The translations under genes were made by a program, and so were the position numbers. A DNA stretch of 64,000 nucleotides from Ignavibacteria bacterium (GTDB lineage: Bacteria > Bacteroidota > Ignavibacteria > Ignavibacteriales > SURF-24). Positions 1-64,000 of the stretch are shown piece after piece. Each line of letters begins with the position of its first letter. The stretch's first letter is position 1. Location: NCBI GenBank assembly GCA_025612245.1, contig JAAXKQ010000001.1, positions 124,001 to 188,000 on the forward strand, in the 5' to 3' direction. The notes beneath the pieces were generated by a model that was not told where the DNA came from, made no database searches, and saw only the letters and a list, made by a program, of their open reading frames with translations.

Positions 1-1
1 A

Positions 2-139
2 ATCCTGGAAAATGATATTAAGGAACCTGGAAGGTATAGTATAACATTTGATGCAAGTAACCTGCCAAGCGGAATTTATATATATCATCTGAATGCTGGG
101 AGCTATTCTACAACAAGCAAGATGGTATTACTTAAGTAA
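2..139 (+). CDS. C-terminal end of a secreted protein with type IX secretion sorting tail (partial)
   Basis: An open frame runs in from the left edge and stops at 137-139. The 45 visible residues contain the pattern DASNLPSGIYIYHL followed by a short linker and end in SKMVLLK. This 'LPSGIYIYxL...KMxLLK' form is the classic type A sorting domain of the type IX (Por) secretion system, which directs cargo across the outer membrane and is then cut off. The passenger part lies outside the window, so its function cannot be told. It is the clearest lineage marker here, because this system is confined to Bacteroidota/Chlorobi relatives. Confidence 0.8.
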   Translation: MLENDIKEPGRYSITFDASNLPSGIYIYHLNAGSYSTTSKMVLLK

Positions 140-818
140 GAATGGATTATTAGTGTTAAATATCGACATTTATCGCCTCAGAATCCGGGAACTAAGGAAT
201 ACTGAGGTGAAAGCTGAAAATGAAAAAGTATCTGATCAGTAGACAGATAAAAATTACTTAGGGGAGACTCACTTGAATTTCCAAGTTCATTTGAGCTCTC
301 CTATAAGTTAATGGAGCTTTATATTTTTTAATGGACTGAATTTATTTTATCTCATAATATTGAGAAAATAGAAGTAATGTCGATTAAAAGTATATGTGGC
401 AGAGTATCGGTAGGTTCATAAGTGCATTATGAAATTTCTTTCGTATGTTGTTCAGGCGCAGAATCCCTGCATGTTCACCAGCCTATTTTACTTTCTATGC
501 TATTATCTTTGTGATTATTATCACATGTATTGCAATCATCTACTTTTGGCAAGTCATCTTTCAGTTTATTTTTCAATTGAGCAGAAAGGATTGAAGTGGA
601 ATTTTAAATTTTAATGAAATTAGTATATTTTACAAGGCGAGAAAAATGTCTTATGAATAAAGAGCATGGAGTAAGTGCATAAAATCAATGGAAAACAAGC
701 TTAGCATGACTAGGCAGTGTTTTCCTGCTTCCCAGAAATAAAGAATCCGATAATAATAAAGTTACTGATGAAAACAGAAATTAGAATTGATTCCAGTTCC
801 GATGCCATGAGGCATAGA
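140..818. other. AT-rich intergenic stretch without a convincing gene
   Basis: No frame here has a family pattern or a good ribosome binding site; a 61-codon frame at 429-614 has an aromatic-rich, unlikely composition. An imperfect hairpin lies at 263-301 (GGAGA and CTCA on the left arm pair with TGAG and TCTCC on the right, with a bulge and an internal loop) and could be a weak terminator for the secreted-protein gene. Otherwise I see nothing. Confidence 0.5.
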
Positions 819-1781
819 ATGAGCAAATATACTGTCATCAATAAAACTTTTTTGGCTGCAGCCATGGTGATTCTTATCGTAATTTTCTGCGGCTCAGCTA
901 CCGGAATTCAATTTCAAAAAAAGAATCTACAGTCTCCCGTCATCGCTTTCATCAGCGATACACAGGAGCCGATGAGTATCGAAAAGCTGTGGCTCAAAAG
1001 TGACAACAACGAACTGGCAACAAATGCCATTTTCTATGCCCTGAGAAAAGAACGGAATATCTCTGCAGTATTTCACCTTGGGGATATTACAGCAATCGGC
1101 TTTTGCCCGGGTGAATGGGATAATATTTCGGGCAAATTTTCGATGCTCAAAAAATCCGGCATTCCGGTTTATCCCACAATGGGTAACCACGAATACCTCC
1201 TCTGGCCTTCGGGCGGAAAGGAACAGTTCTTAAAGCATTTCCCGCAGGTAAAATCGTGGTGGTACGTTAAACAGGTGGGCGCAGTTGCCGTAATACTTCT
1301 TAATTCGAATTTCCCGGACCTCTCTTCACAGGAAATATCGGCACAGCAGAAGTGGTATTTGTCCCAGCTTAAGAACTTCGAGCAGAACGCGTCCATAAAG
1401 TATGTCATTGTAGGAACACATTATTCCCCGTATACGAACAGCAAGATAGTTGGGCCCTCTTACGACGTTCAGAAGTATTTTGTGCCGGCATTTCTGAAAA
1501 ACAGGAAATGCAAATTGTTCATCAGCGGGCACGCGCATACCTTTGAGCATTTTAAGAAGGGCGGAAAGGATTTTATTGTAACCGGGGGCGGGGGAGGACT
1601 CCTGCACCCGCTTCTTACCGGCAGGGAAGCACGCTATAAGGATCTGTATTCAAAACGAACCAGGACATTTAACTATGTCACGTGCGAGGAGAACGGGAAC
1701 TCGCTTCTTGTGAAGGTTAAGATGCTGAATAAGGATTACCGGAGTTTTAGCGAAGTTTATAATATCGGAATTGAAAGATAG
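819..1781 (+). CDS. Membrane-anchored calcineurin-like metallophosphoesterase
   Basis: The protein carries the five metal-binding blocks of calcineurin-like phosphoesterases in order: FISDTQ, HLGDITA, MGNHEYL, VGTHYS and SGHAHTFEH. The first block has Gln where many members have His. A hydrophobic stretch right after the start (FLAAAMVILIVIFC) marks a signal peptide or N-terminal anchor, so the enzyme should act outside the cytoplasm. I chose ATG 819 because GAGG lies 6 bases upstream and the signal segment then sits at the N-terminus; GTG 717, ATG 768 and ATG 807 are in-frame alternatives. It stands alone, and a convergent terminator separates it from nagB. The substrate is unknown. Confidence 0.8.
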   Translation: MSKYTVINKTFLAAAMVILIVIFCGSATGIQFQKKNLQSPVIAFISDTQEPMSIEKLWLKSDNNELATNAIFYALRKERNISAVFHLGDITAIGFCPGEWDNISGKFSMLKKSGIPVYPTMGNHEYLLWPSGGKEQFLKHFPQVKSWWYVKQVGAVAVILLNSNFPDLSSQEISAQQKWYLSQLKNFEQNASIKYVIVGTHYSPYTNSKIVGPSYDVQKYFVPAFLKNRKCKLFISGHAHTFEHFKKGGKDFIVTGGGGGLLHPLLTGREARYKDLYSKRTRTFNYVTCEENGNSLLVKVKMLNKDYRSFSEVYNIGIER

Positions 1782-1802
1782 AGATTTTAGGGGCGGAAAA
1801 GA

Positions 1803-1826
1803 AAAGCCCGCTTGAGGGCGGGCTTT
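1803..1826. terminator. Convergent bidirectional terminator between the phosphoesterase gene and nagB
   Basis: A perfect 9-bp stem, AAAGCCCGC against GCGGGCTTT, with a 6-base loop. It lies between two converging genes, and the A/T ends of the stem give U-tracts on both strands. Confidence 0.8.
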
Positions 1827-1854
1827 CAATAACAACTTTGAACCTTGAACTGTT

Positions 1855-2667
1855 TTAGTCAAGCAATGAATCCGGGTTCAGATGCGCGGCTTCAATGTCC
1901 TTGAAATAGTTTACCGTTCCTACTTTAAGTTCTGCCGTTGAAGCGTCGTCGCATACTATCATCCCTTTCGGATGAACCTGAAGGGCGCTTACAGTCCACA
2001 TGTGATTAACACCTTCTTCAACCACCTTTGCCAGGGCTCTTGCCTTGTTGTGGCCGTTGATGATTATCATCACCTCGTGGGCGTCCAGCACTGTCTTTAC
2101 ACCAACCGTAAGAGCCGTCTTGGGCACTTTGTTGATGTCGTTGTCAAAGAACCTTGAATTGGCAATCATTGTGTCCATTGTAAGAGTCTTTATACGTGTA
2201 AGCGATCCGAGTGAAGAGCCCGGCTCGTTAAACGCAATGTGACCGTCAGGGCCAATACCGCCTACAAAAAGGTTAATGCCGCCATATGACTTAATTTTCT
2301 TTTCGTAATTTTCACATTCCTGCTCCAGATCCTCAGCGTTTCCATTCAGAATGTTCACATTTTCTTTCTTTACATCGATGTGCTTGAAAAAATTATTCCA
2401 CATAAACGAATGATAGCTTTCGGGATGGTCTTCCGGAATTCCGACGTACTCATCCATGTTGAAAGTTACCACATTCTTGAAAGATACAACCCCTTTTTTG
2501 TAAAGCGAGATTAACTCCTTGTACATGCCTAAGGGTGATGAGCCTGTAGGAAGGCCAAGTACAAAAGGTCTGTCTTCAGTAGGCTTAAAATCTTTAATAG
2601 TTTTGGATACATAATTAGCAGCCCATTGCGATACCTTATCATAATCCGGCTGAATAATGAGTCTCAT
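1855..2667 (-). CDS. nagB: Glucosamine-6-phosphate deaminase
   Basis: Converts glucosamine-6-phosphate to fructose-6-phosphate plus ammonia, feeding amino sugars into glycolysis. The 270-residue protein aligns nearly end to end with the Escherichia coli enzyme. The catalytic residues Asp72 (in FNMDEYVG), Asp141, His143 and Glu148 (in [11 protein letters not shown]) are present at the same positions. The known allosteric N-acetylglucosamine-6-phosphate site also looks intact (Ser151, Ser152, Arg158, Lys160, Tyr254), so activation by the NagA substrate is likely. The start has GGGAG 5 bases upstream. It lies 92 bp downstream of rqcH; nagA is elsewhere in the window, at 7394. Confidence 0.96.
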
Positions 2668-2759
2668 GTTTACTCCCGCTTAAAATAATTGATGCACTAA
2701 ATTACTTAAGTTGAAAAAAAATATAAAGCAAAAAAAATCTTAATATTTAATCTTTTCTT

Positions 2760-4394
2760 TCATGCAGTCACAAATTCACAGTCGGAAGGGACCTCAGGCG
2801 GAACCAGAAGCACGTCTTCTTTCAAAAGGGCTACTTTACCGGGTTCCATGCCTTTCCTTTTTGTAACATATTTTTTCAGCGTGTAGGATACCGGTGCAAG
2901 CTTCGAGGTCTTTGCCTTGCTGTGAAACGCCGCCAGAGAGGCGGCTTTTTTTAGTACTGGCTTTGGTATTGCCTCTTTAGAGCTTTCCACCCTCAGAACC
3001 ACGTGGGAGCCCGGTACCCCGCGGGCGTGAAACCAGTAGTCGTTCTGCTTTGCAAACTTTACGGTCAGTAAATCGTTATTTGCACTGTCTTTACCAACAT
3101 AGACGTGGTACTTGTTTTCAATGATATAATGCTTAAATTTAATGCCTTCATCCGGCCTGGTGCCGCCGGACTGGTCCTCCTTTATATTAAGGTCCTTCAT
3201 AATTTTTCTATACTCACTTATTTCTTTTGCGTTTTCAAATGTTTTTTTGTTTTCAATTAAAGCCGAATAATGCTTCTCAAGATTCCCGAAGAGTTCCCTT
3301 AAGGAAATCCTCAGCTGTTTTTCATCCCTGGCTTTTTCAAAATACCTCTCAGCGTTACCCCTGGGATCCTTTGTCTCGTCCAGTTTTATCGAAATCGTAT
3401 TGCCGCCTTCATAAAAGTCGTCTATTTCAACACTTTTCATCCCTTTATGGAGGATGTGCATGTTGGAAAAAAGAAGGTTGCCGTATTTCCTGTATAACTC
3501 CTCTTTTGAGGGCAGGTCGACTTTTGCCCTGATCTCGTTTAATTTGTTTGCCGTCCTGGCTATCTGGTGTTCAAGATATCTGGAGATGACGCCTTTCAGG
3601 TCCTGCTGCTTTCCGATCTGGTACTTTCTGGCAAGAAAGTTATCTATTGCTTCAATGTATGAGGCAAAAATTATTTTATCGGACTGGTCAAAAATCCGGA
3701 AGCTTTCGGGCGCCAGAACAACTCTCCCTAAAGAAGGGGAGAAGAAGACTGCAACGTCACCCGTTTCAACCTCGCTAATTGCCTCGTCCAGGCATCTCCT
3801 GAACTCCTCCAGGCTTCCGGTTTTCATCCTAAAGGAAGCCTCGGAAATAATTTCCTTTCCAACAGAAGGGAAAATGTGCTTAACCTGGCTTATGAAGTTA
3901 ACCGGGTCGGTAACTGCCTCCGTGTCCGGTCTGTGGAAATAGGGGGAGAACATCTTCTTATCTGTCACTTCCTCAAGGAAATTTTCCTTCTGGAGATCTT
4001 CCATCTTCTTGAAAGACTCAATTTCAGGTGTCTCGTCGATAAGTATAATGTTCGTATTTTTTCCTCTAATGGCAAAATAAAGCCTCATTTTGTCGAAATT
4101 AAGCCTGATTATCCTGTCGTCGGTTGCAATTTCAACCGACTGAAGTATTGCCGTCAGATAGCTGTTAAAGAAATCCACCGTATTTTTCTTTGCCCGGTGG
4201 TACTCATTCCTGAGGTGTATATAGGGTTCATTCTGTGAGGCGGAAACAATCAGGTAGCATTCTTCACCATCTTTCCTGAATCCCAGTATCAGCCTGTCTT
4301 TTTCCTGCGAGAAAGATTCAAAGAGCTCCCAGCCGCTTATTGCCCGGTTTAATTCAATTACCAGCCTGTTCAGATAAAAATAATTCTTGTACAT
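2760..4394 (-). CDS. rqcH: RqcH/NFACT-family ribosome quality-control protein
   Basis: This family binds the 50S subunit with a stalled nascent chain and, with tRNA-Ala, adds a C-terminal alanine tail that marks the chain for degradation. The 544-residue protein has the NFACT-N region with the Asp93-Arg94 pair (in ATDDRIIRL) that matters for activity in the family, a coiled middle part (about 260-420), and a C-terminal NFACT-R domain (about 425-530) with DYWFHARGVPGSHVVLR, the family's most conserved block. Older annotation calls such proteins fibronectin-binding protein A. It starts a minus-strand pair with nagB and is divergent from the transporter gene at 4613. Confidence 0.9.
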   Translation of the reverse strand: MYKNYFYLNRLVIELNRAISGWELFESFSQEKDRLILGFRKDGEECYLIVSASQNEPYIHLRNEYHRAKKNTVDFFNSYLTAILQSVEIATDDRIIRLNFDKMRLYFAIRGKNTNIILIDETPEIESFKKMEDLQKENFLEEVTDKKMFSPYFHRPDTEAVTDPVNFISQVKHIFPSVGKEIISEASFRMKTGSLEEFRRCLDEAISEVETGDVAVFFSPSLGRVVLAPESFRIFDQSDKIIFASYIEAIDNFLARKYQIGKQQDLKGVISRYLEHQIARTANKLNEIRAKVDLPSKEELYRKYGNLLFSNMHILHKGMKSVEIDDFYEGGNTISIKLDETKDPRGNAERYFEKARDEKQLRISLRELFGNLEKHYSALIENKKTFENAKEISEYRKIMKDLNIKEDQSGGTRPDEGIKFKHYIIENKYHVYVGKDSANNDLLTVKFAKQNDYWFHARGVPGSHVVLRVESSKEAIPKPVLKKAASLAAFHSKAKTSKLAPVSYTLKKYVTKRKGMEPGKVALLKEDVLLVPPEVPSDCEFVTA

Positions 4395-4600
4395 ACTTTC
4401 TTAATTTATTTACTTCATTATACTATTTAGCCCATAATGATGCAAATAGTAAGTAAAATACTTCAAAACCCGTGTTTTCTTGTGATTCATTTTTTCATTT
4501 GATATATTTGCACGTTACCTGCCTGTTTCCTCAGACCGTAACAGCTATATAAGTTTTAAGAACGGATAATTTCAAAAGGACTTATACATAAATTAACCAA

Positions 4601-4607
4601 AGAGGAG
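4601..4607 (+). promoter_or_regulatory. Strong ribosome binding site fixing a TTG start
   Basis: AGAGGAG lies 5 bases before TTG 4613 and no better start exists nearby. This supports TTG as the real start of the transporter and shows that TTG starts are used in this genome. Confidence 0.7.
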
Positions 4608-4612
4608 CCGCC

Positions 4613-5878
4613 TTGAGTATCTCTGAAAATATTAAGACAATAAAGTCCGGGTTTTTGCCTTCTTTCTGGGTAGCCAATATCATGGAACTCTTCGAGAGGA
4701 TTGCTTACTATGGGCAGACAGCCATTCTGAGCATATTTCTGCGCGATCACCTGAAGTTCAGTGAAATTGATACGGGCAGGCTTGCTTCAATTTTTAACGG
4801 CTTAATTTACTTCCTCCCGATATTTGCCGGTGCGCTTGCCGACAAGTTCGGTTTCAAGAAAGCTTTTTCTTTTGCTTTCCTGGTGCTCTCGATCGGCTAT
4901 TTCATGATAGGGGCGACGGGTATGGCGGCTTTTTCGTCCTTGTTCCCGCGCCAGGAACTGTTCCTTTTGCTGACAATAATACTGGTTTTTACGGCAATCG
5001 GCGGGTCCTTTATAAAGCCGAGTGTGCTTGGTACGGTGGCTTTAACCTCTTCTCCCCAGACGAAATCCATCGGCTACGCACTTTATTACACGCTTGTTAA
5101 CATCGGGGGAGCCGTTGGTCCTTTTCTTGCGTTCCTGGTGCGCGATTTTGTAGGCATCCAGTTCGTTTATGTGGTTTCTGCCCTCAGCTGCGCTTTAATG
5201 CTAATAAGTACAATTGTATTCTATAAAGAGCCGCCATCGGCAAAAGAGAGCAATGTAAGTCTTAAGGTTGTTGTAAAAAATCTGTTCCTGGTGCTGAAAA
5301 ACTTCAGGTTTATCGTATTTTTGCTCATATTTTCGCTTTACTGGCTGATGTACTGGCAGATTTACATAATTATTCCTTTTTACATTACGGATTTTATTTC
5401 AAAAGACGCCCCATTTGAAATCATCACATCGGTGGGTGCATGGGGAATTATTTTCCTGCAGCTTATTGTAAACTGGCTTACGAAGAGGATGCCTCCCATT
5501 ACGGCCATTATTACGGGCTTCGGCATAGCAGCAGTCTGCTGGCTGATAATAATGCTGAACCCGAGCATTCCGGTTATTATTGCAGGTTTAATTGTATTTT
5601 CCATCGGTGAAATGACTCAAGCCCCCAGGTATTACGAATATATCGCCGATCTGGCTCCTAAAGGGCAGGCGGCTTTGTTTCAGGGGTATGCGTTTCTGCC
5701 TATTGCAATAGGCTGGTTTTTTGGCGGCAACATTGGAGGATGGCTTTATAAAGCGTTTGCAAAAGATACAAATTCCCCGCAGACCATTTTCCTGGTGCTC
5801 TTTGGAATAGGTGTTGCTGCCGCGGTGTTGATGTTTATTTATAATTCAGTCATAAAATCCAGGACAAAAACGGCTTAA
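4613..5878 (+). CDS. POT/PTR-type peptide transporter of the major facilitator superfamily
   Basis: A 421-residue integral membrane protein with about 12 hydrophobic helices. Near the N-terminus, ELFERIAYYG (residues 25-34) matches the ExxERxxYYG signature on helix 1 of proton-coupled oligopeptide transporters, where the ExxER residues couple proton and substrate movement. It probably imports small peptides, perhaps other solutes, using the proton gradient. Bacterial POT members are usually a little longer, with two extra helices, so this is a compact or divergent member. The start is TTG with a strong ribosome binding site. It is a single gene. Confidence 0.8.
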   Translation: MSISENIKTIKSGFLPSFWVANIMELFERIAYYGQTAILSIFLRDHLKFSEIDTGRLASIFNGLIYFLPIFAGALADKFGFKKAFSFAFLVLSIGYFMIGATGMAAFSSLFPRQELFLLLTIILVFTAIGGSFIKPSVLGTVALTSSPQTKSIGYALYYTLVNIGGAVGPFLAFLVRDFVGIQFVYVVSALSCALMLISTIVFYKEPPSAKESNVSLKVVVKNLFLVLKNFRFIVFLLIFSLYWLMYWQIYIIIPFYITDFISKDAPFEIITSVGAWGIIFLQLIVNWLTKRMPPITAIITGFGIAAVCWLIIMLNPSIPVIIAGLIVFSIGEMTQAPRYYEYIADLAPKGQAALFQGYAFLPIAIGWFFGGNIGGWLYKAFAKDTNSPQTIFLVLFGIGVAAAVLMFIYNSVIKSRTKTA

Positions 5879-5951
5879 TTTTCACTTGAACTGCCCGTGT
5901 ACTGGATTCGTTATATTGTTAAAAACTTAAGCTTTTCATATTTTTATTGTA

Positions 5952-6710
5952 ATGAAAAATATTTTTGAAAATAGACTCGCAAAATGGATTCTTATTGGTC
6001 TTGGCAGCCTTTCCGTGCTGATCATCATTCTTAACCTGATTGTTATGCCCTGGTATGTTTCGGGACGGGAAGTTGTTATTCCAAAAGTTGTTGGCCTGAA
6101 TGAAAAACAGGCCGAAAGTTTGCTCTCAGATTCAGATCTTGAAACCGTTATAGGCGGAGAAAGATACAACGAAAAATACCCCAAGGGAACCGTTATTTTC
6201 CAGAAACCGGAGCCCGGCGCAACGGTCAAGGAAGGAAGAAGAGTTTTCCTTTTTGTCAGCAGCGGAATACCGCTGGTTAAAGTCCCTTCATTAAAAGGCA
6301 AGTACATCAGGGATGCAAGGCTTTCACTGGAAAGAGTGGGGCTCGATTTAGGTGATACCACAATGGTACAGTCGCAGTCTCCGAGGGGCGTCATAATAGA
6401 CCAACAGTACTATGAAGGCACTGAGGTTCAGAAAGGCTCAAAAATTAATATTACACTGAGCGCCGGACAGCGTACGGGAGTGCAGGTCCCCGACCTGCTT
6501 GGCAAGTCCCTGACCGAAGCTGAAGACATATTGCAAGAAGCCAAACTTACACCGGGTAAAATTAACTATCAGCCTTCTTTCTCGCTGCTGCCTAATACGG
6601 TAATTGACCAGTACCCGAGCAAGGACAGCAACGTGCCGGAAGGTTCAACCGTGGATCTGTTTGTGACAAAGAACGTTTCGACCCCCGATGAAGTGGAAGG
6701 TGAAAAATGA
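5952..6710 (+). CDS. Membrane-anchored protein with three PASTA domains
   Basis: A short cytoplasmic N-terminus and one transmembrane helix (about residues 12-32, WILIGLGSLSVLIIILNLIV) are followed by three PASTA repeats (about 38-105, 107-172 and 174-243), each with the 'VPxLxGxxxxxAxxxLxxxGL' pattern. PASTA domains bind cell-wall fragments or act as spacers, so the protein faces the periplasm. There is no kinase or penicillin-binding domain, so this is not PknB or a PBP. Its stop overlaps the rpe start (ATGA), a pairing I recall from relatives. The role is unknown. Confidence 0.85.
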   Translation: MKNIFENRLAKWILIGLGSLSVLIIILNLIVMPWYVSGREVVIPKVVGLNEKQAESLLSDSDLETVIGGERYNEKYPKGTVIFQKPEPGATVKEGRRVFLFVSSGIPLVKVPSLKGKYIRDARLSLERVGLDLGDTTMVQSQSPRGVIIDQQYYEGTEVQKGSKINITLSAGQRTGVQVPDLLGKSLTEAEDILQEAKLTPGKINYQPSFSLLPNTVIDQYPSKDSNVPEGSTVDLFVTKNVSTPDEVEGEK

Positions 6711-7372
6711 AACTGATCTCTCCGTCAATTCTTAATGCCGATTTTGCACGCCTTTCAGACGAGATCATCTCGGCTGAAAAGGGCGGGGCCGATTGGGTGC
6801 ATTGCGACATAATGGACGGGCATTTCGTGCCGAATATTTCCTTCGGGCCATTTATCGTAAAGACGGCAAAAAAGATCACAAAACTGCCACTGGATGTTCA
6901 CCTGATGATAGAAAATCCTGACCTTTACATCGAAGATTTCATAAAAAGCGGGGCCGGTATTCTTACGGTTCATCAGGAGGCGGTCGTGCACCTGAACCGT
7001 ACAATAATGCGCATAAAAGATCTGGGTGCTAAGGCTGGGGTGTCGCTAAATCCATCTACGCCGGTAGGCACATTGAGGGAAATTGCGGAATTTGTGGACT
7101 TGGTGCTCATCATGACCGTTAACCCGGGCTTTGGCGGGCAGCATTTTATTGAATCTTCCCTGAGAAAGATCAGGGAAACAGTGAAGCTTAGAGAGGAGAT
7201 GAAAGCCAGCTTCCTCATTGAGGTCGATGGCGGCATATCTTCTGAAAATATAAAGAGAGTATCGGATGCCGGCGCGGACGTGTTTGTGGTTGGCTCCGCG
7301 ATATTCAAAAGCGGTGATATTCCGGCTAAGACAGCCGAACTTAAAAATATTGTAAATTCAAGTTATGTTTAA
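6707..7372 (+). CDS. rpe: Ribulose-phosphate 3-epimerase
   Basis: Interconverts ribulose-5-phosphate and xylulose-5-phosphate in the pentose phosphate pathway. At 221 residues it has the usual length and the family's blocks: SILNADFARL at the start, HCDIMDGHFVPN (metal His and catalytic Asp), DVHLMI, MTVNPGFGGQ, EVDGGI (second catalytic Asp) and the phosphate-binding VVGSAIF. It overlaps the PASTA gene by 4 bp and is followed 21 bp later by nagA, so the three probably form one transcript. Confidence 0.97.
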   Translation: MKLISPSILNADFARLSDEIISAEKGGADWVHCDIMDGHFVPNISFGPFIVKTAKKITKLPLDVHLMIENPDLYIEDFIKSGAGILTVHQEAVVHLNRTIMRIKDLGAKAGVSLNPSTPVGTLREIAEFVDLVLIMTVNPGFGGQHFIESSLRKIRETVKLREEMKASFLIEVDGGISSENIKRVSDAGADVFVVGSAIFKSGDIPAKTAELKNIVNSSYV

Positions 7373-7393
7373 TTTAATTATTGTGGTTTTAAA

Positions 7394-8572
7394 ATGAGCT
7401 TAGTATTAGTTGGCGGTAAAGTTGTTACTCCTTTCAGGATTATTGAGAAAGGCGCCGTTGTAATTGACGGCAATAAAATATATGAACTCGGCAAAATGAA
7501 TGACGTTCATATTCCAGATGACAGTGAAGTAATTGATATCAGCGGAAAAACCGTTTCACCGGGATTTGTTGACCTACTGGTTCACGGCGGCCTGGGACAC
7601 GGATTTACAGACGGCTCTTTTGAAGATTTCAGCATTATCAGCGATTATTTCCTGAGAAACGGTTCCACTACAATGATGGCTTCTTTATATGCAAAGCCTG
7701 AAGAGGAACTTCTGAATAACATCAGGAACCTGGCAGATTATATCTTCAGCCACCCTGAATCAAATATTAAAGGCATTCACATGGAAGGCCCTTACCTTAA
7801 TAAGGAATTCAAGGGCGCTATGAATGAAGAATACCTCTGGACCCCGACCGTGGAGTCGTGGAAAAAGATGTGGGGCGCTTCAAGGGGCTTAATAAAGCTT
7901 ATGACTATTGCTCCAGAGCTTCCAGGTGCAATTGACGTAATGAGGGCTGCGGCAAATGACGGCGTTGTGCTTTCAATAGGCCACTCAATGGCTAACTACA
8001 GCGAAATTGAGCTGGCAATTGACAACGGGGCTGCTCACGTTACTCACATGTTCAACGCAATGAAACAGCTTCATCACAGGCAGCCGGGCGTTGCTCTTGG
8101 AGCTCTTTTAAGGGATGAGCTGAAAATTGAGCTGATTGCAGATACCTACCACGTGCATCCGGCAGTGATGGAATTCCTGCTCAAGGTTAAAAAGGCCAGC
8201 GGCATAATACTTATTACAGATTCCATTAAGCCCGGCGGCATGCATGAGGGCGAGGAATTCGAGTTTGCAGACCAGAAAGTACGCATCAGCGGCGGAAAGG
8301 CCATGCTCGATAACGGCACAATTGCAGGAAGCAGCCTTACACTGAACAAGGCAGTTAAAAACATGATTCAGCACGCAGGAGCCAAGGTTACCGAGGCCAT
8401 AAGAATGGCATCGTTAAACGGCGCAAAGGTGCTTAACGTGGAAAACCAGAAAGGCATTCTTGCCGCGGGTAAAGATGCCGACCTTGTGGTTCTCAACGAC
8501 GACTATGAAGTTGAGATGACGATAATGCAGGGCAGAATAAGATACCAGAAAACTGAAGAAAAAGTAAAATAA
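7394..8572 (+). CDS. nagA: N-acetylglucosamine-6-phosphate deacetylase
   Basis: Removes acetate from N-acetylglucosamine-6-phosphate, giving the substrate of NagB. The 392-residue amidohydrolase-fold protein shows DLLVHGGLGHGF near the N-terminus, GIHMEGPYLN with the metal-binding Glu, SIGHSMANY and VTHMFNAM with metal or substrate His residues, and ITDSIKPGG with the catalytic Asp. A C-terminal beta-sandwich strand (GKDADLVVLN) is present. It is last in the PASTA-rpe-nagA unit and is closed by a strong terminator. nagB is not adjacent but lies about 5 kb away on the other strand. Confidence 0.96.
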   Translation: MSLVLVGGKVVTPFRIIEKGAVVIDGNKIYELGKMNDVHIPDDSEVIDISGKTVSPGFVDLLVHGGLGHGFTDGSFEDFSIISDYFLRNGSTTMMASLYAKPEEELLNNIRNLADYIFSHPESNIKGIHMEGPYLNKEFKGAMNEEYLWTPTVESWKKMWGASRGLIKLMTIAPELPGAIDVMRAAANDGVVLSIGHSMANYSEIELAIDNGAAHVTHMFNAMKQLHHRQPGVALGALLRDELKIELIADTYHVHPAVMEFLLKVKKASGIILITDSIKPGGMHEGEEFEFADQKVRISGGKAMLDNGTIAGSSLTLNKAVKNMIQHAGAKVTEAIRMASLNGAKVLNVENQKGILAAGKDADLVVLNDDYEVEMTIMQGRIRYQKTEEKVK

Positions 8573-8581
8573 AACATAAAT

Positions 8582-8614
8582 AAAAAAGAAGTGACCATGT
8601 GTCACTTCTTTTTT
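8582..8614 (+). terminator. Strong terminator after nagA
   Basis: A perfect 14-bp stem (GAAGTGAC core with A and T tracts) and a 5-base loop end in a run of T. Confidence 0.9.
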
Positions 8615-8644
8615 AATCTTTTCATTTAGAGAGCGTGAAAAAGT

Positions 8645-9832
8645 TTGAATACTCAGCTTATAAATATTTCATTTCCCGATATTTTTAAGAGGTACAGCTT
8701 AAAGTATAATATCTACAGGGAACTCTATGAGCAGGGACAGCTGGGACTGGAACTGCGTGAGGTGAATTCCGGACTTCTGGACAGGATGCAGAAGATGATC
8801 TTTGAAAGAAATGAAATTTGCTATAAGAAACTCTCTGAAACCGGGGAGACCGGGGATCTGCTCTTTACGGGCTCAATTGCAACCTTCAGGGAAATTGCGC
8901 GCGACACGATCTCTTTTGGCAATGAGGACCTGGGTCACAGGATCACTTCGCTGATCAGGAATTACCTGGCTTACGATAACACAGGCTTCAGTCTCTGCGG
9001 CAGGAATGTGCCTCCGGGCGAAAGCCTTGTAATGGGAATACTGAACATTACCCCTGATTCATTCTCCGACGGCGGGCGTTACTTTGAGCCTGAAAGCGCC
9101 ATTGAGCACGCGCGGCAGATGATTAGTGACGGTGTGGATATTATAGACATCGGCGGCGAATCTACGCGCCCGGGCTCCGAGAGCGTAAGTGAAAGTGAAG
9201 AAACAAGAAGGGTGATCCCGGTAATCGAAAAAATCCTGGAATTTGCCCCGGACACGCTAATATCAGTAGATACGACGAAAAAAAATGTCGCCCATGAGGC
9301 GCTTAAAACAGGGGCAAAGATCATAAATGACATCAGCGGCCTGACATTTGAACCTGAAATTGCCCATGTTGTAAAGGAATTCGATGCGGCACTAGTTGTA
9401 ATGCATATTAAGGGTACTCCCAGGGATATGCAGCTTAACCCTTACTATGACGACGTAACAGGTGAGGTGTACGACTTTCTCTCACAGAGGGTCACTTATG
9501 CCAGAAAAGCCGGCGTAAGGAATATCATCATAGATCCCGGAATAGGCTTCGGCAAAAGGTTAAGCGATAACTACGAGATCTTAAAAAGGCTGGATGAATT
9601 TAAGGGAATGGGCTACCCTATACTCATTGGGCTTTCAAGAAAGGCTTTCCTGGGTAAAACACTGGACGGCCTTGAGGTTTCCAAGCGCGATACGGCAAGC
9701 GTTATTGCCGAGGCCCTCTCAATTAGAAACGGAGCCAGGATAATCAGGACTCACAACGTGAAAAATGCCGTTCAGGCAAAAAAAATCTTAAAATGCTTAT
9801 CAAACCCGGAAGACATAAAACTGAATGTTTGA
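8645..9832 (+). CDS. folP: Dihydropteroate synthase with N-terminal extension
   Basis: Joins para-aminobenzoate to dihydropterin pyrophosphate in folate synthesis. The barrel begins near residue 128 with MGILNITPDSFSDGG and continues with DIGGESTRPG, NDISGL, DPGIGFGK, GLSRKAF and a final RTHNV, all pterin or phosphate blocks of DHPS. About 120 residues precede it, including GDLLFTGSIATFRE; from memory a similar front domain occurs in long clostridial FolP proteins, and its role is unknown to me. The start is TTG 8645, without a strong ribosome binding site. It overlaps cdaA by 8 bp, a folP-cdaA pairing known in Bacteroidota relatives. Confidence 0.93.
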   Translation: MNTQLINISFPDIFKRYSLKYNIYRELYEQGQLGLELREVNSGLLDRMQKMIFERNEICYKKLSETGETGDLLFTGSIATFREIARDTISFGNEDLGHRITSLIRNYLAYDNTGFSLCGRNVPPGESLVMGILNITPDSFSDGGRYFEPESAIEHARQMISDGVDIIDIGGESTRPGSESVSESEETRRVIPVIEKILEFAPDTLISVDTTKKNVAHEALKTGAKIINDISGLTFEPEIAHVVKEFDAALVVMHIKGTPRDMQLNPYYDDVTGEVYDFLSQRVTYARKAGVRNIIIDPGIGFGKRLSDNYEILKRLDEFKGMGYPILIGLSRKAFLGKTLDGLEVSKRDTASVIAEALSIRNGARIIRTHNVKNAVQAKKILKCLSNPEDIKLNV

Positions 9833-10634
9833 TCTTTTTAAAATAGGATTTGTACCTGTTACGCTGCTGGACGTAGTGGATATTCTGATAGTATCTTTTA
9901 TTATCTACAGGGTTTATAACATAATTAAAGGTACAATTGCAGCACAGATCTTTATCGGCCTTATAATTGTGCTGCTGCTCTCCATTACAGCTCAGGCGGC
10001 AAACCTTAAGGCTCTGGGCTACCTTTTGAAGCTTGTTTCGGATACCTGGGTAATTGCCTTTATAATCTTGTTCCAGCCGGAAATAAGGAGGCTCCTTCTT
10101 TTAATCGGCCGCAACCCGTTTATAAAAATATTTATCAAGAGCGACGAGAAAACCATTGCCCACATACTTACCGATGCCGTCTTTGAACTCTCGCAGCTTC
10201 AGCACGGAGCGCTTATTGTGGTAATAAAATCCACCGGTATAAAGACTTTTGTAGAAGCAGGCGAAATTCTGAATGCAAAGGTGAATAAAAACCTCATCAA
10301 ATCGATCTTTTATCCCCGGTCACCCTTGCACGACGGCGCCATAATCATTAAGAACGACATTATTGAAGCCGCCAGATGCACGCTGCCCCTTTCAAGCGTG
10401 ACCAGCATAGACGGGCATTCGCTCGGCATGCGCCACAGGGCCGGACTTGGAATTACCGAACAGGCCGACGTTTTAAGTATAATTGTTTCTGAAGAAACCG
10501 GAAGCATTTCACTTGCCGAGGATGGAAAGTTAAAACGGGGGCTATCGAAAGAGGCTTTGAGAGAAAAGCTTTCCTTTGCACTCAAAGGGCATAAGGCAAA
10601 GGGAGTAAACAGGACGGGGTTCCTGAAGCACTGA
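9825..10634 (+). CDS. cdaA: Diadenylate cyclase (c-di-AMP synthase)
   Basis: Condenses two ATP into cyclic di-AMP, which controls potassium and osmolyte balance and wall homeostasis. Three membrane helices (about residues 12-30, 38-57, 65-85) precede the DAC domain with the two defining motifs, DGA at 170-172 (PLHDGAIII) and RHR at 203-205 (GMRHRAGLGI). At 269 residues it matches CdaA rather than DisA. It overlaps folP by 8 bp and should be translated with it. No CdaR-like partner follows, unlike in Firmicutes. Confidence 0.95.
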   Translation: MFDLFKIGFVPVTLLDVVDILIVSFIIYRVYNIIKGTIAAQIFIGLIIVLLLSITAQAANLKALGYLLKLVSDTWVIAFIILFQPEIRRLLLLIGRNPFIKIFIKSDEKTIAHILTDAVFELSQLQHGALIVVIKSTGIKTFVEAGEILNAKVNKNLIKSIFYPRSPLHDGAIIIKNDIIEAARCTLPLSSVTSIDGHSLGMRHRAGLGITEQADVLSIIVSEETGSISLAEDGKLKRGLSKEALREKLSFALKGHKAKGVNRTGFLKH

Positions 10635-10671
10635 TCCGGCATATTTTACTTTCATTTATTTTCACCTTTAT

Positions 10672-11316
10672 ATGACGTGTGCCGTAATACCATTTTACAA
10701 TGAAAAAGACACCATCCGTGAGATTATTGAACGGACGCTGCCTTTTGCAGATAAGCTCATTCTTGTCGATGACGGCTCAACCGACGGCTCGGCTGCGCTC
10801 GTTAGTGAAAGCCAAAGGGTCATTCTTCTTAGAAACGATGTAAATTCCGGGAAAGGCTTTGCCCTTAACATGGGTTTCCTTAAAAGCATTGAACTAAAAA
10901 GCAGCCTTACCGTAACCTTGGATGCCGACCTGCAGCACGACCCGAAGTGTATTCCCGGACTAATCTCTGAGGCGGGCAAATACGACATCGTAATCGGTAA
11001 CCGCTTGGGCGACTTGTCGGAGATGCCAAAGCACAGGATAATGAGTAACCTCATGACCTCGTTTTTCTTAAGCCGGAAAACCGGGCTTAAAATTCCGGAC
11101 AGCCAGAGCGGCTTCAGGGCTTACAGGACCGAGATCCTGCAGAAGATAATGCCCGGCTATAAGGGCTTTGAGGCCGAAAGTGAGATACTTGTAAGGGCCT
11201 CAAGGGAAGGATTGACCGTAGGCTTTGTAAGGATTCCCACTATTTATGCAGGCGAGAAGAGTAAAATGAGGGCACTGCAGGCTATAGCGGGATTTATAAA
11301 AGTGCTTTTTATGTGA
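10672..11316 (+). CDS. Family 2 glycosyltransferase, dolichol-phosphate-mannose-synthase-like
   Basis: The 214-residue protein is a single GT-A domain: IPFYNEKDTI, the nucleotide-binding LVDDGSTDGS, SGKGFALNMG, TLDADLQHDP (metal-binding DxD region) and DSQSGFRAYR. This layout matches the polyprenol-phosphate sugar transferase branch of GT2. It has no clear membrane helix, so it would work at the inner face of the membrane. It sits between cdaA and the CHAD gene with short gaps; the acceptor is unknown. Confidence 0.85.
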   Translation: MTCAVIPFYNEKDTIREIIERTLPFADKLILVDDGSTDGSAALVSESQRVILLRNDVNSGKGFALNMGFLKSIELKSSLTVTLDADLQHDPKCIPGLISEAGKYDIVIGNRLGDLSEMPKHRIMSNLMTSFFLSRKTGLKIPDSQSGFRAYRTEILQKIMPGYKGFEAESEILVRASREGLTVGFVRIPTIYAGEKSKMRALQAIAGFIKVLFM

Positions 11317-11362
11317 CAGATTTCTTTTAATTTGTTCAATAAAGGGGTTGAGGCTTTCAGAA

Positions 11363-11821
11363 ATGTCTAAAACAGTCCTAAAACAGCTTGGGCGTAAAAT
11401 GCCTCTTGCAGAATCGGCAGCCATAATCCTCAGTTTCAGGTATGGCGATTCAAGAAAAAAGGCGAAAAGATTTCTTAAGGAGAGTTCAGTGGAGAACCTT
11501 CATTCCTTAAGGATTGCCATAAGGCGCCTTAGGTACTCACTGGAAAATTTTGAAGCCTGTTTTAGCCGGAGTTCCTTTAAGAGTAATATTGAGTACCTGA
11601 AGAAACTCCAGGACGTAATAGGAGTCGGGCGGGATCTGGATGTCATGAAAGAAAAGGTCGCACATTTGGAATCTGAGTGCAGGACCATCATTCCACGCCC
11701 TTTTTACGAATGCCTTTCCGGGAAGAAAGATGAAAGCCTGCAGGAAATTAAACTTGAACTGCTGAAATTTCTTCAAAACAAAAAAACGAGGAGCTTTTTT
11801 ACAGGCAAAAAGGAGGACTGA
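11363..11821 (+). CDS. Short CHAD-domain protein
   Basis: Residues around 30-50 read HSLRIAIRRLRYSLENF and are followed by LKKLQDVIGVGRDLDVM, the conserved His- and Arg-rich pattern of CHAD domains, which bind polyphosphate in studied members. At about 152 residues it covers only part of the usual 200-300 residue helical bundle, and no CYTH partner is attached. I chose ATG 11363 because GAGG lies 9 bases upstream; TTG 11348 is possible. It ends 3 bp before the UPF0173 gene, so the two are likely co-translated. Confidence 0.75.
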   Translation: MSKTVLKQLGRKMPLAESAAIILSFRYGDSRKKAKRFLKESSVENLHSLRIAIRRLRYSLENFEACFSRSSFKSNIEYLKKLQDVIGVGRDLDVMKEKVAHLESECRTIIPRPFYECLSGKKDESLQEIKLELLKFLQNKKTRSFFTGKKED

Positions 11822-11823
11822 AA

Positions 11824-12501
11824 ATGAAGTTGAGATATTTTTCGCATTCAGCTTTCCAGATAACAACCCATAGCGGAAAGACGATACTTATTGATCCTTT
11901 CCTGGATGAAAATCCGACTTCTCCGGTTAAGTCATCGGATCTCAGGCCCGATTACATCATACTTTCGCATGCCCACGGCGATCATCTGGGTGACGCGATG
12001 AAAATTGCAAAAAAGAGCGATCCGCTCTTCATCTGTGTCTTTGAGCTTGCAAACTATCTTGCCGACAAGGGCTTTAAGACTCACGGCATGCATATTGGAG
12101 GCGGATATAATTATGATTTCGGCAGGGTAAAGTTTACGATTGCCCACCATGGCTCCGGGGCCCCGGATGGGACATACTGCGGCGAGGCCGCTGGTATTCT
12201 GCTTACGCTGGAAGGGAAAATCATCTACTACACGGGCGATACGGGGCTTTTCTACGACATGAAGCTCATAGGCGAGATGAACAAAATTGACGTCATGCTC
12301 CTCCCGATTGGGGACAATTTTACCATGGGCCTAACAGATGCCGTTAAGGCCGTGGAGCTGACAAATCCGCATATGGCTATACCGATTCACTACAATACAT
12401 TTCCTGTCATTGAGGCCGATCCATATGCATTCAAGCGCAGGCTTGAGGAGCAGGGCAGGGAATGCCGGGTACTGGATTTCGGACAGGAAATTGACCTATG
12501 A
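11824..12501 (+). CDS. UPF0173 metal-dependent hydrolase (metallo-beta-lactamase fold)
   Basis: The 225-residue protein begins MKLRYFSHSAFQI, typical of UPF0173, and has the metal site LSHAHGDHLGD (HxHxDH), further His residues in IAHHGSG, the GDTGLF Asp, and a late PIHYNTFP His. The family has the beta-lactamase-like hydrolase fold, but its natural substrate is not established. It is the last gene of the folP-cdaA run. Confidence 0.88.
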   Translation: MKLRYFSHSAFQITTHSGKTILIDPFLDENPTSPVKSSDLRPDYIILSHAHGDHLGDAMKIAKKSDPLFICVFELANYLADKGFKTHGMHIGGGYNYDFGRVKFTIAHHGSGAPDGTYCGEAAGILLTLEGKIIYYTGDTGLFYDMKLIGEMNKIDVMLLPIGDNFTMGLTDAVKAVELTNPHMAIPIHYNTFPVIEADPYAFKRRLEEQGRECRVLDFGQEIDL

Positions 12502-12600
12502 AAAAAGGATTTCCGGGGTGAATTTGAAACTATGGTAAATACCGCTATGTTTTGAGTTCACTGGCACTTAAGGGGATTTTGCCGGGCAGGCGAAATATAA

Positions 12601-12665
12601 TTACACATAAAAGGATTTCCTTATTTTGATAAATATGTGTAACTTAGGGGCATTATTTATCAAAA
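12601..12665 (+). promoter_or_regulatory. Structured parA leader with two overlapping inverted repeats
   Basis: TTACACAT (12601-12608) pairs with ATGTGTAA (12635-12642). TTTTGATAAATA (12624-12635) pairs perfectly with TATTTATCAAAA (12654-12665). The two pairings share base 12635 and interleave, so they exclude each other in RNA; as DNA, either could be an operator. AAGGA-TT-TCCTT lies within the first loop. The block ends 51 bp before parA. Confidence 0.55.
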
Positions 12666-12716
12666 CTGGGCTGTATTCATTTTAATTCTTGCGAATTTGA
12701 ATTCAATTAAAGATTA

Positions 12717-13508
12717 ATGGCAAAAGTAATATCAATAGCGAATCAGAAGGGCGGCGTAGGTAAAACTACCACTGCAATCAATTTATCTGCCTCAATTGCT
12801 GCGGCTGAAAATAAGACCTTATTAATAGACATTGATCCGCAGGCAAATTCCACCTCAGGCCTGGGTTACGATGGAAATAATAAATCGGTTTATGATGTGC
12901 TCGTCGGCCAGGATGACATCAGCAACTGCATTACAAATACTTATATGCCTTTTCTGGACCTCCTGCCTTCGACAATTAACCTTGTAGGAGCCGAAGTTGA
13001 GCTCATTAATGTTGATGTAAGGGAATCCATACTGAAAAAAGCGATTGCAACGATAGAGGAGAGGTACGATTACGTTTTTATAGACTGTCCTCCATCATTG
13101 AGCATACTGACTTTGAATTCATTGACCGCTTCAAATTCAGTTTTAATTCCGGTTCAGTGTGAATATTTCGCCCTGGAGGGTTTAGGGCAGCTGTTAAATA
13201 CTATCAACATCGTAAAGAAGCACTTTAATCCTAATCTGATGATTGAAGGAGTACTTCTGACCATGTTTGATACGCGCCTAAGGCTTTCTCATCAGGTTGC
13301 CGAAGAAGTAAAAAAATACTTTGGGAATAAGGTATTTGATACTGTAATTCAAAGAAATGTCAGAATTTCTGAAGCTCCAAGTCATGCCAAGCCGGTTATA
13401 CTCTACGATGCAGTTTCGGCAGGCGCCCAAAATTACATTGGCTTAGCTTCAGAACTGATGAAAAGAAACTTAGTAGAAAATTCACAACAAGATAAAGTAA
13501 ATGAGTAA
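12717..13508 (+). CDS. parA: Chromosome partitioning ATPase ParA (Soj)
   Basis: A 263-residue Walker-type ATPase that binds DNA when ATP-bound and moves ParB-parS complexes. It shows the deviant Walker A box [11 protein letters not shown] near residue 9, the DIDPQANST block, [12 protein letters not shown] (Walker B) and the terminal [11 protein letters not shown] pattern of chromosomal ParA. It has no N-terminal helix-turn-helix, unlike plasmid P1-type ParA. It overlaps parB by 8 bp. The structured leader upstream is a candidate control site. Confidence 0.97.
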
Positions 13509-14454
13509 TAATAAGTTCAGACCAGGCCTCGGCAGAGGTTTAGATGCTTTAATATCACCAAATTTACAGAACAACAACAACAATAATCTAACAGTCCCGG
13601 CAAGCGACATAAAGCCAGACGACGGGCAGGGTGTGGATGTACTGGCAAAGCTTCCTTTAAGCTCAATTTCGCCTAACCCTTACCAGCCAAGAATTGAATT
13701 TGACCCGGCGGCGCTGGAAGAATTAAAGAAATCCATTCTTGCAAACGGCCTCATACAGCCTGTTACTGTAAGGAGAACCGGGCCTCAGAAGTACGAACTG
13801 ATTTCAGGTGAAAGAAGGTTCAGGGCCTGCGGTGAGATAGGCTACAAGGAAATTCCCGCATACATCATCAAGGTTGATACAAAAGAAGCAATGCTTGCCC
13901 TGGCTCTCATTGAGAATATTCAAAGAGAAAAGCTTAATGCAATTGAAGTTGCACAGGCTTACAAGCGCCTTATGGATGAATGCAGTTTAACACAGGAAGA
14001 AATTTCGGAGCAGGTGGGAAAAGACCGCTCCACAATTACAAACTCGATCAGGCTTCTTAAGCTGCCGAAGGAAATTCAGGACAGCCTAATAAAAGAGGAA
14101 ATAAGTCCGGGTCATGCCCGTGCATTAATCAATCTGCCCAATGAAGCATTCCAGCTCGAGCTGTTAAAAAAGATTATAAAGGAAAACCTTACAGTACGCA
14201 AGGTTGAGGAACTGGTTAAGCAGTTAGCCTTAGGCGGGCAGGCTGCAAAGAAGCCAAAGGCAGGAAGCCAGGGCGTGGTGCAGTCAGTTTCGCAGAGGGA
14301 TTTTGAGGACCGCCTAAGAAGAATTTTCGGCACAAAAGTTTCCTGCAAACAAAAACAGGATGGAACTGGTGAGATAGTCATCGATTTCTATTCAAAGGAT
14401 GAACTTGAACGTTTATATGAGATGTTTGAGATAATTGGCAAAATGTATAATTAA
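13501..14454 (+). CDS. parB: Chromosome partitioning protein ParB (Spo0J)
   Basis: A CTP-dependent DNA clamp that loads at parS and spreads. The 317-residue protein opens with GRGLDALIS, common in ParB, and has the CTP-binding region ([16 protein letters not shown]) and [15 protein letters not shown] helix-turn-helix around [17 protein letters not shown] is followed by SPGHARALI and a C-terminal dimerisation part. I did not find a parS-like palindrome (TGTTTCACGTGAAACA type) in the window. Its last 20 bp are shared with the next gene. Confidence 0.96.
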
Positions 14455-14944
14455 AATATTCCTGTTCCTCCTTCTCGTGTCTACTTCGGCATACAGCCAG
14501 ACAGATACATCTAAGGCCGCAAATACGGCGCAGAAAGATACGCTCGTCTACAGGATGAGCAAATCTCCTCTTCAGGCCGTCTTAAGGAGCGCAGTCTTGC
14601 CGGGCCTTGGGCAGATCTATAACGAGTCCTACTGGAAGGTGCCCGTAGTCTGGGGCTTTTTAGGCTACTACGGCTATGAGTGGATCAGGCAGAACAACAA
14701 GTATCACGATTATTCCACGCAGTACAGGGAAGTCCTTGCCGGACAAAGGCAGGGGACGGCAGAAAACTATAAGCGGGTAAGGGATTTTTACCGCGATCAG
14801 AGGGACCTGTTTGCAATTTATATGGGCATAACCTACGCGCTCAACCTTCTGGATGCATACGTGGATGCCCAGTTGTTTGACTTCAGCGTGGATGAGGACC
14901 CGGTTTCAAGAGTATCCAGGCTGAATTTGAGGATTAACTTTTAA
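14435..14944 (+). CDS. Secreted or membrane DUF5683-type protein
   Basis: A 169-residue protein with a clear signal peptide (FLFLLLVSTSAYSQ) and the block SAVLPGLGQIYNESYWKVP, which I recognise as DUF5683, a family of Bacteroidota/Chlorobi envelope proteins of unknown function. Hydrophobic parts after the signal peptide suggest it stays in a membrane. The start is TTG 14435 inside the 3' end of parB (20 bp overlap), and no later usual start keeps the signal peptide intact. Confidence 0.75.
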   Translation: MAKCIIKIFLFLLLVSTSAYSQTDTSKAANTAQKDTLVYRMSKSPLQAVLRSAVLPGLGQIYNESYWKVPVVWGFLGYYGYEWIRQNNKYHDYSTQYREVLAGQRQGTAENYKRVRDFYRDQRDLFAIYMGITYALNLLDAYVDAQLFDFSVDEDPVSRVSRLNLRINF

Positions 14945-15090
14945 GTGCGGCGAAGGATATCCGTCTTTGTGAAAAAAATATGCTCTGGACAGATATTTGG
15001 AAGCCAAAACCTTTCATGCCTCTTGCGCGTCTAAATCAGTAACAGGGATAAAACTATACCCGGGGATGGCTCATATTTTAGAGGGAAGAC

Positions 15091-15795
15091 ATGAAAAACG
15101 TAATTACCTGCAAGAACTGCAACGATGAAAACCCGTACTACAGCCTTATATGTACAAACTGCAGGGCATACCTTAGGGAACGGGTTGTCAATATAGATTT
15201 GTGGAAAACCGTGGGAAGGCTTATCGAGTCGCCCGTACGTGCATTCTCAGACATCATTCACGCCGAACACAAGAATTTCATTTTCTTTATCTCATTCCTT
15301 GTCGGTATAAAGTTTTTCATCAATGCTTTAATACTGTCGGAGCCGGTTTTCAGGGGGACAAAAATATTTTCAAATTCCGTCCCCGTATTCTTTTCCTCGA
15401 TAGCCGCAGTCTTGATAGTATCAGCCTTATTTTCGTTTATTTTTACGTGGTTTACCAAAGCCTTCAGGGTAAAGACAAGATACAAGGATAATTTTGCGTT
15501 TTTTATCTACAGCCAGATCCCTCACGTTTTTGCGCTTGTATTCTTATTTCCAGTGGAAATGGTCCTTTTCGGCGGATTTCTTTTTACAACCAATCCTTCG
15601 CCCTTCCTTTTGAAGCCAACTCCGGCCTATACGATGGCTGTTATGGAGGGAATACTGTTCCTGTGGACACTGGTACTGGGATTCTGTGCCGTATATGCAT
15701 CCACTCGTTCGAAGGTCTTTTCGATTGTAGCGACGCTGACATATAACCTCGTTTTGCTGGTTTCAGTTCTGGCTGTAACCCTTATATTCAGCTGA
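15091..15795 (+). CDS. Zinc-ribbon, Yip1-like multi-spanning membrane protein
   Basis: The N-terminus has two CxxC pairs (Cys7/Cys10 and Cys21/Cys24) typical of a small zinc ribbon. The rest of the 234 residues holds about five hydrophobic helices, with a pattern resembling Yip1-domain proteins. Bacterial members are poorly characterised and I infer no specific function. A GGGA-type ribosome binding site precedes the ATG. It follows the parAB-DUF5683 genes after a 146-bp gap. Confidence 0.65.
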   Translation: MKNVITCKNCNDENPYYSLICTNCRAYLRERVVNIDLWKTVGRLIESPVRAFSDIIHAEHKNFIFFISFLVGIKFFINALILSEPVFRGTKIFSNSVPVFFSSIAAVLIVSALFSFIFTWFTKAFRVKTRYKDNFAFFIYSQIPHVFALVFLFPVEMVLFGGFLFTTNPSPFLLKPTPAYTMAVMEGILFLWTLVLGFCAVYASTRSKVFSIVATLTYNLVLLVSVLAVTLIFS

Positions 15796-15999
15796 CGTTT
15801 TACTTCATGTATTTTTGAATGTCCTCAATATAAAGCTAAACCTGTTTCCTCAATGCACTTTTGCGCCTGCTGAAGCACCTCTTAGTTCTTAATTCCGCCA
15901 TGGACGGGTTGACGTTTCCTGTCATTATAAGTATTTTAATGGGCATTACAATTTTTTCTTTAATTGTTTGAATAACCATTCACAATTTGCAGAAACAAC

Positions 16000-17172
16000 A
16001 TGAAAACTTTACTGGAAAAAGAAAAAGAATTATTTCTTCCTACCTACAGCCGTATTCCAATTGAGGTAGAGCGTGGGGAAGGTGTGTATTTAATTGACAC
16101 AAAAGGTGAGAGGTATCTGGATTTCTTTTCAGGACTGGCTGTAAACGCGCTGGGCTATGCCCATCCTAAAATTGTTGAAGCAGTATGCCGCCAGATAGGA
16201 AGGTTTGGACACCTGTCCAACAATTTCATTACAGATGTTCAGGTTGAATTTACGGAAAAGCTACTGAAGTATTCCAAAATGAGCAGGGCTTTTCTGGCAA
16301 ACAGCGGTACAGAGGCAATTGAAGGAACAATTAAGCTTATAAGGCTGAAAATGGGCCCTGAGAAAAAAATCTATTCGCTTACAAATTCCTTTCACGGCAG
16401 GACTTACGGCGCAATGACGCTTACTGCAAGGGAGAAGTACCAGAAGGGCTTTGAGCCGCTTGTGCCGAATGTGGGCCACATCGAATTTAACAGTCTGAAG
16501 GACCTGGAAAAGAAGGCAGGCAAAGATACTGCGGCCATTATTTTTGAGTTCATTCAGGGCGAAGGCGGCATAAACGAGGTTTCTGAAGAGTTCATACGCA
16601 AGGTCGTTGAGCTGAGGGATAGATACGGCTTCATATTTGTGGCAGATGCGATACAGGATGGAATTGGAAGAAGCGGCAAGGCGTTCGTGCACGAATATTA
16701 CGGCGTTGAGCCCGACATCATTGTTACTGCCAAGGCCATTGGCGGAGGGCTTCCCCTGGGAGCATTCCTAACTACAAACAGTCTTAAGGACGTATTTACT
16801 GCCGGCAAGCACGGCACCACCTTCGGAGGCAACCCTGTAAGCTGTGCCGCAGGAAAAGTTGTACTGGAAGAAGTTTTTGAGAACGGGCTCCTGGAAAAGG
16901 TACTTGAAAACGGAATTTATTTTAGGCAGGAGCTACTGAAATTAAAAGAAGAGTTTCCCGAAGCCATCAAGGATGTCCGCGGGAAGGGCTATATGCTTGG
17001 CGTTGAGCTCAATTTTGAGGCCTCAGGCATAGTAAAAGCCATGAGGGACAGAAGAGTATTATCAAATGCAACCAACATAAACGTAATAAGGATACTTCCT
17101 CCGCTTATTGCAACAAGAGCTGATATTGATTTATACTTGAGCGTCCTGAAAGATGCATTGAAAAACAAATAA
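16000..17172 (+). CDS. argD: Class III aminotransferase, acetylornithine aminotransferase-like
   Basis: A 390-residue fold-type I PLP enzyme. It has [13 protein letters not shown] (phosphate binding), [11 protein letters not shown], the PLP Asp216, Lys245 in [14 protein letters not shown] as Schiff-base lysine, and HGTTFGGNP. The overall pattern fits ArgD, which transfers an amino group to N-acetylglutamate semialdehyde. Two spots differ from most ArgD: EPxQGEGG reads EFIQGEGG (184) and DExQxG reads DAIQDG (Ala217). Succinylornithine or another omega-amino substrate is possible. It lies 16 bp before nadB; no other arginine gene is in the window. Confidence 0.8.
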
Positions 17173-17188
17173 AAGAAGAATTCTAAAA

Positions 17189-18808
17189 ATGGAAATTAAT
17201 ACTGACGTACTGATAATTGGAAGCGGAATTGCAGGACTTTATGCGGCGCTTAAGGTTGACGAAAATTTCCGTGTTATACTGGTTACTAAAAAAAACAGCG
17301 CTGAATCCAATACAAACCTGGCACAGGGTGGAATTGCCTCGGTTATTGATCCGAAGGACTCATACGAAAGGCATATTGAGGATACCTTAATTGCAGGTGC
17401 GGGACTCTGTAAGAAAGAGGCCGTGGAAATACTGGTTACAGAAGGACCGGAAAGGATCCGGGACCTGATGAAAATTGGCGCTCACTTTACATTTAAGGAT
17501 GGCAAGCTCGATCTTGCCAAGGAAGGCGGCCATTCGGCACACAGGATAGTGCATGCGGCCGATCTGACGGGGCGCGAGGTTGAAAGGGCCCTGCTTGAAG
17601 CTATCAGCTCAAGGAAAAACATTGAAATGATGGAAAACCACATTGCAATAGACCTCATTACAGAGCACAACGTATTCCACCTGAAAGAGCAGGAAATTAA
17701 GAACCGCCACTGCTGGGGCGCTTACGTGCTGGATGCCAAGAGCGGCGTGGTTAAAACGATTAAAGCCCAGAAGACGCTCCTTGCAACGGGAGGACTGGGG
17801 CAGGTTTACCTGCACACAACAAATCCCCTTATTGCAACCGGCGACGGATTTGCAATGGCTTACCGTGCTGGCGCAAAAATCGGGAACATGGAGTTCATTC
17901 AGTTCCACCCGACTTCATTTTATTCGTCTTCCGACTACTCAAACGTCACAAAACCTTCCTTCCTGATCTCTGAGGCCGTAAGGGGGTTCGGAGGGATACT
18001 AAGGACAAAGGACGGGCAGGAGTTCATGCACAAATACGACTCAAGGAAAGAGCTTGCTCCGAGGGACATCGTTGCCCGTGCAATTGATAACGAGCTAAAA
18101 AAACGCGGCGACGAATTCGTTTATCTGGATATTACACACAAGGATAAAGAGCAGATAAAGGAGCACTTCCCGCACATATTCAAGAACTGTCTTGAAGCCG
18201 GAATTGACATAACCAAGGAGTACATTCCTGTTGTTCCTGCGGCTCACTATGCCTGCGGCGGCATTGTTGTGGATACATGCGGACGGGCCTCACTAAAGAA
18301 CCTTTATGCGTGCGGCGAGGTTACAATGACCGGCGTTCACGGCGCTAACCGCCTTGCAAGTAACTCTCTGCTTGAAGCGCTTGTATATTCCTTCAGGGCC
18401 GCAAGCGACATGAACTCACTGATCGGAAAAGAAGCCCGTGAAATGCCGCAGATCCCTTCCTGGGATGACTCGGGAACTCTGACGGCTGATGAAAAGATAA
18501 TGATTACACACAGTGTAAAAGAGGTAAAACAGGTAATGTGGGATTATGTGGGTATTGTAAGGTCCGACCTCAGGCTCGACAGGGCTTTTCACCGCATACA
18601 CAACCTGTACCTTGAAATCGAGAATATGTACAAGAAGACAAAGGTATTCGAGTCGATTCTGGAATTAAGGAACCTGATTACCTGTTCGCACATGATCATA
18701 AAATCGGCCAAGATGAGGAAAGAAAGCCGCGGACTTCATTATACGCTCGACTACCTGAAGCCTTCAGAAGAGATTCACGACACGATAATTCAAAACAGGA
18801 TCCTTTAA
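17189..18808 (+). CDS. nadB: L-aspartate oxidase
   Basis: Oxidises L-aspartate to iminoaspartate, the first step of de novo NAD synthesis. The 539-residue flavoprotein has the FAD dinucleotide motif [10 protein letters not shown] (11-20), the NLAQGGIAS block, [23 protein letters not shown], the catalytic region SEAVRGFGG, and the [10 protein letters not shown] and [16 protein letters not shown] blocks, all typical of NadB rather than succinate dehydrogenase. The C-terminal helical domain is complete. nadA and nadC are not in the window. Its stop codon lies in the loop of the terminator. Confidence 0.95.
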
Positions 18809-18819
18809 GGATCCTGTTT
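18793..18819. terminator. Bidirectional terminator overlapping the nadB stop codon
   Basis: A perfect 11-bp stem, AAACAGGATCC against GGATCCTGTTT, with a TTTAA loop that contains the nadB stop TAA (18806-18808). The gene's last codons form the left arm. The convergent ppx gene ends 13 bp away, so the site can serve both strands. Confidence 0.7.
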
Positions 18820-18831
18820 CTTCAGAAGGTT

Positions 18832-19749
18832 CTAAAGCTTTTCAAGAAAATCTATTACTGCTCCGTATCTGATGCCCCGTCCGCTAACGATGAGGCTTTT
18901 GGATGGGAGCAGTTTCATTAAATTCTTAAGTATCAGCGTTCCTGAAAAGATTACGTCCTCACGCCCTTTCATTATCTCCGGGTAGAGCCTTAGAATTTCA
19001 GAGGCTTTAAGCTTTGAAAACTCAGCCGCCATCCGTGTAACGTCTTCGAGAGTGAGTATGGAATTTTCAACCAGGCTCTCGTCATAGTGCCGAAGGCCTT
19101 GTTTTACGCAGGAAAGGGAAGTTGGTGTTCCGGCTACGGCAACTATAGAAAAACCGGGAGGGAATTTGTCTTTAAGCTCAAAGAACTTTTCTTCAATTGC
19201 CTTATCGAGCTCCTCAATTTCAGCATCAAGAGGAGGATCGTGCCTGATGAATTTTTCCGTAAAGCTGACCACGCCGCCAAGGAAACTCTTGCTGAAGGAA
19301 ATGTTTTTCCTGTCGCCGTAGATCACCTCGGTGCTTCCGCCCCCGATGTCTATTACGACGTACTTTTCGGAATCAACGCCCGAGACCGCGCCAAGGAATG
19401 AAAGCCTGGCTTCTTCTTCTCCGCTAATTACCCTGATATCGATGCCGAATTTTTCTTTGACTAAAGAGATAATATAGCTGCTGTTTGAGGCAAGGCGCAT
19501 TGCACTCGTTGCCCTGGCAATTACGTGGCTGCATTTGCCGGATTTTATGATGGAGGAATATTCCTCCATAACATCAAGCATTGCCTTTACACTGTTTTCC
19601 GAGATCGGTCCTCCCGGCTGGAGGCCCCTGCCGATTCTTGGCATTCTGTATTCATTTACGAGGGGTTTAATTTTACCATCTGTTCTGCTTATATTTGCTA
19701 TCAGCAATAAAATGGTATTTGTACCTATATCAATAGAAGCAATATTCAT
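18832..19749 (-). CDS. ppx: Ppx/GppA-type exopolyphosphatase/phosphatase
   Basis: An ASKHA-fold phosphatase that removes end phosphates from polyphosphate or pppGpp. SIDIGTNTILLLIA gives the first phosphate loop, ARATSAMRLASN the activation block, and VIDIGGGSTEVIYG the second phosphate loop; VSGEEEARL carries the family's catalytic Glu region. At about 305 residues it is the short, two-domain form without the HD extension. I chose ATG 19749, which puts the protein start next to the phosphate loop; a TTG at 19770 is possible. It is divergent from the membrane-protein gene, with 37 bp between the starts. Confidence 0.9.
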   Translation of the reverse strand: MNIASIDIGTNTILLLIANISRTDGKIKPLVNEYRMPRIGRGLQPGGPISENSVKAMLDVMEEYSSIIKSGKCSHVIARATSAMRLASNSSYIISLVKEKFGIDIRVISGEEEARLSFLGAVSGVDSEKYVVIDIGGGSTEVIYGDRKNISFSKSFLGGVVSFTEKFIRHDPPLDAEIEELDKAIEEKFFELKDKFPPGFSIVAVAGTPTSLSCVKQGLRHYDESLVENSILTLEDVTRMAAEFSKLKASEILRLYPEIMKGREDVIFSGTLILKNLMKLLPSKSLIVSGRGIRYGAVIDFLEKL

Positions 19750-19786
19750 ATATTTTTCATATTTTTGCAAAAAGGATATTCAATTT

Positions 19787-20308
19787 ATGCAAAACCTAAA
19801 CAAAATTTCTAAGATTTTTTTATATGTTTGTTCTTTAAGCGGTATTTTATGGTTTGGGGGCTATCTTTCCAGGCTTCTTCTTACATACCAGCTTTTTGAG
19901 CCAAGGGATTTTATCTTAAAGAATTATGTAAACGACCAGAACTTAGGGGGAATTTTCTATACACTTAACAGTTCGGTTACATTTACGCTCATTTTATACG
20001 TGGTTTTTCTGGTTTCTTTCGTTTTATTCCTTTCAACTTCCAGAATAAAGCTCAAGGAAGAAGGGTGGCTTTTTGTCATTCTTCTCATTGTTGTAATTAC
20101 TGCACCTTTCGAGCTGTATCTCATGTCCCTGGATTACCAGATAGCAAACAAGGTATTTTATTCGTCTTTTGTGCCAAAGGAGATACTGGCTATTTATATA
20201 AAAAGGATGAAGTTGCTAAGCAGTTTCCCATTGATCGAAATTTTTTCCTATTGTGCGATATTATTTCTTATAATATTTAAACCGCTCAGAATGAAAAAGA
20301 TTAAATGA
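19787..20308 (+). CDS. Four-helix membrane protein of unknown function
   Basis: I do not recognise a family. The 173-residue protein has four hydrophobic helices (about residues 8-30, 63-85, 93-112 and 148-165), a loop with LLTYQLFEPRDFIL between the first two, and a basic C-terminus. I chose ATG 19787 because AGGA lies about 10 bases upstream; an open frame extends further left but only as antisense to ppx. Its stop overlaps the next gene (ATGA), which in turn overlaps aroQ, so the three are translationally coupled. Confidence 0.65.
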   Translation: MQNLNKISKIFLYVCSLSGILWFGGYLSRLLLTYQLFEPRDFILKNYVNDQNLGGIFYTLNSSVTFTLILYVVFLVSFVLFLSTSRIKLKEEGWLFVILLIVVITAPFELYLMSLDYQIANKVFYSSFVPKEILAIYIKRMKLLSSFPLIEIFSYCAILFLIIFKPLRMKKIK

Positions 20309-20577
20309 AATTAAAAGAAAAAGAATTTGAAGAGATTCTGCAGGACTTAAAGGCGTTGGCGGCGGAACTGGGTGCCACGGTCCGTTTTGAAAAGGGTGAT
20401 TTTAAGGGAGGCTACTGCCTCCTTAAGGAATCCAAGGTTATAGTGATCAACAGAATGGCAAATCAGCAGCGCAAGGTAATGATACTTTCAGCAGCACTAA
20501 AGGAGCTGGGAATTGACCAGATATACCTGACGCCCAAGCTGCGCGAGATTATTGACGAAATGAACGAGGAAAAATGA
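20305..20577 (+). CDS. Small conserved-looking protein of unknown function
   Basis: I do not recognise a named family. The 90-residue soluble, charged protein has a helical N-terminus (EFEEILQDLKALAAELG), a central GDFKGGYCLLKESKVIVINR, then NQQRKVMILSAALKELG. The single Cys in GGYC, the likely beta hairpin and the helix after it suggest a compact alpha/beta fold. ATG 20305 overlaps the upstream stop, and its own stop overlaps the aroQ start. The tight coupling on both sides argues that it is a real gene. Confidence 0.7.
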   Translation: MKLKEKEFEEILQDLKALAAELGATVRFEKGDFKGGYCLLKESKVIVINRMANQQRKVMILSAALKELGIDQIYLTPKLREIIDEMNEEK

Positions 20578-21005
20578 AACTACTAATACTGAACGGACCC
20601 AACCTGAATATGCTTGGAATGAGGGATAAGGACCATTACGGGACTTTAACGCTCGAGGAGATAGAAAGGATCGTAAGGTTTAAATACCCGGATGAGGTGT
20701 TCGAGTTTTTCCAATCCAACCACGAGGGTGAGCTGATAGACAAAATCCAGGGTGCCGCCTCTTCATCTTTTGACGCTTTGATCATAAATCCAGGAGGGTA
20801 TGCGCACACTTCCGTTGCAATTAAGGACGCGTTAACCGAGTGCAAAATCCCCAAGGTGGAAGTCCATCTTTCAAACCTCTCGGGCAGGGATGACTATAGG
20901 CAGGTACTGCTAACTGCATCCTCATGCACGGGGTACGTCTCGGGCTTCAAGGAAAAGGGCTACCTGGCCGCAGTGTATCTGATCAGGGAGATATTAGGGA
21001 AGTAG
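20574..21005 (+). CDS. aroQ: Type II 3-dehydroquinate dehydratase
   Basis: Third step of the shikimate pathway, 3-dehydroquinate to 3-dehydroshikimate. At 143 residues it has the type II size and blocks: ILNGPNLNMLGMRDKDHYG (catalytic Tyr and Arg on the lid loop), FFQSNHEGELID, NPGGYAHTSVAI and VEVHLSNLSGRDDYR. The usual NPGAY reads NPGGY here. The stop codon is the first TAG of a tandem TAGTAGG repeat. Confidence 0.95.
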   Translation: MKLLILNGPNLNMLGMRDKDHYGTLTLEEIERIVRFKYPDEVFEFFQSNHEGELIDKIQGAASSSFDALIINPGGYAHTSVAIKDALTECKIPKVEVHLSNLSGRDDYRQVLLTASSCTGYVSGFKEKGYLAAVYLIREILGK

Positions 21006-21030
21006 TAGGTAGTAGGTAGTAGGTAGCAGG
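21003..21030 (+). repeat. Four-copy 7-bp tandem repeat on the aroQ stop codon
   Basis: Three TAGTAGG units and one TAGCAGG unit start exactly at the aroQ stop. A purine-rich tract (GGGAGAAAAGG, GAGGAAG) follows to about 21056. A related TAAGGAG tract follows the lipid-kinase stop at 28010. Confidence 0.85.
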
Positions 21031-21095
21031 GAGAAAAGGTAACAGAGGAAGTAAGAAGTAAACATAGAATTGAATAAAGACAGGAATAGATAGAA

Positions 21096-21785
21096 ATGAT
21101 AAAGGCAGTAATTTTCGATTTGGATAATACGCTCGTGGACTTTATGAAAATGAAAAGAAGAGCAATTGAAGCAGCCATTCCTGCTATGATTGATGCGGGT
21201 CTGGATATGACAATTGACGAGGCCACGAAGAAAATCAATGAGATTTATCTTGAACAGGGCATTGAATACCAGCATGTATTTGACTTGTTCCTGCAGCAGA
21301 CAATTAACCGTGTGGATAACAAGATACTTGCTTCGGGCATTGTTGCCTACAGGAAGGCCAGAGAAGCCGAGCTTACCCCGTATCCTCACGTTTACTCTAC
21401 CTTGATTCAGCTTTCAAAAATGGGCTTGAAGCTTGGAATTGTCTCCGATGCCCCGGTAAAAGAAGCCTGGTTGAGGCTTGCCTCGCTTAATTTCCATAAT
21501 TTCTTTGATGCGGTTGTTACCTTTGATGAAACCGGCGAAAGAAAACCGAGTCCGGTTCCCTTTAAGGCTGTTTTATTTAAGCTCGATACTGCTCCCGAAG
21601 AGGCAATTATGGTGGGCGACTGGGTTGAGCGCGACATCGTAGGAGCTTCAAAGCTCGGCATGAAAACGGCATTTGCAAAATACGGCGACACTTTTAATAC
21701 GCAGGCTCACATAGCAGATTTTGAGCTTAATGACATAAGTGACCTTATTCCAATAATAAATGACTTAAATAGCGTCCAGGTGTAA
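21096..21785 (+). CDS. HAD-superfamily hydrolase (subfamily IA)
   Basis: The 229-residue protein has the four HAD motifs: FDLDNTLVD (nucleophile Asp and acid/base Asp), IVSDAP (Ser/Thr motif), KPSPVPFK (Lys) and VGDWVERDIVGA (acidic motif). An alpha-helical cap sits between the first two. It resembles the group of 2-haloacid-dehalogenase-like phosphatases often annotated as TIGR02253; the metabolite it dephosphorylates is unknown. It follows aroQ after a repeat-rich 90 bp gap and stands alone. Confidence 0.85.
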   Translation: MIKAVIFDLDNTLVDFMKMKRRAIEAAIPAMIDAGLDMTIDEATKKINEIYLEQGIEYQHVFDLFLQQTINRVDNKILASGIVAYRKAREAELTPYPHVYSTLIQLSKMGLKLGIVSDAPVKEAWLRLASLNFHNFFDAVVTFDETGERKPSPVPFKAVLFKLDTAPEEAIMVGDWVERDIVGASKLGMKTAFAKYGDTFNTQAHIADFELNDISDLIPIINDLNSVQV

Positions 21786-21889
21786 AATAATAGCACAAAG
21801 AGTTCATAAATAAGTTTATTGTAATGCGTTTATCTTGATAGTTTATAATGAATTAGTTATTTTGGAATTTGTTTTTTGCAGGGTCTAAA

Positions 21890-22279
21890 TTGAAAGAACT
21901 CGGAATAAAGAAGCTTTATTATTCAATAAGTGAAGTAAGTAAAATTACGGGCTTGGAGCAGTACGTCTTAAGGTATTGGGAGAATGAATTTGAGGATTTA
22001 AAACCCTCGAAAAACAGGGCTGGAAACAGGATTTACACCAATAAGGATATTCAGGTAATCCTCAAGATCAAAAAGCTCCTCAAAGAAGAGAAATATACCA
22101 TTGAGGGAGCCAAGAAGAACCTCAAGGAGCCGGAACCGGTTCAGGAAGCTGTTCAGGAAAAGCCCGAGGAAGCAAATACAGAAATAAAAGACAAAAAAAG
22201 TGAAGAAGTTTTGCCTGCAATTAAAAGAGACCTTGAACATATAAGGAATTTTTTGATATATTTACAGAGTAAGTTATAA
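21890..22279 (+). CDS. MerR-family transcriptional regulator
   Basis: A DNA-binding regulator with the MerR winged helix: YYSISEVSKITGLEQYVLRYWENEF, then NRAGNRIYTNKDIQVILKIK. The effector part after residue 75 is short, acidic and Glu/Lys-rich, then ends in a helix, with no metal-binding Cys, so the signal is unknown. I chose TTG 21890 because CAGGG lies 6 bases upstream; TTG 21869 is an alternative. It is immediately followed by the tRNA-Pro gene on the same strand. Confidence 0.85.
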   Translation: MKELGIKKLYYSISEVSKITGLEQYVLRYWENEFEDLKPSKNRAGNRIYTNKDIQVILKIKKLLKEEKYTIEGAKKNLKEPEPVQEAVQEKPEEANTEIKDKKSEEVLPAIKRDLEHIRNFLIYLQSKL

Positions 22280-22308
22280 TTATTAAAAATTAAAATAATT
22301 ATAAAAAT

Positions 22309-22382
22309 CGGAACGTGGCGCAGCCCGGTAGCGTACTTGAATGGGGTTCAAGGGGTCGCGGGTTCAAATCCCGCCGTTCCGA
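22309..22382 (+). tRNA. tRNA-Pro, anticodon GGG
   Basis: A complete 74-nt cloverleaf: acceptor arms CGGAACG and CGTTCCG, D arm with GG in the loop, anticodon stem CTTGA/TCAAG with loop ATGGGGT (anticodon GGG), and T arm GCGGG-TTCAAAT-CCCGC. No CCA is encoded; the discriminator base is A. A terminator follows within a few bases. Confidence 0.96.
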
Positions 22383-22384
22383 CT

Positions 22385-22421
22385 AAAAAGCTCAAAAATC
22401 AAAGGTTTTTGAGCTTTTTTT
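22385..22421 (+). terminator. Terminator after tRNA-Pro
   Basis: A 14-bp perfect stem (AAAAAGCTCAAAAA against its complement), a 7-base loop and a run of T. Confidence 0.9.
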
Positions 22422-22744
22422 ATTTACCGACTGATTAGAGGTTAAAGCATTATTGCTCATTTTCACTCATTTCCCCGTCAATTCGTGTTAAAAATCGTGT
22501 TAATTTTTGCACGAAATTCGTTTTAAAAATCCTTAAAAGGAACACGAACTATATTAAACTAAAAACCTATTATCCTGCTTGCTGGTTCCATGGACGGAAA
22601 CCTGTTAGCCTGGTGCGGAACTATTAATTCTTGCCAGCCCGATAAATTCACAGGATGTTTCACACACGATATTGCTGCATAACAAAATTAACTGTGAATT
22701 ATTTTTGCCTCCATTCTTTTTGCGGGATTACGGTTATTGGTAAT
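22422..22744. other. Gene-free stretch downstream of tRNA-Pro with short repeats
   Basis: No convincing gene. A near-identical direct repeat, TTCGTGTTAAAAATC (22482-22496) and TTCGTTTTAAAAATC (22517-22531), lies here, together with an inverted pair TTCGTGTT (22482-22489) and AACACGAA (22541-22548). Such clusters beside a tRNA 3' end recall integrase arm sites, but no integrase is present. Confidence 0.4.
22482..22548. repeat. Direct and inverted short repeats near the tRNA 3' end
   Basis: Two 15-bp direct copies differing at one position, plus an 8-bp inverted copy of the first half. The function is unknown; a relic attachment region or a protein binding site are both possible. Confidence 0.45.
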
Positions 22745-23191
22745 ATGGAAGAAAAAGAAACTAAATTCATACTTCTGGTTGAGGATAACCCGGGCGATAT
22801 ATTTCTTACGCAGCAGGCATTCAGGGAAAGCAAAACCACTAACATAATCCAGGTCGTAAAAAACGGCGTCGAATGCATGGAATTCCTGCGAAAAGAAGGA
22901 AGATTTGCCGGGGTACAAATGCCCGACATGATACTGCTTGACCTGAACCTCCCGAAGAAAAACGGCAGGGAAGTCCTGGCGGAAGTAAAGCACGACGATA
23001 AGCTTAAGTTCATTCCCGTTATTGTCCTTACCAGCTCACAGAATGAGAGCGACATTATTTCCAGCTACCAGCTTAATGCAAACTGCTATATTACAAAACC
23101 TGTTGACTATGACGAATTTATTCGCATTATTAAATCTATCGAGAATTTCTGGTTTACAACCGTAAGGCTTCCGAAAAAATGCTTAAATTAA
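22745..23191 (+). CDS. Single-domain response regulator (Rcp1-like)
   Basis: A receiver-only protein of 148 residues: acidic pocket in LVEDNPGD, phospho-acceptor Asp66 in MILLDLNLP, Thr96 in VIVLTSS and Lys118 in ITKPVD. The VEDNPGD start and the insertion around EFLRKEGRF match the Rcp1 type that partners with phytochrome or hybrid kinases. There is no output domain. ATG 22745 starts the domain correctly although the ribosome binding site is poor; the frame is open further left without support. No kinase is nearby. Confidence 0.85.
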   Translation: MEEKETKFILLVEDNPGDIFLTQQAFRESKTTNIIQVVKNGVECMEFLRKEGRFAGVQMPDMILLDLNLPKKNGREVLAEVKHDDKLKFIPVIVLTSSQNESDIISSYQLNANCYITKPVDYDEFIRIIKSIENFWFTTVRLPKKCLN

Positions 23192-23308
23192 AATCAGGGA
23201 ACATTTCCTTTTAGTGCCGGGTTTACCTATTTATTTACTAACATTTTATCTTTTATTTTAGTAAATTTTACGAGCTAAATTTATTTAAATAAAGCAAATA
23301 CCTGCTGT

Positions 23309-23719
23309 ATGAAAGAATCTCAGATTACAATCCTGCTTGTTGAAGATAACATGGGCGACGTGCATCTTATAAATGAGCTGATCCACGATACAGGAGCTTC
23401 AAATATCAAGGTTGAACAGGCTTTCCGCCTTTCTACGGGTATTCAGCGCCTGGATAAAGGGGGAATTGACCTCGTTCTGCTGGATCTGGGGCTTCCGGAC
23501 AGCATGGGTCTCGATACGCTGAAAAGAATCCTTCCTGAAACAAAGGGTGTTCCTGTCATTGTACTGACGGGCCTTGAGGATGAAGAGATAGGCATAAAAG
23601 CCGTTCAGGCAGGCGCGCAGGACTATCTTGTGAAATACCAGCTGGATCCCGTCCTCTTCATGCGCTCTATCCGCTTTGCAATTGAAAGAAAGCGCGTAAA
23701 CGAGATAAAGCAGCTTTAA
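23309..23719 (+). CDS. Second single-domain response regulator
   Basis: A receiver-only protein of 136 residues: LVEDNMGD, phospho-acceptor Asp59 in VLLDLGLP, Thr87 in VIVLTG and Lys109 in YLVKYQ. It diverges from the regulator 118 bp upstream (AGAQDYLVK rather than the ITKPVD form), so it is not a recent copy. It probably works with a hybrid histidine kinase encoded elsewhere. Confidence 0.85.
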   Translation: MKESQITILLVEDNMGDVHLINELIHDTGASNIKVEQAFRLSTGIQRLDKGGIDLVLLDLGLPDSMGLDTLKRILPETKGVPVIVLTGLEDEEIGIKAVQAGAQDYLVKYQLDPVLFMRSIRFAIERKRVNEIKQL

Positions 23720-24004
23720 GGAGTTTTAATTATGTTCCGCTGGTGGCTCCGGTGGCCGTAAAAGGAGCCATAATTGCCGCTTCCTCAGAGAAAAGAGGCT
23801 GCCATATTTCACATAGCTCATACCGGAAAAATCCATCCACTAATTTCTATACCCATTAATTTCTATTTTGTCGTTTACGAGGTTATTTCCTAAATTCACA
23901 TATTCAAAAACAGGCAATTTATTATGAACTTTGTTACAGATGAGCCTGTTAAGTTAATAGAAATATTGAATTAAAAATCGTATATTTTAAGCTGATTTTT
24001 AGAA

Positions 24005-25489
24005 TTGGATTTAAATTTGAATACAGATAAACCAAAGTCATTTTGCGGCATTTTCGGCACTTTCGGCACAGATGATGCAGCTTTCCTGACATACTACGGC
24101 CTTCATTCACTTCAGCACCGCGGCCAGGAGGCTTCCGGCATCGTAACAGCAGAAGAACTTAACGGGAAGGTAATTTTTAATATACATAAGAACCTTGGGC
24201 TTGTTTCTGAGGTCTTTCATGATCCTGATATACTAAAGCAGAACCTGAAGGGATTTTCGGCTATAGGACATAACCGTTATTCCACGACAGGTGCTTCTGA
24301 ATCCTTAAAGAATATACAGCCTTTTGTGGTTAATTACCGTATGGGACACCTTGCCGTTGCTCATAACGGAAACCTGACGAATGCGCATATACTGAGGGAA
24401 AATCTTGTCAATGAAGGCGCAATATTTCAGACCACAAGCGATACTGAGGTCATTCTTCACCTTATAGCCCGCAGCAAGCTGAACAACCAGGTACAGCAGA
24501 TTTTAGAGGCTTTAAGGAAAATTGAAGGCGCTTACTGTCTGGTGATACTTACTGAGGATAAACTCATTGCCGCAAGAGACCCTCATGGCTTCAGGCCTCT
24601 GTGCCTTGGGAGCGTTAACGGCAACTTTATTGTGGCTTCAGAGACCTGCGCACTGGACATCAACAGCGCAAAGTACATACGCGACATTGAGCCCGGCGAG
24701 CTGATTGTAATTGACAAGAAAGGCGCTGAAACAAAACAGGTAGAATCGTACAGGATTTATGACACGAAACCCGTGAAAAAACAGTGCGTGTTCGAATATA
24801 TATATTTCTCACGTCCGGACAGCAAAATATTCGGCCACAGCGTAGATAAGATCAGGAGAAAACTTGGGAAAGTCCTGGCAAAAAAGCACCCTGTAGTCGA
24901 CAAAGACGGCGAAAAAGTAATCGTAATCAGCGTTCCCGACAGCTCCAATACAGCTGCTCTGGGTTATGAAAGCCAGCTTGAGAAAGACGGCATCAGGGCA
25001 AAGTTTGAGCTCGGACTCATCAGGAGCCACTATGTCGGAAGGACGTTCATTCAGCCCGGTCAGACGAACAGGGAAATGGGTGTAAGATTTAAGTTTAATA
25101 TCGTGAAGGGAGTTCTTGAGAACCGTACGGTGGTTCTCATAGATGACTCGATTGTAAGGGGAACTACTTCAAAACAGCTGATCAGCCTGATAAAAGAAGC
25201 AAACCCCAAGGCAATTCATGTGAGGATCTCTTCGCCTCCGATTGTTTATCCCTGTTATTATGGAATGGACTTTCCTTCGAAGGAAGAACTGATTGCTAAC
25301 AGATTTGACGGTGATGTGGAAAAGATCAGAGAATACCTTGAAGTAGACAGCCTTGAGTACCTGACTACGGATGAACTGCTTGAGGCTATGGTGGATCAGG
25401 ATCAGTCCGATTTCTGTACGGCATGTTTCTCGGGCATTTACCCTACAAGGGTAAACGAGTCCTTTAATAAAAACGTATATGAAGATTAA
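24005..25489 (+). CDS. purF: Amidophosphoribosyltransferase
   Basis: Makes 5-phosphoribosylamine from PRPP and glutamine, the first committed step of purine synthesis. After a short propeptide-like leader, Cys14 in SFCGIFG is the N-terminal nucleophile of the glutaminase domain, followed by LQHRGQEASGI and GHNRYSTTG. The PRTase half has the PRPP loop VVLIDDSIVRGTTS. Late Cys residues (Cys in IVYPCYYG, and FCTACFSGIYP) resemble the 4Fe-4S ligands of the Bacillus-type enzyme. The start is TTG 24005; TTG 24017 would shorten the leader. Confidence 0.95.
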   Translation: MDLNLNTDKPKSFCGIFGTFGTDDAAFLTYYGLHSLQHRGQEASGIVTAEELNGKVIFNIHKNLGLVSEVFHDPDILKQNLKGFSAIGHNRYSTTGASESLKNIQPFVVNYRMGHLAVAHNGNLTNAHILRENLVNEGAIFQTTSDTEVILHLIARSKLNNQVQQILEALRKIEGAYCLVILTEDKLIAARDPHGFRPLCLGSVNGNFIVASETCALDINSAKYIRDIEPGELIVIDKKGAETKQVESYRIYDTKPVKKQCVFEYIYFSRPDSKIFGHSVDKIRRKLGKVLAKKHPVVDKDGEKVIVISVPDSSNTAALGYESQLEKDGIRAKFELGLIRSHYVGRTFIQPGQTNREMGVRFKFNIVKGVLENRTVVLIDDSIVRGTTSKQLISLIKEANPKAIHVRISSPPIVYPCYYGMDFPSKEELIANRFDGDVEKIREYLEVDSLEYLTTDELLEAMVDQDQSDFCTACFSGIYPTRVNESFNKNVYED

Positions 25490-25514
25490 TCCCATTTCTT
25501 AATACCGGAACTAT

Positions 25515-26105
25515 ATGATTAAACTCAGGGACGTGTATACCCGCTCGAACCTTTTAAGCCTTACCAGGCTCCTTTTGAGCGTACCGGTCTACTTCCTGCT
25601 CTTCAGGATAGAAGACTCGGCAAACTACAGGATTGAGATAATTGCCGTCCTCATTTTTGCGGCGGCAACCGATTTCCTGGACGGGTACTTAGCGCGCAAA
25701 TACAATGAAATTTCGGAAGCAGGGAAGATATTAGACCCTCTTGCCGATAAGGTGCTCGTTGGCGTCGTGACAATTCAGCTATTCGTGCTGGGAGAGATTC
25801 CCCCGGTATACTTTTTCTCTGTAATCGGCAGGGACCTGATTATATTCCTGGGGGGAATTTACGTTACAAAAAGGCTGGGCAAGGTTCTGCCTTCAAACCT
25901 GTTGGGCAAGATTACCGTTACATTCATTGCGGCATATTTACTGTCAATCATTCTGGGAGTTACGGACAGTGTTCCTTTCCTGTACGACCTCTTTTATTAC
26001 GTAAGCCTGATCTTAGTTTACGGCTCACTAATTGCATATATAATCAGGGCAAAAGAATCTCTAACGTGGAATAAAAATGAATCTGTTCAAGAACATCAAC
26101 TTTGA
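25515..26105 (+). CDS. pgsA: CDP-alcohol phosphatidyltransferase, PgsA-like
   Basis: Probably makes phosphatidylglycerol phosphate from CDP-diacylglycerol. The 196-residue membrane protein has the family signature D-x2-DG-x2-AR-x8-G-x3-D-x3-D in TDFLDGYLARKYNE...GKILDPLADKV (about residues 55-85) and six hydrophobic segments. NLLSLTRLLL near the start is typical of PgsA. The exact alcohol is not certain from sequence alone. It overlaps ftsY by 29 bp. Confidence 0.88.
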   Translation: MIKLRDVYTRSNLLSLTRLLLSVPVYFLLFRIEDSANYRIEIIAVLIFAAATDFLDGYLARKYNEISEAGKILDPLADKVLVGVVTIQLFVLGEIPPVYFFSVIGRDLIIFLGGIYVTKRLGKVLPSNLLGKITVTFIAAYLLSIILGVTDSVPFLYDLFYYVSLILVYGSLIAYIIRAKESLTWNKNESVQEHQL

Positions 26106-27036
26106 TAAGCTCAAAGACGGCCTTTCCAAGACCAGGGATAAGATCGTCACTAAGATAAATGAAACCATTACCGGCAAGGCAAAGCTGGATGAAGAGCTGC
26201 TTGAGGAAATTGAGGAAATTTTAATTACCAGCGACATCGGTTTCGACGTTGCTTCGAAAGTTATTGAAAATACCAGGGTAAGGCTCAGGGTTGAAAAAGA
26301 CAGGAGCAAGCTGAACGTAATTGACGCAATTAAGGAAGAGCTTGAGAAACTGTTGAACTCCTACGACACGAATTCCGAGTTCAACCGTATGGACAAGTTT
26401 AAGCCTTATGTTATTCTGGTTATTGGAGTTAACGGGGCCGGTAAAACCACTACCATAGGCAAGCTGGCTCATAACTACAAGCAGGCGGGACTCAACGTCA
26501 TTATAGGCTCAGCCGACACCTTCAGAGCCGCCGCAAACGAGCAGCTTGAAGTCTGGGCTAAACGCGCAGGAGTTGAAATCATACAAAGCACCACTGGAAG
26601 CGACCCTTCGGCGGTGGCATTCGACACGATGAATATAGCCAAAAAGAAAAATGCCGACGTCGTTTTGATAGATACCGCGGGGCGCCTGCACACGAAATCG
26701 AACCTCATGGAAGAGCTTAAAAAAATCAAGAAAGTCATGAGCAAGGTGGTGGATTATGCTCCCAATGAGACTTTCCTCGTGCTGGACGGCAATACGGGGC
26801 AGAATGCACTCATACAGGCCGAGAAATTCCGTGAAGTTACCGATATTACGGGACTTATAATAACAAAGCTGGATGGTACGGCAAAAGGCGGCGTAGTTTT
26901 CCAGATCTGCAGCCAGCAGAAAGTGCCTGTGAAGTACATCGGGGTTGGAGAGGGGATTGATGACCTACAGACTTTCGATGCACAGAGCTTCGTCTCGGCC
27001 CTCTTTTCTTCAGATGGGGTACAGCAGCAAGGCTGA
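26077..27036 (+). CDS. ftsY: Signal recognition particle receptor FtsY
   Basis: A GTPase that docks the SRP-ribosome complex at the membrane. The 319-residue protein has the N-domain helices, GVNGAGKTT (P-loop, 117-125), ADTFRAAANEQL, LIDTAGRLHT, ITKLDGTAKGG and IGVGEGIDDL, the full NG-domain set. The acidic A domain found in E. coli FtsY is absent, as in many bacteria. Its start lies inside the 3' end of pgsA (29 bp overlap), so translation is probably coupled. Confidence 0.96.
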   Translation: MNLFKNINFDKLKDGLSKTRDKIVTKINETITGKAKLDEELLEEIEEILITSDIGFDVASKVIENTRVRLRVEKDRSKLNVIDAIKEELEKLLNSYDTNSEFNRMDKFKPYVILVIGVNGAGKTTTIGKLAHNYKQAGLNVIIGSADTFRAAANEQLEVWAKRAGVEIIQSTTGSDPSAVAFDTMNIAKKKNADVVLIDTAGRLHTKSNLMEELKKIKKVMSKVVDYAPNETFLVLDGNTGQNALIQAEKFREVTDITGLIITKLDGTAKGGVVFQICSQQKVPVKYIGVGEGIDDLQTFDAQSFVSALFSSDGVQQQG

Positions 27037-27085
27037 TTAAGAGAATTCCCACTTTTCCCGTTAAAATCGCAAGAGAAAACACACC

Positions 27086-28012
27086 TTGAAGGAAAAAACA
27101 CTATTTATCATTAATCCCGAAGCGGGTAAAGGCAGAGGCAGGAAAATCCTGCCTCAAATGTTTCGTATACTCTCCGGGTATCCGCTCCGTACGGAAATAA
27201 TACTAACCGAAAGACCTAATCATGCGACAGAAATTGTAAGGCAGCACAGGAACGACTTTAAGACGATCTGCGCCGCGGGAGGGGATGGGACGCTTAATGA
27301 GGTCTTAAACGGTCTGGATGGCACTTCAGGCAACACTATAGGCATAATTCCCGTGGGCTCCGGAAATGACTTTGCCAGGACTGCCGGCATAGGCAAGAAT
27401 CTAAGTGAAGCATTGAAAGTTATCCTGGGTGGCGGGGCTAAAGTCAGGGAAATTGATACGGGATTCCTGAAATACAAGGAAAATAAGACAGAGAGTCCGG
27501 TGATATGCCGGCAGTTTATAAACAGCGCAGGAATTGGCTTTGATGCAATTGTTTCGGATTTGATAAAGAACAACAGCTTTTTTAAGGGGTTACCTCTATA
27601 CATTTCAGCCGTTATTCAGGCCTTATTCATGTACCGCCTTATGGATGTCAGCTGCAGCTTTGACGGGAATTTTATAATCAAGGGAAAGAAGCTATTAATT
27701 GCAATAAGCAACGGGAAAACCTATGGCGGAGGCCTCAGAGTAAATCCCGAAGCCGAGATAGATGACGGATTCCTGGATGCCTGTCTGGTAGCGGACATGT
27801 CAATAGGAAAGATAATCCGGGAATTCCATAAGTTTATCCGTGGGACGCACGCGAATGTGGAAGGAATAGACATAAGGCGCTTTAAGTCTGCGAGTGTCGG
27901 AACATTTAATCCGGTCTACATTCACACCGATGGCGAGGTAATTTCCAAGTCAGCTATTGAAGTTGAGATCGGCATCAATCCAATAAGGCAGAAGTTCATA
28001 TTTGCAGAGTAA
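27086..28012 (+). CDS. Diacylglycerol kinase-family lipid kinase
   Basis: A 308-residue soluble lipid kinase of the DagK/YegS group. It has IINPEAGKGRG, AAGGDGTLNEVLNG (nucleotide-binding GGDGT), PVGSGNDFA and NSAGIGFDA, then a beta-sandwich C-terminal part with the SNGKTYGGG and IHTDGE blocks. It would phosphorylate diacylglycerol or a related lipid for phospholipid turnover. The start is TTG 27086; no ATG fits better. A purine-rich repeat begins at its stop codon. Confidence 0.88.
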   Translation: MKEKTLFIINPEAGKGRGRKILPQMFRILSGYPLRTEIILTERPNHATEIVRQHRNDFKTICAAGGDGTLNEVLNGLDGTSGNTIGIIPVGSGNDFARTAGIGKNLSEALKVILGGGAKVREIDTGFLKYKENKTESPVICRQFINSAGIGFDAIVSDLIKNNSFFKGLPLYISAVIQALFMYRLMDVSCSFDGNFIIKGKKLLIAISNGKTYGGGLRVNPEAEIDDGFLDACLVADMSIGKIIREFHKFIRGTHANVEGIDIRRFKSASVGTFNPVYIHTDGEVISKSAIEVEIGINPIRQKFIFAE

Positions 28013-28040
28013 GGAGAAGTAAGGAGTAAGTAGTAAGGAG
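28010..28040 (+). repeat. Purine-rich TAAGGAG repeat on the lipid-kinase stop codon
   Basis: TAAGGAG occurs at 28010-28016, 28020-28026 and 28034-28040 with TAAG/TAG spacers. The first unit contains the stop codon TAA. It is similar in style and position to the TAGTAGG array after aroQ. Confidence 0.7.
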
Positions 28041-28041
28041 G

Positions 28042-28070
28042 AAAGAGGTTTTGAACGAAGAAGCCTCTTT
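28042..28070 (+). terminator. Possible terminator after the lipid-kinase gene
   Basis: AAAGAGG (28042-28048) pairs with CCTCTTT (28064-28070) across a 15-base loop, followed by TAAG rather than a long T run, so it is weak. Confidence 0.4.
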
Positions 28071-28166
28071 TAAGCAATATGCTCATTTAAATAGTTTTAT
28101 ACTAGTTTACATAATATACATTATCGGACAAAAGGAAAACTGGCCGGGGGAATTAAGCATGCTATG

Positions 28167-28198
28167 AAAAGCCCGATAATATTCATTTTCCGGGCTTT
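28167..28198 (-). terminator. Terminator-like hairpin behind the second tRNA-Pro copy
   Basis: Read on the minus strand, AAAGCCCG pairs with CGGGCTTT over a 16-base loop and ends in TTTT. It follows the tRNA-like sequence by 6 bases, as expected if that locus was once transcribed. Confidence 0.6.
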
Positions 28199-28204
28199 CT
28201 AGCC

Positions 28205-28275
28205 TCGAAACGGCGGGATAACCCGCGACCCCTTGAACCCCATTCAAGTACGCTACCGGGCTGCGCCACGTTCCA
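28205..28275 (-). pseudogene. tRNA-Pro (GGG) copy with a damaged T-loop
   Basis: On the minus strand this 71-nt sequence repeats the tRNA-Pro at 22309 almost exactly, including the D arm, the anticodon arm with GGG and the variable region. Differences: first base C to T, a C to T change in the 3' acceptor arm (giving a G-U pair), and loss of three bases (CAA) from the T-loop, leaving GCGGG-TTAT-CCCGC. The lost bases include the T-psi-C cytosine and A58, needed for the D-loop/T-loop contact, so normal tRNA function is unlikely. It starts 28 bp after the hbd stop. Confidence 0.85.
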
Positions 28276-28303
28276 ATTTATGAAGGTTTTTACTTTATGG
28301 ATC

Positions 28304-29152
28304 TTAATACTTAAAGAACCCTTCTCCCGTCTTTCTTCCCAGCTTCTTTGCTGCAACCATCTTCTTTAATAATGGACAAGGACGGTACTTGCTGTCGTTA
28401 AAGCCATTGTATAAAACCTCCATTATTGCCAGACATACGTCGAGACCTATAAAGTCAGCCAGCGTCAATGGTCCCATGGGATGGTTCATGCCGAGCTTCA
28501 TAACGGTGTCTATGTCTTCTTTTGAAGCCACACCTTCCATCAGCGCATACACGGCTTCATTTATCATTGGCATCAGTATCCTGTTGCTGACGAATCCCGG
28601 ATAATCAAAGACCTCTACGGGCACCTTCTCAAGCCTTAGCGCTGCATCCCGGATGGTCTCAAATGTCTCACTATTCGTCGAATAGCCGCGGATTATTTCA
28701 ACAAGCTTCATCACAGGCACAGGATTCATGAAGTGCATCCCTATGAACTTTTCTGGACGGCTGGCCGCTGAGAGTTCCGTAATAGAAATTGATGAGGTAT
28801 TTGATGCAAAAATACATTCTGGCTTAAGGATGCTGTTTAACTTATTAAAAACAGATAATTTAGCCTCTTTATTCTCATAAACGGCTTCAACTGCAAGGTC
28901 CGAATCTCCGGGAGTGTTTTCCACGCCTACAAAGGGCTTTATACGGCTTAAGGTCAGGTCCTTTTCTTCCTTTGTAATTACCTGTTTAGATACCTGGCGT
29001 TCCAGGTTCCCCGATATTGTATCTATTCCTTTCTTTAAGAGTCCCTCTTCTACGTCAACTAAAAAGACATCAAATCCTTTTAATGCGAATACGTGAGCTA
29101 TTCCGTTTCCCATTGTTCCGGAGCCGATTACAGAAACCTTACTGATTGCCAT
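28304..29152 (-). CDS. hbd: 3-hydroxybutyryl-CoA dehydrogenase
   Basis: An NAD(P)-dependent oxidoreductase linking acetoacetyl-CoA and 3-hydroxybutyryl-CoA in butanoate or fatty-acid metabolism. The 282-residue protein has the Rossmann motif [29 protein letters not shown], the catalytic His in [15 protein letters not shown], and the C-terminal blocks [13 protein letters not shown] and [16 protein letters not shown]. The length matches Hbd/PaaH monomers, not the large FadB fusion. It is a single gene with the tRNA-Pro copy just downstream. Confidence 0.93.
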
Positions 29153-29255
29153 AAATTAACACTCCTGAAAAGTTGACAGAAAATATAATTTATGAGTTTC
29201 TAAGCTGACTTGCAGGTAAATAAACTGAAAGGAAGTAAAAAAAATCCCAGAAAGT

Positions 29256-30146
29256 CTATGCCTGCTGTTCCGGAGTTTTCTGTTCAGCGCTCTTCTGGCT
29301 TCCGTTTTCATGGTCGCTTTCAAAAGAAAGGCAACATTTAAGTTTGCCGCACGGGCCGCTTAATTTTGAGAAATTTGAAGCCAGGTTCTGTTCCGTGGCC
29401 AGTTGTGTGGTAATTTTCTTGAAGTTGCAAAGGAATGCCGAGCAGCAGAATTCCCTTCCGCAGGTTCCTATTCCGCCTACTCTTTTTGCCTCGTCCCTGA
29501 CGCCAATCTGCCTGAGCTCTATCCTGGTCTTGAAATTCGCGGCCAGATCTTTGGCAAGCTCGCGGAAATCGACCCTGCCATCTGCCGTATAGAAGAAGAA
29601 AAGCTTGTTGCGGTCGAACTGGTAGTGAACGTCTATGAGTTTCATATTCAGGTTATACTTCTGAACCTTGACCTTAAAGGCTTCCACGGCTCTTATTTCT
29701 TCGGCTTTGTTTTTCTCGATCGTCAGGAGGTCGTTTTCATCTACTTTTCTAAGAATATGCGGCAGCAGTTCGCCATAAAGTCCGGCTTTCTGCCTTTTTA
29801 TGCGCACAAATTCTCCTGCTTCTCTAATTGTGGCAATTTCTGTGGTGTCTTCGCAGGCAACTATAATGCGGTCATCCGGAAGGAACTCTTCAGTCATGGA
29901 ATCTGGTACCATGCAGTAGAAAGTCCCCAGTAAACCGTTGCAGTGTGCTTCAACTATATTGCGTTCGTCAGTGGGGGTAAATGTAGTAACTTCAGCGCCA
30001 CAGGCCATACAGCCGCTCATGCTGACGTGGCTGCCGAGCTGTTGGACTAATATGTTGTTATATAATGAATGATTGCCGCAGCCGTTTTCAGAATGGGCCG
30101 GCAACTTGTTTTCACTACCGTTTTCATTAGAGCTTATGTTATGCAC
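29256..30146 (-). CDS. ricT: PSP1-domain protein, RicT/YaaT-like
   Basis: A 296-residue protein whose C-terminal half is a PSP1 domain: RQIGVRDEAKRVGGIGTCGREFCCS and SGPCGKLKCCL, the two Cys clusters typical of RicT. In Bacillus, RicT with RicA and RicF forms an iron-sulfur complex affecting RNase Y activity; whether that applies here is unknown. The N-terminus adds another pair, SGCMACG, and a polar, His/Asn-rich leader. The stop-proximal tail is Gln/Glu-rich. It overlaps the holB stop by 8 bp, a pairing common in Bacteroidota. Confidence 0.87.
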   Translation of the reverse strand: MHNISSNENGSENKLPAHSENGCGNHSLYNNILVQQLGSHVSMSGCMACGAEVTTFTPTDERNIVEAHCNGLLGTFYCMVPDSMTEEFLPDDRIIVACEDTTEIATIREAGEFVRIKRQKAGLYGELLPHILRKVDENDLLTIEKNKAEEIRAVEAFKVKVQKYNLNMKLIDVHYQFDRNKLFFFYTADGRVDFRELAKDLAANFKTRIELRQIGVRDEAKRVGGIGTCGREFCCSAFLCNFKKITTQLATEQNLASNFSKLSGPCGKLKCCLSFESDHENGSQKSAEQKTPEQQA

Positions 30147-31269
30147 TTCTGATCCCTAAATATCTTATTGAGGCCAGTTCAAATATAATATTAAGTGCTA
30201 TAACATTCAAGTTAAGATTATTGTCTATTGAGTGTGCCAGGTCATTTAGCCTGAAGACCACATCGTCAATTGCCGACCTGGAAAACCTCATATTGAATTT
30301 TTCCAGAGTTTCGCTCTGGCTGGCAAAAATATAGTTTTTAAGTCCGAGCTTGTTTTTCCCCGTATCATTAAGCCACGAAATGATCAGTTCGATCAGTAAG
30401 GCCATCTGTCCGGAAGAATTTGCCGAGGTAAAGGAGGAAATGTCCTTTAATGCCGTGTGATACTTGAAGGCCAGGCAGTTTCTGAGTATGTTGATGGTTT
30501 TGTTTATCAGGAGCTCAAAATCCTGCTCAAGCAGCTTATTTGCGTGTGTAAGAGAGCCGTTGGAAAAAACGGATATCTTCTCTGCTAATGCTTTGTCTAT
30601 ATTGAAGTAGCCGGTTAGAATTTCCGAGAGAACTCCGCTATCCAGGGGGTCAAAATTTACTGTCCAGCACCTGGAGATGATCGTAGGCAGAAGTTCATTC
30701 TTAAACGGCGTAATCAGTAAAAAGATAATTCCTTCGGGAGGCTCCTCAAGGCTTTTTAAGAGAGCGTTCTGTGCCTCGTCATTCATCAGGTGGGCATCTG
30801 AGATGATGACGGCTCTGTACTTTGCTTCCTCGTATGTAAGCGACTGGAACTTCTTTATCTCGCGAATGGAGCTGATTTTTATGTTATTTGCACCCTGAAG
30901 GCCGATTTTGTAGTAAGGATTTTTGACCTTCTTTTCCAGCTCTTCCTTGAGCTGCTCAAGCGCCTCGGCGCTCAGCTTTTCAGTCGGAGAGTTCTCCCCC
31001 GTTTCATTTTTACCCCTTGGAAGGGGCATTACAAATTTAACAAACGGTTCAGAGAGGTTCCTGACCTTAAGGACTGTTGAGTTATTTGTGCCGTCACCTG
31101 AAGGCGTATTAAGCAGTTCCAGAAATTTCATGGCCATGAAGTGCTTGCCTACCCCGTCAGGACCAGAGAAGAGAAAAGCGTGAGGAATTTTCCCGGAGGA
31201 ATAGATTTTATAGAGAAGGTCGCCCGCGGCTTTCTGCCCTTTTATGCATTGTAAGATGTTGCTGCTCAT
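30139..31269 (-). CDS. holB: DNA polymerase III delta-prime subunit (clamp loader)
   Basis: A clamp-loader AAA+ protein. At 376 residues it has HAFLFSGPDGVGKHFMAMKF (Walker A region near residue 31), IISDAHLMNDEAQNALLKSLEEPP (Walker B-like and sensor region) and TIISRCWTVNF (SRC-like motif). The CxxC zinc module between Walker A and Walker B is absent; a charged stretch (PRGKNETGENSPTEKL) is there instead. SRC motif and neighbours fit HolB better than DnaX. Its end overlaps ricT. Confidence 0.88.
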   Translation of the reverse strand: MSSNILQCIKGQKAAGDLLYKIYSSGKIPHAFLFSGPDGVGKHFMAMKFLELLNTPSGDGTNNSTVLKVRNLSEPFVKFVMPLPRGKNETGENSPTEKLSAEALEQLKEELEKKVKNPYYKIGLQGANNIKISSIREIKKFQSLTYEEAKYRAVIISDAHLMNDEAQNALLKSLEEPPEGIIFLLITPFKNELLPTIISRCWTVNFDPLDSGVLSEILTGYFNIDKALAEKISVFSNGSLTHANKLLEQDFELLINKTINILRNCLAFKYHTALKDISSFTSANSSGQMALLIELIISWLNDTGKNKLGLKNYIFASQSETLEKFNMRFSRSAIDDVVFRLNDLAHSIDNNLNLNVIALNIIFELASIRYLGIRSA

Positions 31270-31291
31270 TTAACCCCTTGTTCCATAATTG

Positions 31292-31316
31292 AAAAAGGCG
31301 CCTTTTAGAGGCGCCT
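31292..31316 (-). terminator. Terminator after the DUF2795 gene
   Basis: On the minus strand AGGCGCC pairs with GGCGCCT over a 7-base loop and is followed by TTTTT. It separates the DUF2795 gene from holB. Confidence 0.85.
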
Positions 31317-31323
31317 ATAATCT

Positions 31324-31551
31324 TTACATTATATCGTCATCATCATTGTAGAAGAAATCTTCATCACTTGGATAATCAGGCCAGATATCCTCAATAGATT
31401 CATATGGCTCTTCCGAATCCTCCAGTTCCTGAAGGTTTTCTACAACTTCTAATGGAGCGCCGATTCGTTCGGCATAATCTATTAATTCTTCTTTTGTAGC
31501 TGGCCAAGGGGCATCATCTAAATAAGAAGCTAATTCTACTGTCCAAATCAT
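31324..31551 (-). CDS. Small acidic DUF2795 protein
   Basis: A 75-residue protein starting MIWTVELASYLDDAPWPATKEELIDYAER, the usual form of DUF2795, followed by a strongly acidic tail ending DDDDIM. The family's function is not known to me; the Trp-Pro/helix pattern suggests a small helical fold. It has its own terminator and lies between the M23 peptidase and holB genes. Confidence 0.8.
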   Translation of the reverse strand: MIWTVELASYLDDAPWPATKEELIDYAERIGAPLEVVENLQELEDSEEPYESIEDIWPDYPSDEDFFYNDDDDIM

Positions 31552-31585
31552 ATTTCTACTCCGGAATAAATTTGTTTTTTTTAAT

Positions 31586-32494
31586 TTAATTAAATAAGTT
31601 CAAATCATCAAAGAAAAAGTCCTCTGGGTTGAGGGCCAGGCCGTTATGGTGAACTTCATAGTGAAGATGCGGGCCCGTTGATAAGCCAGTGTTCCCAGTT
31701 TTGGCTACTAATGTACCTCTGTTGATTTTCTGTCCAACCGTTACCATCGTCTCAGACAAATGACCCATCACTGTTCTATAGCCAAATCCATGATCTATTT
31801 CAATGCATAATCCGAAGCCGCCTTTTGTTCCAACAAAAGCAACCGTTCCGCTTCCGGGGGCATAAACGGGAGTACCGATATCGGCAACGATATCTATACC
31901 CTCATGCATTCTGACTACGCCAAGTATCGGATGCATGCGCATTCCGAAACCATGGGCTGTAACGACGCCGTCAGCCGGCTTAATTGCGGGAATTGCTTCA
32001 AAAAGTTTCTTATTACTCTTAAGTTTATTTGAAATCTCCAGGTAGTCTGACCTTTCGAATGAAATTTTCGTCTTTACCTGATCTACAAATTCGGAAAGCT
32101 GATCCAGATCCACGCCGGAGTGCCTTTTGGAAAAAATTTTCTCAAAAAGCCCGCCGCCGGTGCCCAGAGCTCTCTCTTCCCCGGAAATTGCAGGCAGATC
32201 TGTTGCAGTTCTAAGCTCGTTATTTGCCTGAGTAAGACTGTCGACGGACTTATCCAGCTTTTTATATAAAGAAGCCATTTCAGATAACTTACTTGAAAGT
32301 TCTTTATTTTCAGCCTTCAGTCCCGATAGTTCAGAATCAGAATTAACGAGTGAATTTATTAAAAGGAATCCCCCAAAAAGTATGCATGAAACGATGAGCA
32401 CAAGAAAAATGAACAACGATAAGAATTTCTTGTGGAAATTACTTATCTCAATTAACTTCAGCTTCGTTTTCGAGAAATAGTAAAATTTGTTCAT
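31586..32494 (-). CDS. M23-family peptidoglycan endopeptidase, membrane-anchored
   Basis: An N-terminal membrane helix (FLSLFIFLVLIVSCILFGG) is followed by a coiled-coil region (about residues 55-90), a linker and a LytM/M23 domain. The zinc ligands are in MHPILGVVRMHEGIDIVAD and HLHYEVHHNG, with HLSE between them. It is anchored in the inner membrane and would cut, or regulate cutting of, peptide cross-links. I chose ATG 32494; TTG 32515 would add seven residues. The intact ligands argue for an active enzyme rather than an EnvC-like activator. Confidence 0.9.
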   Translation of the reverse strand: MNKFYYFSKTKLKLIEISNFHKKFLSLFIFLVLIVSCILFGGFLLINSLVNSDSELSGLKAENKELSSKLSEMASLYKKLDKSVDSLTQANNELRTATDLPAISGEERALGTGGGLFEKIFSKRHSGVDLDQLSEFVDQVKTKISFERSDYLEISNKLKSNKKLFEAIPAIKPADGVVTAHGFGMRMHPILGVVRMHEGIDIVADIGTPVYAPGSGTVAFVGTKGGFGLCIEIDHGFGYRTVMGHLSETMVTVGQKINRGTLVAKTGNTGLSTGPHLHYEVHHNGLALNPEDFFFDDLNLFN

Positions 32495-32657
32495 AGATGA
32501 GTGCGAAGTTATCAAAATAACTCAAATATGTCAAGAAAAAACTACTTAGGTTGCGCTTCCATTTCCTGCGCTGCAGATTACATTATAATAGATAAAGTGA
32601 ATAATTAGTATGCGAGGCAACGAATGTCCTTAACTGAGTGCTTTGGGTGGTGCACCG

Positions 32658-33668
32658 CTATTCGAAATCGTGCTCAAAGTAATCTACAAAGCGTTTGTCA
32701 TCCACGTTAAGCCTGTTTAGCCGGTCCTCAAGCCTCCGTTGCAGCACTTTGGCCGAGTCGTATCCGTAATGCTTGAGCAGATAGTTCAGGCTGATTACTT
32801 CTGAGATTACGGTAATGTTCTTTCCGGGCAGTATTGGGAGCTTAATATAGGGTATTTCTATGTCCAGGAGGCTAAAGACCTCTTCGTCCAGCCCTGTACG
32901 TGTGTAGTGTGACTTTTCGTCCCAGACTTCCAGCTCTACGATTATCTCAAGGCGTTTCTGGAAGCGTATAGCCCTGACGCCGAACATGCTCTTGACGTCA
33001 ATAATTCCAATTCCCCTTACTTCCATGAAATGCTTAACCAGCTCGGTACCCGAGCCCATAAGGATGTTTTCGCCTTTTTTTGTGACAATAATTACGTCGT
33101 CTGCAACCAGTCGGTGGCCTCTTTCAACCAGGTCCAGTGCCACTTCACTTTTACCGATGCCGGATTTCCCGACGAAGAGCATTCCAACGCCATAGACGTC
33201 TACAAATGAGCCGTGCACGGAGATGCGGGGGGCAAACTGATCGTCCAGGAAGTCGCCAACGAGGTAGACCAGCTTTGTAGTCGTAAATGTTGAACCGAAC
33301 ATGCCTATGTGGAACTCATTGGCAAGAGAAATCATTTCCGGGAAAGGCTCATTGCCATCTGTTAAAATTATGCAGGGAATGTCGAACTGGAAGATTTTCC
33401 TCAAGGTTCTGGCTCTTTCTTCCTGAGTGAGCTGGTTCAGATACTTCATTTCCGTGTTGCCGAAGATCTGAATGCGCGTATATGAAAAGAGCTCCACGAA
33501 CCCGGCCAGTGCCAGGCCGGGTCTGTGGAGATTCTGATCGTAGATATTTCTGCTGAAACCGGACTCATCTGTAAACAAAGTGAGCTTAAACCGGTCCTTT
33601 ACGTTCTTATAAAAGAAATCAACCGTTATACTTTCTTTTTTGATAATTGTTTTGTCGTCCAGTTTCAT
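32658..33668 (-). CDS. hprK: HPr kinase/phosphorylase
   Basis: Phosphorylates Ser46 of HPr and reverses it. The 336-residue protein has His152 in SVHGSFVDVYG, the Walker A box GKSGIGKS (167-174), the HRLVADDVI Asp pair and the family signature MEVRGIGIIDVKSMFG. It lies 4 bp downstream of hpf with xerC and topA upstream. No HPr, EI or EIIA gene is present in the window, so its partner is elsewhere or it serves another substrate. Confidence 0.93.
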   Translation of the reverse strand: MKLDDKTIIKKESITVDFFYKNVKDRFKLTLFTDESGFSRNIYDQNLHRPGLALAGFVELFSYTRIQIFGNTEMKYLNQLTQEERARTLRKIFQFDIPCIILTDGNEPFPEMISLANEFHIGMFGSTFTTTKLVYLVGDFLDDQFAPRISVHGSFVDVYGVGMLFVGKSGIGKSEVALDLVERGHRLVADDVIIVTKKGENILMGSGTELVKHFMEVRGIGIIDVKSMFGVRAIRFQKRLEIIVELEVWDEKSHYTRTGLDEEVFSLLDIEIPYIKLPILPGKNITVISEVISLNYLLKHYGYDSAKVLQRRLEDRLNRLNVDDKRFVDYFEHDFE

Positions 33669-33672
33669 TATT

Positions 33673-34050
33673 TTACTCTTCTTCTTCTTCCTCTTCAGGA
33701 CCTGGAACCGGGGGTACCTCGGAAACGGCAGCCCTTTCGGCTCTTTCGCTCCTTTTCCCGTCCACGGTCCTTGTTTTTATTTTTCCAAGTTGTTTTTCTA
33801 TTTTAAGTACTGCAGCAGAAACCGACTTCTTAAAGTCGTCCGAGTTTTCCTTTGCAGTTAATACCTTGCCTGGAATTGGCAAGATGATTTCAGCGATTTT
33901 AGTGCTATCCTTTAAGTTCTCATAGCTCAAAATAACTTCAATGTCGTTAATGTCGTCATTAAGTTTTCCTAAAGCTCCCACTTCGGCATAAATATAATCT
34001 TTCAGAGAGTCTTTAGCCTTAAACTTTCTTGAAGTGATTTGAATGTTCAT
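33673..34050 (-). CDS. hpf: Ribosome hibernation-promoting factor, short form
   Basis: Binds the 30S decoding region in slow growth and blocks translation. The 125-residue protein starts MNIQITSRKFKAKDSLKDYI and has the RaiA/HPF beta-alpha fold up to about residue 95, then an Ala/Pro/Glu-rich acidic tail with seven consecutive Glu instead of the long-HPF dimerisation domain. AAAGGAG lies 6 bases before the ATG. It sits between xerC and hprK. Confidence 0.9.
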   Translation of the reverse strand: MNIQITSRKFKAKDSLKDYIYAEVGALGKLNDDINDIEVILSYENLKDSTKIAEIILPIPGKVLTAKENSDDFKKSVSAAVLKIEKQLGKIKTRTVDGKRSERAERAAVSEVPPVPGPEEEEEEE

Positions 34051-34063
34051 AAGATGCTCCTTT

Positions 34064-34942
34064 TTAAGATTTAGGATGAGCTTGTTTGTATATGTTCTTC
34101 AACCGCTCAATTGAAACGTGAGTGTAGATTTGAGTGGTCGACAAACTTTCATGACCCAGTATTTCCTTTACGGCAAGCAGGTCGGCTCCGTTATCCAGCA
34201 TATGGGTTGCCGCCGTATGCCTTAAGACGTGGGGGCTTTTCTTCTTAAGCTCCGTTTCCTCGCTTAGGTACCTGTTAATTATCCTATAAACGTAACGCGG
34301 GTAAATCCTTTTGCCTCTTGAAGTTACGAATATTGGATTAGTATACTCTAAAGATGCTCTTGAATCAAGATACTTCTTTACGACTTGAAGCGACTGTTTG
34401 CCAATAGGTACAATCCTTGTCTTGGAACCTTTTCCCGTCACCCTGACGGATCCCTTTTCAAAATCGATATCGCACACGTTAAGGCTGCAGAGCTCAGAGA
34501 CCCTGAGTGCACAGCTGTATAAGACTTCAACAACGGCATTGTGAAGAAGTTTCTCCTCCTTTTCCAGCTTTGTGGATAATTCATCCATTATCTTTTCTGG
34601 AACTACTTCAGGAAGTTTTCTTTTTACCTGGGGGTTTGAGATGCGCTTTAAGGGATTTGCCGGGACAATATTATCCCTTGATGCGTAATTAAAGAGGCTT
34701 CTTATAGCCGAAAGTTTTCTTGAAATGCTGCTCTTTTCGTACTCGCTGTTCAGGTTTATGCTGATAATATAGCGTCTTACCAGCTTTTCATTCACCTTTA
34801 GAATATCCGTACAGTTGCAGGATTCGCAATACTCACAGAACTGGATCAAATCCTGCCTGTAGGCTTTAACCGTATTTCCGGAAAACCTGCCGATTTTTTG
34901 CAGGTTTTCCAGAAAGTCCTCTATAACCCTTATAATTTCCAT
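34064..34942 (-). CDS. xerC: Tyrosine recombinase XerC/XerD type
   Basis: Resolves chromosome dimers at dif with its partner recombinase. The 292-residue protein has a SAM-like N-terminal domain and the full catalytic set: Arg147 (CALRVSEL), Lys171, His238-x2-Arg241 (PHVLRHTAATH), His264 (LGHESL) and Tyr273 (QIYTHV). Length and the neighbourhood of topA fit a housekeeping Xer rather than an integrase. Whether it is the C or D paralog is not certain. Confidence 0.9.
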   Translation of the reverse strand: MEIIRVIEDFLENLQKIGRFSGNTVKAYRQDLIQFCEYCESCNCTDILKVNEKLVRRYIISINLNSEYEKSSISRKLSAIRSLFNYASRDNIVPANPLKRISNPQVKRKLPEVVPEKIMDELSTKLEKEEKLLHNAVVEVLYSCALRVSELCSLNVCDIDFEKGSVRVTGKGSKTRIVPIGKQSLQVVKKYLDSRASLEYTNPIFVTSRGKRIYPRYVYRIINRYLSEETELKKKSPHVLRHTAATHMLDNGADLLAVKEILGHESLSTTQIYTHVSIERLKNIYKQAHPKS

Positions 34943-34965
34943 AATTTACGAATTTTAGTGGAAAA

Positions 34966-37281
34966 CTACTTGGAACTCTCTTTTAACTCTTCCACTATTT
35001 CCTCGCTGCAGACCGGGCACTTCAGATATTCGCCTTTCTTTGTACTGTAGCGTTTTTCCATGTATGCCGAGTCGCCGTTCGGACAGCTGACCGGGATCGG
35101 CTTATACCAGGCCACAAAATCGCACTCAGGATAGCGGCTGCATCCGTAGAAGACTTTGCCTTTTCTGGACTGTCTTTCAATTATGTCGCCTTCCTTGCAT
35201 TTCGGGCACTTGACGCCTGTAACAAGGGGCTTTATGTAGTCGCATTCAGGATACCTTTCGCAGCCGATAAACCTTCCGAACTTTCCGTTCCTGTAAACGG
35301 TGTTCGCGCCGCATTTCTCGCATTTTTCTCCAGTGTACTCGGGTTCCTGCGGCTTTCCGGGATGCAGGTCCTTTAAGGACTTAATGTTCTTGCAGTCAGG
35401 ATAATTGCTGCACGCGAGGAACTTGCCGAAACGGCCCATTTTAATTATCATTTCGCTGCCGCAAAGGTCGCAGTAAATCTTCTCCACGTTCTCTTCAACT
35501 TTCTTCAAAGCGTCTGAAAACGGGTAATAAAAATCATTTAATACGTTAAGGTAGCCAATTTCACCCTGAGCTATCAGGTCCAGCTCGTCTTCCATCCTGG
35601 CAGTAAAGTTGACATTAAGGACTTCAGGGAAGCTTTTAACCAGAATGTCGTTGACCTTTACACCGAGCTCTGTTGGCCTGAGCCTTTTTTCTTCAGTGTA
35701 GACGTATTTTCTGTCCTGTATGGTGCCTACAATCATGGCATATGTTGAAGGTCTTCCGATTCCCCTACTTTCCAGCTCCTTAATAAGGCTGCTTTCGCTG
35801 TAGCGTGCAGGAGGCTTCGTAAAGTGCTGTGTCTTGTGCAGGTCCTGCAGTGAAACTTTCTGCCCAGCCTCAAGCCCAAGCGGAATGAGGTCGTTTTCGC
35901 CCTCGTCTTTGCCGTTGGAGTCTTCGGACTGCTCTTCATAAACCTGCAGAAATCCGTCGAACCTGATTGCAGATCCGGATGCCTTAAAGAGGAACTCGTC
36001 GGCCCTTACTTCAATTACAGTAGTTTCAACTATTGCGGGATTCATCTGCGAGGCAACAAACCTCTTCCAAATCAGCTCATAAAGCTTGAACTGTTTGGCC
36101 TCCAGGAATGGTTTTACAAATTCGGGCGTATACCTGAGCGATGTGGGCCTGATTGCCTCGTGGGCATCCTGAACGTTAATTCCGCTTTTCTTTTCATAGA
36201 CCCTGACAGATTCAGGGAGATACTTTTCGCCGTATGTATCTTTAATAAATTCCCTCAGGTCAGAGACAATTTCGGGACTTAGCCTCGTGGAATCGGTTCT
36301 CATATAGGTGATAAGACCAACGGTGCCTTCTTTTCCGAGGTCAATTCCCTCGTAGAGGTTCTGCGCAATAGCCATCGTGTGGCTCGGCTTTAAGCGCAGG
36401 CTCCTGGAGGCTTCGGCCTGCATGGAACTCGTAATAAATGGCGGAGGCGGGTTTCTTCTGCCTTCTTTTTTATTTACGTCGGAAATGACAAAATTATCCT
36501 TTTTCAGGAGCCTTTCGAGCACCTCCTGGGCTGAAGTTTCATTATTAAGGGCAAAGTTGCCCACGAGAAACTCTTCCCAGTCTTTTTCGCTCATCTGCGG
36601 CTTGGGCTGGATCCTTAAGGTCTTGCCGTCAACTTCAACGAGCTTTGCCCTGAAGACATCATTTTTTTCGGTCCTGAAGTCGGCCCATATCGACCAATAT
36701 TCCGTTACGATAAAGTTTTCAATTTCTTTTTCCCTTTCGCATATGAGTCTCAGGGCTACGGACTGTACGCGTCCTGCAGAAAGGTTGAAGCTGGAAGGGT
36801 CAAGGACGGCTTTCCACAAAAAGGGGCTGATCTTATATCCAATTATCCTGTCCATTACCCTTCTGGCCCTTTGAGAGGAAACCAGGTTCGTATCGATTTC
36901 AAGGGGGGAGCCGATGGCCTTCTGGACGGCATTTTTCGTGATCTCATTGAAAAGCACCCTGTATATCTTCCCGTTGCTTACGCCTTCAATTACGTCGGCA
37001 ATATCCTGTGCAATAGCTTCACCTTCGCGGTCAGGGTCAGTTGCGATATAGACTGATTTGCTTTTAGAGGCGAGGCTTTTAATTTTCTTAATTACATCTC
37101 CTTTGCCGCGAATGTTGACGAACTGAGGCTTAAAATTGTCTTCAATGTCAACGCCAAGCTTGGTCTTCGGAAGATTTTTTATGTGTCCGACCGTTGCTTC
37201 AACCAGATAGTTCTTACCCAGGTATTTATTGATGGTCTTAGCCTTTGCAGGCGATTCCACCAGTACGAGATTTTTTTCCAT
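34966..37281 (-). CDS. topA: DNA topoisomerase I
   Basis: Relaxes negative supercoils through a 5'-phosphotyrosine link. The 771-residue protein begins LVLVESPAKAKTI (toprim), has TDPDREGEA (81-89) with the acidic metal triad, and Tyr326 in VGLITYMRTDSTRLS as nucleophile. The C-terminus has three clear CxxC zinc-ribbon modules (GRFGKFLACSNYPDC type) and a fourth partial one. AAAGGAA lies 9 bases before the ATG. Confidence 0.97.
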   Translation of the reverse strand: MEKNLVLVESPAKAKTINKYLGKNYLVEATVGHIKNLPKTKLGVDIEDNFKPQFVNIRGKGDVIKKIKSLASKSKSVYIATDPDREGEAIAQDIADVIEGVSNGKIYRVLFNEITKNAVQKAIGSPLEIDTNLVSSQRARRVMDRIIGYKISPFLWKAVLDPSSFNLSAGRVQSVALRLICEREKEIENFIVTEYWSIWADFRTEKNDVFRAKLVEVDGKTLRIQPKPQMSEKDWEEFLVGNFALNNETSAQEVLERLLKKDNFVISDVNKKEGRRNPPPPFITSSMQAEASRSLRLKPSHTMAIAQNLYEGIDLGKEGTVGLITYMRTDSTRLSPEIVSDLREFIKDTYGEKYLPESVRVYEKKSGINVQDAHEAIRPTSLRYTPEFVKPFLEAKQFKLYELIWKRFVASQMNPAIVETTVIEVRADEFLFKASGSAIRFDGFLQVYEEQSEDSNGKDEGENDLIPLGLEAGQKVSLQDLHKTQHFTKPPARYSESSLIKELESRGIGRPSTYAMIVGTIQDRKYVYTEEKRLRPTELGVKVNDILVKSFPEVLNVNFTARMEDELDLIAQGEIGYLNVLNDFYYPFSDALKKVEENVEKIYCDLCGSEMIIKMGRFGKFLACSNYPDCKNIKSLKDLHPGKPQEPEYTGEKCEKCGANTVYRNGKFGRFIGCERYPECDYIKPLVTGVKCPKCKEGDIIERQSRKGKVFYGCSRYPECDFVAWYKPIPVSCPNGDSAYMEKRYSTKKGEYLKCPVCSEEIVEELKESSK

Positions 37282-37295
37282 TTACAAAATTTCCT

Positions 37296-37754
37296 TTAGT
37301 TAATAGTATCCGAAGAATATAAAAGAACTCTGCTTCCAGGGGGGATACTTTCATTTAAATCAACTAAAGAAAACAAGATGAGCCAATTGATTTCTTCCTT
37401 AGAAATTTTATCACCCGGAAATAAAGTAATCTGCTCGAGGATGTTATCCAGGTCAGCGAGTTTTAGTAAACCGACATTTATTAAATGAGTAATATAGTCG
37501 TAATTTTCAACTCCCAGGATTTCTTTTTCTTCTTCGGTCAGGAACCTAAAACTTTTTATTTCTTTATTTTTAATTGAATTATTAAAATAATTATTCGTAA
37601 GCTTTTTGTCGTATATCCAGCTGAAAGCCGTGCTTACAGTTTGTTTATCAAAATTCTTATTATGGCTTAATTTTCTGTTCACTTCTTCCAAAGAAGAGTT
37701 TTTGCTGAGCGCATCAAGAATTTGAGCTATTACTTCAACTATTTTGGCTGTCAT
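37296..37754 (-). CDS. smg: Smg/DUF494-family protein
   Basis: The protein from MTAKIVEVIAQILDALS matches the start of DUF494 (Smg) proteins, and EIKSFRFLTEEEKEILGVENYDYI and LLKLADLDNILEQIT fit the family core. Smg often lies beside topA and DNA-processing genes, as here; its function is unknown. I chose ATG 37754, which fits the family start; a longer frame begins at 37787. It overlaps the end of ybeY by 20 bp. Confidence 0.75.
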   Translation of the reverse strand: MTAKIVEVIAQILDALSKNSSLEEVNRKLSHNKNFDKQTVSTAFSWIYDKKLTNNYFNNSIKNKEIKSFRFLTEEEKEILGVENYDYITHLINVGLLKLADLDNILEQITLFPGDKISKEEINWLILFSLVDLNESIPPGSRVLLYSSDTIN

Positions 37755-38199
37755 AAAGTAGTCTGTCGTTATAAACGAGATATTCAAATTTGTTTGTTAA
37801 GAAGTTTTCAAGCTTCTTCATTTTTTTCCTTTCAGCACTCTGTTTATCATCGTAACCCATCAGGTGTAAAACACCATGAATGACTAATCTCAACAACTCA
37901 TTATCCAGTGAACATTCATATCTCTTTGCGTTTTCTGCCGCATCAGCAACAGAAATCAGTATTTCCCCGTCAAAATCGTCATTACTCCCCGAATAATTAA
38001 ACGTAATTATGTCGGTGGAATAATCGTGCCCAAGATATTCTACATTTACCTGTCTGATCGTCTCAGGGCTTAAAAAGTTTACAGGAAGGGAGGCAATGGA
38101 AAACCCCAGCTCTTTGGCCAGAAGCCCCATCAGATTGTGTACGAGCTTCTTGTTAATCTTTAGTTTCCCTTCCCCAAATACAGTAAGATTTTTAATCAA
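37735..38199 (-). CDS. ybeY: Endoribonuclease YbeY (rRNA maturation factor)
   Basis: A single-strand endoribonuclease for 16S rRNA 3' end maturation. The 154-residue protein has NVEYLGHDYSTDIITFNY and the metal motif region VIHGVLHLMGYDD. The canonical motif is HGxLHLxGYDH; His108 and His112 are present but the third His is Asp118. It sits upstream of smg and topA. Confidence 0.88.
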   Translation of the reverse strand: MIKNLTVFGEGKLKINKKLVHNLMGLLAKELGFSIASLPVNFLSPETIRQVNVEYLGHDYSTDIITFNYSGSNDDFDGEILISVADAAENAKRYECSLDNELLRLVIHGVLHLMGYDDKQSAERKKMKKLENFLTNKFEYLVYNDRLLYDSQNS

Positions 38200-38400
38200 T
38201 ATATCTTATTTTAAAATGTTAAGCAAATACAAATTGCATAATTATCACTTCCGGAACAGCCCTGCCCTTAGAGATTTGCTCATCCATTTAATAACAGGAT
38301 TCAGGAGGCTATTTGTTCCTGCAAAGGTAAATAATTATTGATAAAAAGAAAGCAATTTAAGCAAAATTTCCACATTTTCTATAAAAAATCGGCAAAAATA

Positions 38401-38919
38401 TTACTCTTCTGTCATGCTTTGCCTGGCATAAAGGCAGTAATTTCTGGCTGAAAGCGAAATCCCTTCAATTTCCTTTTCTTTAAGGCTGCGCACAACTTTG
38501 GCCGGGACGCCCGCAACGAGTGTTCCCGATGGCACCACAAAGCCCGGGGTTACAACTGCCCCGGCGGCAACAATGGAATTTTGGCTGATCAGGGCTCCGT
38601 CTAATACAACGCTTCCAATTCCTACAAGGCATAAGTCCTCAAGCGTGCATCCGTGAAGCTTTACGGCGTGGCCTATGGTTACACTTTTTCCTATTATGAG
38701 CGGATTATTCCGTGTGACGTGCAAGACAGAAAGGTCCTGTATGTTTGTTTTTTCGCCGATTTTAATGAAGTTTACGTCACCCCTTAAAACAGAGTTATAC
38801 CAGATGCTTACGTCTTCTCCAATTTCAACCCTTCCAATTACCCTTACACCCGGAAATAAGCAGGCCGTGGAATGAACCTGTGGAAGGAATTCCTTAAAAC
38901 CATATATCTTCTCATCCAT
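38401..38919 (-). CDS. Gamma-class carbonic anhydrase-like hexapeptide protein
   Basis: A left-handed beta-helix protein of 172 residues with hexapeptide repeats (SIWYNSVLRGDVNFIKIGEKTNIQD, VLHVT, IGHAVKLHGCTL). The three zinc His residues of gamma carbonic anhydrases are visible: one in SVLHVTRN and two in GHAVKLH. Members such as YrdA/PaaY often have weak or unknown activity, so the substrate is not certain. It is a single gene. Confidence 0.85.
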   Translation of the reverse strand: MDEKIYGFKEFLPQVHSTACLFPGVRVIGRVEIGEDVSIWYNSVLRGDVNFIKIGEKTNIQDLSVLHVTRNNPLIIGKSVTIGHAVKLHGCTLEDLCLVGIGSVVLDGALISQNSIVAAGAVVTPGFVVPSGTLVAGVPAKVVRSLKEKEIEGISLSARNYCLYARQSMTEE

Positions 38920-39007
38920 AACGTTCTCTTTTTTTTAAGGCACCTTTTTGAAGCTCGGAAATAACAAAAAAGAAACAGTAAGGCACAACAAAACTTCTAT
39001 TCCAGAC

Positions 39008-39817
39008 TTAATATTTCGGGGGAGTCCAGCCCTGAATTCTCCAGGATTTAAGCTGCAGGGTTATATCTCCAATTATTACCTTCATCTTGGCTATTGTAGG
39101 AACGGCATATTTATCATTTGTAAACCAGCCTTCAAAATTTCCAGTCAAACCGAAAATGCTGATGAAATCCGTATGTCCATCCAGTCTTACGCTGGCAATA
39201 TCGTAGTCTACGGCATCAACTGAAGTCTTCTCAACTTTGTCATAAAAGTTGATTTTGGTGTAAACAAACTCCTCTGTAACAAAGCACGGCACGTTAACGC
39301 TTTTTTTCTGCCCGGTGTTCATTCTGGCGTAATAGAAGAGTGAAAGCCCGTCCTGGTATAAATTATTCAATTGTGCCGTGGAGTCTGCCCAGATTTCAAA
39401 CGGGTTATATTTTCCCTTTTTAACGTGAACCGTCTTTTTGTTATAGTCGAAATAATACTCTGTAAATTTAATGTAGTCCTTTTCCTTTTCAGTAGCCCTG
39501 AAAAAGTCGGAATACAGGTTTTTATCGAAATTGCTTTCGTAAATCTGGTGAAGATTGACGAAAGGGATTCCTGAATAGGAATCGATGAATGCCTTTGTCC
39601 TGTAATAAACAGCCCCGTTTTTTTCCTTCTGCTCCAGTATTTGCAGTCTCACCTCACCGAACTTGAGGAAAGAATAGCTTACCACGTAAGTTATGTCCTC
39701 ACCCGGATGCATCTCTTTGGGGATCTGGGCAGTGGAAGTCCAAAGAGAGTTGCTGTTACTGAAGCCGCAGAAATAGAAAAAAACGACAAAGAAAGAAACA
39801 TTTTTCAGGAGTTTCAT
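39008..39817 (-). CDS. Secreted DUF3108 protein
   Basis: A 269-residue protein with a signal peptide (VSFFVVFFYFCGFSNSNS) and a beta-rich body beginning PGEDITYVVSYSFLKFGEVRL, which matches DUF3108. LDGHTDFISIFGLTGNFEGWFTND is the conserved C-terminal block. The family is periplasmic or outer-membrane associated and uncharacterised. It lies 3 bp downstream of the ctpA gene, so the two are probably cotranscribed. Confidence 0.8.
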   Translation of the reverse strand: MKLLKNVSFFVVFFYFCGFSNSNSLWTSTAQIPKEMHPGEDITYVVSYSFLKFGEVRLQILEQKEKNGAVYYRTKAFIDSYSGIPFVNLHQIYESNFDKNLYSDFFRATEKEKDYIKFTEYYFDYNKKTVHVKKGKYNPFEIWADSTAQLNNLYQDGLSLFYYARMNTGQKKSVNVPCFVTEEFVYTKINFYDKVEKTSVDAVDYDIASVRLDGHTDFISIFGLTGNFEGWFTNDKYAVPTIAKMKVIIGDITLQLKSWRIQGWTPPKY

Positions 39818-39820
39818 TTA

Positions 39821-41425
39821 TTATAGCTTTGATAGTTTTTCAGCCTCCGAAAACTCTCGCAGTGCCTTCTTAAACTGGTTATCAACCTCCAAAAGCGTCT
39901 GGTACCACCCTTCGTTTCTCCAGATATCCCTTGCAATATAGGCCTTGAGCTGTGCTCTTATGTAATCCTTATCCCTGTTAAACTCGTCCTTGACAAAAGG
40001 CACCTTTTTCTCAGAGGCAAATTTAACAAAATCCTTCAGATCCCTGTCTGAAAAATGGAATTTTTTCCTGAAAGCAGAAAAGTCCTTTGAGTATTTCCTC
40101 GTTATCTGCTGCCCGTTGTGGTCCATATACTTTAATATATATATATAGAAAAGGTTTGCTCTCCTGAGAGAAGCCGAATAAGGCTGGAGTTTCTCAGAGG
40201 CCGCAATATAGTCCGGCGTAATGCCTCCTCCTCCATAGACCAGTCTGCCGGCATTTGTCTTAAATACGGATCTTGAAGAGTCCTTTTCGGCCTTATGGTT
40301 AATGTTAAGGCCGTCATTCATAGTTTTTGAATGCACGTTCAGGAAGTAATCCTTCTTATCTTTATAGCTCCTTTGAATAAGTCGGCCCGAAGGCGTATAA
40401 TAGCGCGAAATTGTGAGCCTTACGGCTGAGTTATCGGGCAGCATGAACTGCCTCTGCACGAGTCCCTTTCCAAATGTGGTTTCGCCAACTATGAGTCCGC
40501 GGTCCCAGTCCTGAATTGCCCCCGAGACGATTTCGCTGGCTGAGGCGCTGCCGGAGTTAACAAGCACGATTAAAGGGAGTTTTTCGTAAGGGTAAGCCTT
40601 CGAGGCGTGGTATTCCTCGTTAAACTCACTTCTTCTGCCTTTTGTATAAACAATCATCTTATTGCCGTCAATAAACATGTCGGCAATCTGGAATGCCTGA
40701 TTGAGATATCCGCCGGGATTATTCCTCAAATCAAAGATAAGGCGCTTCATCCCCTTTTTCTTCAGTTCCTCCAGTGCTTTCAGCATCTCCTGCGTCGAGG
40801 TTTCGGAAAACCTGGAAAGGCTGATGTATCCAGTCTGATTGTCGTACATGAAATATGCGTCCACGGAATAAATAGGGATCTTGTCGCGCTTGATGACATA
40901 GTCGTTAATTCCCCTTACGCCCGGGCGGGATATGGAAACGGTTACCTTTGAGCCTGCGGTTCCCCTGAGTTTGGCTCTTACCTGCTCAGTAGTAATTCCA
41001 ATGCAGTTCTGGTTGTCGATTTTAACTATCCTGTCGCCTGCCATAATGCCGAGCGCCTCACTGGGTCCGCCGGTAATTGCGCTGACGACGGTTAAGGTGT
41101 CATTTACAACCTGGAACTCAATTCCAATGCCCTCAAAGTTGCCTCTGAACTGTTCTTCCACGCCTTCCATCTGTTTGGCCGGAATATAGACCGAGTGGGG
41201 ATCCAGGCTGTCGAGCATCCCTGAAATAGCATTGTCTATCAGTTTTTGTGTATCAACGTCCTCAACATAATATTTATCTGCAAACGTCAAAACTTCATTG
41301 AATTTCCTGAGGTTTTCGCGCTGGTTGTCGCTTGAGACAACTTTTTGAATCTCAATTCCCAGAATTATTCCAATCGTAAGAACAATAATTGCTACAAATG
41401 GAGTTTTGAATCTATTTAGGTCCAT
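39821..41425 (-). CDS. ctpA: Carboxy-terminal processing protease, S41 family
   Basis: A periplasmic protease that trims envelope proteins. One N-terminal membrane helix (FKTPFVAIIVLTIGIILGI) precedes a PDZ domain with GIGIEF and AGDRIVKID (about residues 75-160) and the S41 domain, whose catalytic Ser is in NSGSASASEIV and Lys in TFGKGLVQ, with DLRNNPGG before them. I chose ATG 41425, with GGAG 10 bases upstream; a longer frame begins at 41458. It is downstream of the Wzi-like barrel gene. Confidence 0.93.
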   Translation of the reverse strand: MDLNRFKTPFVAIIVLTIGIILGIEIQKVVSSDNQRENLRKFNEVLTFADKYYVEDVDTQKLIDNAISGMLDSLDPHSVYIPAKQMEGVEEQFRGNFEGIGIEFQVVNDTLTVVSAITGGPSEALGIMAGDRIVKIDNQNCIGITTEQVRAKLRGTAGSKVTVSISRPGVRGINDYVIKRDKIPIYSVDAYFMYDNQTGYISLSRFSETSTQEMLKALEELKKKGMKRLIFDLRNNPGGYLNQAFQIADMFIDGNKMIVYTKGRRSEFNEEYHASKAYPYEKLPLIVLVNSGSASASEIVSGAIQDWDRGLIVGETTFGKGLVQRQFMLPDNSAVRLTISRYYTPSGRLIQRSYKDKKDYFLNVHSKTMNDGLNINHKAEKDSSRSVFKTNAGRLVYGGGGITPDYIAASEKLQPYSASLRRANLFYIYILKYMDHNGQQITRKYSKDFSAFRKKFHFSDRDLKDFVKFASEKKVPFVKDEFNRDKDYIRAQLKAYIARDIWRNEGWYQTLLEVDNQFKKALREFSEAEKLSKL

Positions 41426-41447
41426 CCGGATTATGCTCCAAAAAAAA

Positions 41448-43142
41448 TTAAATTCCAATGTTTATAAGAAAGTAAGCTGCCAAAAACTTCTGGCTGGGGA
41501 TGTTCTTAAGTGAGTTATTCTGAAAAAGCACCCTTCCAGAAATATAATAATTTTTTACAGGTTCAAAAACACTGGAAAAAGAAATCATTCTGTAGTATTC
41601 CCTTTCCCCTTCCAGGAAATGAACCTCAGTCGGGTCCCCGAGCCTGTAGCCGTAATTGACATCACCGCCAAAGTTTCTGACGAGTCTGCCGTCGGCTCCA
41701 AACAGGTTAGCCCCGTGCCTGGAGAACCTTACTTCAGCCTTAAAGCTGAGCCTGATTCCGGGGCGGTAATTTAGGGCTAAAAGAAACATGTCGCTGTTTG
41801 GCAGAATGGGATCGGCCAGGCTGTAAGACATATTCGTAAAGTTATTATCCGTAATCCTGTGCGTAAAGACGTAAGGCTCGACTCTCAAGTACTCAAAGGC
41901 AAAGTCCAGTGGAAATAGCCCATAGAGGTTGAAAGACCTCAGATACAGGTCATATGCCGTCTGGTTGCCGTACCAGCCGGAACCGATCTTGCCGAAATCG
42001 ATGTCGTCTATAAAAACCGAGCCCGCAAGCTTTAAGCCCTTGATGGAGTAGTTTGCCACGTCAAAGAAGAGCATAGAATTATCCCTGTCCTGGTTTGCGT
42101 GTTCAGTACTCTTGTAAAAATTAAACGGGTTCAGGTACGACAGGTCTATTGATCTCCTTGAATAAACTACCAGCTCTCCCAGTCCAATTGAAAAGTCCCT
42201 GGAGATATTCAGCCCCAGGCGGTGGTACCCCATATATTTTTCATCTGCCGTTGTTATCTCGCCCTGCAGGGAATCTATCGAGTGGCTCAGGCTTCCGAGG
42301 AGTTTTGCATGGAGATAGGAAAACGAAATAAACTTATAGTTAAACGCCAGCGAGAGGTAATCATACTGCGGGGCGTTATCTCCCAGGATGTTCCTTACGG
42401 GGCCGTAGCCAACCAGGTTCTGATCCCGCCCAATCTTAAACCTAACCAGCCCGAAATCAGCTGAAAGGTAGCCTTCCGAATTGTCAAAGTAATCGGAAGC
42501 CGTAACAAGATTGGGACCGGCATTAAGCTTATAATTGAACTTTAGCTCGTTTACAGACCTGGCAGCCTTTTTACTGCCAAATAGCTTGCCATTTGTTCCT
42601 TTAATATAAAAGCCGAATTTATCAAGAAAGGTTCCTCTAATTGTACCACCCCAGCGGAGGAATGTTCCCCCAAGGTTCTCACGCGGTGTAAGAAAGCTGT
42701 TCTCAGATATGGTTTCATAGTCGGCAAGAAAGTCGAAAAACACAGAAGCCTTTCCGGAATCGGCAAAGCTGTAGAGGTATTTAGGACCCTGCCAGAGGAA
42801 TGTGAAGCTATGTGTGCTGTCGGCAATGAGGTTTCTTGAGTTCTTAAGCGTGCCCGAAAGCTCGTACTCAAATTCATTCTGGAAGTCTGTAAGGAGCTTG
42901 CGGTCGGAATTATCGAGCCTGTCGTTAAATGGCAGTAGCTGCCTGATGTAATCTGCAATCAGCTTTCTTGTCAGGGGACGCTCAAAGTCGTTAAAGCCCT
43001 GAATAAAATGAAGAGAGTTCATTCTCTCCAGGAAGTCGTAAGAAGGATGATTGTAAGGCACGTATTCAGCCTGTGCAAAAGCCCTTGGCGTCATGGCCAA
43101 GAAAAGAATTATAAAGGCGGCTGCTATCTTATTTGTTCCCAT
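41448..43142 (-). CDS. Outer-membrane beta-barrel, Wzi-like
   Basis: A 564-residue protein with a signal peptide (FIILFLAMTPRAFAQ), a short helical region (SYDFLERMNSLHFIQGF, ADYIRQLL) and then alternating aromatic strands up to a terminal YFLINIGI, as expected of an outer-membrane barrel. The layout and RFKIGRDQNLVGYGP resemble Wzi capsule-assembly proteins. The neighbouring glycosyltransferase, overlapping by 19 bp, supports a surface-polysaccharide role, but that is an inference. Confidence 0.7.
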   Translation of the reverse strand: MGTNKIAAAFIILFLAMTPRAFAQAEYVPYNHPSYDFLERMNSLHFIQGFNDFERPLTRKLIADYIRQLLPFNDRLDNSDRKLLTDFQNEFEYELSGTLKNSRNLIADSTHSFTFLWQGPKYLYSFADSGKASVFFDFLADYETISENSFLTPRENLGGTFLRWGGTIRGTFLDKFGFYIKGTNGKLFGSKKAARSVNELKFNYKLNAGPNLVTASDYFDNSEGYLSADFGLVRFKIGRDQNLVGYGPVRNILGDNAPQYDYLSLAFNYKFISFSYLHAKLLGSLSHSIDSLQGEITTADEKYMGYHRLGLNISRDFSIGLGELVVYSRRSIDLSYLNPFNFYKSTEHANQDRDNSMLFFDVANYSIKGLKLAGSVFIDDIDFGKIGSGWYGNQTAYDLYLRSFNLYGLFPLDFAFEYLRVEPYVFTHRITDNNFTNMSYSLADPILPNSDMFLLALNYRPGIRLSFKAEVRFSRHGANLFGADGRLVRNFGGDVNYGYRLGDPTEVHFLEGEREYYRMISFSSVFEPVKNYYISGRVLFQNNSLKNIPSQKFLAAYFLINIGI

Positions 43143-43852
43143 TCCTGAGCCAGTGATTTTTTCTTAAATATTACGTAGAAAGCATTTATAAACCATAGCT
43201 TACAGACTCTGAGATAACCCAGTTTTCTGTATCTTCTTGGTGACTCAAAGACGCATAGGTCTCTCGCATAGAGTATTTTTCCCTTTCTCCTTACGCGCTT
43301 AAAGAGGTCAAAGTCTTCACCTGCAGCCAGTGTCTCGTTATATCCCTTAAAGCTTAAGAAGACCTCCCTCCTGATTACCTGGCACTCTCCGCGCCCCATA
43401 CCGACCCCGAAGACATTTAGGAGGTAGAAGTACGTATTAAGAATGCTATGGAAGAACCTGTCGCTTAGTCTTTCTTCATTCGGGAAAACCTTGACGTTGC
43501 ATGTCATTGCAAGGTAACGCCCAGGTAAAAATCTGTTTGAAACAAATTCAAAAAAAGCTCTTATATCCTGGAAAACAATGTCGGCGCCGAGGAAAATCAG
43601 TATTTCTCCCTCTGCGTATTTAGCGCCGGCGTTACGCCCTTCCGAGATGTTCTGCCTTTCAGGCCTTGTGTGGCAGACAATCTTATGAGTAAAATCTCTT
43701 GCAAGGGAAACCGTAGCATCTGTGCTGGCCCCGTCGGAAATTATAAGTTCTGCCTCATAGAGCTCCAGTATTCCTGCCTGCTTAATCTGGTTGAGAATAT
43801 TTGGCAGCAGTTTTTCTTCGTTTAGTGTCGGTATGATAATACTGTATTTCAA
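43124..43852 (-). CDS. Family 2 glycosyltransferase
   Basis: A GT-A fold enzyme of 242 residues: SIIIPTLNEEKLLPN, LIISDGASTDAT, RNAGAKYAEGEILIFLGADIV (DxD-like AD pair) and AGEDFDLFKRVRRKG (ED motif). It differs in type from the GT2 at 10672, which is of the dolichol-phosphate-mannose kind. It overlaps the Wzi-like gene, suggesting a shared role in surface glycans. Donor and acceptor are unknown. Confidence 0.85.
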   Translation of the reverse strand: MKYSIIIPTLNEEKLLPNILNQIKQAGILELYEAELIISDGASTDATVSLARDFTHKIVCHTRPERQNISEGRNAGAKYAEGEILIFLGADIVFQDIRAFFEFVSNRFLPGRYLAMTCNVKVFPNEERLSDRFFHSILNTYFYLLNVFGVGMGRGECQVIRREVFLSFKGYNETLAAGEDFDLFKRVRRKGKILYARDLCVFESPRRYRKLGYLRVCKLWFINAFYVIFKKKSLAQEWEQIR

Positions 43853-43880
43853 ATTTCACCTTTTTCAGATACAATAATCT

Positions 43881-44927
43881 TCAGAAACAAAACATGAAAA
43901 AAGCACTTCCCGGGCTAAGTCTTACTCCCGGCATGGGAAAGTGAAAATAATTAAGTGTATTCTTTACAAACTGCCAGAAGGCCCCGTATAAAGGCAGTTT
44001 CTCAGCGTCCAGATCCAGTGCAACGTACATTTCCATTGGACCCTTTTTGTCAGGGAAGCCTTCCTTAAGTCCTACACCAGCTGCGACCATCAAAAATTCC
44101 GGCCAGAAGCCAGAAATCTTTTCAGGCAGGTAATTCTTGAGCCTTACGGACATCCAGTACTTTTGCCCCTGGTAATCATCGAAAAAAATGCGGCCTTTGT
44201 TTTTCAGATTTTCAGTCGGCTTGTAGCTCATTTTGGGCATAAAGTCCTTCATTTCAGGTATATAGTACTGTCCAATGTAGAATATGGTTCCAAGGACTCC
44301 GGCCGAAAAATTCGAAAGGCTGAAGCCGTTATTTGTGTGAAAACCGTTTTCTGTTTCCACGCAGGAAATATATGCAAGGGCTGAGAGCGAGCTGTACCAG
44401 GTGGAACCCAGCGCCTGCATTCCTGAAGCCTCGTAGGCTCCGGAAAATAAATGCCCAAGCAAATTTACGGAATAGAAGTGACTAAATTTATTAAAATTTG
44501 ACAACTTACTAAAATAATCCCGGGAAAAATAAAATTTCGAAGGTTTCTGCCACCATTGATTTGCCATATAGCGGTCAATTGCTATTACCGAAGCCATGTA
44601 TGCTGCGCCAAGGCTGCCAAGCATGGTGTAGTTTATGCCCGTCTCCAGGGGCTTGATGACCTTGACCGGGGAGCCTTTTACATAAAAAGAGTCCTGAAGG
44701 GCCAGGCTTAATGGAATCTGTCCGTGTCCGAGGGTTAAATTTGAGTGAAGTCCTTTTCCATTTAAGCTTTCTTCCAGCTTAAGTGTGGAGGAAGGCATTG
44801 TGGAAAAAGAGGAATCTGAAACAAAAGACGATGTTCCCGCAGAAAAAGCTGAATCAGCAGATGCAAAGGCATAACTGAAGGCATGAGTTAAAAGGGCTAT
44901 AAAAAAAGATATTAAAATTAGTTTCAT
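43881..44927 (-). CDS. Exported DUF2279 protein
   Basis: From ATG 44927 the protein has a signal peptide (LILISFFIALLTHAFSYAFA) and a body containing NKFSHFYSVNLLGHLFSGAYEASG and EVxGLKEGFPDKKG-like residues, which match DUF2279 (YfiM-like) envelope proteins of unknown function. An open frame extends to 45038, but that part runs through the lysS terminator. GGAT lies 4 bases before the chosen ATG. Confidence 0.75.
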   Translation of the reverse strand: MKLILISFFIALLTHAFSYAFASADSAFSAGTSSFVSDSSFSTMPSSTLKLEESLNGKGLHSNLTLGHGQIPLSLALQDSFYVKGSPVKVIKPLETGINYTMLGSLGAAYMASVIAIDRYMANQWWQKPSKFYFSRDYFSKLSNFNKFSHFYSVNLLGHLFSGAYEASGMQALGSTWYSSLSALAYISCVETENGFHTNNGFSLSNFSAGVLGTIFYIGQYYIPEMKDFMPKMSYKPTENLKNKGRIFFDDYQGQKYWMSVRLKNYLPEKISGFWPEFLMVAAGVGLKEGFPDKKGPMEMYVALDLDAEKLPLYGAFWQFVKNTLNYFHFPMPGVRLSPGSAFFMFCF

Positions 44928-44985
44928 TGAGATCCGGTTTAATGCTTTAACGCAAGCTTTATTTGAATCACTGCCAGGTAAACAA

Positions 44986-45021
44986 AAGGGATAAGACGCA
45001 CTCAAAGGCATCCTATCCCTT
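44986..45021 (-). terminator. Strong terminator after lysS
   Basis: On the minus strand a 14-bp stem (AAGGGATAGGATGC with its partner, two G-U pairs) and an 8-base loop end in TTTTGTTT. It also marks the N-terminal limit of the DUF2279 gene. Confidence 0.85.
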
Positions 45022-45050
45022 GGAAATATACAGAGCAAAAGGACCGTGAA

Positions 45051-46556
45051 TTATTTCTCAGGTTTCATCTGAGGAAAGAGAATTACGTCACGTATCGAAG
45101 GCTGGTTTGTCAATAGCATAACCAGGCGGTCTATACCAATTCCAAGTCCTGCCGTCGGGGGCATACCGTATTCAAGAGCGCGCACGAAATCCTCGTCAAT
45201 CTGGTGAGCTTCCTCATCGCCTGCCTCCCTCATTTTTACCTGGTCCTCGAACCTGTTCTTCTGATCAATAGGATCGTTCAGCTCGCTAAAGGCGTTGCAG
45301 ATTTCCCTTCCCAGCACAAAGCCTTCAAACCTTTCGACGAGCCCTTCCTTTGTCCTGTGCTTCTTTGCAAGAGGCGACATTTCAAGAGGATAGTCAGTGA
45401 GGAATGTAGGCTGGATGAGTGTTTCCTGGACTGTGACTTCGAAAAGGTTATCAATGAGTTTGCCCTTGCTTTCTCCGCCGCCAAGCGGGGCGCCGTACTT
45501 TCTGCAGGCGCTTTTTACCTCGTCGTATGAAGCACTGAGGACGTTGATGCCAGTAGAATCCTGAATGGCCTCAACCATAGAAACCCTGTTCCAAGGCGGC
45601 TTGAAGTTAATTTTCTTTCCTTCGATTTCAAACTCAGTTGTGCCGAAGACGGTTGTTGCCACGTGTGCTACCATTTCCTCGACAAAAGACATCATCCAGT
45701 TATAGTCCTTGTATGCAACGTAGAGTTCCATCATTGTGAACTCGGGGTTATGGGTTTTGTCCATCCCCTCGTTACGGAAGTCTTTCGATATCTCGTAAAC
45801 CCCGTCAAAGCCACCGACAATGAGGCGTTTCAGGTAGAGTTCATCTGCAATTCTGAGGAACAGCGGAATATCAAGGGCGTTATGGTGCGTCATAAAGGGT
45901 TTTGCTGCCGCGCCGCCATACATGGGCTGAAGAATCGGGGTCTCAACTTCCAGGTACCCGTTTTTATCGAGGAAACTTCTTAAGGCCGAGGTTATGCGGC
46001 TTCTTTTTATGAAGACATCCTTAACCTCAGGATTTACTATCAAATCCACGTAACGCTGGCGGTATCTGAGCTCCTTGTCGGCAAACTGGTCGAAGATGAC
46101 CTTGTTGCCTTTTTCATCCACGACTTCCTTTGCAATAGGTATTGGCCTGATCGATTTTGAAAGAAGCTTCAGGCTTCTGGCGTGGACGGATGTCTCGCCG
46201 GTTTTGGTCTTGAAGACAAAGCCTTCAACCCCAATGATGTCTCCAATGTCCATGAGCTTAAACACGTCATACTCCTGGCCTATGTCGTCTTTTCTCAGGT
46301 AGATCTGGATTTTTCCCTGTTTATCCTGTATATGTGCAAAAGATGCCTTACCCATGCGTCTGACGGCCATAAGGCGTCCTGCTATTCTGACGTTCTGTTC
46401 GGTGCCGTCCTGAAATGTGGATTTTATGTCGTTTGAATACGCATTTACGTCGAACTCATAAGCGTAAGCCTCAGTGTTTAATTTCCGGAGCTCTTCCAGT
46501 TCTTCGAGTCGTCTTTTTACAAGTGTATTGATATCTTCGTTAAAATTGGTTTCCAA
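45051..46556 (-). CDS. lysS: Lysyl-tRNA synthetase, class II
   Basis: Charges tRNA-Lys. It has the OB-fold anticodon domain ([14 protein letters not shown]-like block, [14 protein letters not shown]), motif 2 region [24 protein letters not shown] and motif 3 [15 protein letters not shown]. About 500 residues, the normal length. I chose TTG 46556 because a near-perfect AAAGGAGG lies 4 bases upstream; the longer frame from 46601 would overlap dacB. It ends at a strong terminator. Confidence 0.96.
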
Positions 46557-46560
46557 AAAT

Positions 46561-46568
46561 CCTCCTTT
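46561..46568 (-). promoter_or_regulatory. Ribosome binding site fixing the lysS TTG start
   Basis: AAAGGAGG on the minus strand, 4 bases before TTG 46556 and touching the dacB stop codon. It shows that the non-ATG start is real and suggests coupling to dacB. Confidence 0.75.
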
Positions 46569-48070
46569 TATTTTCTTGAAAAATTCGCCAGCCTTAAACA
46601 AACCAGATCCTGGAGGTTATCGGCCAGAGTAGCAGGGACAATATAATTATTAACAATAATTGAAAAGACGATAGGTTCGTTGTCTGCAGTATGAACAAAG
46701 CCGCAGAGCGACCTTACTCCCCCCAAATATCCTGTCTTTGCCCTGACGTTGTTTTCTGCCTTGGACCTGAGCATCCTCCTGGCAAGTGAACCGTCGACCC
46801 CGGCTACGGGCAGAGTCTGGTAGAATACCGGGAAAGACTCATGTTTATACATGTAATTAAGCAGGTCCACTATCTGCCTTGGCGTAACCAGATCCAGGCG
46901 CGAGAGGCCTGAGCCGTCTGCCATAATCATGTCTTCCGAATTAATGCCCATCTCTCTTAAGAGATTTTTAACGGCCTTAACGCCGTTTTCAATAGAACCG
47001 AACCCGTATTTTACGAGTCCGATTGTCTTAAGGAGCTGTTCGGCATAAAAATTCTGACTATTTTTATTAATGACCCTTACGATTTCTGAAAGCGGCACTG
47101 AATAATGAGTAAAGATCTTTTTCATCTTCGTGTAGTCGAGGCTCACGCCTTCCTCATCAATATCCGTTGCATAGCCCCTAATTATAATCCCCTTTTTCTT
47201 TAATATATCCTTAAGGACAATCAAAGAGAACTGTGTGGGATTATTAACCGTTGAATAAGTCCGGAACTCCTCAGAGTTCTCGCTTATCTTTCCGAATACA
47301 GTAATAATATTTGTGCCGCGTTCCCTGTAGACGTCTATATCGGTCGGGGTATCCTTAGGCACAGTGACGACCTTGTTTATGATGGTAACGTACCTGGTCT
47401 CAGGCTGAAGGCTAAGCGAAGCCTGTTTGCCGGCTTCGGTAGGCCTTATTATAACGTCGACGCAGTTGTCATTAAAACTTATGGCGCTCGTTGAAGCAGA
47501 ATACCAGTAGGTTTCGTTATCCCATGACCATCCTTCACCCAGTCCGTTTTCGTCAAAGAGCTTGTCGTCGCCGATTATGTTTCCAGTAATTTCCTCAATT
47601 CCCCTGGAAAGAAGCGTATCTGCCCAGTCGTTAAATACCTTGTATGGGTCATCCTGGTGGAATCTGCCTGAGATGGTAGGATCCCCGGTTCCCTGGATTA
47701 CAAGGTCGCCTTTCAAGACGGAGCCTTCGATGTTGCCGTTAATGTAAAGATTTGTCCTGTACCTGTAGTTTTTACCAAGAATTATCAGCCCGGCGGAGGT
47801 AGTAAAAAGTTTCAGGTTGCTTGCCGGCATCATCAGTTTATCTTCGTTTCTCTTGTAGAGGTATTCTCCCGTTTCAAGGGATTTAATTACGACTCCCCAG
47901 TTAGAGCTGTTAAAATTCGGGTCATTAAAAATATCATCAATCTGCTGCCAGAATTCCGTAATGCGCGAAGAATTATATTTATTGAAAGCAGGTGCCTGGT
48001 AATTCTGTGCGCAGAGTGTGGCCTGCAGTAAAACAAAACTTAAAAGAAATGATTTCCTATAATTTGTCAT
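46568..48070 (-). CDS. dacB: D-alanyl-D-alanine carboxypeptidase/endopeptidase (PBP4 type)
   Basis: A secreted class C penicillin-binding protein acting on peptidoglycan cross-links. The 500-residue protein has a signal peptide ([15 protein letters not shown]), the active-site Ser84-x-x-Lys87 ([10 protein letters not shown]), SQNFYAE (SxN) and RAKTGYLGG (KTG). The GDPTISGR and [13 protein letters not shown] blocks fit DacB/PBP4. It is followed closely by lysS and preceded by the pseudouridine synthase gene (14 bp overlap). Confidence 0.93.
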
Positions 48071-48770
48071 ATTTTTTCTTGATGCCGTTTATTTCCGCCA
48101 GAGTCAGTTCACGCCAGCCTCCAAGAGGCAGATCCCCAAGTGTAATTCCGCCATAGTTAATTCTTGCAAGTTCATCCACATTGTAGCCAAGCGTCTGGAA
48201 CATTTTCTTTACAAAATGATTCCTTCCTTCAATTGCAGTCACGTTTACAATGGTGCTTTTCCTTGTGACGATAATTTCCTCAAACCTGCCCTTTTTACCC
48301 TCCAGATAAAGTCCCTTGAGCATTTTTTCCTTGTCTTTTATTTCAAGAGGCTTGTCAATGACAGCCCGGTAGACTCTTCTTACCTTATTGTTCGGGTGCA
48401 GGAGATAATTCGTAAAATCCCCGTCGTTTGTAAGAAGAAGAACTCCCGTTGTATTATAGTCCAGCCTTCCAACTGGAAAAACCTTGACGTTGGTTTTTAT
48501 CAGTTCCAGGACGGTTCTCCTGTTTTTCTCGTCACTCGTGGTAGTGACATAGCCTTTGGGTTTATTAAGAAGGTAGTAGGCTTTTGACTGCCTTTTTACC
48601 TTTTCGCCGTCAAAGGTAACAGTGTCCTTTTCAATCTCGACGTTATGGGCGAGCTCTGCGACGGTTTTCCCGTTAATTTCAATTCTGCCCTGAAGAATAA
48701 ACTCTTCAACCTTGCGTCTGGAGCCCAGGCCGCATTCAGATAAATATCTATTCAGTCTCATTGTCACCAT
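48057..48770 (-). CDS. rluB: RluB/RsuA-family pseudouridine synthase
   Basis: Modifies a uridine in ribosomal RNA. The 237-residue protein has an N-terminal S4 domain (RLNRYLSECGLGSRRKVEEFI) and the catalytic motif GRLDYNTTGVLLLTNDG with the nucleophilic Asp. The choice between RluB, RluE and RsuA is not possible from sequence reading alone; adjacency to scpB fits RluB. AAGGA lies 5 bases before ATG 48770. It overlaps scpB by 23 bp. Confidence 0.88.
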   Translation of the reverse strand: MVTMRLNRYLSECGLGSRRKVEEFILQGRIEINGKTVAELAHNVEIEKDTVTFDGEKVKRQSKAYYLLNKPKGYVTTTSDEKNRRTVLELIKTNVKVFPVGRLDYNTTGVLLLTNDGDFTNYLLHPNNKVRRVYRAVIDKPLEIKDKEKMLKGLYLEGKKGRFEEIIVTRKSTIVNVTAIEGRNHFVKKMFQTLGYNVDELARINYGGITLGDLPLGGWRELTLAEINGIKKKYDKL

Positions 48771-49398
48771 CAGATTCCTTAACGCTATTTTCCAGATTTT
48801 CCTCGATAGCGTTCATCATAATTTTTTGTTTCTGCTCAATAAAATCCTGATCCTTCATGATCTCTTCAATCTCACGCGGCTTCGGAAGGTCGCTTATGTT
48901 GTAAAGGCCGAAATACTTCAGGAATTCATCCGTAGTGCCGTATAAAAGGGGCCTTCCGATTGATTCCGAGCGGCCTGTAATTGTAATCAGGTTTTTCTCA
49001 AGCAGCATGTTTAATATATAGTCCGAATTAACGCCTCTTATGGACTCAAGTTCCGGTTTTGTGATAGGCTGCTTGTACGCTATAATTGCAAGCGTTTCCA
49101 GTGCCGCCTGGCTAAGCCTTCTTTTGCTCTTTTCGGTTGAAAGAAACCCGACGTACTTGCCGAATTCGGGCTTTGTTGCAAAAAGAAACCCATTGGCAAC
49201 TTTTGTAATGTTGAACGACAGTTCCTGAGAGCCGTATTTTTCGTTCAGCTCATCGATGCACTTCTCAACATCCTCGGCTGAAAGGGAAATCTCCTCGCCA
49301 TCAATTTCCTTGATAGCCTTTACTATTTCGGCAGCCGATATCGACTCGTCGGAGGCGAAGACCAGCGCTTCTATTATCGAATTATATATTTTCTCCAT
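48748..49398 (-). CDS. scpB: Segregation and condensation protein B
   Basis: Kleisin-associated subunit of the SMC condensin complex. The 216-residue protein has tandem winged helices with SQAALETLAIIAYKQPITKPELESIRGVNSDY and LLYGTTDEFLKYFGL, the family's most conserved blocks. The C-terminal tail is acidic. It overlaps scpA by 17 bp and the pseudouridine synthase by 23 bp, the classic scpA-scpB-rluB order. Confidence 0.95.
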   Translation of the reverse strand: MEKIYNSIIEALVFASDESISAAEIVKAIKEIDGEEISLSAEDVEKCIDELNEKYGSQELSFNITKVANGFLFATKPEFGKYVGFLSTEKSKRRLSQAALETLAIIAYKQPITKPELESIRGVNSDYILNMLLEKNLITITGRSESIGRPLLYGTTDEFLKYFGLYNISDLPKPREIEEIMKDQDFIEQKQKIMMNAIEENLENSVKESDGDNETE

Positions 49399-50110
49399 CA
49401 GCCAGATTATAAATTACAAAATCGTTAAAATTTGCAGATTCCTTAAGCCCTAATTTACCCATTTTAATCATTTCCAGCAAAGCAATTAATGTGACGACAA
49501 TCTTGATCTTTTCTTCCATACCGCTTACCAGCACGATAAAACTGAGCTTTTTTTCCTTCTCAACTCTGCTGGAAATGTAGTTAATCTGGTCCTCAATTGT
49601 AACCGGAATCTTTTTAATCTCATGGACGACTTCCTTCGGTTTATCCATCAGTACATTCTTAAACGCCTTCAGGAGGTCGTAGAGTGTAATGTTTTTAAGC
49701 AAGGTGCCTAATTCAGGAGGAGCGACTTTGTAATCTGCATCGAAGTTTCCCCTGTAGCTGAGCTTGCGCTGGTTTGATTCGAGGAAAGAGAGCTCCTCGG
49801 TCATTTCTTTGTAGCGCTTGTATTCGAGCAAGGCTTTAATAAGATCCGCCCTCGGGTCGATTTCCTCCCCTTTCTCGTCAACTTCCTTGGGAAGGAGCAT
49901 CCTGACCTTAATCTGCATGAGAGTCGTGGCCATGAGTATAAAGTCGCCCGCGACCTCAAGGTCCAGAGACTTTATTATATTCATGTACTCAAAGAAGTCC
50001 TTTGTAATCTTTGAGATTGGAATATCATAAATATCCAGTTCGTCTCTTTTAATAAAAAAGAGCAACAGATCAAGCGGACCCTCGAATTGCTGTAATTTAA
50101 TCTTATACAA
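49382..50110 (-). CDS. scpA: Segregation and condensation protein A (kleisin)
   Basis: Bridges the SMC heads. The 242-residue protein starts with QQFEGPLDLLLFFIKRDELDIYDIPISKIT and has LEVAGDFILMATTLMQIKVRMLLP, both hallmarks of ScpA, and a C-terminal winged helix (FIVLVSGMEEKIKIVVTLIALLEMIKMG). It overlaps scpB by 17 bp and lies 27 bp downstream of trpS. Confidence 0.95.
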   Translation of the reverse strand: MYKIKLQQFEGPLDLLLFFIKRDELDIYDIPISKITKDFFEYMNIIKSLDLEVAGDFILMATTLMQIKVRMLLPKEVDEKGEEIDPRADLIKALLEYKRYKEMTEELSFLESNQRKLSYRGNFDADYKVAPPELGTLLKNITLYDLLKAFKNVLMDKPKEVVHEIKKIPVTIEDQINYISSRVEKEKKLSFIVLVSGMEEKIKIVVTLIALLEMIKMGKLGLKESANFNDFVIYNLADGENI

Positions 50111-50137
50111 ACTTTACCCTATCCTGCCCGGAATGCC

Positions 50138-51121
50138 TTAACCTAGTTTCATATTTTCGTGTACTTCCTGCATAGTACTCTGTGCAACGGCCCTGGCGCG
50201 TGTCTCCCCGTCGTGAAGAATGTCAAAGACTTCGTTGGGGTTAGACTCATAGTGCCTTCTTTTTTCGAGCACAGGAGAAAGGAACTCATTTATTCTTGCC
50301 GCAGCTCTCAGCTTGCAGTCAACGCAGCCAAGTGCGCCAGAGCGGCATCCGGTTTCAACTTCGGCCACAGCCTCAGGGGTATTAAATTTCTGGTGGTACA
50401 TGTAGACGACGCATATATCGGGGCGTCCCGGGTCGCCTTTTCTTACCTTTAATGGGTCCGTTACGGCTTTTTTCATCTTTGAGGTTACCACCTCCGGCGT
50501 ATCTGAGAGATAAATCGCATTGTTCAAGGATTTACTCATCTTTGAAACCCCATCCAGACCCGGAAGCCTGGCAAATTTTGTCAACAGCACATCCGGTTCG
50601 GGGAATACCTGCCCGTACTGCTGGTTAAAGCGCCTTGCAACTTCTCTGGATATCTCCACGTGAGGTATCTGGTCTTCGCCGACAGGGACGACCTGGCCTT
50701 TATAAAGGAGAATATCGGCAGCCTGGAGCACGGGATAGCCAAGGTGTCCGTAGACGAGGCTTTCTATGTTAAGGTCCCTTACCTGGTCTTTTAGCGTGGG
50801 ATTTCTCTCCAGGCGGGCAGTTGTAATGAGCATTGAAAGCAATAAAAACAGTTCTGTATGTTCTTTAACCTGAGACTGCCTGAAAAAGGGGCTTTTTACA
50901 GGATCGAGGCCCGTGGCCAGCCAATCGATTACCATGTCTATGGTGTTCTGTTTTATGGAATCCGTATTAAGATCTGTAGTCAGCATGTGATAATCTGCTA
51001 CCAGGTAGTAATTTTCGTATTCATCCTGTAGTTTAACCCAGTTCTCCAGCGCTCCAACGTAATTTCCAAGGTGAAGCTTGCCTGTAGGGCGCATTCCGCT
51101 TAAAATTCTCTTTTTCGCCAT
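50138..51121 (-). CDS. trpS: Tryptophanyl-tRNA synthetase
   Basis: Class I synthetase charging tRNA-Trp. It has GMRPTGKLHLGNYVGAL (HIGH-like), the KMSKSLNN signature, GEDQIPHVEISREVARRFN and a CxxCK pair near GCVDCKLRAAARINE, as in many TrpS. I chose ATG 51121, with AAGGA 4 bases upstream; 51133 is an in-frame alternative. Confidence 0.95.
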   Translation of the reverse strand: MAKKRILSGMRPTGKLHLGNYVGALENWVKLQDEYENYYLVADYHMLTTDLNTDSIKQNTIDMVIDWLATGLDPVKSPFFRQSQVKEHTELFLLLSMLITTARLERNPTLKDQVRDLNIESLVYGHLGYPVLQAADILLYKGQVVPVGEDQIPHVEISREVARRFNQQYGQVFPEPDVLLTKFARLPGLDGVSKMSKSLNNAIYLSDTPEVVTSKMKKAVTDPLKVRKGDPGRPDICVVYMYHQKFNTPEAVAEVETGCRSGALGCVDCKLRAAARINEFLSPVLEKRRHYESNPNEVFDILHDGETRARAVAQSTMQEVHENMKLG

Positions 51122-51283
51122 CATTTCCTTCATTTTAACTGTTTTTTGAGAAGTAAATAAATAAAAAATTAAACACTAAATCTATCAAGAAATTTCATCA
51201 GTTTAAAGTAATAACTCTCCGGTATTCTGCTCTGTTTCCGGCCCATCTCCTGCAAGCGGTGTGGATATGCTCTTTACTGCTTC

Positions 51284-51783
51284 TCAGGACTGAAACAGAT
51301 AGGGTTTCCAGGATTCTTCCATTTTACTGACCGAAGCGGTCATGAACATAATGTGGTTTGGTTTATAGGGTTTTATACGCAGAACAAGATTAGCTTCTTC
51401 GGGTGTTCTGTTGCCCTTACGGTTATTGCAGACGATGCACGCAGTGATTAGATTTTCCCAGTTGTCTTCTCCACCCCTGGCTCTTGGAATTATGTGGTCT
51501 ACTGTGAGGGGAAGATCGCTCCTGCCGCAATATGCACACTTATACATATCCCTTTTCAGTATATTTCTTCTGGAAAGAATTACCTTCTTGTAGGGCATCT
51601 GGACAAACCTGTTCAATCGTATCACGCTGGGCCACGGGAAAGAGTTGTAGGCGCTATTGATCAGCTTGTGGTCTTTATTTGCGACCATCTGTGCCTTGTT
51701 AAGCAGCATTAGAACAATCGCCTTTCTGACGTTGCATATCGAAAGCGGCTCGTAGCTTTGATTTAAGACCAGGACTTTTGCAT
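51284..51783 (-). CDS. HNH endonuclease, N-terminus apparently frameshifted
   Basis: From ATG 51709 the frame codes for 141 residues with a classic HNH finger: CAYCGRSDLPLTVDHIIPRARGG, NWENLITAC and CNNRKGNRTPEEA. The same frame is open further upstream and spells KVLVLNQSYEPLSICNVRKAIV, the normal family N-terminus, but has no ATG, GTG or TTG before an in-frame stop. The missing start (ATG 51783, or GTG 51822) lies one frame away; one extra A in the AAAA run at 51776-51779 would join them. So this is a -1 frameshift (real or sequencing error) or a truncated product. Substrate is unknown. It follows the small membrane gene. Confidence 0.75.
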
Positions 51784-51829
51784 TGAGCTTTCCGTTGGAA
51801 CTTTTATACGGTTCGAAGACACGCCTCCC

Positions 51830-52021
51830 CTATTTGATTCTTTTTTCCTGATAAAAGAAAAATAATCTAAATCCTATACGTAAAATTAATAAAAATATGG
51901 CAAAATACAGTATATATCTCATGTTTTCAGGAGATACCGCCCTCAAACCTATAATTAGAAGCAAAATTGCAATTAGTGTCAGAGTGGCATAGTTTGAAAT
52001 TTCTAAAATTCTTCTGCTCAA
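51830..52021 (-). CDS. Small two-helix membrane protein of unknown function
   Basis: A 63-residue protein with two hydrophobic helices (TLTLIAILLLIIGLRAV and YILYFAIFLLILRIGF) and a basic tail. I do not recognise a family. It sits 4 bp downstream of mnmA on the same strand and its stop codon lies just before the HNH gene's leader, so the three may share a transcript. Confidence 0.6.
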   Translation of the reverse strand: MSRRILEISNYATLTLIAILLLIIGLRAVSPENMRYILYFAIFLLILRIGFRLFFFYQEKRIK

Positions 52022-52025
52022 AGTG

Positions 52026-53126
52026 TTAAAATCCTTTTTTTATTATTCCCCCGGCAAGCACATAGCCCTGTTCGTCGTAAATTACAGCTGACTGTCCGGG
52101 CGTAATGGCGCTTTTGGTTTCATTAAATTTGAGTTCAAAACTGTCTTTACCGGCGGAGACAACCTCTGCCAGCGACCCCTTGTCTGAATACCTGATTTTG
52201 CATATGACTGTACTTCCGGGCCTTAAGCCTTCGGAAGAAACATAATTGACCTCTTCGGCAACGAGGTTCTTCTGCATCAGGTCCTCTTTTTCGCCGATTT
52301 CTATCGTATTGTTGTTATAATCAATTTTCGTCACGTAAACCGGCTTGCCAAGAGCAATGCCCAGGCCTTTTCTCTGTCCGACAGTATAAAATGGAATACC
52401 CCTGTGTTCTCCGATTTTCTTTCCGTTTAGTATTATGTCGCCCTTTCCGATGTTATTTACCACTTCAGGAGCCTTTTCCCTCAGGAATCTTTCATAATTG
52501 TTGTCTGCAACAAAGCAAATTTCCTGGCTGTCGGGTTTTGAAGCAGTCTTAAGCCGGAACTTTTCCGCAAGGCTTCTTACCTCGGACTTATTATACACCC
52601 CCAAAGGAAAAATTGTTCTTTTAAGGCTTTCCTGTGTCAATCCCCACAAAGCATACGTCTGGTCCTTGCCCCTGTCGGAGGAATTTTTCAGGCAGTAGCG
52701 CATAGTCTGGGGATTAAATTCAACGTTGGCATAATGCCCCGTGGAAACAAACTCAGCATCCAGCGCGTCGGCTTTCTTTAAGAGCTCTTCCCACTTAATT
52801 TTCCTGTTGCAGATTACGCACGGGTTGGGAGTCCTGCCGTGCAGGTACTCGTCGACAAAGTTATCAATTACGGCATCTTCAAAAGCCTTTGTAAAATCTA
52901 CCGTATAATGAGGAAATCCCAATGCCGTGGCAACATTCTTTGCGTCAAAAATGGCATCCAGCGAGCAGCAGCCCGATTCGTGCTTCGGCGCCCCGCCTAC
53001 TTCCATAAAGCCCCAGGTCTTCATGGTTATTCCAATTACCTCATAACCCTCATCGTGCAATAAAGCTGCCGCAACGGAAGAATCCACCCCGCCGGACATG
53101 GCTACAATTACTCTGCCTTTGGACAA
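52026..53126 (-). CDS. mnmA: tRNA-specific 2-thiouridylase MnmA
   Basis: Thiolates the wobble uridine of tRNA-Lys, -Glu and -Gln. The 366-residue protein has the PP-loop AMSGGVDSSVAAALL, the catalytic Cys in NPCVICNRKIKWEEL, and the second in SQEICFVADNNYERFL. GHYANVEF and YTVGQRKGLGIALGKPVYV are typical blocks. The start is TTG 53126, with AAAGGG 7 bases upstream. Confidence 0.95.
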   Translation of the reverse strand: MSKGRVIVAMSGGVDSSVAAALLHDEGYEVIGITMKTWGFMEVGGAPKHESGCCSLDAIFDAKNVATALGFPHYTVDFTKAFEDAVIDNFVDEYLHGRTPNPCVICNRKIKWEELLKKADALDAEFVSTGHYANVEFNPQTMRYCLKNSSDRGKDQTYALWGLTQESLKRTIFPLGVYNKSEVRSLAEKFRLKTASKPDSQEICFVADNNYERFLREKAPEVVNNIGKGDIILNGKKIGEHRGIPFYTVGQRKGLGIALGKPVYVTKIDYNNNTIEIGEKEDLMQKNLVAEEVNYVSSEGLRPGSTVICKIRYSDKGSLAEVVSAGKDSFELKFNETKSAITPGQSAVIYDEQGYVLAGGIIKKGF

Positions 53127-53378
53127 GTCAAATCCCTTTCAATTCTGTTTCATTTAAATTTAACGTTAAATATAGACAAATAGTTTTGGAATTTCTATGA
53201 AAAATGGATATCCCAAATTGCTTTCTGAAGACTGACCTTTTGGGTAGTTAAACTGCTAAAGCCATGGGGCGCGGCCGCTCTTTTCAAACGGGGTTTATTA
53301 TTTCTTTATTAATCCTTAAATTGCCCGTAATAAATCTACCTACCCCAAAAACATGCAACATAAAGAGGGAAAACTCTT

Positions 53379-54452
53379 ATGAAATGCTTATTTCTTTTAT
53401 TTACATTAACTATAATCTCAGGTTTTATTATGGCGCAGGAATTAAAGCCGGTGGAAGTAAGACCCGTCAGGGATGAAGTTGGTTTCTGCTGGAGCCCTGA
53501 AGAAACCGATGAACTGATAGATTATCTTTCCCGACTGGAGGAAAATGACCAGGCGTGGGATTCCGCAGGCTTAGTTGGGGGCATTTCGCCTCACGACGAC
53601 TTTCTTTTTGCCGGCAACATTTACTTCCCGCTTTTTAAGGCCCTCAGGGCAAAAGAGGTAATAATTTTCGGCGTTACACATGGCACAGTAAGAAAGGAAA
53701 TTGGCGATCCTAAAAATATTATTCTTCTGGATGACTACAAGTTCTGGAAAGGCCCTTACGGTAACGTTGAGGTGTCTGGTTTAAGAGAGACGATTAAGAA
53801 TAATCTTAAGACTGAATATTTCAGCCTCAACGATAAAGCACACGAGCTGGAACATTCAATTGAAGCTCTGATTCCCTTTCTGCAGCATTTTAATCCCGGC
53901 GTAAAAATTACTCCCGTCATGGTTACACAGATGTCTTTTGAAACTATGGAGAACATAAGCAGCGATCTGGCGGTAGTAATTGCAGATTACATTAAGAAAA
54001 ATAATCTTACACCGGGAAAGGACATAGCCTTTCTTATTTCATCTGATGCCACGCATTACGGAAAGGATTTCAATTACGCCCCGTATGGAGAAGATGAAAA
54101 GGCGCATAAGACTGCTACGGACAGGGACGTGTATGTAGCCAATGCATATTTGAACAAAAGCCTGGAAGTAAAAGATGTAAATGCGCTGAACAATGAGCTT
54201 ACCACGCAGCCGTATGAGAGCCGCATGGCATCAACCTGGTGCGGAAGGTTTTCCGTGCCATTCGGACTGCTTACGACAGTAAAAGCGTTAAAGAATCTCG
54301 GCTTATCAGTTTCAGGAAAAGTGCTCAGGTATTCCGACACATGGACTGAAGGCGTCCTGCCGGTTAAGCGTAAAAACCTCGGCATTACGGCACCCTTTTC
54401 GCTCAAGCACTGGTGCGGACATCTTTCGGCGGGGATTTATTTGAAACAGTAA
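53379..54452 (+). CDS. Secreted MEMO-family protein (AmmeMemoRadiSam system protein B-like)
   Basis: A 357-residue protein with a signal peptide (LFLLFTLTIISGFIMAQ) followed by a MEMO1 fold: GGISPHDDFLFAG (normally SPHAGYxYSG), FGVTHGTV, HELEHSIEALIPFLQ, SSDATHYG and STWCGRFSVPFGLL. These cover the metal-binding His and Cys positions of MEMO, although several second-shell residues differ. Human MEMO1 binds copper or iron; bacterial function is uncertain. Export of such a domain is notable. No AmmeMemoRadiSam protein A or radical SAM gene is adjacent. Confidence 0.8.
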   Translation: MKCLFLLFTLTIISGFIMAQELKPVEVRPVRDEVGFCWSPEETDELIDYLSRLEENDQAWDSAGLVGGISPHDDFLFAGNIYFPLFKALRAKEVIIFGVTHGTVRKEIGDPKNIILLDDYKFWKGPYGNVEVSGLRETIKNNLKTEYFSLNDKAHELEHSIEALIPFLQHFNPGVKITPVMVTQMSFETMENISSDLAVVIADYIKKNNLTPGKDIAFLISSDATHYGKDFNYAPYGEDEKAHKTATDRDVYVANAYLNKSLEVKDVNALNNELTTQPYESRMASTWCGRFSVPFGLLTTVKALKNLGLSVSGKVLRYSDTWTEGVLPVKRKNLGITAPFSLKHWCGHLSAGIYLKQ

Positions 54453-54487
54453 AAAAAAGCGCATACAGTAATTGTATGCGCTTTTTT
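54453..54487. terminator. Bidirectional terminator between the MEMO and GH2 genes
   Basis: A perfect 15-bp stem (AAAAAAGCGCATACA with its complement) and a 5-base loop lie between converging genes. Confidence 0.9.
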
Positions 54488-54499
54488 ATTGCCAAATAT

Positions 54500-57157
54500 T
54501 TATAAGCTTTGGTTCTTTACGTTCCAGCCTTCAATGTTAAGGACGGGTTTTGCGCCTTTAAGGTCTTTTTCCTCAAAGTATCCTTTTACGACCCTTCTTT
54601 CTTTGGGAAGAAGCGGGAAGTAATTATCGTCCCAGAAGACAGGCAGAAGAGATTCACCCTTCTCCCCTTTTAGCAGGTTAAGGTTTACCTGAAAAGCAAT
54701 CTTATCCGATGGGTTATAAAGTTCAACGGAAACAAGGCGCTCTTTAGCCTTGCCTTCAAACCTGTGCTTTACCGAAAGCTCAACACCGGGTAACGAGTTA
54801 AGCAAGGTAAAATCGGCATACCCTTTTAAGGGTGTAATGTACCAGTTTGTCTTTGCCGTATCCAGGTCATCTGTCATGGTTGAAAGAGTGTAGAAGTTCT
54901 GGCTGAGAGGTTTTCCTTTTGAGTCGAAGAGCCTGATATCTACAAAGTAAGCCTTTGAAAGTCCGCTAATTTCAGGAATTTGAACGGCTTTCTGCGTTGT
55001 ATCGGGGGCAAGGTCAAGCTGCATTTTTTTGCTGAACTTTTCTGTCATATCCGTATTAAATACTTTTATCTCGGCATTGAGTTTTTTATAGCTTTTTACG
55101 GTCTGATTTACGACTTCAACTTCCCTTGTGCCATAATTATACTGAATGTGAACGGCTTCACAAGCCTTGCGGGCTCCATAGTAAGCTGCGTTAGGCATTA
55201 GATAGTAGTCATACAGCTGCCACCAGAGTTTAGGCCATGCGGCGTTATACATCCACTGAATTACCCCGGTGGCGTTCGGCTTATTGGAAGCAAATGCCTC
55301 AAACATTGCCCTCATTCCTTCATAGTTCATGAACTGGGCTTTTGTGCAGTATTCCTCCAGGCTGCCGGGTGTTCCCATGCGGTTATTCAATATCTCGTTA
55401 TAGCGGTCAACCGTATTGAAAGCATTGCCGCCGCAGTGGAAATCCCAGACTTCGTTTTTACTTGCGGGCCACCTGCTTTCCTGAGGGAACATCTTTTTCA
55501 TGCTCTCCAGCGGAGGTATCTGAGGCCCGGGGCCTGTTTCGGTGTTAAAGCCGTAGGCTCCGCCAAACTTTTTGTCGACGTACCAGTACTGAGGCGGCAC
55601 ATAGTCGTAAGGTCCGAGCATCTTGACTGCCGTTCTGCCGGTTACGGCACTCGTCCAGGCTTTGGCGGCGGCCAGAAAAGGTCTCGTGGGGTCGTCAGCC
55701 TTCAAGACCGACTGGTAATTTTTCTCAAGTTCCGGGCGTGGAATCTTATCGCTTCCATAGACCCATACAAAGATGGACGGGTGATTTCTGAGCCATTTGA
55801 TCTGATCCTGCCAGCTCTTGGTTATAAGCTTTATATCTTCGGGCGACTTGATTCCGCCGAATTCATCAACTTCTTTTCCCAGGGATGCGGGCCATTCCCA
55901 CTGGCAGCTCCATCCCACCATGATGAGTATCCCGTTTTCATCGCAGAGGTTGTACAAATCCTGGTTGTTTCCCCAGAAGCCCTCAAGCCTTATTGTATTA
56001 AGGTTCATGTGCTTTGCGTACTCGATCTGTATCTTGTAGCTTTCGTATGTATTATCGAGCAGCAGGTTATCCACCCAGCCGCCTCCGCGGATTAGGATTT
56101 CGCGGCCGTTCAGCTTATAGCCCCTGTGACCACTTTCATTTATATAATCCGAAACCTCCCTTATTCCAAAACGGGTTTCCTGTGAGTCTGATAAATAGCC
56201 ATTTGTACTAAAAGACAACTTAAGATTGTAGAGTTCCGGCTTTCCAAGGTCGTTTGTCCACCAGACCCTCGGGTTTTTTATTACAAGTTCTTTGAACTCC
56301 GAAGGAAGAAATGTTACGACTCTGTTTTCACCGGCCTTCAAGGTGACTTCCTTGCTGAAATGGATTGACCCAATCTCTCCGCTCAGCTTTCCTGTAATAG
56401 TCTTCTGAGAATTGTTTTTTACCTCGGCTGAAACCGTAAGGCCTGCAGTCTTAAATGACTGAAGGTCAAGGCTGCTTTTTACAAATGGGTAGCTAATGGA
56501 GACTTCCCCGCTGGTTTTGACCTTTACTTCCCTGAATAGCCCCATGTTCCTGTCGGGCGACTTCGGGTTCCAGTCAACAAATCCCATTGTCGGCTCTCCG
56601 GGAACGGGAGGGAAAACTTCAACGGCAAGCACGTTTTTCTTTCCACCCTGAAGTGCAATTGCGGTAATATCTATTTCAAACTGCCTGAATGCGCCTTCTG
56701 TTGTATCGGCTTTTGCTATGAGCTTTCCGTTAAGCCAGATGTTGGCGCGGTAGTTTATACCTTCAAAGGCCAGTTTCGTAAACTCGCTTCCTTTTTTATT
56801 TGGAACTGAAAACTCGGTTCTATACCACCAGGAGCACTTAAACTGCTCTTCAGGGATTGACTGAAGGTTTTTCCCTTCAAAAATGTTGCTGTAGACCTTA
56901 TCGTTTACGAGGTTACTAAGAATGGTTGAAGGCACCTGTGCAGCATACCATCCTATGGGGTCGAAATTTCCGGCTGAAATTGCCTCTCCTTTTGCCTGAA
57001 CTTTTTCAGAGGACTGAATAAGCCAGCCTGTCTTAAGTATTAAGACGTTACCATCTTTGTTTTTTGCCATTACGGGCAGGGCGAGGAGAAATAGTAGAAC
57101 TAAAGGCAGCAGAAACTTATCCCTCTTGAACTGAATTCCAATACACATATATTCCAA
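54500..57157 (-). CDS. Glycoside hydrolase family 2, exo-beta-D-glucosaminidase-like
   Basis: A secreted 885-residue GH2 enzyme: signal peptide (KFLLPLVLLFLLALPVMA), sugar-binding domain (about 40-215, with VPSTILSNLVNDKVYSN), immunoglobulin-like domain (about 216-335), catalytic barrel (about 345-640) and two late beta domains. The nucleophile is Glu540 (GFNTETGPGPQIPP). At the acid/base position the protein has Asp470 (WVYGSDKIPRPE) rather than Glu, the feature I recall for GH2 exo-glucosaminidases such as CsxA. That points to release of glucosamine from chitosan-like ends; mannosidase activity is the alternative. The start is TTG 57157 or ATG 57148. Confidence 0.8.
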   Translation of the reverse strand: MEYMCIGIQFKRDKFLLPLVLLFLLALPVMAKNKDGNVLILKTGWLIQSSEKVQAKGEAISAGNFDPIGWYAAQVPSTILSNLVNDKVYSNIFEGKNLQSIPEEQFKCSWWYRTEFSVPNKKGSEFTKLAFEGINYRANIWLNGKLIAKADTTEGAFRQFEIDITAIALQGGKKNVLAVEVFPPVPGEPTMGFVDWNPKSPDRNMGLFREVKVKTSGEVSISYPFVKSSLDLQSFKTAGLTVSAEVKNNSQKTITGKLSGEIGSIHFSKEVTLKAGENRVVTFLPSEFKELVIKNPRVWWTNDLGKPELYNLKLSFSTNGYLSDSQETRFGIREVSDYINESGHRGYKLNGREILIRGGGWVDNLLLDNTYESYKIQIEYAKHMNLNTIRLEGFWGNNQDLYNLCDENGILIMVGWSCQWEWPASLGKEVDEFGGIKSPEDIKLITKSWQDQIKWLRNHPSIFVWVYGSDKIPRPELEKNYQSVLKADDPTRPFLAAAKAWTSAVTGRTAVKMLGPYDYVPPQYWYVDKKFGGAYGFNTETGPGPQIPPLESMKKMFPQESRWPASKNEVWDFHCGGNAFNTVDRYNEILNNRMGTPGSLEEYCTKAQFMNYEGMRAMFEAFASNKPNATGVIQWMYNAAWPKLWWQLYDYYLMPNAAYYGARKACEAVHIQYNYGTREVEVVNQTVKSYKKLNAEIKVFNTDMTEKFSKKMQLDLAPDTTQKAVQIPEISGLSKAYFVDIRLFDSKGKPLSQNFYTLSTMTDDLDTAKTNWYITPLKGYADFTLLNSLPGVELSVKHRFEGKAKERLVSVELYNPSDKIAFQVNLNLLKGEKGESLLPVFWDDNYFPLLPKERRVVKGYFEEKDLKGAKPVLNIEGWNVKNQSL

Positions 57158-57237
57158 GTCTCCATTTGATGAATGATTGAATAGGATAAAATTAACTCTG
57201 TTTGATTATTCTCTTTTGTAAAAATATCCGACTAAAA

Positions 57238-57630
57238 TTAAGCTATATTTGTAATTCCGTTGCTGTATGCAATTGCAAAGCAAGTGACGTAGTTTTGCGA
57301 ATGACTCATCGTGAGCTTTAGCGACTTATCCGTTCCCAGGAAAGCATTCAATTCCCCGAAAAGGCGCACTGAAGGCTTGCCGCTTGCCTCATTATAGACC
57401 TCGATGTCTTTCCATTTGAAGCTCTTATCCCAGGCATCGGTAAGAGCCTTGGCCACGGCCTCCTTGGCTGCAAACCTGGCAGCAAGATGCTGGTATTTAT
57501 TGGCCTTTGAAAGGCAGTAATCGAGCTCTATCTGTGTAAAAACCTTATTTAAGAATTTATCGCCAAAGCGGTCCACGCTTTCTTTAATTCTCTCAATTTC
57601 AATTATGTCTATTCCGATTCCAATTACCAT
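57238..57630 (-). CDS. acpS: Holo-[acyl-carrier-protein] synthase
   Basis: Transfers the phosphopantetheine arm to ACP. The 130-residue protein has GIGIDIIEIERI (metal Asp), the FAAKEAVAKAL block with the second acidic ligand, and a terminal SHSQNYVTCFAIAY strand. It overlaps the ggt gene by one base, so it belongs to the downstream end of the ssb-to-acpS run. Confidence 0.95.
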   Translation of the reverse strand: MVIGIGIDIIEIERIKESVDRFGDKFLNKVFTQIELDYCLSKANKYQHLAARFAAKEAVAKALTDAWDKSFKWKDIEVYNEASGKPSVRLFGELNAFLGTDKSLKLTMSHSQNYVTCFAIAYSNGITNIA

Positions 57631-59333
57631 TAAAAACCTGCCGCCTTTCCGTATCCACGCGGGTCGGTTGCACCGTAAATTGTTCCGTCCTTGGGGTTAA
57701 TTAAAATGCCCTCGGCTCTTCCAAGAGTTCGTGTGCCGCCGAAAACGTATCCCATGTTTTTCAGATTGTCGTAAGTATCCTTTGAAATTCCGAATTTCTC
57801 GAAATACAGTTCATCAGGAAGCCACTGGTGATGGATTCTCGGTGCGTCAATTGCCTGCTGAATGTTCATGCCGAAGTCAAGCACGTTAAGGATTGTCTGC
57901 AGTACAACCGTTATGATTGTTGATCCTCCGGGTGATCCGGTAACCATAAAAGGTTTCCCATCTTTCAGTATAATGGTTGGCGTCATGCAGCTGAGCATTC
58001 TTTTTCCCGGCTGAATTGCATTGGCTTCATTTCCCGTAAGGCCGTACTGATTCGGCTCTCCTGGCTTTGCGCTGAAGTCGTCCATTTCGTTATTTAAGAG
58101 AAATCCTGCTCCATCGACTACAATCTTGCATCCGTAAGAAGAGTTCAGCGTGGTGGTTGTGCTTACGGCATTGCCATACTGGTCAACTACGCTGTAGTGC
58201 GTCGTCTGCAGGCTTTCCTCAGCCGGATTTACCCCGGGCAGAATATCCTTCGACAAGGCAGCCTTGTCTGAAATCTTCATGAATATTATTCTGGCGTATT
58301 CCTTTGACGTGAGCCATTCTTTGGGTACGTGATAAAAAGCCTCGTCGCCAAGATACTTGGACCTGTCGGCATAGACGTATCTTAAGGCTTCAACGAGCCT
58401 GTGAATATAGAGGCTGCTGTTCCAGTCGGACTTATCAAAAGAAAAGTTCTCCAGGATGTTAAGTGCTTCAATGAGTGCAATGCCTCCCGAAGAAGAAGGA
58501 GGCATGGATATAATGCCAAAGCCCCTGTATGTACCCTTAACTGGTTCTTTTTCTACGACGCTGTAGTTTTCAAGGTCCTCTTTTGTAATTATGCCGCCCA
58601 TTTTTTCAGACTGCTTCTCGATCAGTTCGGCGACCGTTCCCTTGTAGAAGCCGTCTCTTCCATGTTCTTTAATAAGGCTGAGAGTCAGGGCAAGGTCCGG
58701 CTGTTTGAAGATGAAGCCTTCCTTTAAGAGTTCTCCGCCCTCAGTAAAAACTTTTGCTGAAGAGCTGTACTTTTGGAATTCCCGGAATTCAGAAGCAATG
58801 GATTCAGAAAGCCTGAAGCTCAACGGGAAACCGTCTGTAGCAAGGTCAATTGCCGGCTGAATTACGTCTTCCAGCTTCATGGTACCGTATTTTTCAAGCG
58901 CATATATGAGTCCTGCCACACTGCCCGGTACGCCGGCAGAAAGGAAACCTTCCCTGCTCCTGGAGGCGTCAAAATTTCCAAGGCTATCCAGGTACATGTT
59001 TCTTGAAGCCTTAAGAGGGGCTTTTTCCCTGTAGTCGAGTGCAACGTCTTTCCCGTTCTTCAGGTGGATTACCATGAAGCCGCCGCCGCCGATGTTTCCT
59101 GCAGCAGGGTAAGTAACGGCAAGGGCAAAGCCGGTAGCAACAGCCGCGTCAACGGCATTGCCGCCTCTTTTCAAGATAAGCATCCCAACCTGTGAAGCCA
59201 GGTCGCTTGCGGAGACAACCATCCCTTTTTTACCCCGTTCGGGATCGGGAGATGCCGCCTGCAAAAAGTCAGCTGAAAAAATAAGCAAAAGCAGCAGGGC
59301 TACTTTAGAAGATTTTAATATGCGCATCAACAT
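57630..59333 (-). CDS. ggt: Gamma-glutamyltransferase
   Basis: A periplasmic Ntn-hydrolase that cleaves glutathione and other gamma-glutamyl bonds and matures by self-cleavage. It has a signal peptide (ILKSSKVALLLLLIFSADFLQA), the ATGFALAVTYPAAGNIGGGGFMV block of the large subunit, the nucleophile Thr in GNAVSTTTTLNSSYG, and GFLLNNEMDDFS. I chose ATG 59333, with AAGGA 4 bases upstream; ATG 59327 and 59348 are also in frame. It overlaps the MCE gene by 29 bp and acpS by 1 bp. Confidence 0.93.
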   Translation of the reverse strand: MLMRILKSSKVALLLLLIFSADFLQAASPDPERGKKGMVVSASDLASQVGMLILKRGGNAVDAAVATGFALAVTYPAAGNIGGGGFMVIHLKNGKDVALDYREKAPLKASRNMYLDSLGNFDASRSREGFLSAGVPGSVAGLIYALEKYGTMKLEDVIQPAIDLATDGFPLSFRLSESIASEFREFQKYSSSAKVFTEGGELLKEGFIFKQPDLALTLSLIKEHGRDGFYKGTVAELIEKQSEKMGGIITKEDLENYSVVEKEPVKGTYRGFGIISMPPSSSGGIALIEALNILENFSFDKSDWNSSLYIHRLVEALRYVYADRSKYLGDEAFYHVPKEWLTSKEYARIIFMKISDKAALSKDILPGVNPAEESLQTTHYSVVDQYGNAVSTTTTLNSSYGCKIVVDGAGFLLNNEMDDFSAKPGEPNQYGLTGNEANAIQPGKRMLSCMTPTIILKDGKPFMVTGSPGGSTIITVVLQTILNVLDFGMNIQQAIDAPRIHHQWLPDELYFEKFGISKDTYDNLKNMGYVFGGTRTLGRAEGILINPKDGTIYGATDPRGYGKAAGF

Positions 59334-60219
59334 TAAGTCCTTTTTCATTTAGCTGTTTTAAGAGAGTTTTTGTGAGTTCATTTACCTGCTGCATCGAGGC
59401 CTTAACGTCCTTTAAGAGCTCCTCGTCGTAGAGAAGCTTTCCGACGTTATTTTTCTTTGATGAGGTTTCATCCGAAAGCCTGTTAAGTTTACCGATCAGC
59501 TCATTTGTATTTTTCATTACCTCCTGTATCTCATTAAGAGACGTGCTGATCTTTTCCTTGTTCTCCCTGATAAAAGACGTGGTTTCCTTTGTCAGTTGTG
59601 CCCCGTTTGTAGACATCTGCTTTATGTTCGAGCGGTTTTCATCGATCATAACGTTGAGTTTTGAGCTTATTTCTGCCAGGTTCGAAATGGAAGTTTTCAT
59701 CTGCTGGTTGAAATTCTTGTCGGCCAGCACTCCGTTAATTGAGGTAAGCGTAACCTCGACGTCTTTAATTATGCGCACGAGGTCGTTTTGCACGGAGCCC
59801 AGCATGGCCATAACCGCGGGTACGTCGGCATAAAATTCTCCGTGCTGCAGGCGCCTATAGTCCAGCTCAGCAGCCGAAGTGCCCGGTTTAATTTCAACTT
59901 TTTTCCCGCCCATTAAGTCAAGCATTGAAATTCCGAATGTAGCGTCCTGCTTAAGCTTCACGTCGGGTTCCAGTTCAGTGCTTACGATAGCTGAGTTGCC
60001 GGAAATGGCAATATCCGTAACGGTTCCCTTTCTGACGCCGTTTACGGTAACAATATCGCCTTTTTCAAGTCCGTTAGCCGATTCAAACTGAATGTTGACG
60101 GTCTTTATGTCCTGGTTAAACCTGTAATTTTTTGCCCATCCGAATATCCAGATAAGGAGCAATATGGCAATAAGGGCGGTTACTCCTACCTTAATTTCCG
60201 TTTTTCTCTGATCTCTCAT
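59305..60219 (-). CDS. MCE/MlaD-domain protein
   Basis: A membrane-anchored lipid-transport subunit: one N-terminal helix (VGVTALIAILLLIWIFGWA), an MCE domain (about residues 35-115, with FESANGLEKGDIVTVNGVRKGTV), and a long coiled-coil tail (about 140-290). The single MCE domain and tail are the form found in MlaD-like proteins. MlaE and MlaF partners are not nearby. It overlaps the upstream gene by 29 bp. Confidence 0.85.
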   Translation of the reverse strand: MRDQRKTEIKVGVTALIAILLLIWIFGWAKNYRFNQDIKTVNIQFESANGLEKGDIVTVNGVRKGTVTDIAISGNSAIVSTELEPDVKLKQDATFGISMLDLMGGKKVEIKPGTSAAELDYRRLQHGEFYADVPAVMAMLGSVQNDLVRIIKDVEVTLTSINGVLADKNFNQQMKTSISNLAEISSKLNVMIDENRSNIKQMSTNGAQLTKETTSFIRENKEKISTSLNEIQEVMKNTNELIGKLNRLSDETSSKKNNVGKLLYDEELLKDVKASMQQVNELTKTLLKQLNEKGLNVDAHIKIF

Positions 60220-60577
60220 AAGCTAATTTTTCTTTATTCAGGAATTCCGTTAATTTCCTTATGTCGGTTGAATCGATCTGCTTGCGGTGAAGAATAAACT
60301 GAATTTCATCCAGGAAGTCCTGCCCCTTTTTAAGGTCGTAACTGTCGTTATTCTTGACCAGTTTTACGTAATCTTTAATAATTGCCCTTAGCGTATCCCT
60401 GTACTGCGTATCCTTAAACTTATTCAGTTCATCGTCGGTTTTAGAGCGTATGTTATTAACAATGAAAGGCTTAACCCACAAAATAACGCGGTCTTTATGA
60501 TTCTTAAAGACATAGATCGCAGATCCGATCAAGATGGTCAAAAAGATTATGGCAGTTACAAAGCATCCTTTTTTCAT
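60191..60577 (-). CDS. Small membrane-anchored protein of unknown function
   Basis: I do not recognise a family. The 128-residue protein has one N-terminal helix (FVTAIIFLTILIGSAIYVF) and a charged helical body with LIKDYVKLVKNNDSYDLKK-like stretches. It overlaps the CorC/GldE-like gene by 4 bp and the MCE gene by 29 bp, so it belongs to the same transcript. Confidence 0.65.
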   Translation of the reverse strand: MKKGCFVTAIIFLTILIGSAIYVFKNHKDRVILWVKPFIVNNIRSKTDDELNKFKDTQYRDTLRAIIKDYVKLVKNNDSYDLKKGQDFLDEIQFILHRKQIDSTDIRKLTEFLNKEKLAYERSEKNGN

Positions 60578-61878
60578 AAATTTTTATTCGGGATATCAAT
60601 TGGGGTTAAAACTTCTATCTGGACCTTTTTAACTCGTCTATTGACGATTTCCTTGACAGTAAATTTATGATTTTTATAAGTAAAATTATACCCCTCCACA
60701 GGAATTGTTCCGGCATAATTTAGAATAAATCCGCCAATAGTGTCGTAATCGTCGTTTTCCGAATAAAGATCTATGTGCAAAAGCTCGTTTACCTGTTCTA
60801 TGGAAGTTTTTCCGAGTACAAGGAATGAGTTTGCGCCAAGCGTGGTGATTTCATTTTCCTCCTTGTCGTACTCATCCCTTATGTCGCCCACGATCTCCTC
60901 CAGTATATCCTCAAGCGATATGAGTCCGGCCGTACCGCCATATTCGTCAACTACGATGCCGATGTGCATCTTTTTTTCAAGGAACTCGTGCATCAGGTCG
61001 CTTATCAGCTTGGTCTCGGGGAAAAAAAGGGCCTTGCGGGCCAGCTTGTCGAGTACGAGGCTTTTTTTCATTTCGTCGCTTTTCAGGTATGGAAGCAGAT
61101 CCTTTGCGTAGATGATCCCGATAACTTCATCCAGGTTAGAATGGTAAAGGGGAATTCTGCTGTGCCCGGAATCCGAGATAACCCTCATCAGCTCGTCAAA
61201 ATCCGTATCGTCTGAAATTGCAATTATATCAACCCTCGGGGTCATTACTTCGCGGGCAGTTACGGTCCTGAATGAGACCAGTCCGTGAATGAGCTCCTGC
61301 TCTTCTTCAACTATTGTCCCCTTCTCAATTCCCAGGTCCGCCAGTTCTGTAAAATCCGCGGATGCTATGGCTGTCTTTGACTTATCGACTTTAATCTTAG
61401 AGACAAGCAGTCTAATTAAGTCGGTAAGAGTCTTTGAGACCGGGTAGACCAAAACACCGATCCAGTACAAGGGGATGCTGACCATCCTGGAAAAGGTGAC
61501 AGGATATTTGGAGGCCCAGATTTTGGGCGTTATCTCGCCAATGAAGAGTATGAGGAGTGTAACTGAAATGATCTGGACTGTAAGAGCAAGCTCTTCGTTA
61601 AATCCGTAAGTCTTTGCAATATCGATAGCCAATGTTACAGAGATAATGGTAAGGGCAACATTGACTACGGTGTTGCATAAAAGTATAGTTACAAGAAGTC
61701 TTCTCGGGAATTCCAGGAGGTTGAAAATGTAGCCGCCAATGAGCGGATTCCTGTTTTTGATTTCATTGACCTTGGTCTTATCCAATGAAAACAGTGCTAT
61801 TTCACTTCCCGAGAAGAAAGCTGATAAAATTAATAATCCGGTTAAAAGTACAATTTTAATATACCAATCAATTTCCAA
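60574..61878 (-). CDS. CorC/HlyC-family membrane protein (GldE-like)
   Basis: A 434-residue protein with an N-terminal DUF21 domain of about four helices (ILSAFFSGSEIALFSLD, GEITPKIWASKYP), two CBS domains (VMTPRVDIIAISDD, HIGIVVDEYGGTAGLISLEDILEEIVGDIRDEYD) and a C-terminal CorC/HlyC domain. In Bacteroidota the same gene beside ssb is called gldE and is linked to gliding, though ion transport or efflux is the family's suspected role. It follows ssb in the same direction. Confidence 0.85.
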   Translation of the reverse strand: MEIDWYIKIVLLTGLLILSAFFSGSEIALFSLDKTKVNEIKNRNPLIGGYIFNLLEFPRRLLVTILLCNTVVNVALTIISVTLAIDIAKTYGFNEELALTVQIISVTLLILFIGEITPKIWASKYPVTFSRMVSIPLYWIGVLVYPVSKTLTDLIRLLVSKIKVDKSKTAIASADFTELADLGIEKGTIVEEEQELIHGLVSFRTVTAREVMTPRVDIIAISDDTDFDELMRVISDSGHSRIPLYHSNLDEVIGIIYAKDLLPYLKSDEMKKSLVLDKLARKALFFPETKLISDLMHEFLEKKMHIGIVVDEYGGTAGLISLEDILEEIVGDIRDEYDKEENEITTLGANSFLVLGKTSIEQVNELLHIDLYSENDDYDTIGGFILNYAGTIPVEGYNFTYKNHKFTVKEIVNRRVKKVQIEVLTPIDIPNKNL

Positions 61879-61919
61879 AAAGCTGGTGATTCCTATAATG
61901 TTCTACATAAAGAATTACT

Positions 61920-62381
61920 TTAGAATGGTAAATCGTCATTCTCATCGATTGGAAGGTCGGGAGTGTTATTATTCATCCCTGCCGGCTGTGCTGAACCGGT
62001 TTCCCTGATGTTTGTCGAGTAATCGGGAGCAACTTCTCCGGCGGCTTCCCTGGTAGCATCAATCGGGATAATCCTCTCGCAGAAAACTTCTGTGGAGTAG
62101 CGTTTAATGCCTTCTTTGTCCGTATAGTCCCTTTTTGTCAGTCTGCCTTCAACGTAAACTCTCTTGCCCTTTTTAAGGTTATCCTTGTAGTAGTCCGAGA
62201 GTCCGAAGGCCACGACGTTGTGCCACGTGGTTTCAGTCTGCCAGTTACCGTCCTTGCCCTTGAAGTTATGGTCAGTAGCAATTCCGAAAGAAGTAATAGC
62301 AAGGTTGTTTGCAGTAAACCTGGTCTCGGCGTCTTTGCCGAGTCTTCCAAGCAGCATAATTCTGTTTAATGAGAAAGCCAT
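61920..62381 (-). CDS. ssb: Single-stranded DNA-binding protein
   Basis: Coats single-stranded DNA in replication and repair. The 153-residue protein starts with LNRIMLLGRLGKDAETRFT, has the OB-fold block WHNVVAFG and KGKRVYVEGRL, and ends in DENDDLPF, the partner-binding tip. It sits upstream of the CorC/GldE-like gene, a Bacteroidota-type arrangement. Confidence 0.96.
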   Translation of the reverse strand: MAFSLNRIMLLGRLGKDAETRFTANNLAITSFGIATDHNFKGKDGNWQTETTWHNVVAFGLSDYYKDNLKKGKRVYVEGRLTKRDYTDKEGIKRYSTEVFCERIIPIDATREAAGEVAPDYSTNIRETGSAQPAGMNNNTPDLPIDENDDLPF

Positions 62382-62450
62382 ATTCCCTCCAGTAAAATTA
62401 GTTTTATTACAAATATAATTTACAATTTAATAGACCAGATGCAACATTAA

Positions 62451-62479
62451 TTCCCCGGAAAAGCCGATTTTCGGGGGAA
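62451..62479. other. Hairpin between ssb and the SPOR gene
   Basis: TTCCCCGGAAAA pairs with TTTTCGGGGGAA with one mismatch over a 5-base loop. No T run follows on either strand, so a terminator or regulatory role is uncertain. Confidence 0.35.
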
Positions 62480-62491
62480 AAACGCGTTTGG

Positions 62492-63052
62492 TTATTCATT
62501 AGTTTTAACTATAAAAACGTCTTTAAAGTTCTTTTTTTTCAGCTCTTTAAGTGCCCTTTCCGCTTCAAATCTTGTCTTAAACCGCCCGTACTGGACAACA
62601 AAAAGTCCGTTTGCCGGGTTTAATCTGACCGAAGGCATCATTGCAAGCTTTCTTACGGGTGAAGAGAATGCGAATTTGGACGCATTTTCGTCTGAGCTGA
62701 ATGCACCCAGCTGTACGGAATAATATTCGGCTTTTATCTTCTCCTTAACAAGCGGCGCATTTTCTTCCGTTTTGGGGGCTTCCACAGTCTGCTGTTCTTT
62801 TATCTGCCTGTCAAAAGGAATGCGCGACTGAATTCGCCTTAAGGCGTCTTTCCCATTGCTGGGAAGGTTTTCGTCAACGTCTGTGGAATCCACCGGCAAT
62901 GGGGCCGATGTGTCTGAAGAAGCTACCGTATCCTGCTGCGTGCTTTCAGCTGTTTTCGTCAGAGTATCCTCTTTCTTCGGGGTTGAAGAGCAGCCGTAAA
63001 GAATGAAAGCGGCAAGAAATAACGATGAAATTATCCGGATATTTTTACTCAT
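62492..63052 (-). CDS. SPOR-domain lipoprotein
   Basis: A 186-residue protein with a lipoprotein signal ending at FILYGCSS (Cys21 as lipid anchor), a Ser/Thr/Glu-rich linker, and a C-terminal SPOR domain (about 105-186: AEYYSVQLGAFSSDENASKF, VQYGRFKTRFEAERALKELK). SPOR domains bind denuded septal peptidoglycan, so it may act at the division site. It is upstream of ssb on the same strand, with a 110 bp gap. Confidence 0.87.
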   Translation of the reverse strand: MSKNIRIISSLFLAAFILYGCSSTPKKEDTLTKTAESTQQDTVASSDTSAPLPVDSTDVDENLPSNGKDALRRIQSRIPFDRQIKEQQTVEAPKTEENAPLVKEKIKAEYYSVQLGAFSSDENASKFAFSSPVRKLAMMPSVRLNPANGLFVVQYGRFKTRFEAERALKELKKKNFKDVFIVKTNE

Positions 63053-63486
63053 GTTAGAAGCTTCTAAAGTCTGAATGATAATTTAATTTCAAAGGCGAAA
63101 ATATCGAATATTTTATCAAATTCCCATTAAAATATGAGGTATTGCGACATGTTTTAAAGAAAATAGTGGTGGAAAACATATTATAGAAAAGCCCGGAAAT
63201 CATAAGATTTCGGGCTTTTTTCTTTCCAATCGGGCACTTTTGTCTTATGGCGTCTTAAAAGTCAATGGCTCTTGCCGGGCTGTTTATCTGAAATCTAAGA
63301 GAAAGCAGTCCTCAGCGGGGTCCAAATAACAGAGTAGTCCTCCAAGTCCGGAGGCTTGTTGTTTATTTCTTTTAGTACTGCTCATAATTAAATCTCACGC
63401 AAAAATAACATTGATTCCCTTACATTAGGTGATTTTCGCGTATGTAAGCCCATGTTCCATAATATTGAGGTTCCCCAGAACAGGAT
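63053..63486. other. Intergenic stretch with a hairpin
   Basis: It holds the hairpin at 63187-63221. A 33-codon frame on the minus strand (63284-63385) starts with ATG, but nothing else supports it. Nothing further was recognised. Confidence 0.5.
63187..63221 (-). terminator. Terminator-like hairpin for the gene at the right edge
   Basis: AAAAGCCCG and AAATC on the left pair with GATTT and CGGGCTTTT on the right, with one bulged G and a 4-base loop. T runs flank it on both strands. The only gene it can serve is the minus-strand gene beginning beyond the right edge. Confidence 0.7.
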
Positions 63487-64000
63487 TCATTGCGTTACCT
63501 GTTTCAGTTTGTGACTCTTCAGCGTAAAAAACTGAGAATTTACGTAGCCGTAGCCGTTGTAGTAGTAATTTTGACCATAACCGGAATAGACCAGGCCTAC
63601 ACCTTTAACGAATTTGTAAATATTAAGGAGATGAATGCTACGAGGGGCGGCATTTATATGCAATGTATCTGCCGAGCCGGGGTTGCCATTGATGTTGAAA
63701 TGAGCCAGAGGCATGCAATAAGAGCTGCCGGGGATGGCAATAATACTGTCTGCTACACTTATCTGAAACATTCCGGTAGAAGGATTAGTAAACGTGGTAT
63801 CTCTTTTTATAGTATAAGGCGGTGTATTCAGGTTAGTGTAGGTGCATATTTTAACCCCTTGGCTGCATCGAGTCTGAATATCGTATGTATTTGTTTTAGG
63901 ATGGTATGCGATTACTTCCCAATCGACGTTAAAACTTATTGTAGAATCCTTTTGGTACAAAGGATTGCTGTTGTCATAAGACTCGGATGAATATTCGTAT
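63487..64000 (-). CDS. C-terminal part of an unknown, probably extracytoplasmic protein (partial)
   Basis: The minus-strand frame is open from the right edge to the stop at 63487. The 170 visible residues are Asn-, Ser-, Thr- and Tyr-rich with beta-strand patterns (ISFNVDWEVIAYHPKTNTYDIQTR), and the C-terminal part has SGYGQNYYYNGYGYVNSQ. I do not recognise a family. The composition suggests a secreted or surface protein; there is no visible sorting tail. A TTG at 63960 would be an internal start only. Confidence 0.55.
   Translation of the reverse strand, partial: YEYSSESYDNSNPLYQKDSTISFNVDWEVIAYHPKTNTYDIQTRCSQGVKICTYTNLNTPPYTIKRDTTFTNPSTGMFQISVADSIIAIPGSSYCMPLAHFNINGNPGSADTLHINAAPRSIHLLNIYKFVKGVGLVYSGYGQNYYYNGYGYVNSQFFTLKSHKLKQVTQ

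Follow-up and report, generated by a model that had tools for sequence, protein, structure and literature searches.

Two interleaved inverted repeats over the predicted parAB promoter of an Ignavibacteria bacterium: possible operators in a tract shared with a congener

The 215-nt leader between the end of a hydrolase gene (12501) and the start of parA (12717) in an Ignavibacteria bacterium holds two perfect inverted repeats that interleave, and it raises the question whether these act in RNA, as alternative hairpins ahead of the segregation genes, or in DNA, as sites for a regulator of the parAB promoter, or whether they act at all. Positions are those of the window, i.e. the whole 64,000-nucleotide stretch of DNA that was analysed, and the features are collected in Table 1. 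The 12-bp repeat lies where the original prediction had placed it, and it ends, as was also said there, 51 bases upstream of the parA ATG. The second repeat is indeed perfect and interleaved with the first, but it is 9 bp long and not 8 bp as claimed, and the full-length arms of the two repeats overlap by two bases (12634-12635), where the prediction had them share base 12635 alone. The arms follow one another in the order A-B-A'-B', which is a pseudoknot topology, and the half-sites are spaced 30 and 33 bp from centre to centre, or about three helical turns. The leader also contains direct repeats: an exact 12-nt pair, AAAAGGATTTCC, is found at 12503-12514, after the hydrolase stop codon, and at 12609-12620, in the spacer of the 9-bp repeat, and a second pair, GAATTTGAA, is found at 12520 and 12693.

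Table 1. Features of the parAB locus, in window coordinates
Feature	Position	Strand	Basis or remark
Metal-dependent hydrolase gene (MBL fold), upstream of parA	11824-12501	+	domain search
Tract of 1,878 bp, 100% identical to G001:C52	12589-14466	no strand	repeats, parA, parB, first bases of next gene
Left arm, 9-bp inverted repeat, TTACACATA	12601-12609	no strand	perfect
Predicted -35/-33-like block, TTTCCTTATT	12616-12625	+	promoter model; -33-like element about 12616-12620
Left arm, 12-bp inverted repeat, TTTTGATAAATA	12624-12635	no strand	perfect
Right arm, 9-bp inverted repeat, TATGTGTAA	12634-12642	no strand	spacer 24; dyad centre 12621.5 (arithmetic)
Predicted -7/-10-like element, TAACTTAG	12640-12647	+	promoter model; start inferred near 12652
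Right arm, 12-bp inverted repeat, TATTTATCAAAA	12654-12665	no strand	spacer 18; dyad centre 12644.5 (arithmetic)
parA, 263 aa	12717-13508	+	Pfam; no HTH domain found; Soj-like length
parB, 317 aa	13501-14454	+	Pfam; ParB_N, HTH_ParB, ParB_C

The two repeats differ in how far they exceed chance. The 215-nt leader was shuffled 2000 times with dinucleotides preserved, and in a scan for perfect repeats with a spacer of 3-30 none of the shuffles reached 12 bp; the 12-bp repeat is thus a real signal and not due to chance. The 9-bp repeat by itself is weak and non-significant; a perfect repeat of at least 9 bp appeared in 137 of the 2000 shuffles. Real sequence was compared through the 181 upstream regions of at least 80 nt on the 461,695-bp contig that carries the locus (C14), of which 8 contain a repeat of at least 12 bp and 34 one of at least 9 bp. 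An interleaved 12+9 pair with a shared base arose in none of the 2000 shuffled leaders and an interleaved 9+8 pair in one, and the parA leader stands alone among the 181 regions in having an interleaved shared-base pair of either size, counts to which no strict probability can be attached because the feature was picked after the sequence had been seen. Elsewhere in its own genome there is no further exact copy of the 12-bp repeat (10-bp arms, spacer 14-22) or of the 9-bp repeat (9-bp arms, spacer 20-28), and over five genomes of the family each occurs exactly once in this genome (G000), once in its congener G001, and in none of G002-G004. An operator would consequently be without the support of a regulon, each repeat being a single exact copy in its own genome. 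For the same reason a mobile element was thought unlikely. Two stretches on virus contigs with a 10-bp-arm version of a repeat were taken as chance.

In the genomes searched, the leader was likewise found only in this genus apart from two short chance-like matches, and the genus is represented in the compared set by two genomes, the present one and G001. A search with the leader over 391 genomes of the class gave four matches, i.e. these two genomes and two short chance-like ones, G177 (33 nt at 89%, with no parA just downstream by eye) and G078 (24 nt), both taken as chance; the other 387 genomes gave no match, in a search that scored two candidates per genome among the matches listed and that could have missed diverged copies. 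No diverged copy of the leader was found in more distant relatives, and neither repeat is present in exact form in 80 loci from a similarity search, of which the best hit is an Ignavibacteriaceae MAG at 70% identity. Regions upstream of parA were tabulated for 70 loci, namely those from the 69 of 136 order genomes with a match together with L002, the sole entrant from the 80 loci. The gap between the hydrolase gene and parA could be assigned in 68 of the 70, with a median of 37.5 nt, and 20 of the gaps are at least 80 nt long, although the gaps are underestimated in places by the rule used, which gives 178 nt for the window against the true 215. In these 20 long gaps, the two congeners apart, perfect repeats reach 10 bp at most. 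Genomes G002-G004 of the same family have predicted promoters, yet no perfect repeat longer than 7 bp in the assigned gap. Since the order relatives often have parA close behind the hydrolase gene, the long leader with a promoter of its own may be derived.

Within the genus the match is of another kind. The leader from 12589 onward, with both repeats, belongs to a tract that is unbroken in G001 (Table 1), while the colinear flanks are about 79% identical, 65-88% in each 100-base bin when the bins that contain the tract ends are excluded. The two species have the same ParA and ParB, at 100% identity, against 62-94% for the eight proteins of the neighbourhood that were compared. Over 153,953 aligned bases of C14 and parts of G001, with a mean identity of 78.1%, there are three such identity tracts. 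The other two lie in a nuo-like operon (gene names read by eye from the translations), one of them, C14:429731-432058, being 2,328 identical bases and the other, C14:434476-436213, two identical runs split by one base, with 74-88% identity between the tracts. On this pattern the tract at 12589-14466 looks like a recent homologous exchange between species, or a chimeric assembly, and the resident parA allele seems to have been replaced rather than supplemented, because G001 has a single parA match at E <= 1e-80. On either account, identity of the leader with that of G001 is no evidence of selection on the repeats. The locus thereby illustrates a trap, in which perfect identity of a leader in two species comes from exchange or from mixing in assembly, and not from selection. 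At another locus of the family, L122 (G003:C124), parAB has a GC3 of 0.40-0.42 against 0.23-0.30 in the compared neighbours, except for the parB-adjacent DUF5683 gene at 0.38, and parAB of that genome may also have been acquired horizontally.

A substantial share of the probability must be given to a neutral explanation. It holds that the 12-bp repeat arose by a rare accident, or is a relic, in an AT-rich promoter region, that the 9-bp repeat is chance, and that both are intact in a second species through recent exchange of parAB. Repeats of at least 9 bp are common in shuffled and in real upstream sequence alike, neither repeat has a second exact copy in the genome, and other members of the family are without them; moreover, the tract shared with G001 is unbroken at coding positions as well and so points to no special constraint on the repeats, and the feature had been selected by a reader from 64 kb of sequence. 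Against this explanation stand the failure of every shuffle to reach 12 bp and the location of both dyad centres on or near predicted promoter elements.

That location depends on a promoter model. According to two published reports, Bacteroidota sigma-A promoters have TTTG at -33 and TAnnTTTG at -7 (PMC7366714, PMC9723704). Because TAnnTTTG counted alone gave weak enrichment (40 forward and 27 reverse, with 29.55 expected), a motif was learned with a two-block model from 638 upstream regions of C14 and parts of G001, and was learned again from the 636 regions that remain without the parA leader and from each of the two genomes separately. The starting words were hand-chosen, and four of them converged on one motif, TTGA..TTT, with a spacer that is mostly N9 before TTt.tTATtTTt. 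Both this motif and TAACTTAG in the leader resemble the Bacteroidota type, although TAACTTAG deviates from TAnnTTTG at one of the six fixed positions. Sites found by the leave-out model of 636 regions peak 20-60 nt before start codons, with a strand bias of 102 versus 17 of 393 tandem regions. This bias was measured on training data, and the evidence relied on is that from held-out regions, where it is smaller: a model trained on 210 own-contig regions gives a score of at least 6 to 54 of 253 tandem G001 regions on the coding strand and to 23 of 253 on the reverse strand, and for one trained on 397 regions of G001 the own-contig figures are 45 and 11 of 140. The motif is thus real, though not a strong one.

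All four trainings, including three without the parA leader, rank TTTCCTTATT-N9-ATGTGTAACTTAGG first in the leader, with its TA at 12640; in one of them the register is shifted by one base. The site falls within the interleaved repeats and is a moderate match, since a score at least as good was reached by 188 of 1000 shuffled leaders. The -7 box of a Flavobacterium promoter map spans -12 to -5 (PMC9723704), and a box so placed would put +1 near 12652 and would therefore leave the left arms of both repeats untranscribed. We infer both promoter and start site in this way, and no transcript-start or promoter mapping for the lineage was found in the literature searched. The centre of the 12-bp dyad then coincides with the predicted -7 box, the left arm lying at about -28 to -17 and the right arm at about +3 to +14, and the centre of the 9-bp dyad is within a few bases of the predicted -33 box. 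A simple sigma-70 scan of 12400-12800 gave two sites over both strands, against a mean of 1.0 in shuffles; the plus-strand site at 12524-12551 (9 of 12 matches) is upstream of both repeats and has a low score, 1.3, in the learned model. Transcripts begun there would include both repeats, and the site counts as weak evidence against a start near 12652.

Because they lie over the apparent parAB promoter, the repeats are more likely DNA binding sites than an RNA switch. The reading that we tentatively prefer, at nearly an even chance, is that they are DNA features of this promoter, likeliest one or two operators for a putative regulator. The promoter core, i.e. the -33-like and -7-like elements and the start, would then lie inside the repeats, and a candidate regulator, dimeric or larger and probably neither ParA nor ParB, would block RNA polymerase when bound at the dyads; since the sites overlap, occupation of one would disfavour occupation of the other. 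Palindromic operators that overlap promoters are a general class among dimeric bacterial repressors, and the leader resembles them in having a perfect dyad on the predicted -7 box a short way upstream of an operon. It differs from them in having half-sites three helical turns apart and two interleaved dyads, and in that there is a single exact copy per genome and the regulator is only putative. The suggestion that each repeat could be the DNA site of a dimeric regulator fits the promoter geometry, although the half-sites are wide for a single dimer. Also to be set against operators are the moderate match of the predicted promoter, the weakness of the 9-bp repeat and the missing regulon, together with the fact that sharing with G001, being part of an identical tract, is not independent conservation, and that G002-G004 are without comparable repeats. 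Half of the weight therefore stays with no function or with an RNA role.

An RNA role is the less favoured part of that half and is unlikely. Here a readthrough transcript from the hydrolase gene, or one that starts upstream of the repeats, for instance from the weak site at 12524-12551, would form a hairpin or H-type pseudoknot with an effect on parA expression. The stems fold well in isolation: the 42-nt 12-bp stem has -10.8 kcal/mol and z -4.17, with none of 200 shuffles as good, and the 9-bp stem has z -2.10, with 4 of 200 as good. By arithmetic, a pseudoknot would be possible with stems of 9 and 10 bp joined by loops of 14, 0 and 13 nt; the short gaps in many order relatives suggest that hydrolase gene and parA are co-transcribed there, and the sigma-70-like site upstream of both repeats would supply a start. 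However, the leader RNA as a whole (12590-12725) is no more stable than its shuffles (z -0.29, 74 of 200 at least as stable), its best fold contains the 12-bp stem and not the 9-bp stem, no Rfam family reaches its gathering score in the leader, the one congener copy, being identical, offers no covariation, and a start near 12652 would omit both left arms. The original prediction had two hairpins that exclude one another in RNA, and this is not supported: with two bases shared and the order A-B-A'-B' the stems would not be strictly exclusive, and the predicted transcript would lack half of each. An intrinsic terminator was also considered and rejected, as the 12-bp arm has one G/C in 12, no T run follows, and a terminator scan finds none.

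Among possible regulators, the Par proteins themselves are poor candidates. No HTH family is among the seven Pfam matches of ParA, in which AAA_31 matches residues 2-176. The parS consensus is TGTTNCACGTGNAACA, and the window has no parS-like site at up to 2 mismatches; the exact canonical sites of this genome, which are its only ones at <=1 mismatch, are at G000:C9 162273-162288 and 163933-163948, on a different contig from parAB. It is thus very improbable that the repeats serve ParA or ParB as an operator for autoregulation of the kind seen in plasmid par operons. The repeats do sit before parA, and class Ia plasmid par operons are autoregulated, with ParA autorepression given in reviews as a trait of the HTH-bearing class Ia (PMC7022226, PMC9178275), but the ParA here is without an HTH family, type Ib ParA is described as without repressor function (PMC9178275), and the exact parS sites of the genome are elsewhere. 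The leader is like the ParA-bound operators of class Ia (PMC7022226, PMC9178275) in having operator-like repeats before parAB, and it differs from them in its short-type ParA and in that parAB is found among housekeeping genes on C14.

The reading of the dyads as operators for another regulator may be carried further, to a proposal that is something of a long shot: two interleaved operators, one for each promoter element, would form a segregation-gene switch private to the genus, and this switch would pass from one species to another along with parA and parB, in an exchange unit of ~1.9 kb that replaces the resident allele. If the dyads are operators, then a chromosomal parAB would be under a regulator other than ParA or ParB in a lineage for which no promoter map was found. 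The exchange of a core segregation operon in its entirety between species at about 79% DNA identity, if it is real, would be more notable than the repeats themselves.

Follow-up and report, generated by a model that had tools for sequence, protein, structure and literature searches.

In bacteria, tRNA pseudogenes and degenerate duplicates are known by resembling a functional tRNA of the same genome over their full length, and by a low covariance-model score, damaged conserved features and non-conservation. Stretches of tRNA genes are also repeated when integrative elements insert, the typical attachment-site copy being a 3' part of the gene, set as a direct repeat at the distal boundary of an integrase-carrying element; dif sites too are known as phage targets (PMC4246890). 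Another related group consists of tRNA-Pro bodies with conflicting identity signals. Among these, tRNA-ProX of Streptomyces and Kitasatospora combines foreign anticodons with a dedicated synthetase, ProRSx, and eukaryotic work has found tRNA-Pro with G3:U70 to be mischarged with alanine (PMC11415595). Alanine identity is set mainly by G3.U70, and in E. coli the C1-G72 pair acts as a strong determinant for proline (PMC9976931). We have analysed a second tRNA-Pro(GGG) sequence found in 64,000 nucleotides of an Ignavibacteria genome (hereafter the window; Table 1). This copy is very probably a pseudogene, a young and non-functional duplicate in the course of decay; it is inverted and close to the replication terminus, and its source is tRNA-Pro(GGG), otherwise a single-copy gene.

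Table 1. Features of the window, with the basis of each assignment.
Feature	Position	Strand	Basis
Intact parent tRNA-Pro(GGG), at its ancestral place downstream of a merR-like gene	22309..22382	plus	ARAGORN; Rfam, 60.4 bits; conserved neighbourhood
Core genes between the copies: two response regulators, purF, pgsA, ftsY, dgk	22655..28012	plus	ORFs, named from protein sequences
XerCD dif site, replication terminus	28105..28128	minus	Single match in window; core counts across genomes; GC-skew switch at ~28 kb
Hairpin following the copy, at which the hbd transcript probably terminates	28167..28199	minus	Fold of -12.6 kcal/mol, z -3.8
Degenerate full-length tRNA-Pro(GGG) copy	28205..28275	minus	Rfam; alignment with parent and relatives; not called by ARAGORN
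Shortened T-loop UUAU of the copy (3 nt gone from UUCAAAU)	28218..28221	minus	Sequence; alignment; Rfam alignment
hbd-like 3-hydroxyacyl-CoA dehydrogenase gene	28304..29152	minus	ORF; relatives 60-82% identical
Putative XerC-like recombinase gene	34064-34942		ORF, named from sequence

Relation of the copy to its parent

A local search of a 301-base stretch with Rfam RF00005 matched the copy from 28275 to 28205 on the minus strand, over model positions 1-71, with a score of 38.9 bits, which is above the gathering value of 29 and compares with 60.4 bits for the parent. The window-wide Rfam run missed the copy, and ARAGORN, which calls the parent as the only tRNA in the window, was silent on it. 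In the alignment the copy departs from the parent solely by C1->T (position 28275), by C70->T (position 28208, giving G3.U70) and by the replacement of the T-loop TTCAAAT by TTAT, the D arm, anticodon arm and variable loop being identical. An earlier, sequence-only reading of this DNA had described a minus-strand repeat of the tRNA-Pro with two changes in the acceptor arm and with unchanged anticodon and D arms, and the alignment and Rfam match bear this out exactly in coordinates and strand. It had also listed the T-psi-C cytosine and A58 among three lost T-loop bases: the three-base loss and the absence of C56 stand, the remaining two bases missing being two of A57-A59, so that the loss of A58 itself depends on the alignment.

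Copy and parent form an inverted repeat of 60 nt at 98% identity with 5855 nt separating the arms, and the next longest inverted repeat in the surrounding 11 kb has 23 nt at 74%. As the former far exceeds every other in this region, the resemblance is not due to chance. Folded in isolation, copy and parent alike fail to exceed shuffled sequence in stability (z -0.5 for the copy), and therefore folding alone cannot tell copy from parent. An assembly error, by which the T-loop deletion or the entire copy would be artefactual, deserves almost no credence: the genome is indeed a draft in 44 contigs, but the copy is located inside a contig of 461,695 bases, has unique flanks of its own and departs from the parent at three separate sites.

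The boundaries of the copy are near the mature tRNA ends. We have therefore considered retroposition of a mature tRNA, and found it unsupported, as the base following A73 is a G (A-GGC) and a trace of CCA is absent. A longer duplication was likewise set aside, for outside the tRNA the flanks have in common just an AAAT preceding it and, perhaps, a CTANAAAGCYC within the terminator, which we take as chance or boundary effects.

The conservation of the altered positions was analysed in an alignment of 36 intact gene rows from 32 relatives. About a dozen columns vary among these rows, and those changed in the copy are C at position 1 in 36/36, C at position 70 in 36/36 and the three T-loop columns in 36/36, 35/36 and 36/36; at every other column the copy is unchanged. 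Clearly, as the altered columns are conserved in 35 or 36 of the 36 rows, the changes fall on functional positions. These three mutational events show damage and do not amount to a statistical test of lost constraint; moreover, homology ends at C1 on one side of the copy, and C70 is four bases from its other edge, so that either of these changes could be a junction effect instead of a mutation. Over its 71 bases the copy has 2 substitutions, compared with 58 of 102 four-fold sites of hbd that differ from the congener, and if it is neutral this divergence would place the duplication much later than the split from the congener.

In a functional elongator tRNA the 7-nt T-loop has C56 and a T54-A58 pair, C56 pairing with G19 at the elbow of the molecule, and recognition by RNase P also involves the T-loop. 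The T-loop of the copy being UUAU, established tRNA biology predicts that, lacking C56 and a normal 7-nt loop, it would not establish the G19-C56 contact and would be a poor substrate for RNase P and for translation. The genome holds intact tRNA-Pro genes for GGG, UGG and CGG.

The spacer between dif and hbd

The copy is located between hbd and dif, a setting that was absent from the sequence-only reading. It begins 28 nt past the stop codon of hbd, on the same strand, and a scan for promoters, a weak guide as it models sigma-70 sites only, evidenced no promoter-like site nearby on this strand. If transcribed, the copy most likely rides on the 3' end of the hbd message by read-through, and it would then be transcribed only as part of that end. 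The terminator-like hairpin that had been reported next to it (28199-28167) is a plausible terminator, although its U-run is short (UUUUCAU) and the scan for consensus terminators did not call it. This arrangement, with the copy ahead of the hairpin, would also suit a kept tRNA-like element in the hbd 3' untranslated region, stabilising or processing the mRNA or acting as a decoy. We consider such a role very unlikely, as eight relatives are devoid of the copy downstream of hbd and its fold does not surpass shuffled sequence in stability.

The dif site, which reads TCCGATAATGTATATTATGTAAAC, is the only match to the dif pattern in the window, with 0 expected, and is composed of XerC and XerD half-sites flanking a 6-nt centre. 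Of the 59 genomes searched, 57 contain its 20-base core exactly once, and the reversed control pattern gave one match in total. GC skew is mainly positive to the left of ~28 kb and mainly negative to the right, and the dif region at ~28 kb is the replication terminus. Relatives belonging to three families of the order likewise have dif directly 3' of hbd, and many relatives carry an intact tRNA-Pro(GGG) at a distance of ~3-14 kb from dif.

The hbd protein has its closest named relatives in Ignavibacteria. The gene order in relatives is merR, tRNA-Pro(GGG), purF, pgsA, ftsY, mostly dgk, dif and hbd, the latter on the opposite strand, and the window follows this order, with its intact tRNA-Pro(GGG) at the ancestral place and the extra copy in the spacer between dif and hbd. 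In eight relatives, one of them the only congener, this spacer does not contain the copy, and in four of the eight the distance from dif to hbd is below 80 bases. The comparison left out six further loci, five for which the stretch at hand lies upstream of hbd and one that has no dif within 350 bases, and drew on one congener and no conspecific genome. The spacer of this genome has no significant similarity to those of the relatives. None of the 95 relatives has a second full-length tRNA-Pro(GGG), which makes the copy unique among the 96 genomes searched; the second matches in relatives are fragments, lie at a contig edge or, in the case of a 75% match, are hit better by a tRNA-Pro(CGG) query.

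Pieces of tRNA-Pro(GGG) are found elsewhere in seven relatives, the congener among them, as 3' parts or inner pieces, and seven intergenic loci carry either 3' halves, which are attachment-site like, or 21-54 nt pieces around the anticodon arm. When tRNA-Pro(CGG) was used as a control query the same genomes also gave partial or extra matches, and therefore these fragments are not special. In five genomes a second, weaker match resembling tRNA-Pro(CGG) (76-82%) is located ~200-310 nt from the main one, being either another tRNA or an old duplicate.

These data point to an inverted duplication of about one tRNA in length, which would have carried the copy over ~5.9 kb, past the replication terminus, to the short dif-hbd spacer. 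Possible routes include template switching and repair at converging forks. An alternative origin, to which we assign a small probability, is that a phage or integrative element with a tRNA-Pro copy inserted at dif via XerCD and later vanished, leaving only the tRNA behind; a local duplication would differ from this in origin only, the present function being unaffected. In its favour are the use of dif sites by phages (PMC4246890), the presence of the dif motif in two viral contigs that have no match to the host genes tested, and the resemblance of the 3' parts in some relatives to attachment-site copies. However, no viral contig matches the copy exactly (exact 55-nt pattern), phage records give only partial matches (86-88%), both dif-bearing contigs are devoid of a tRNA, the copy comprises the whole tRNA in inverted orientation, and the window holds only one dif. 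The two contigs, from IMG/VR, bear the Ignavibacteria-type dif motif at L203:795-819 and L204:2136-2160 (35,983 and 56,710 bases, respectively) and are candidate phages with integration through the host XerCD.

Decay, possible function and comparison with known systems

The acceptor changes, in creating G3.U70, have a consequence that the sequence-only reading did not mention: C70->U places the alanine determinant in a stem that goes with a non-alanine anticodon, and C1->U abolishes C1-G72. A functional mistranslating tRNA that joined a proline anticodon to an alanine identity in the acceptor would insert alanine at CCC and CCU codons, and both the determinants established in E. coli (PMC9976931) and the eukaryotic mischarging of G3:U70 tRNA-Pro (PMC11415595) fit such a scheme. 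However, the T-loop is broken, the copy is not conserved in relatives, the promoter scan did not point to dedicated expression, and in a decaying copy two transitions are nothing unusual, so that we regard this function as extremely improbable. Its specific form, in which an orphan tRNA with G3.U70 and no C1-G72 would be freed from the hbd transcript and insert alanine at proline codons in spite of a 4-nt T-loop, is just as hard to credit. Only if expressed would the copy bear on natural Pro-to-Ala mistranslation.

The near-mature ends and the untouched D and anticodon arms speak against a pseudogene to some extent, as they could also mean a kept tRNA body. Nevertheless, the evidence for a pseudogene is diverse: the copy is unique to one genome and its site is empty in relatives, invariant positions are damaged, the Rfam score drops and ARAGORN rejects the sequence, substitutions are few compared with four-fold sites, intact Pro tRNAs are present and no promoter-like site is seen. 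The sequence-only reading had left the choice between a young pseudogene and a kept, non-canonical tRNA acting as a decoy or in regulation. The former agrees with the finding of the copy here alone, with changes at invariant functional positions and a divergence far below that of four-fold sites relative to the congener; the latter finds no support, in view of the eight empty sites, the lack of second full-length copies in 95 relatives, the absence of a nearby promoter-like site in the scan and the usual complement of three tRNA-Pro genes.

As a pseudogene the copy is of little importance in itself. It does however offer a clean example of an inverted duplication in which one tRNA has crossed the replication terminus and come to lie between dif and hbd. 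It also indicates that such copies can escape both tRNA finders and Rfam scans of a whole window.

With tRNA-ProX/ProRSx and the mischarged G3:U70 variants the copy shares a tRNA-Pro body with conflicting identity signals; unlike in tRNA-ProX, its anticodon is ordinary, it is the acceptor stem that carries the conflict, and the T-loop has suffered damage. Its likeness to the attachment-site duplications of integrative elements lies in the repeated stretch of a tRNA gene, and 3' parts of the same tRNA are so placed in some relatives, but here it is the whole tRNA that is repeated, in inverted rather than direct orientation, with core genes (purF, pgsA, ftsY and mostly dgk being syntenic in relatives) and no visible integrase between the copies. 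The closest likeness is to bacterial tRNA pseudogenes, with which the copy shares full-length homology to a functional tRNA of its own genome, a low covariance-model score, damage at conserved positions and non-conservation in relatives; it differs from them in being inverted across the terminus and adjoining dif, and in that its damage is still slight.
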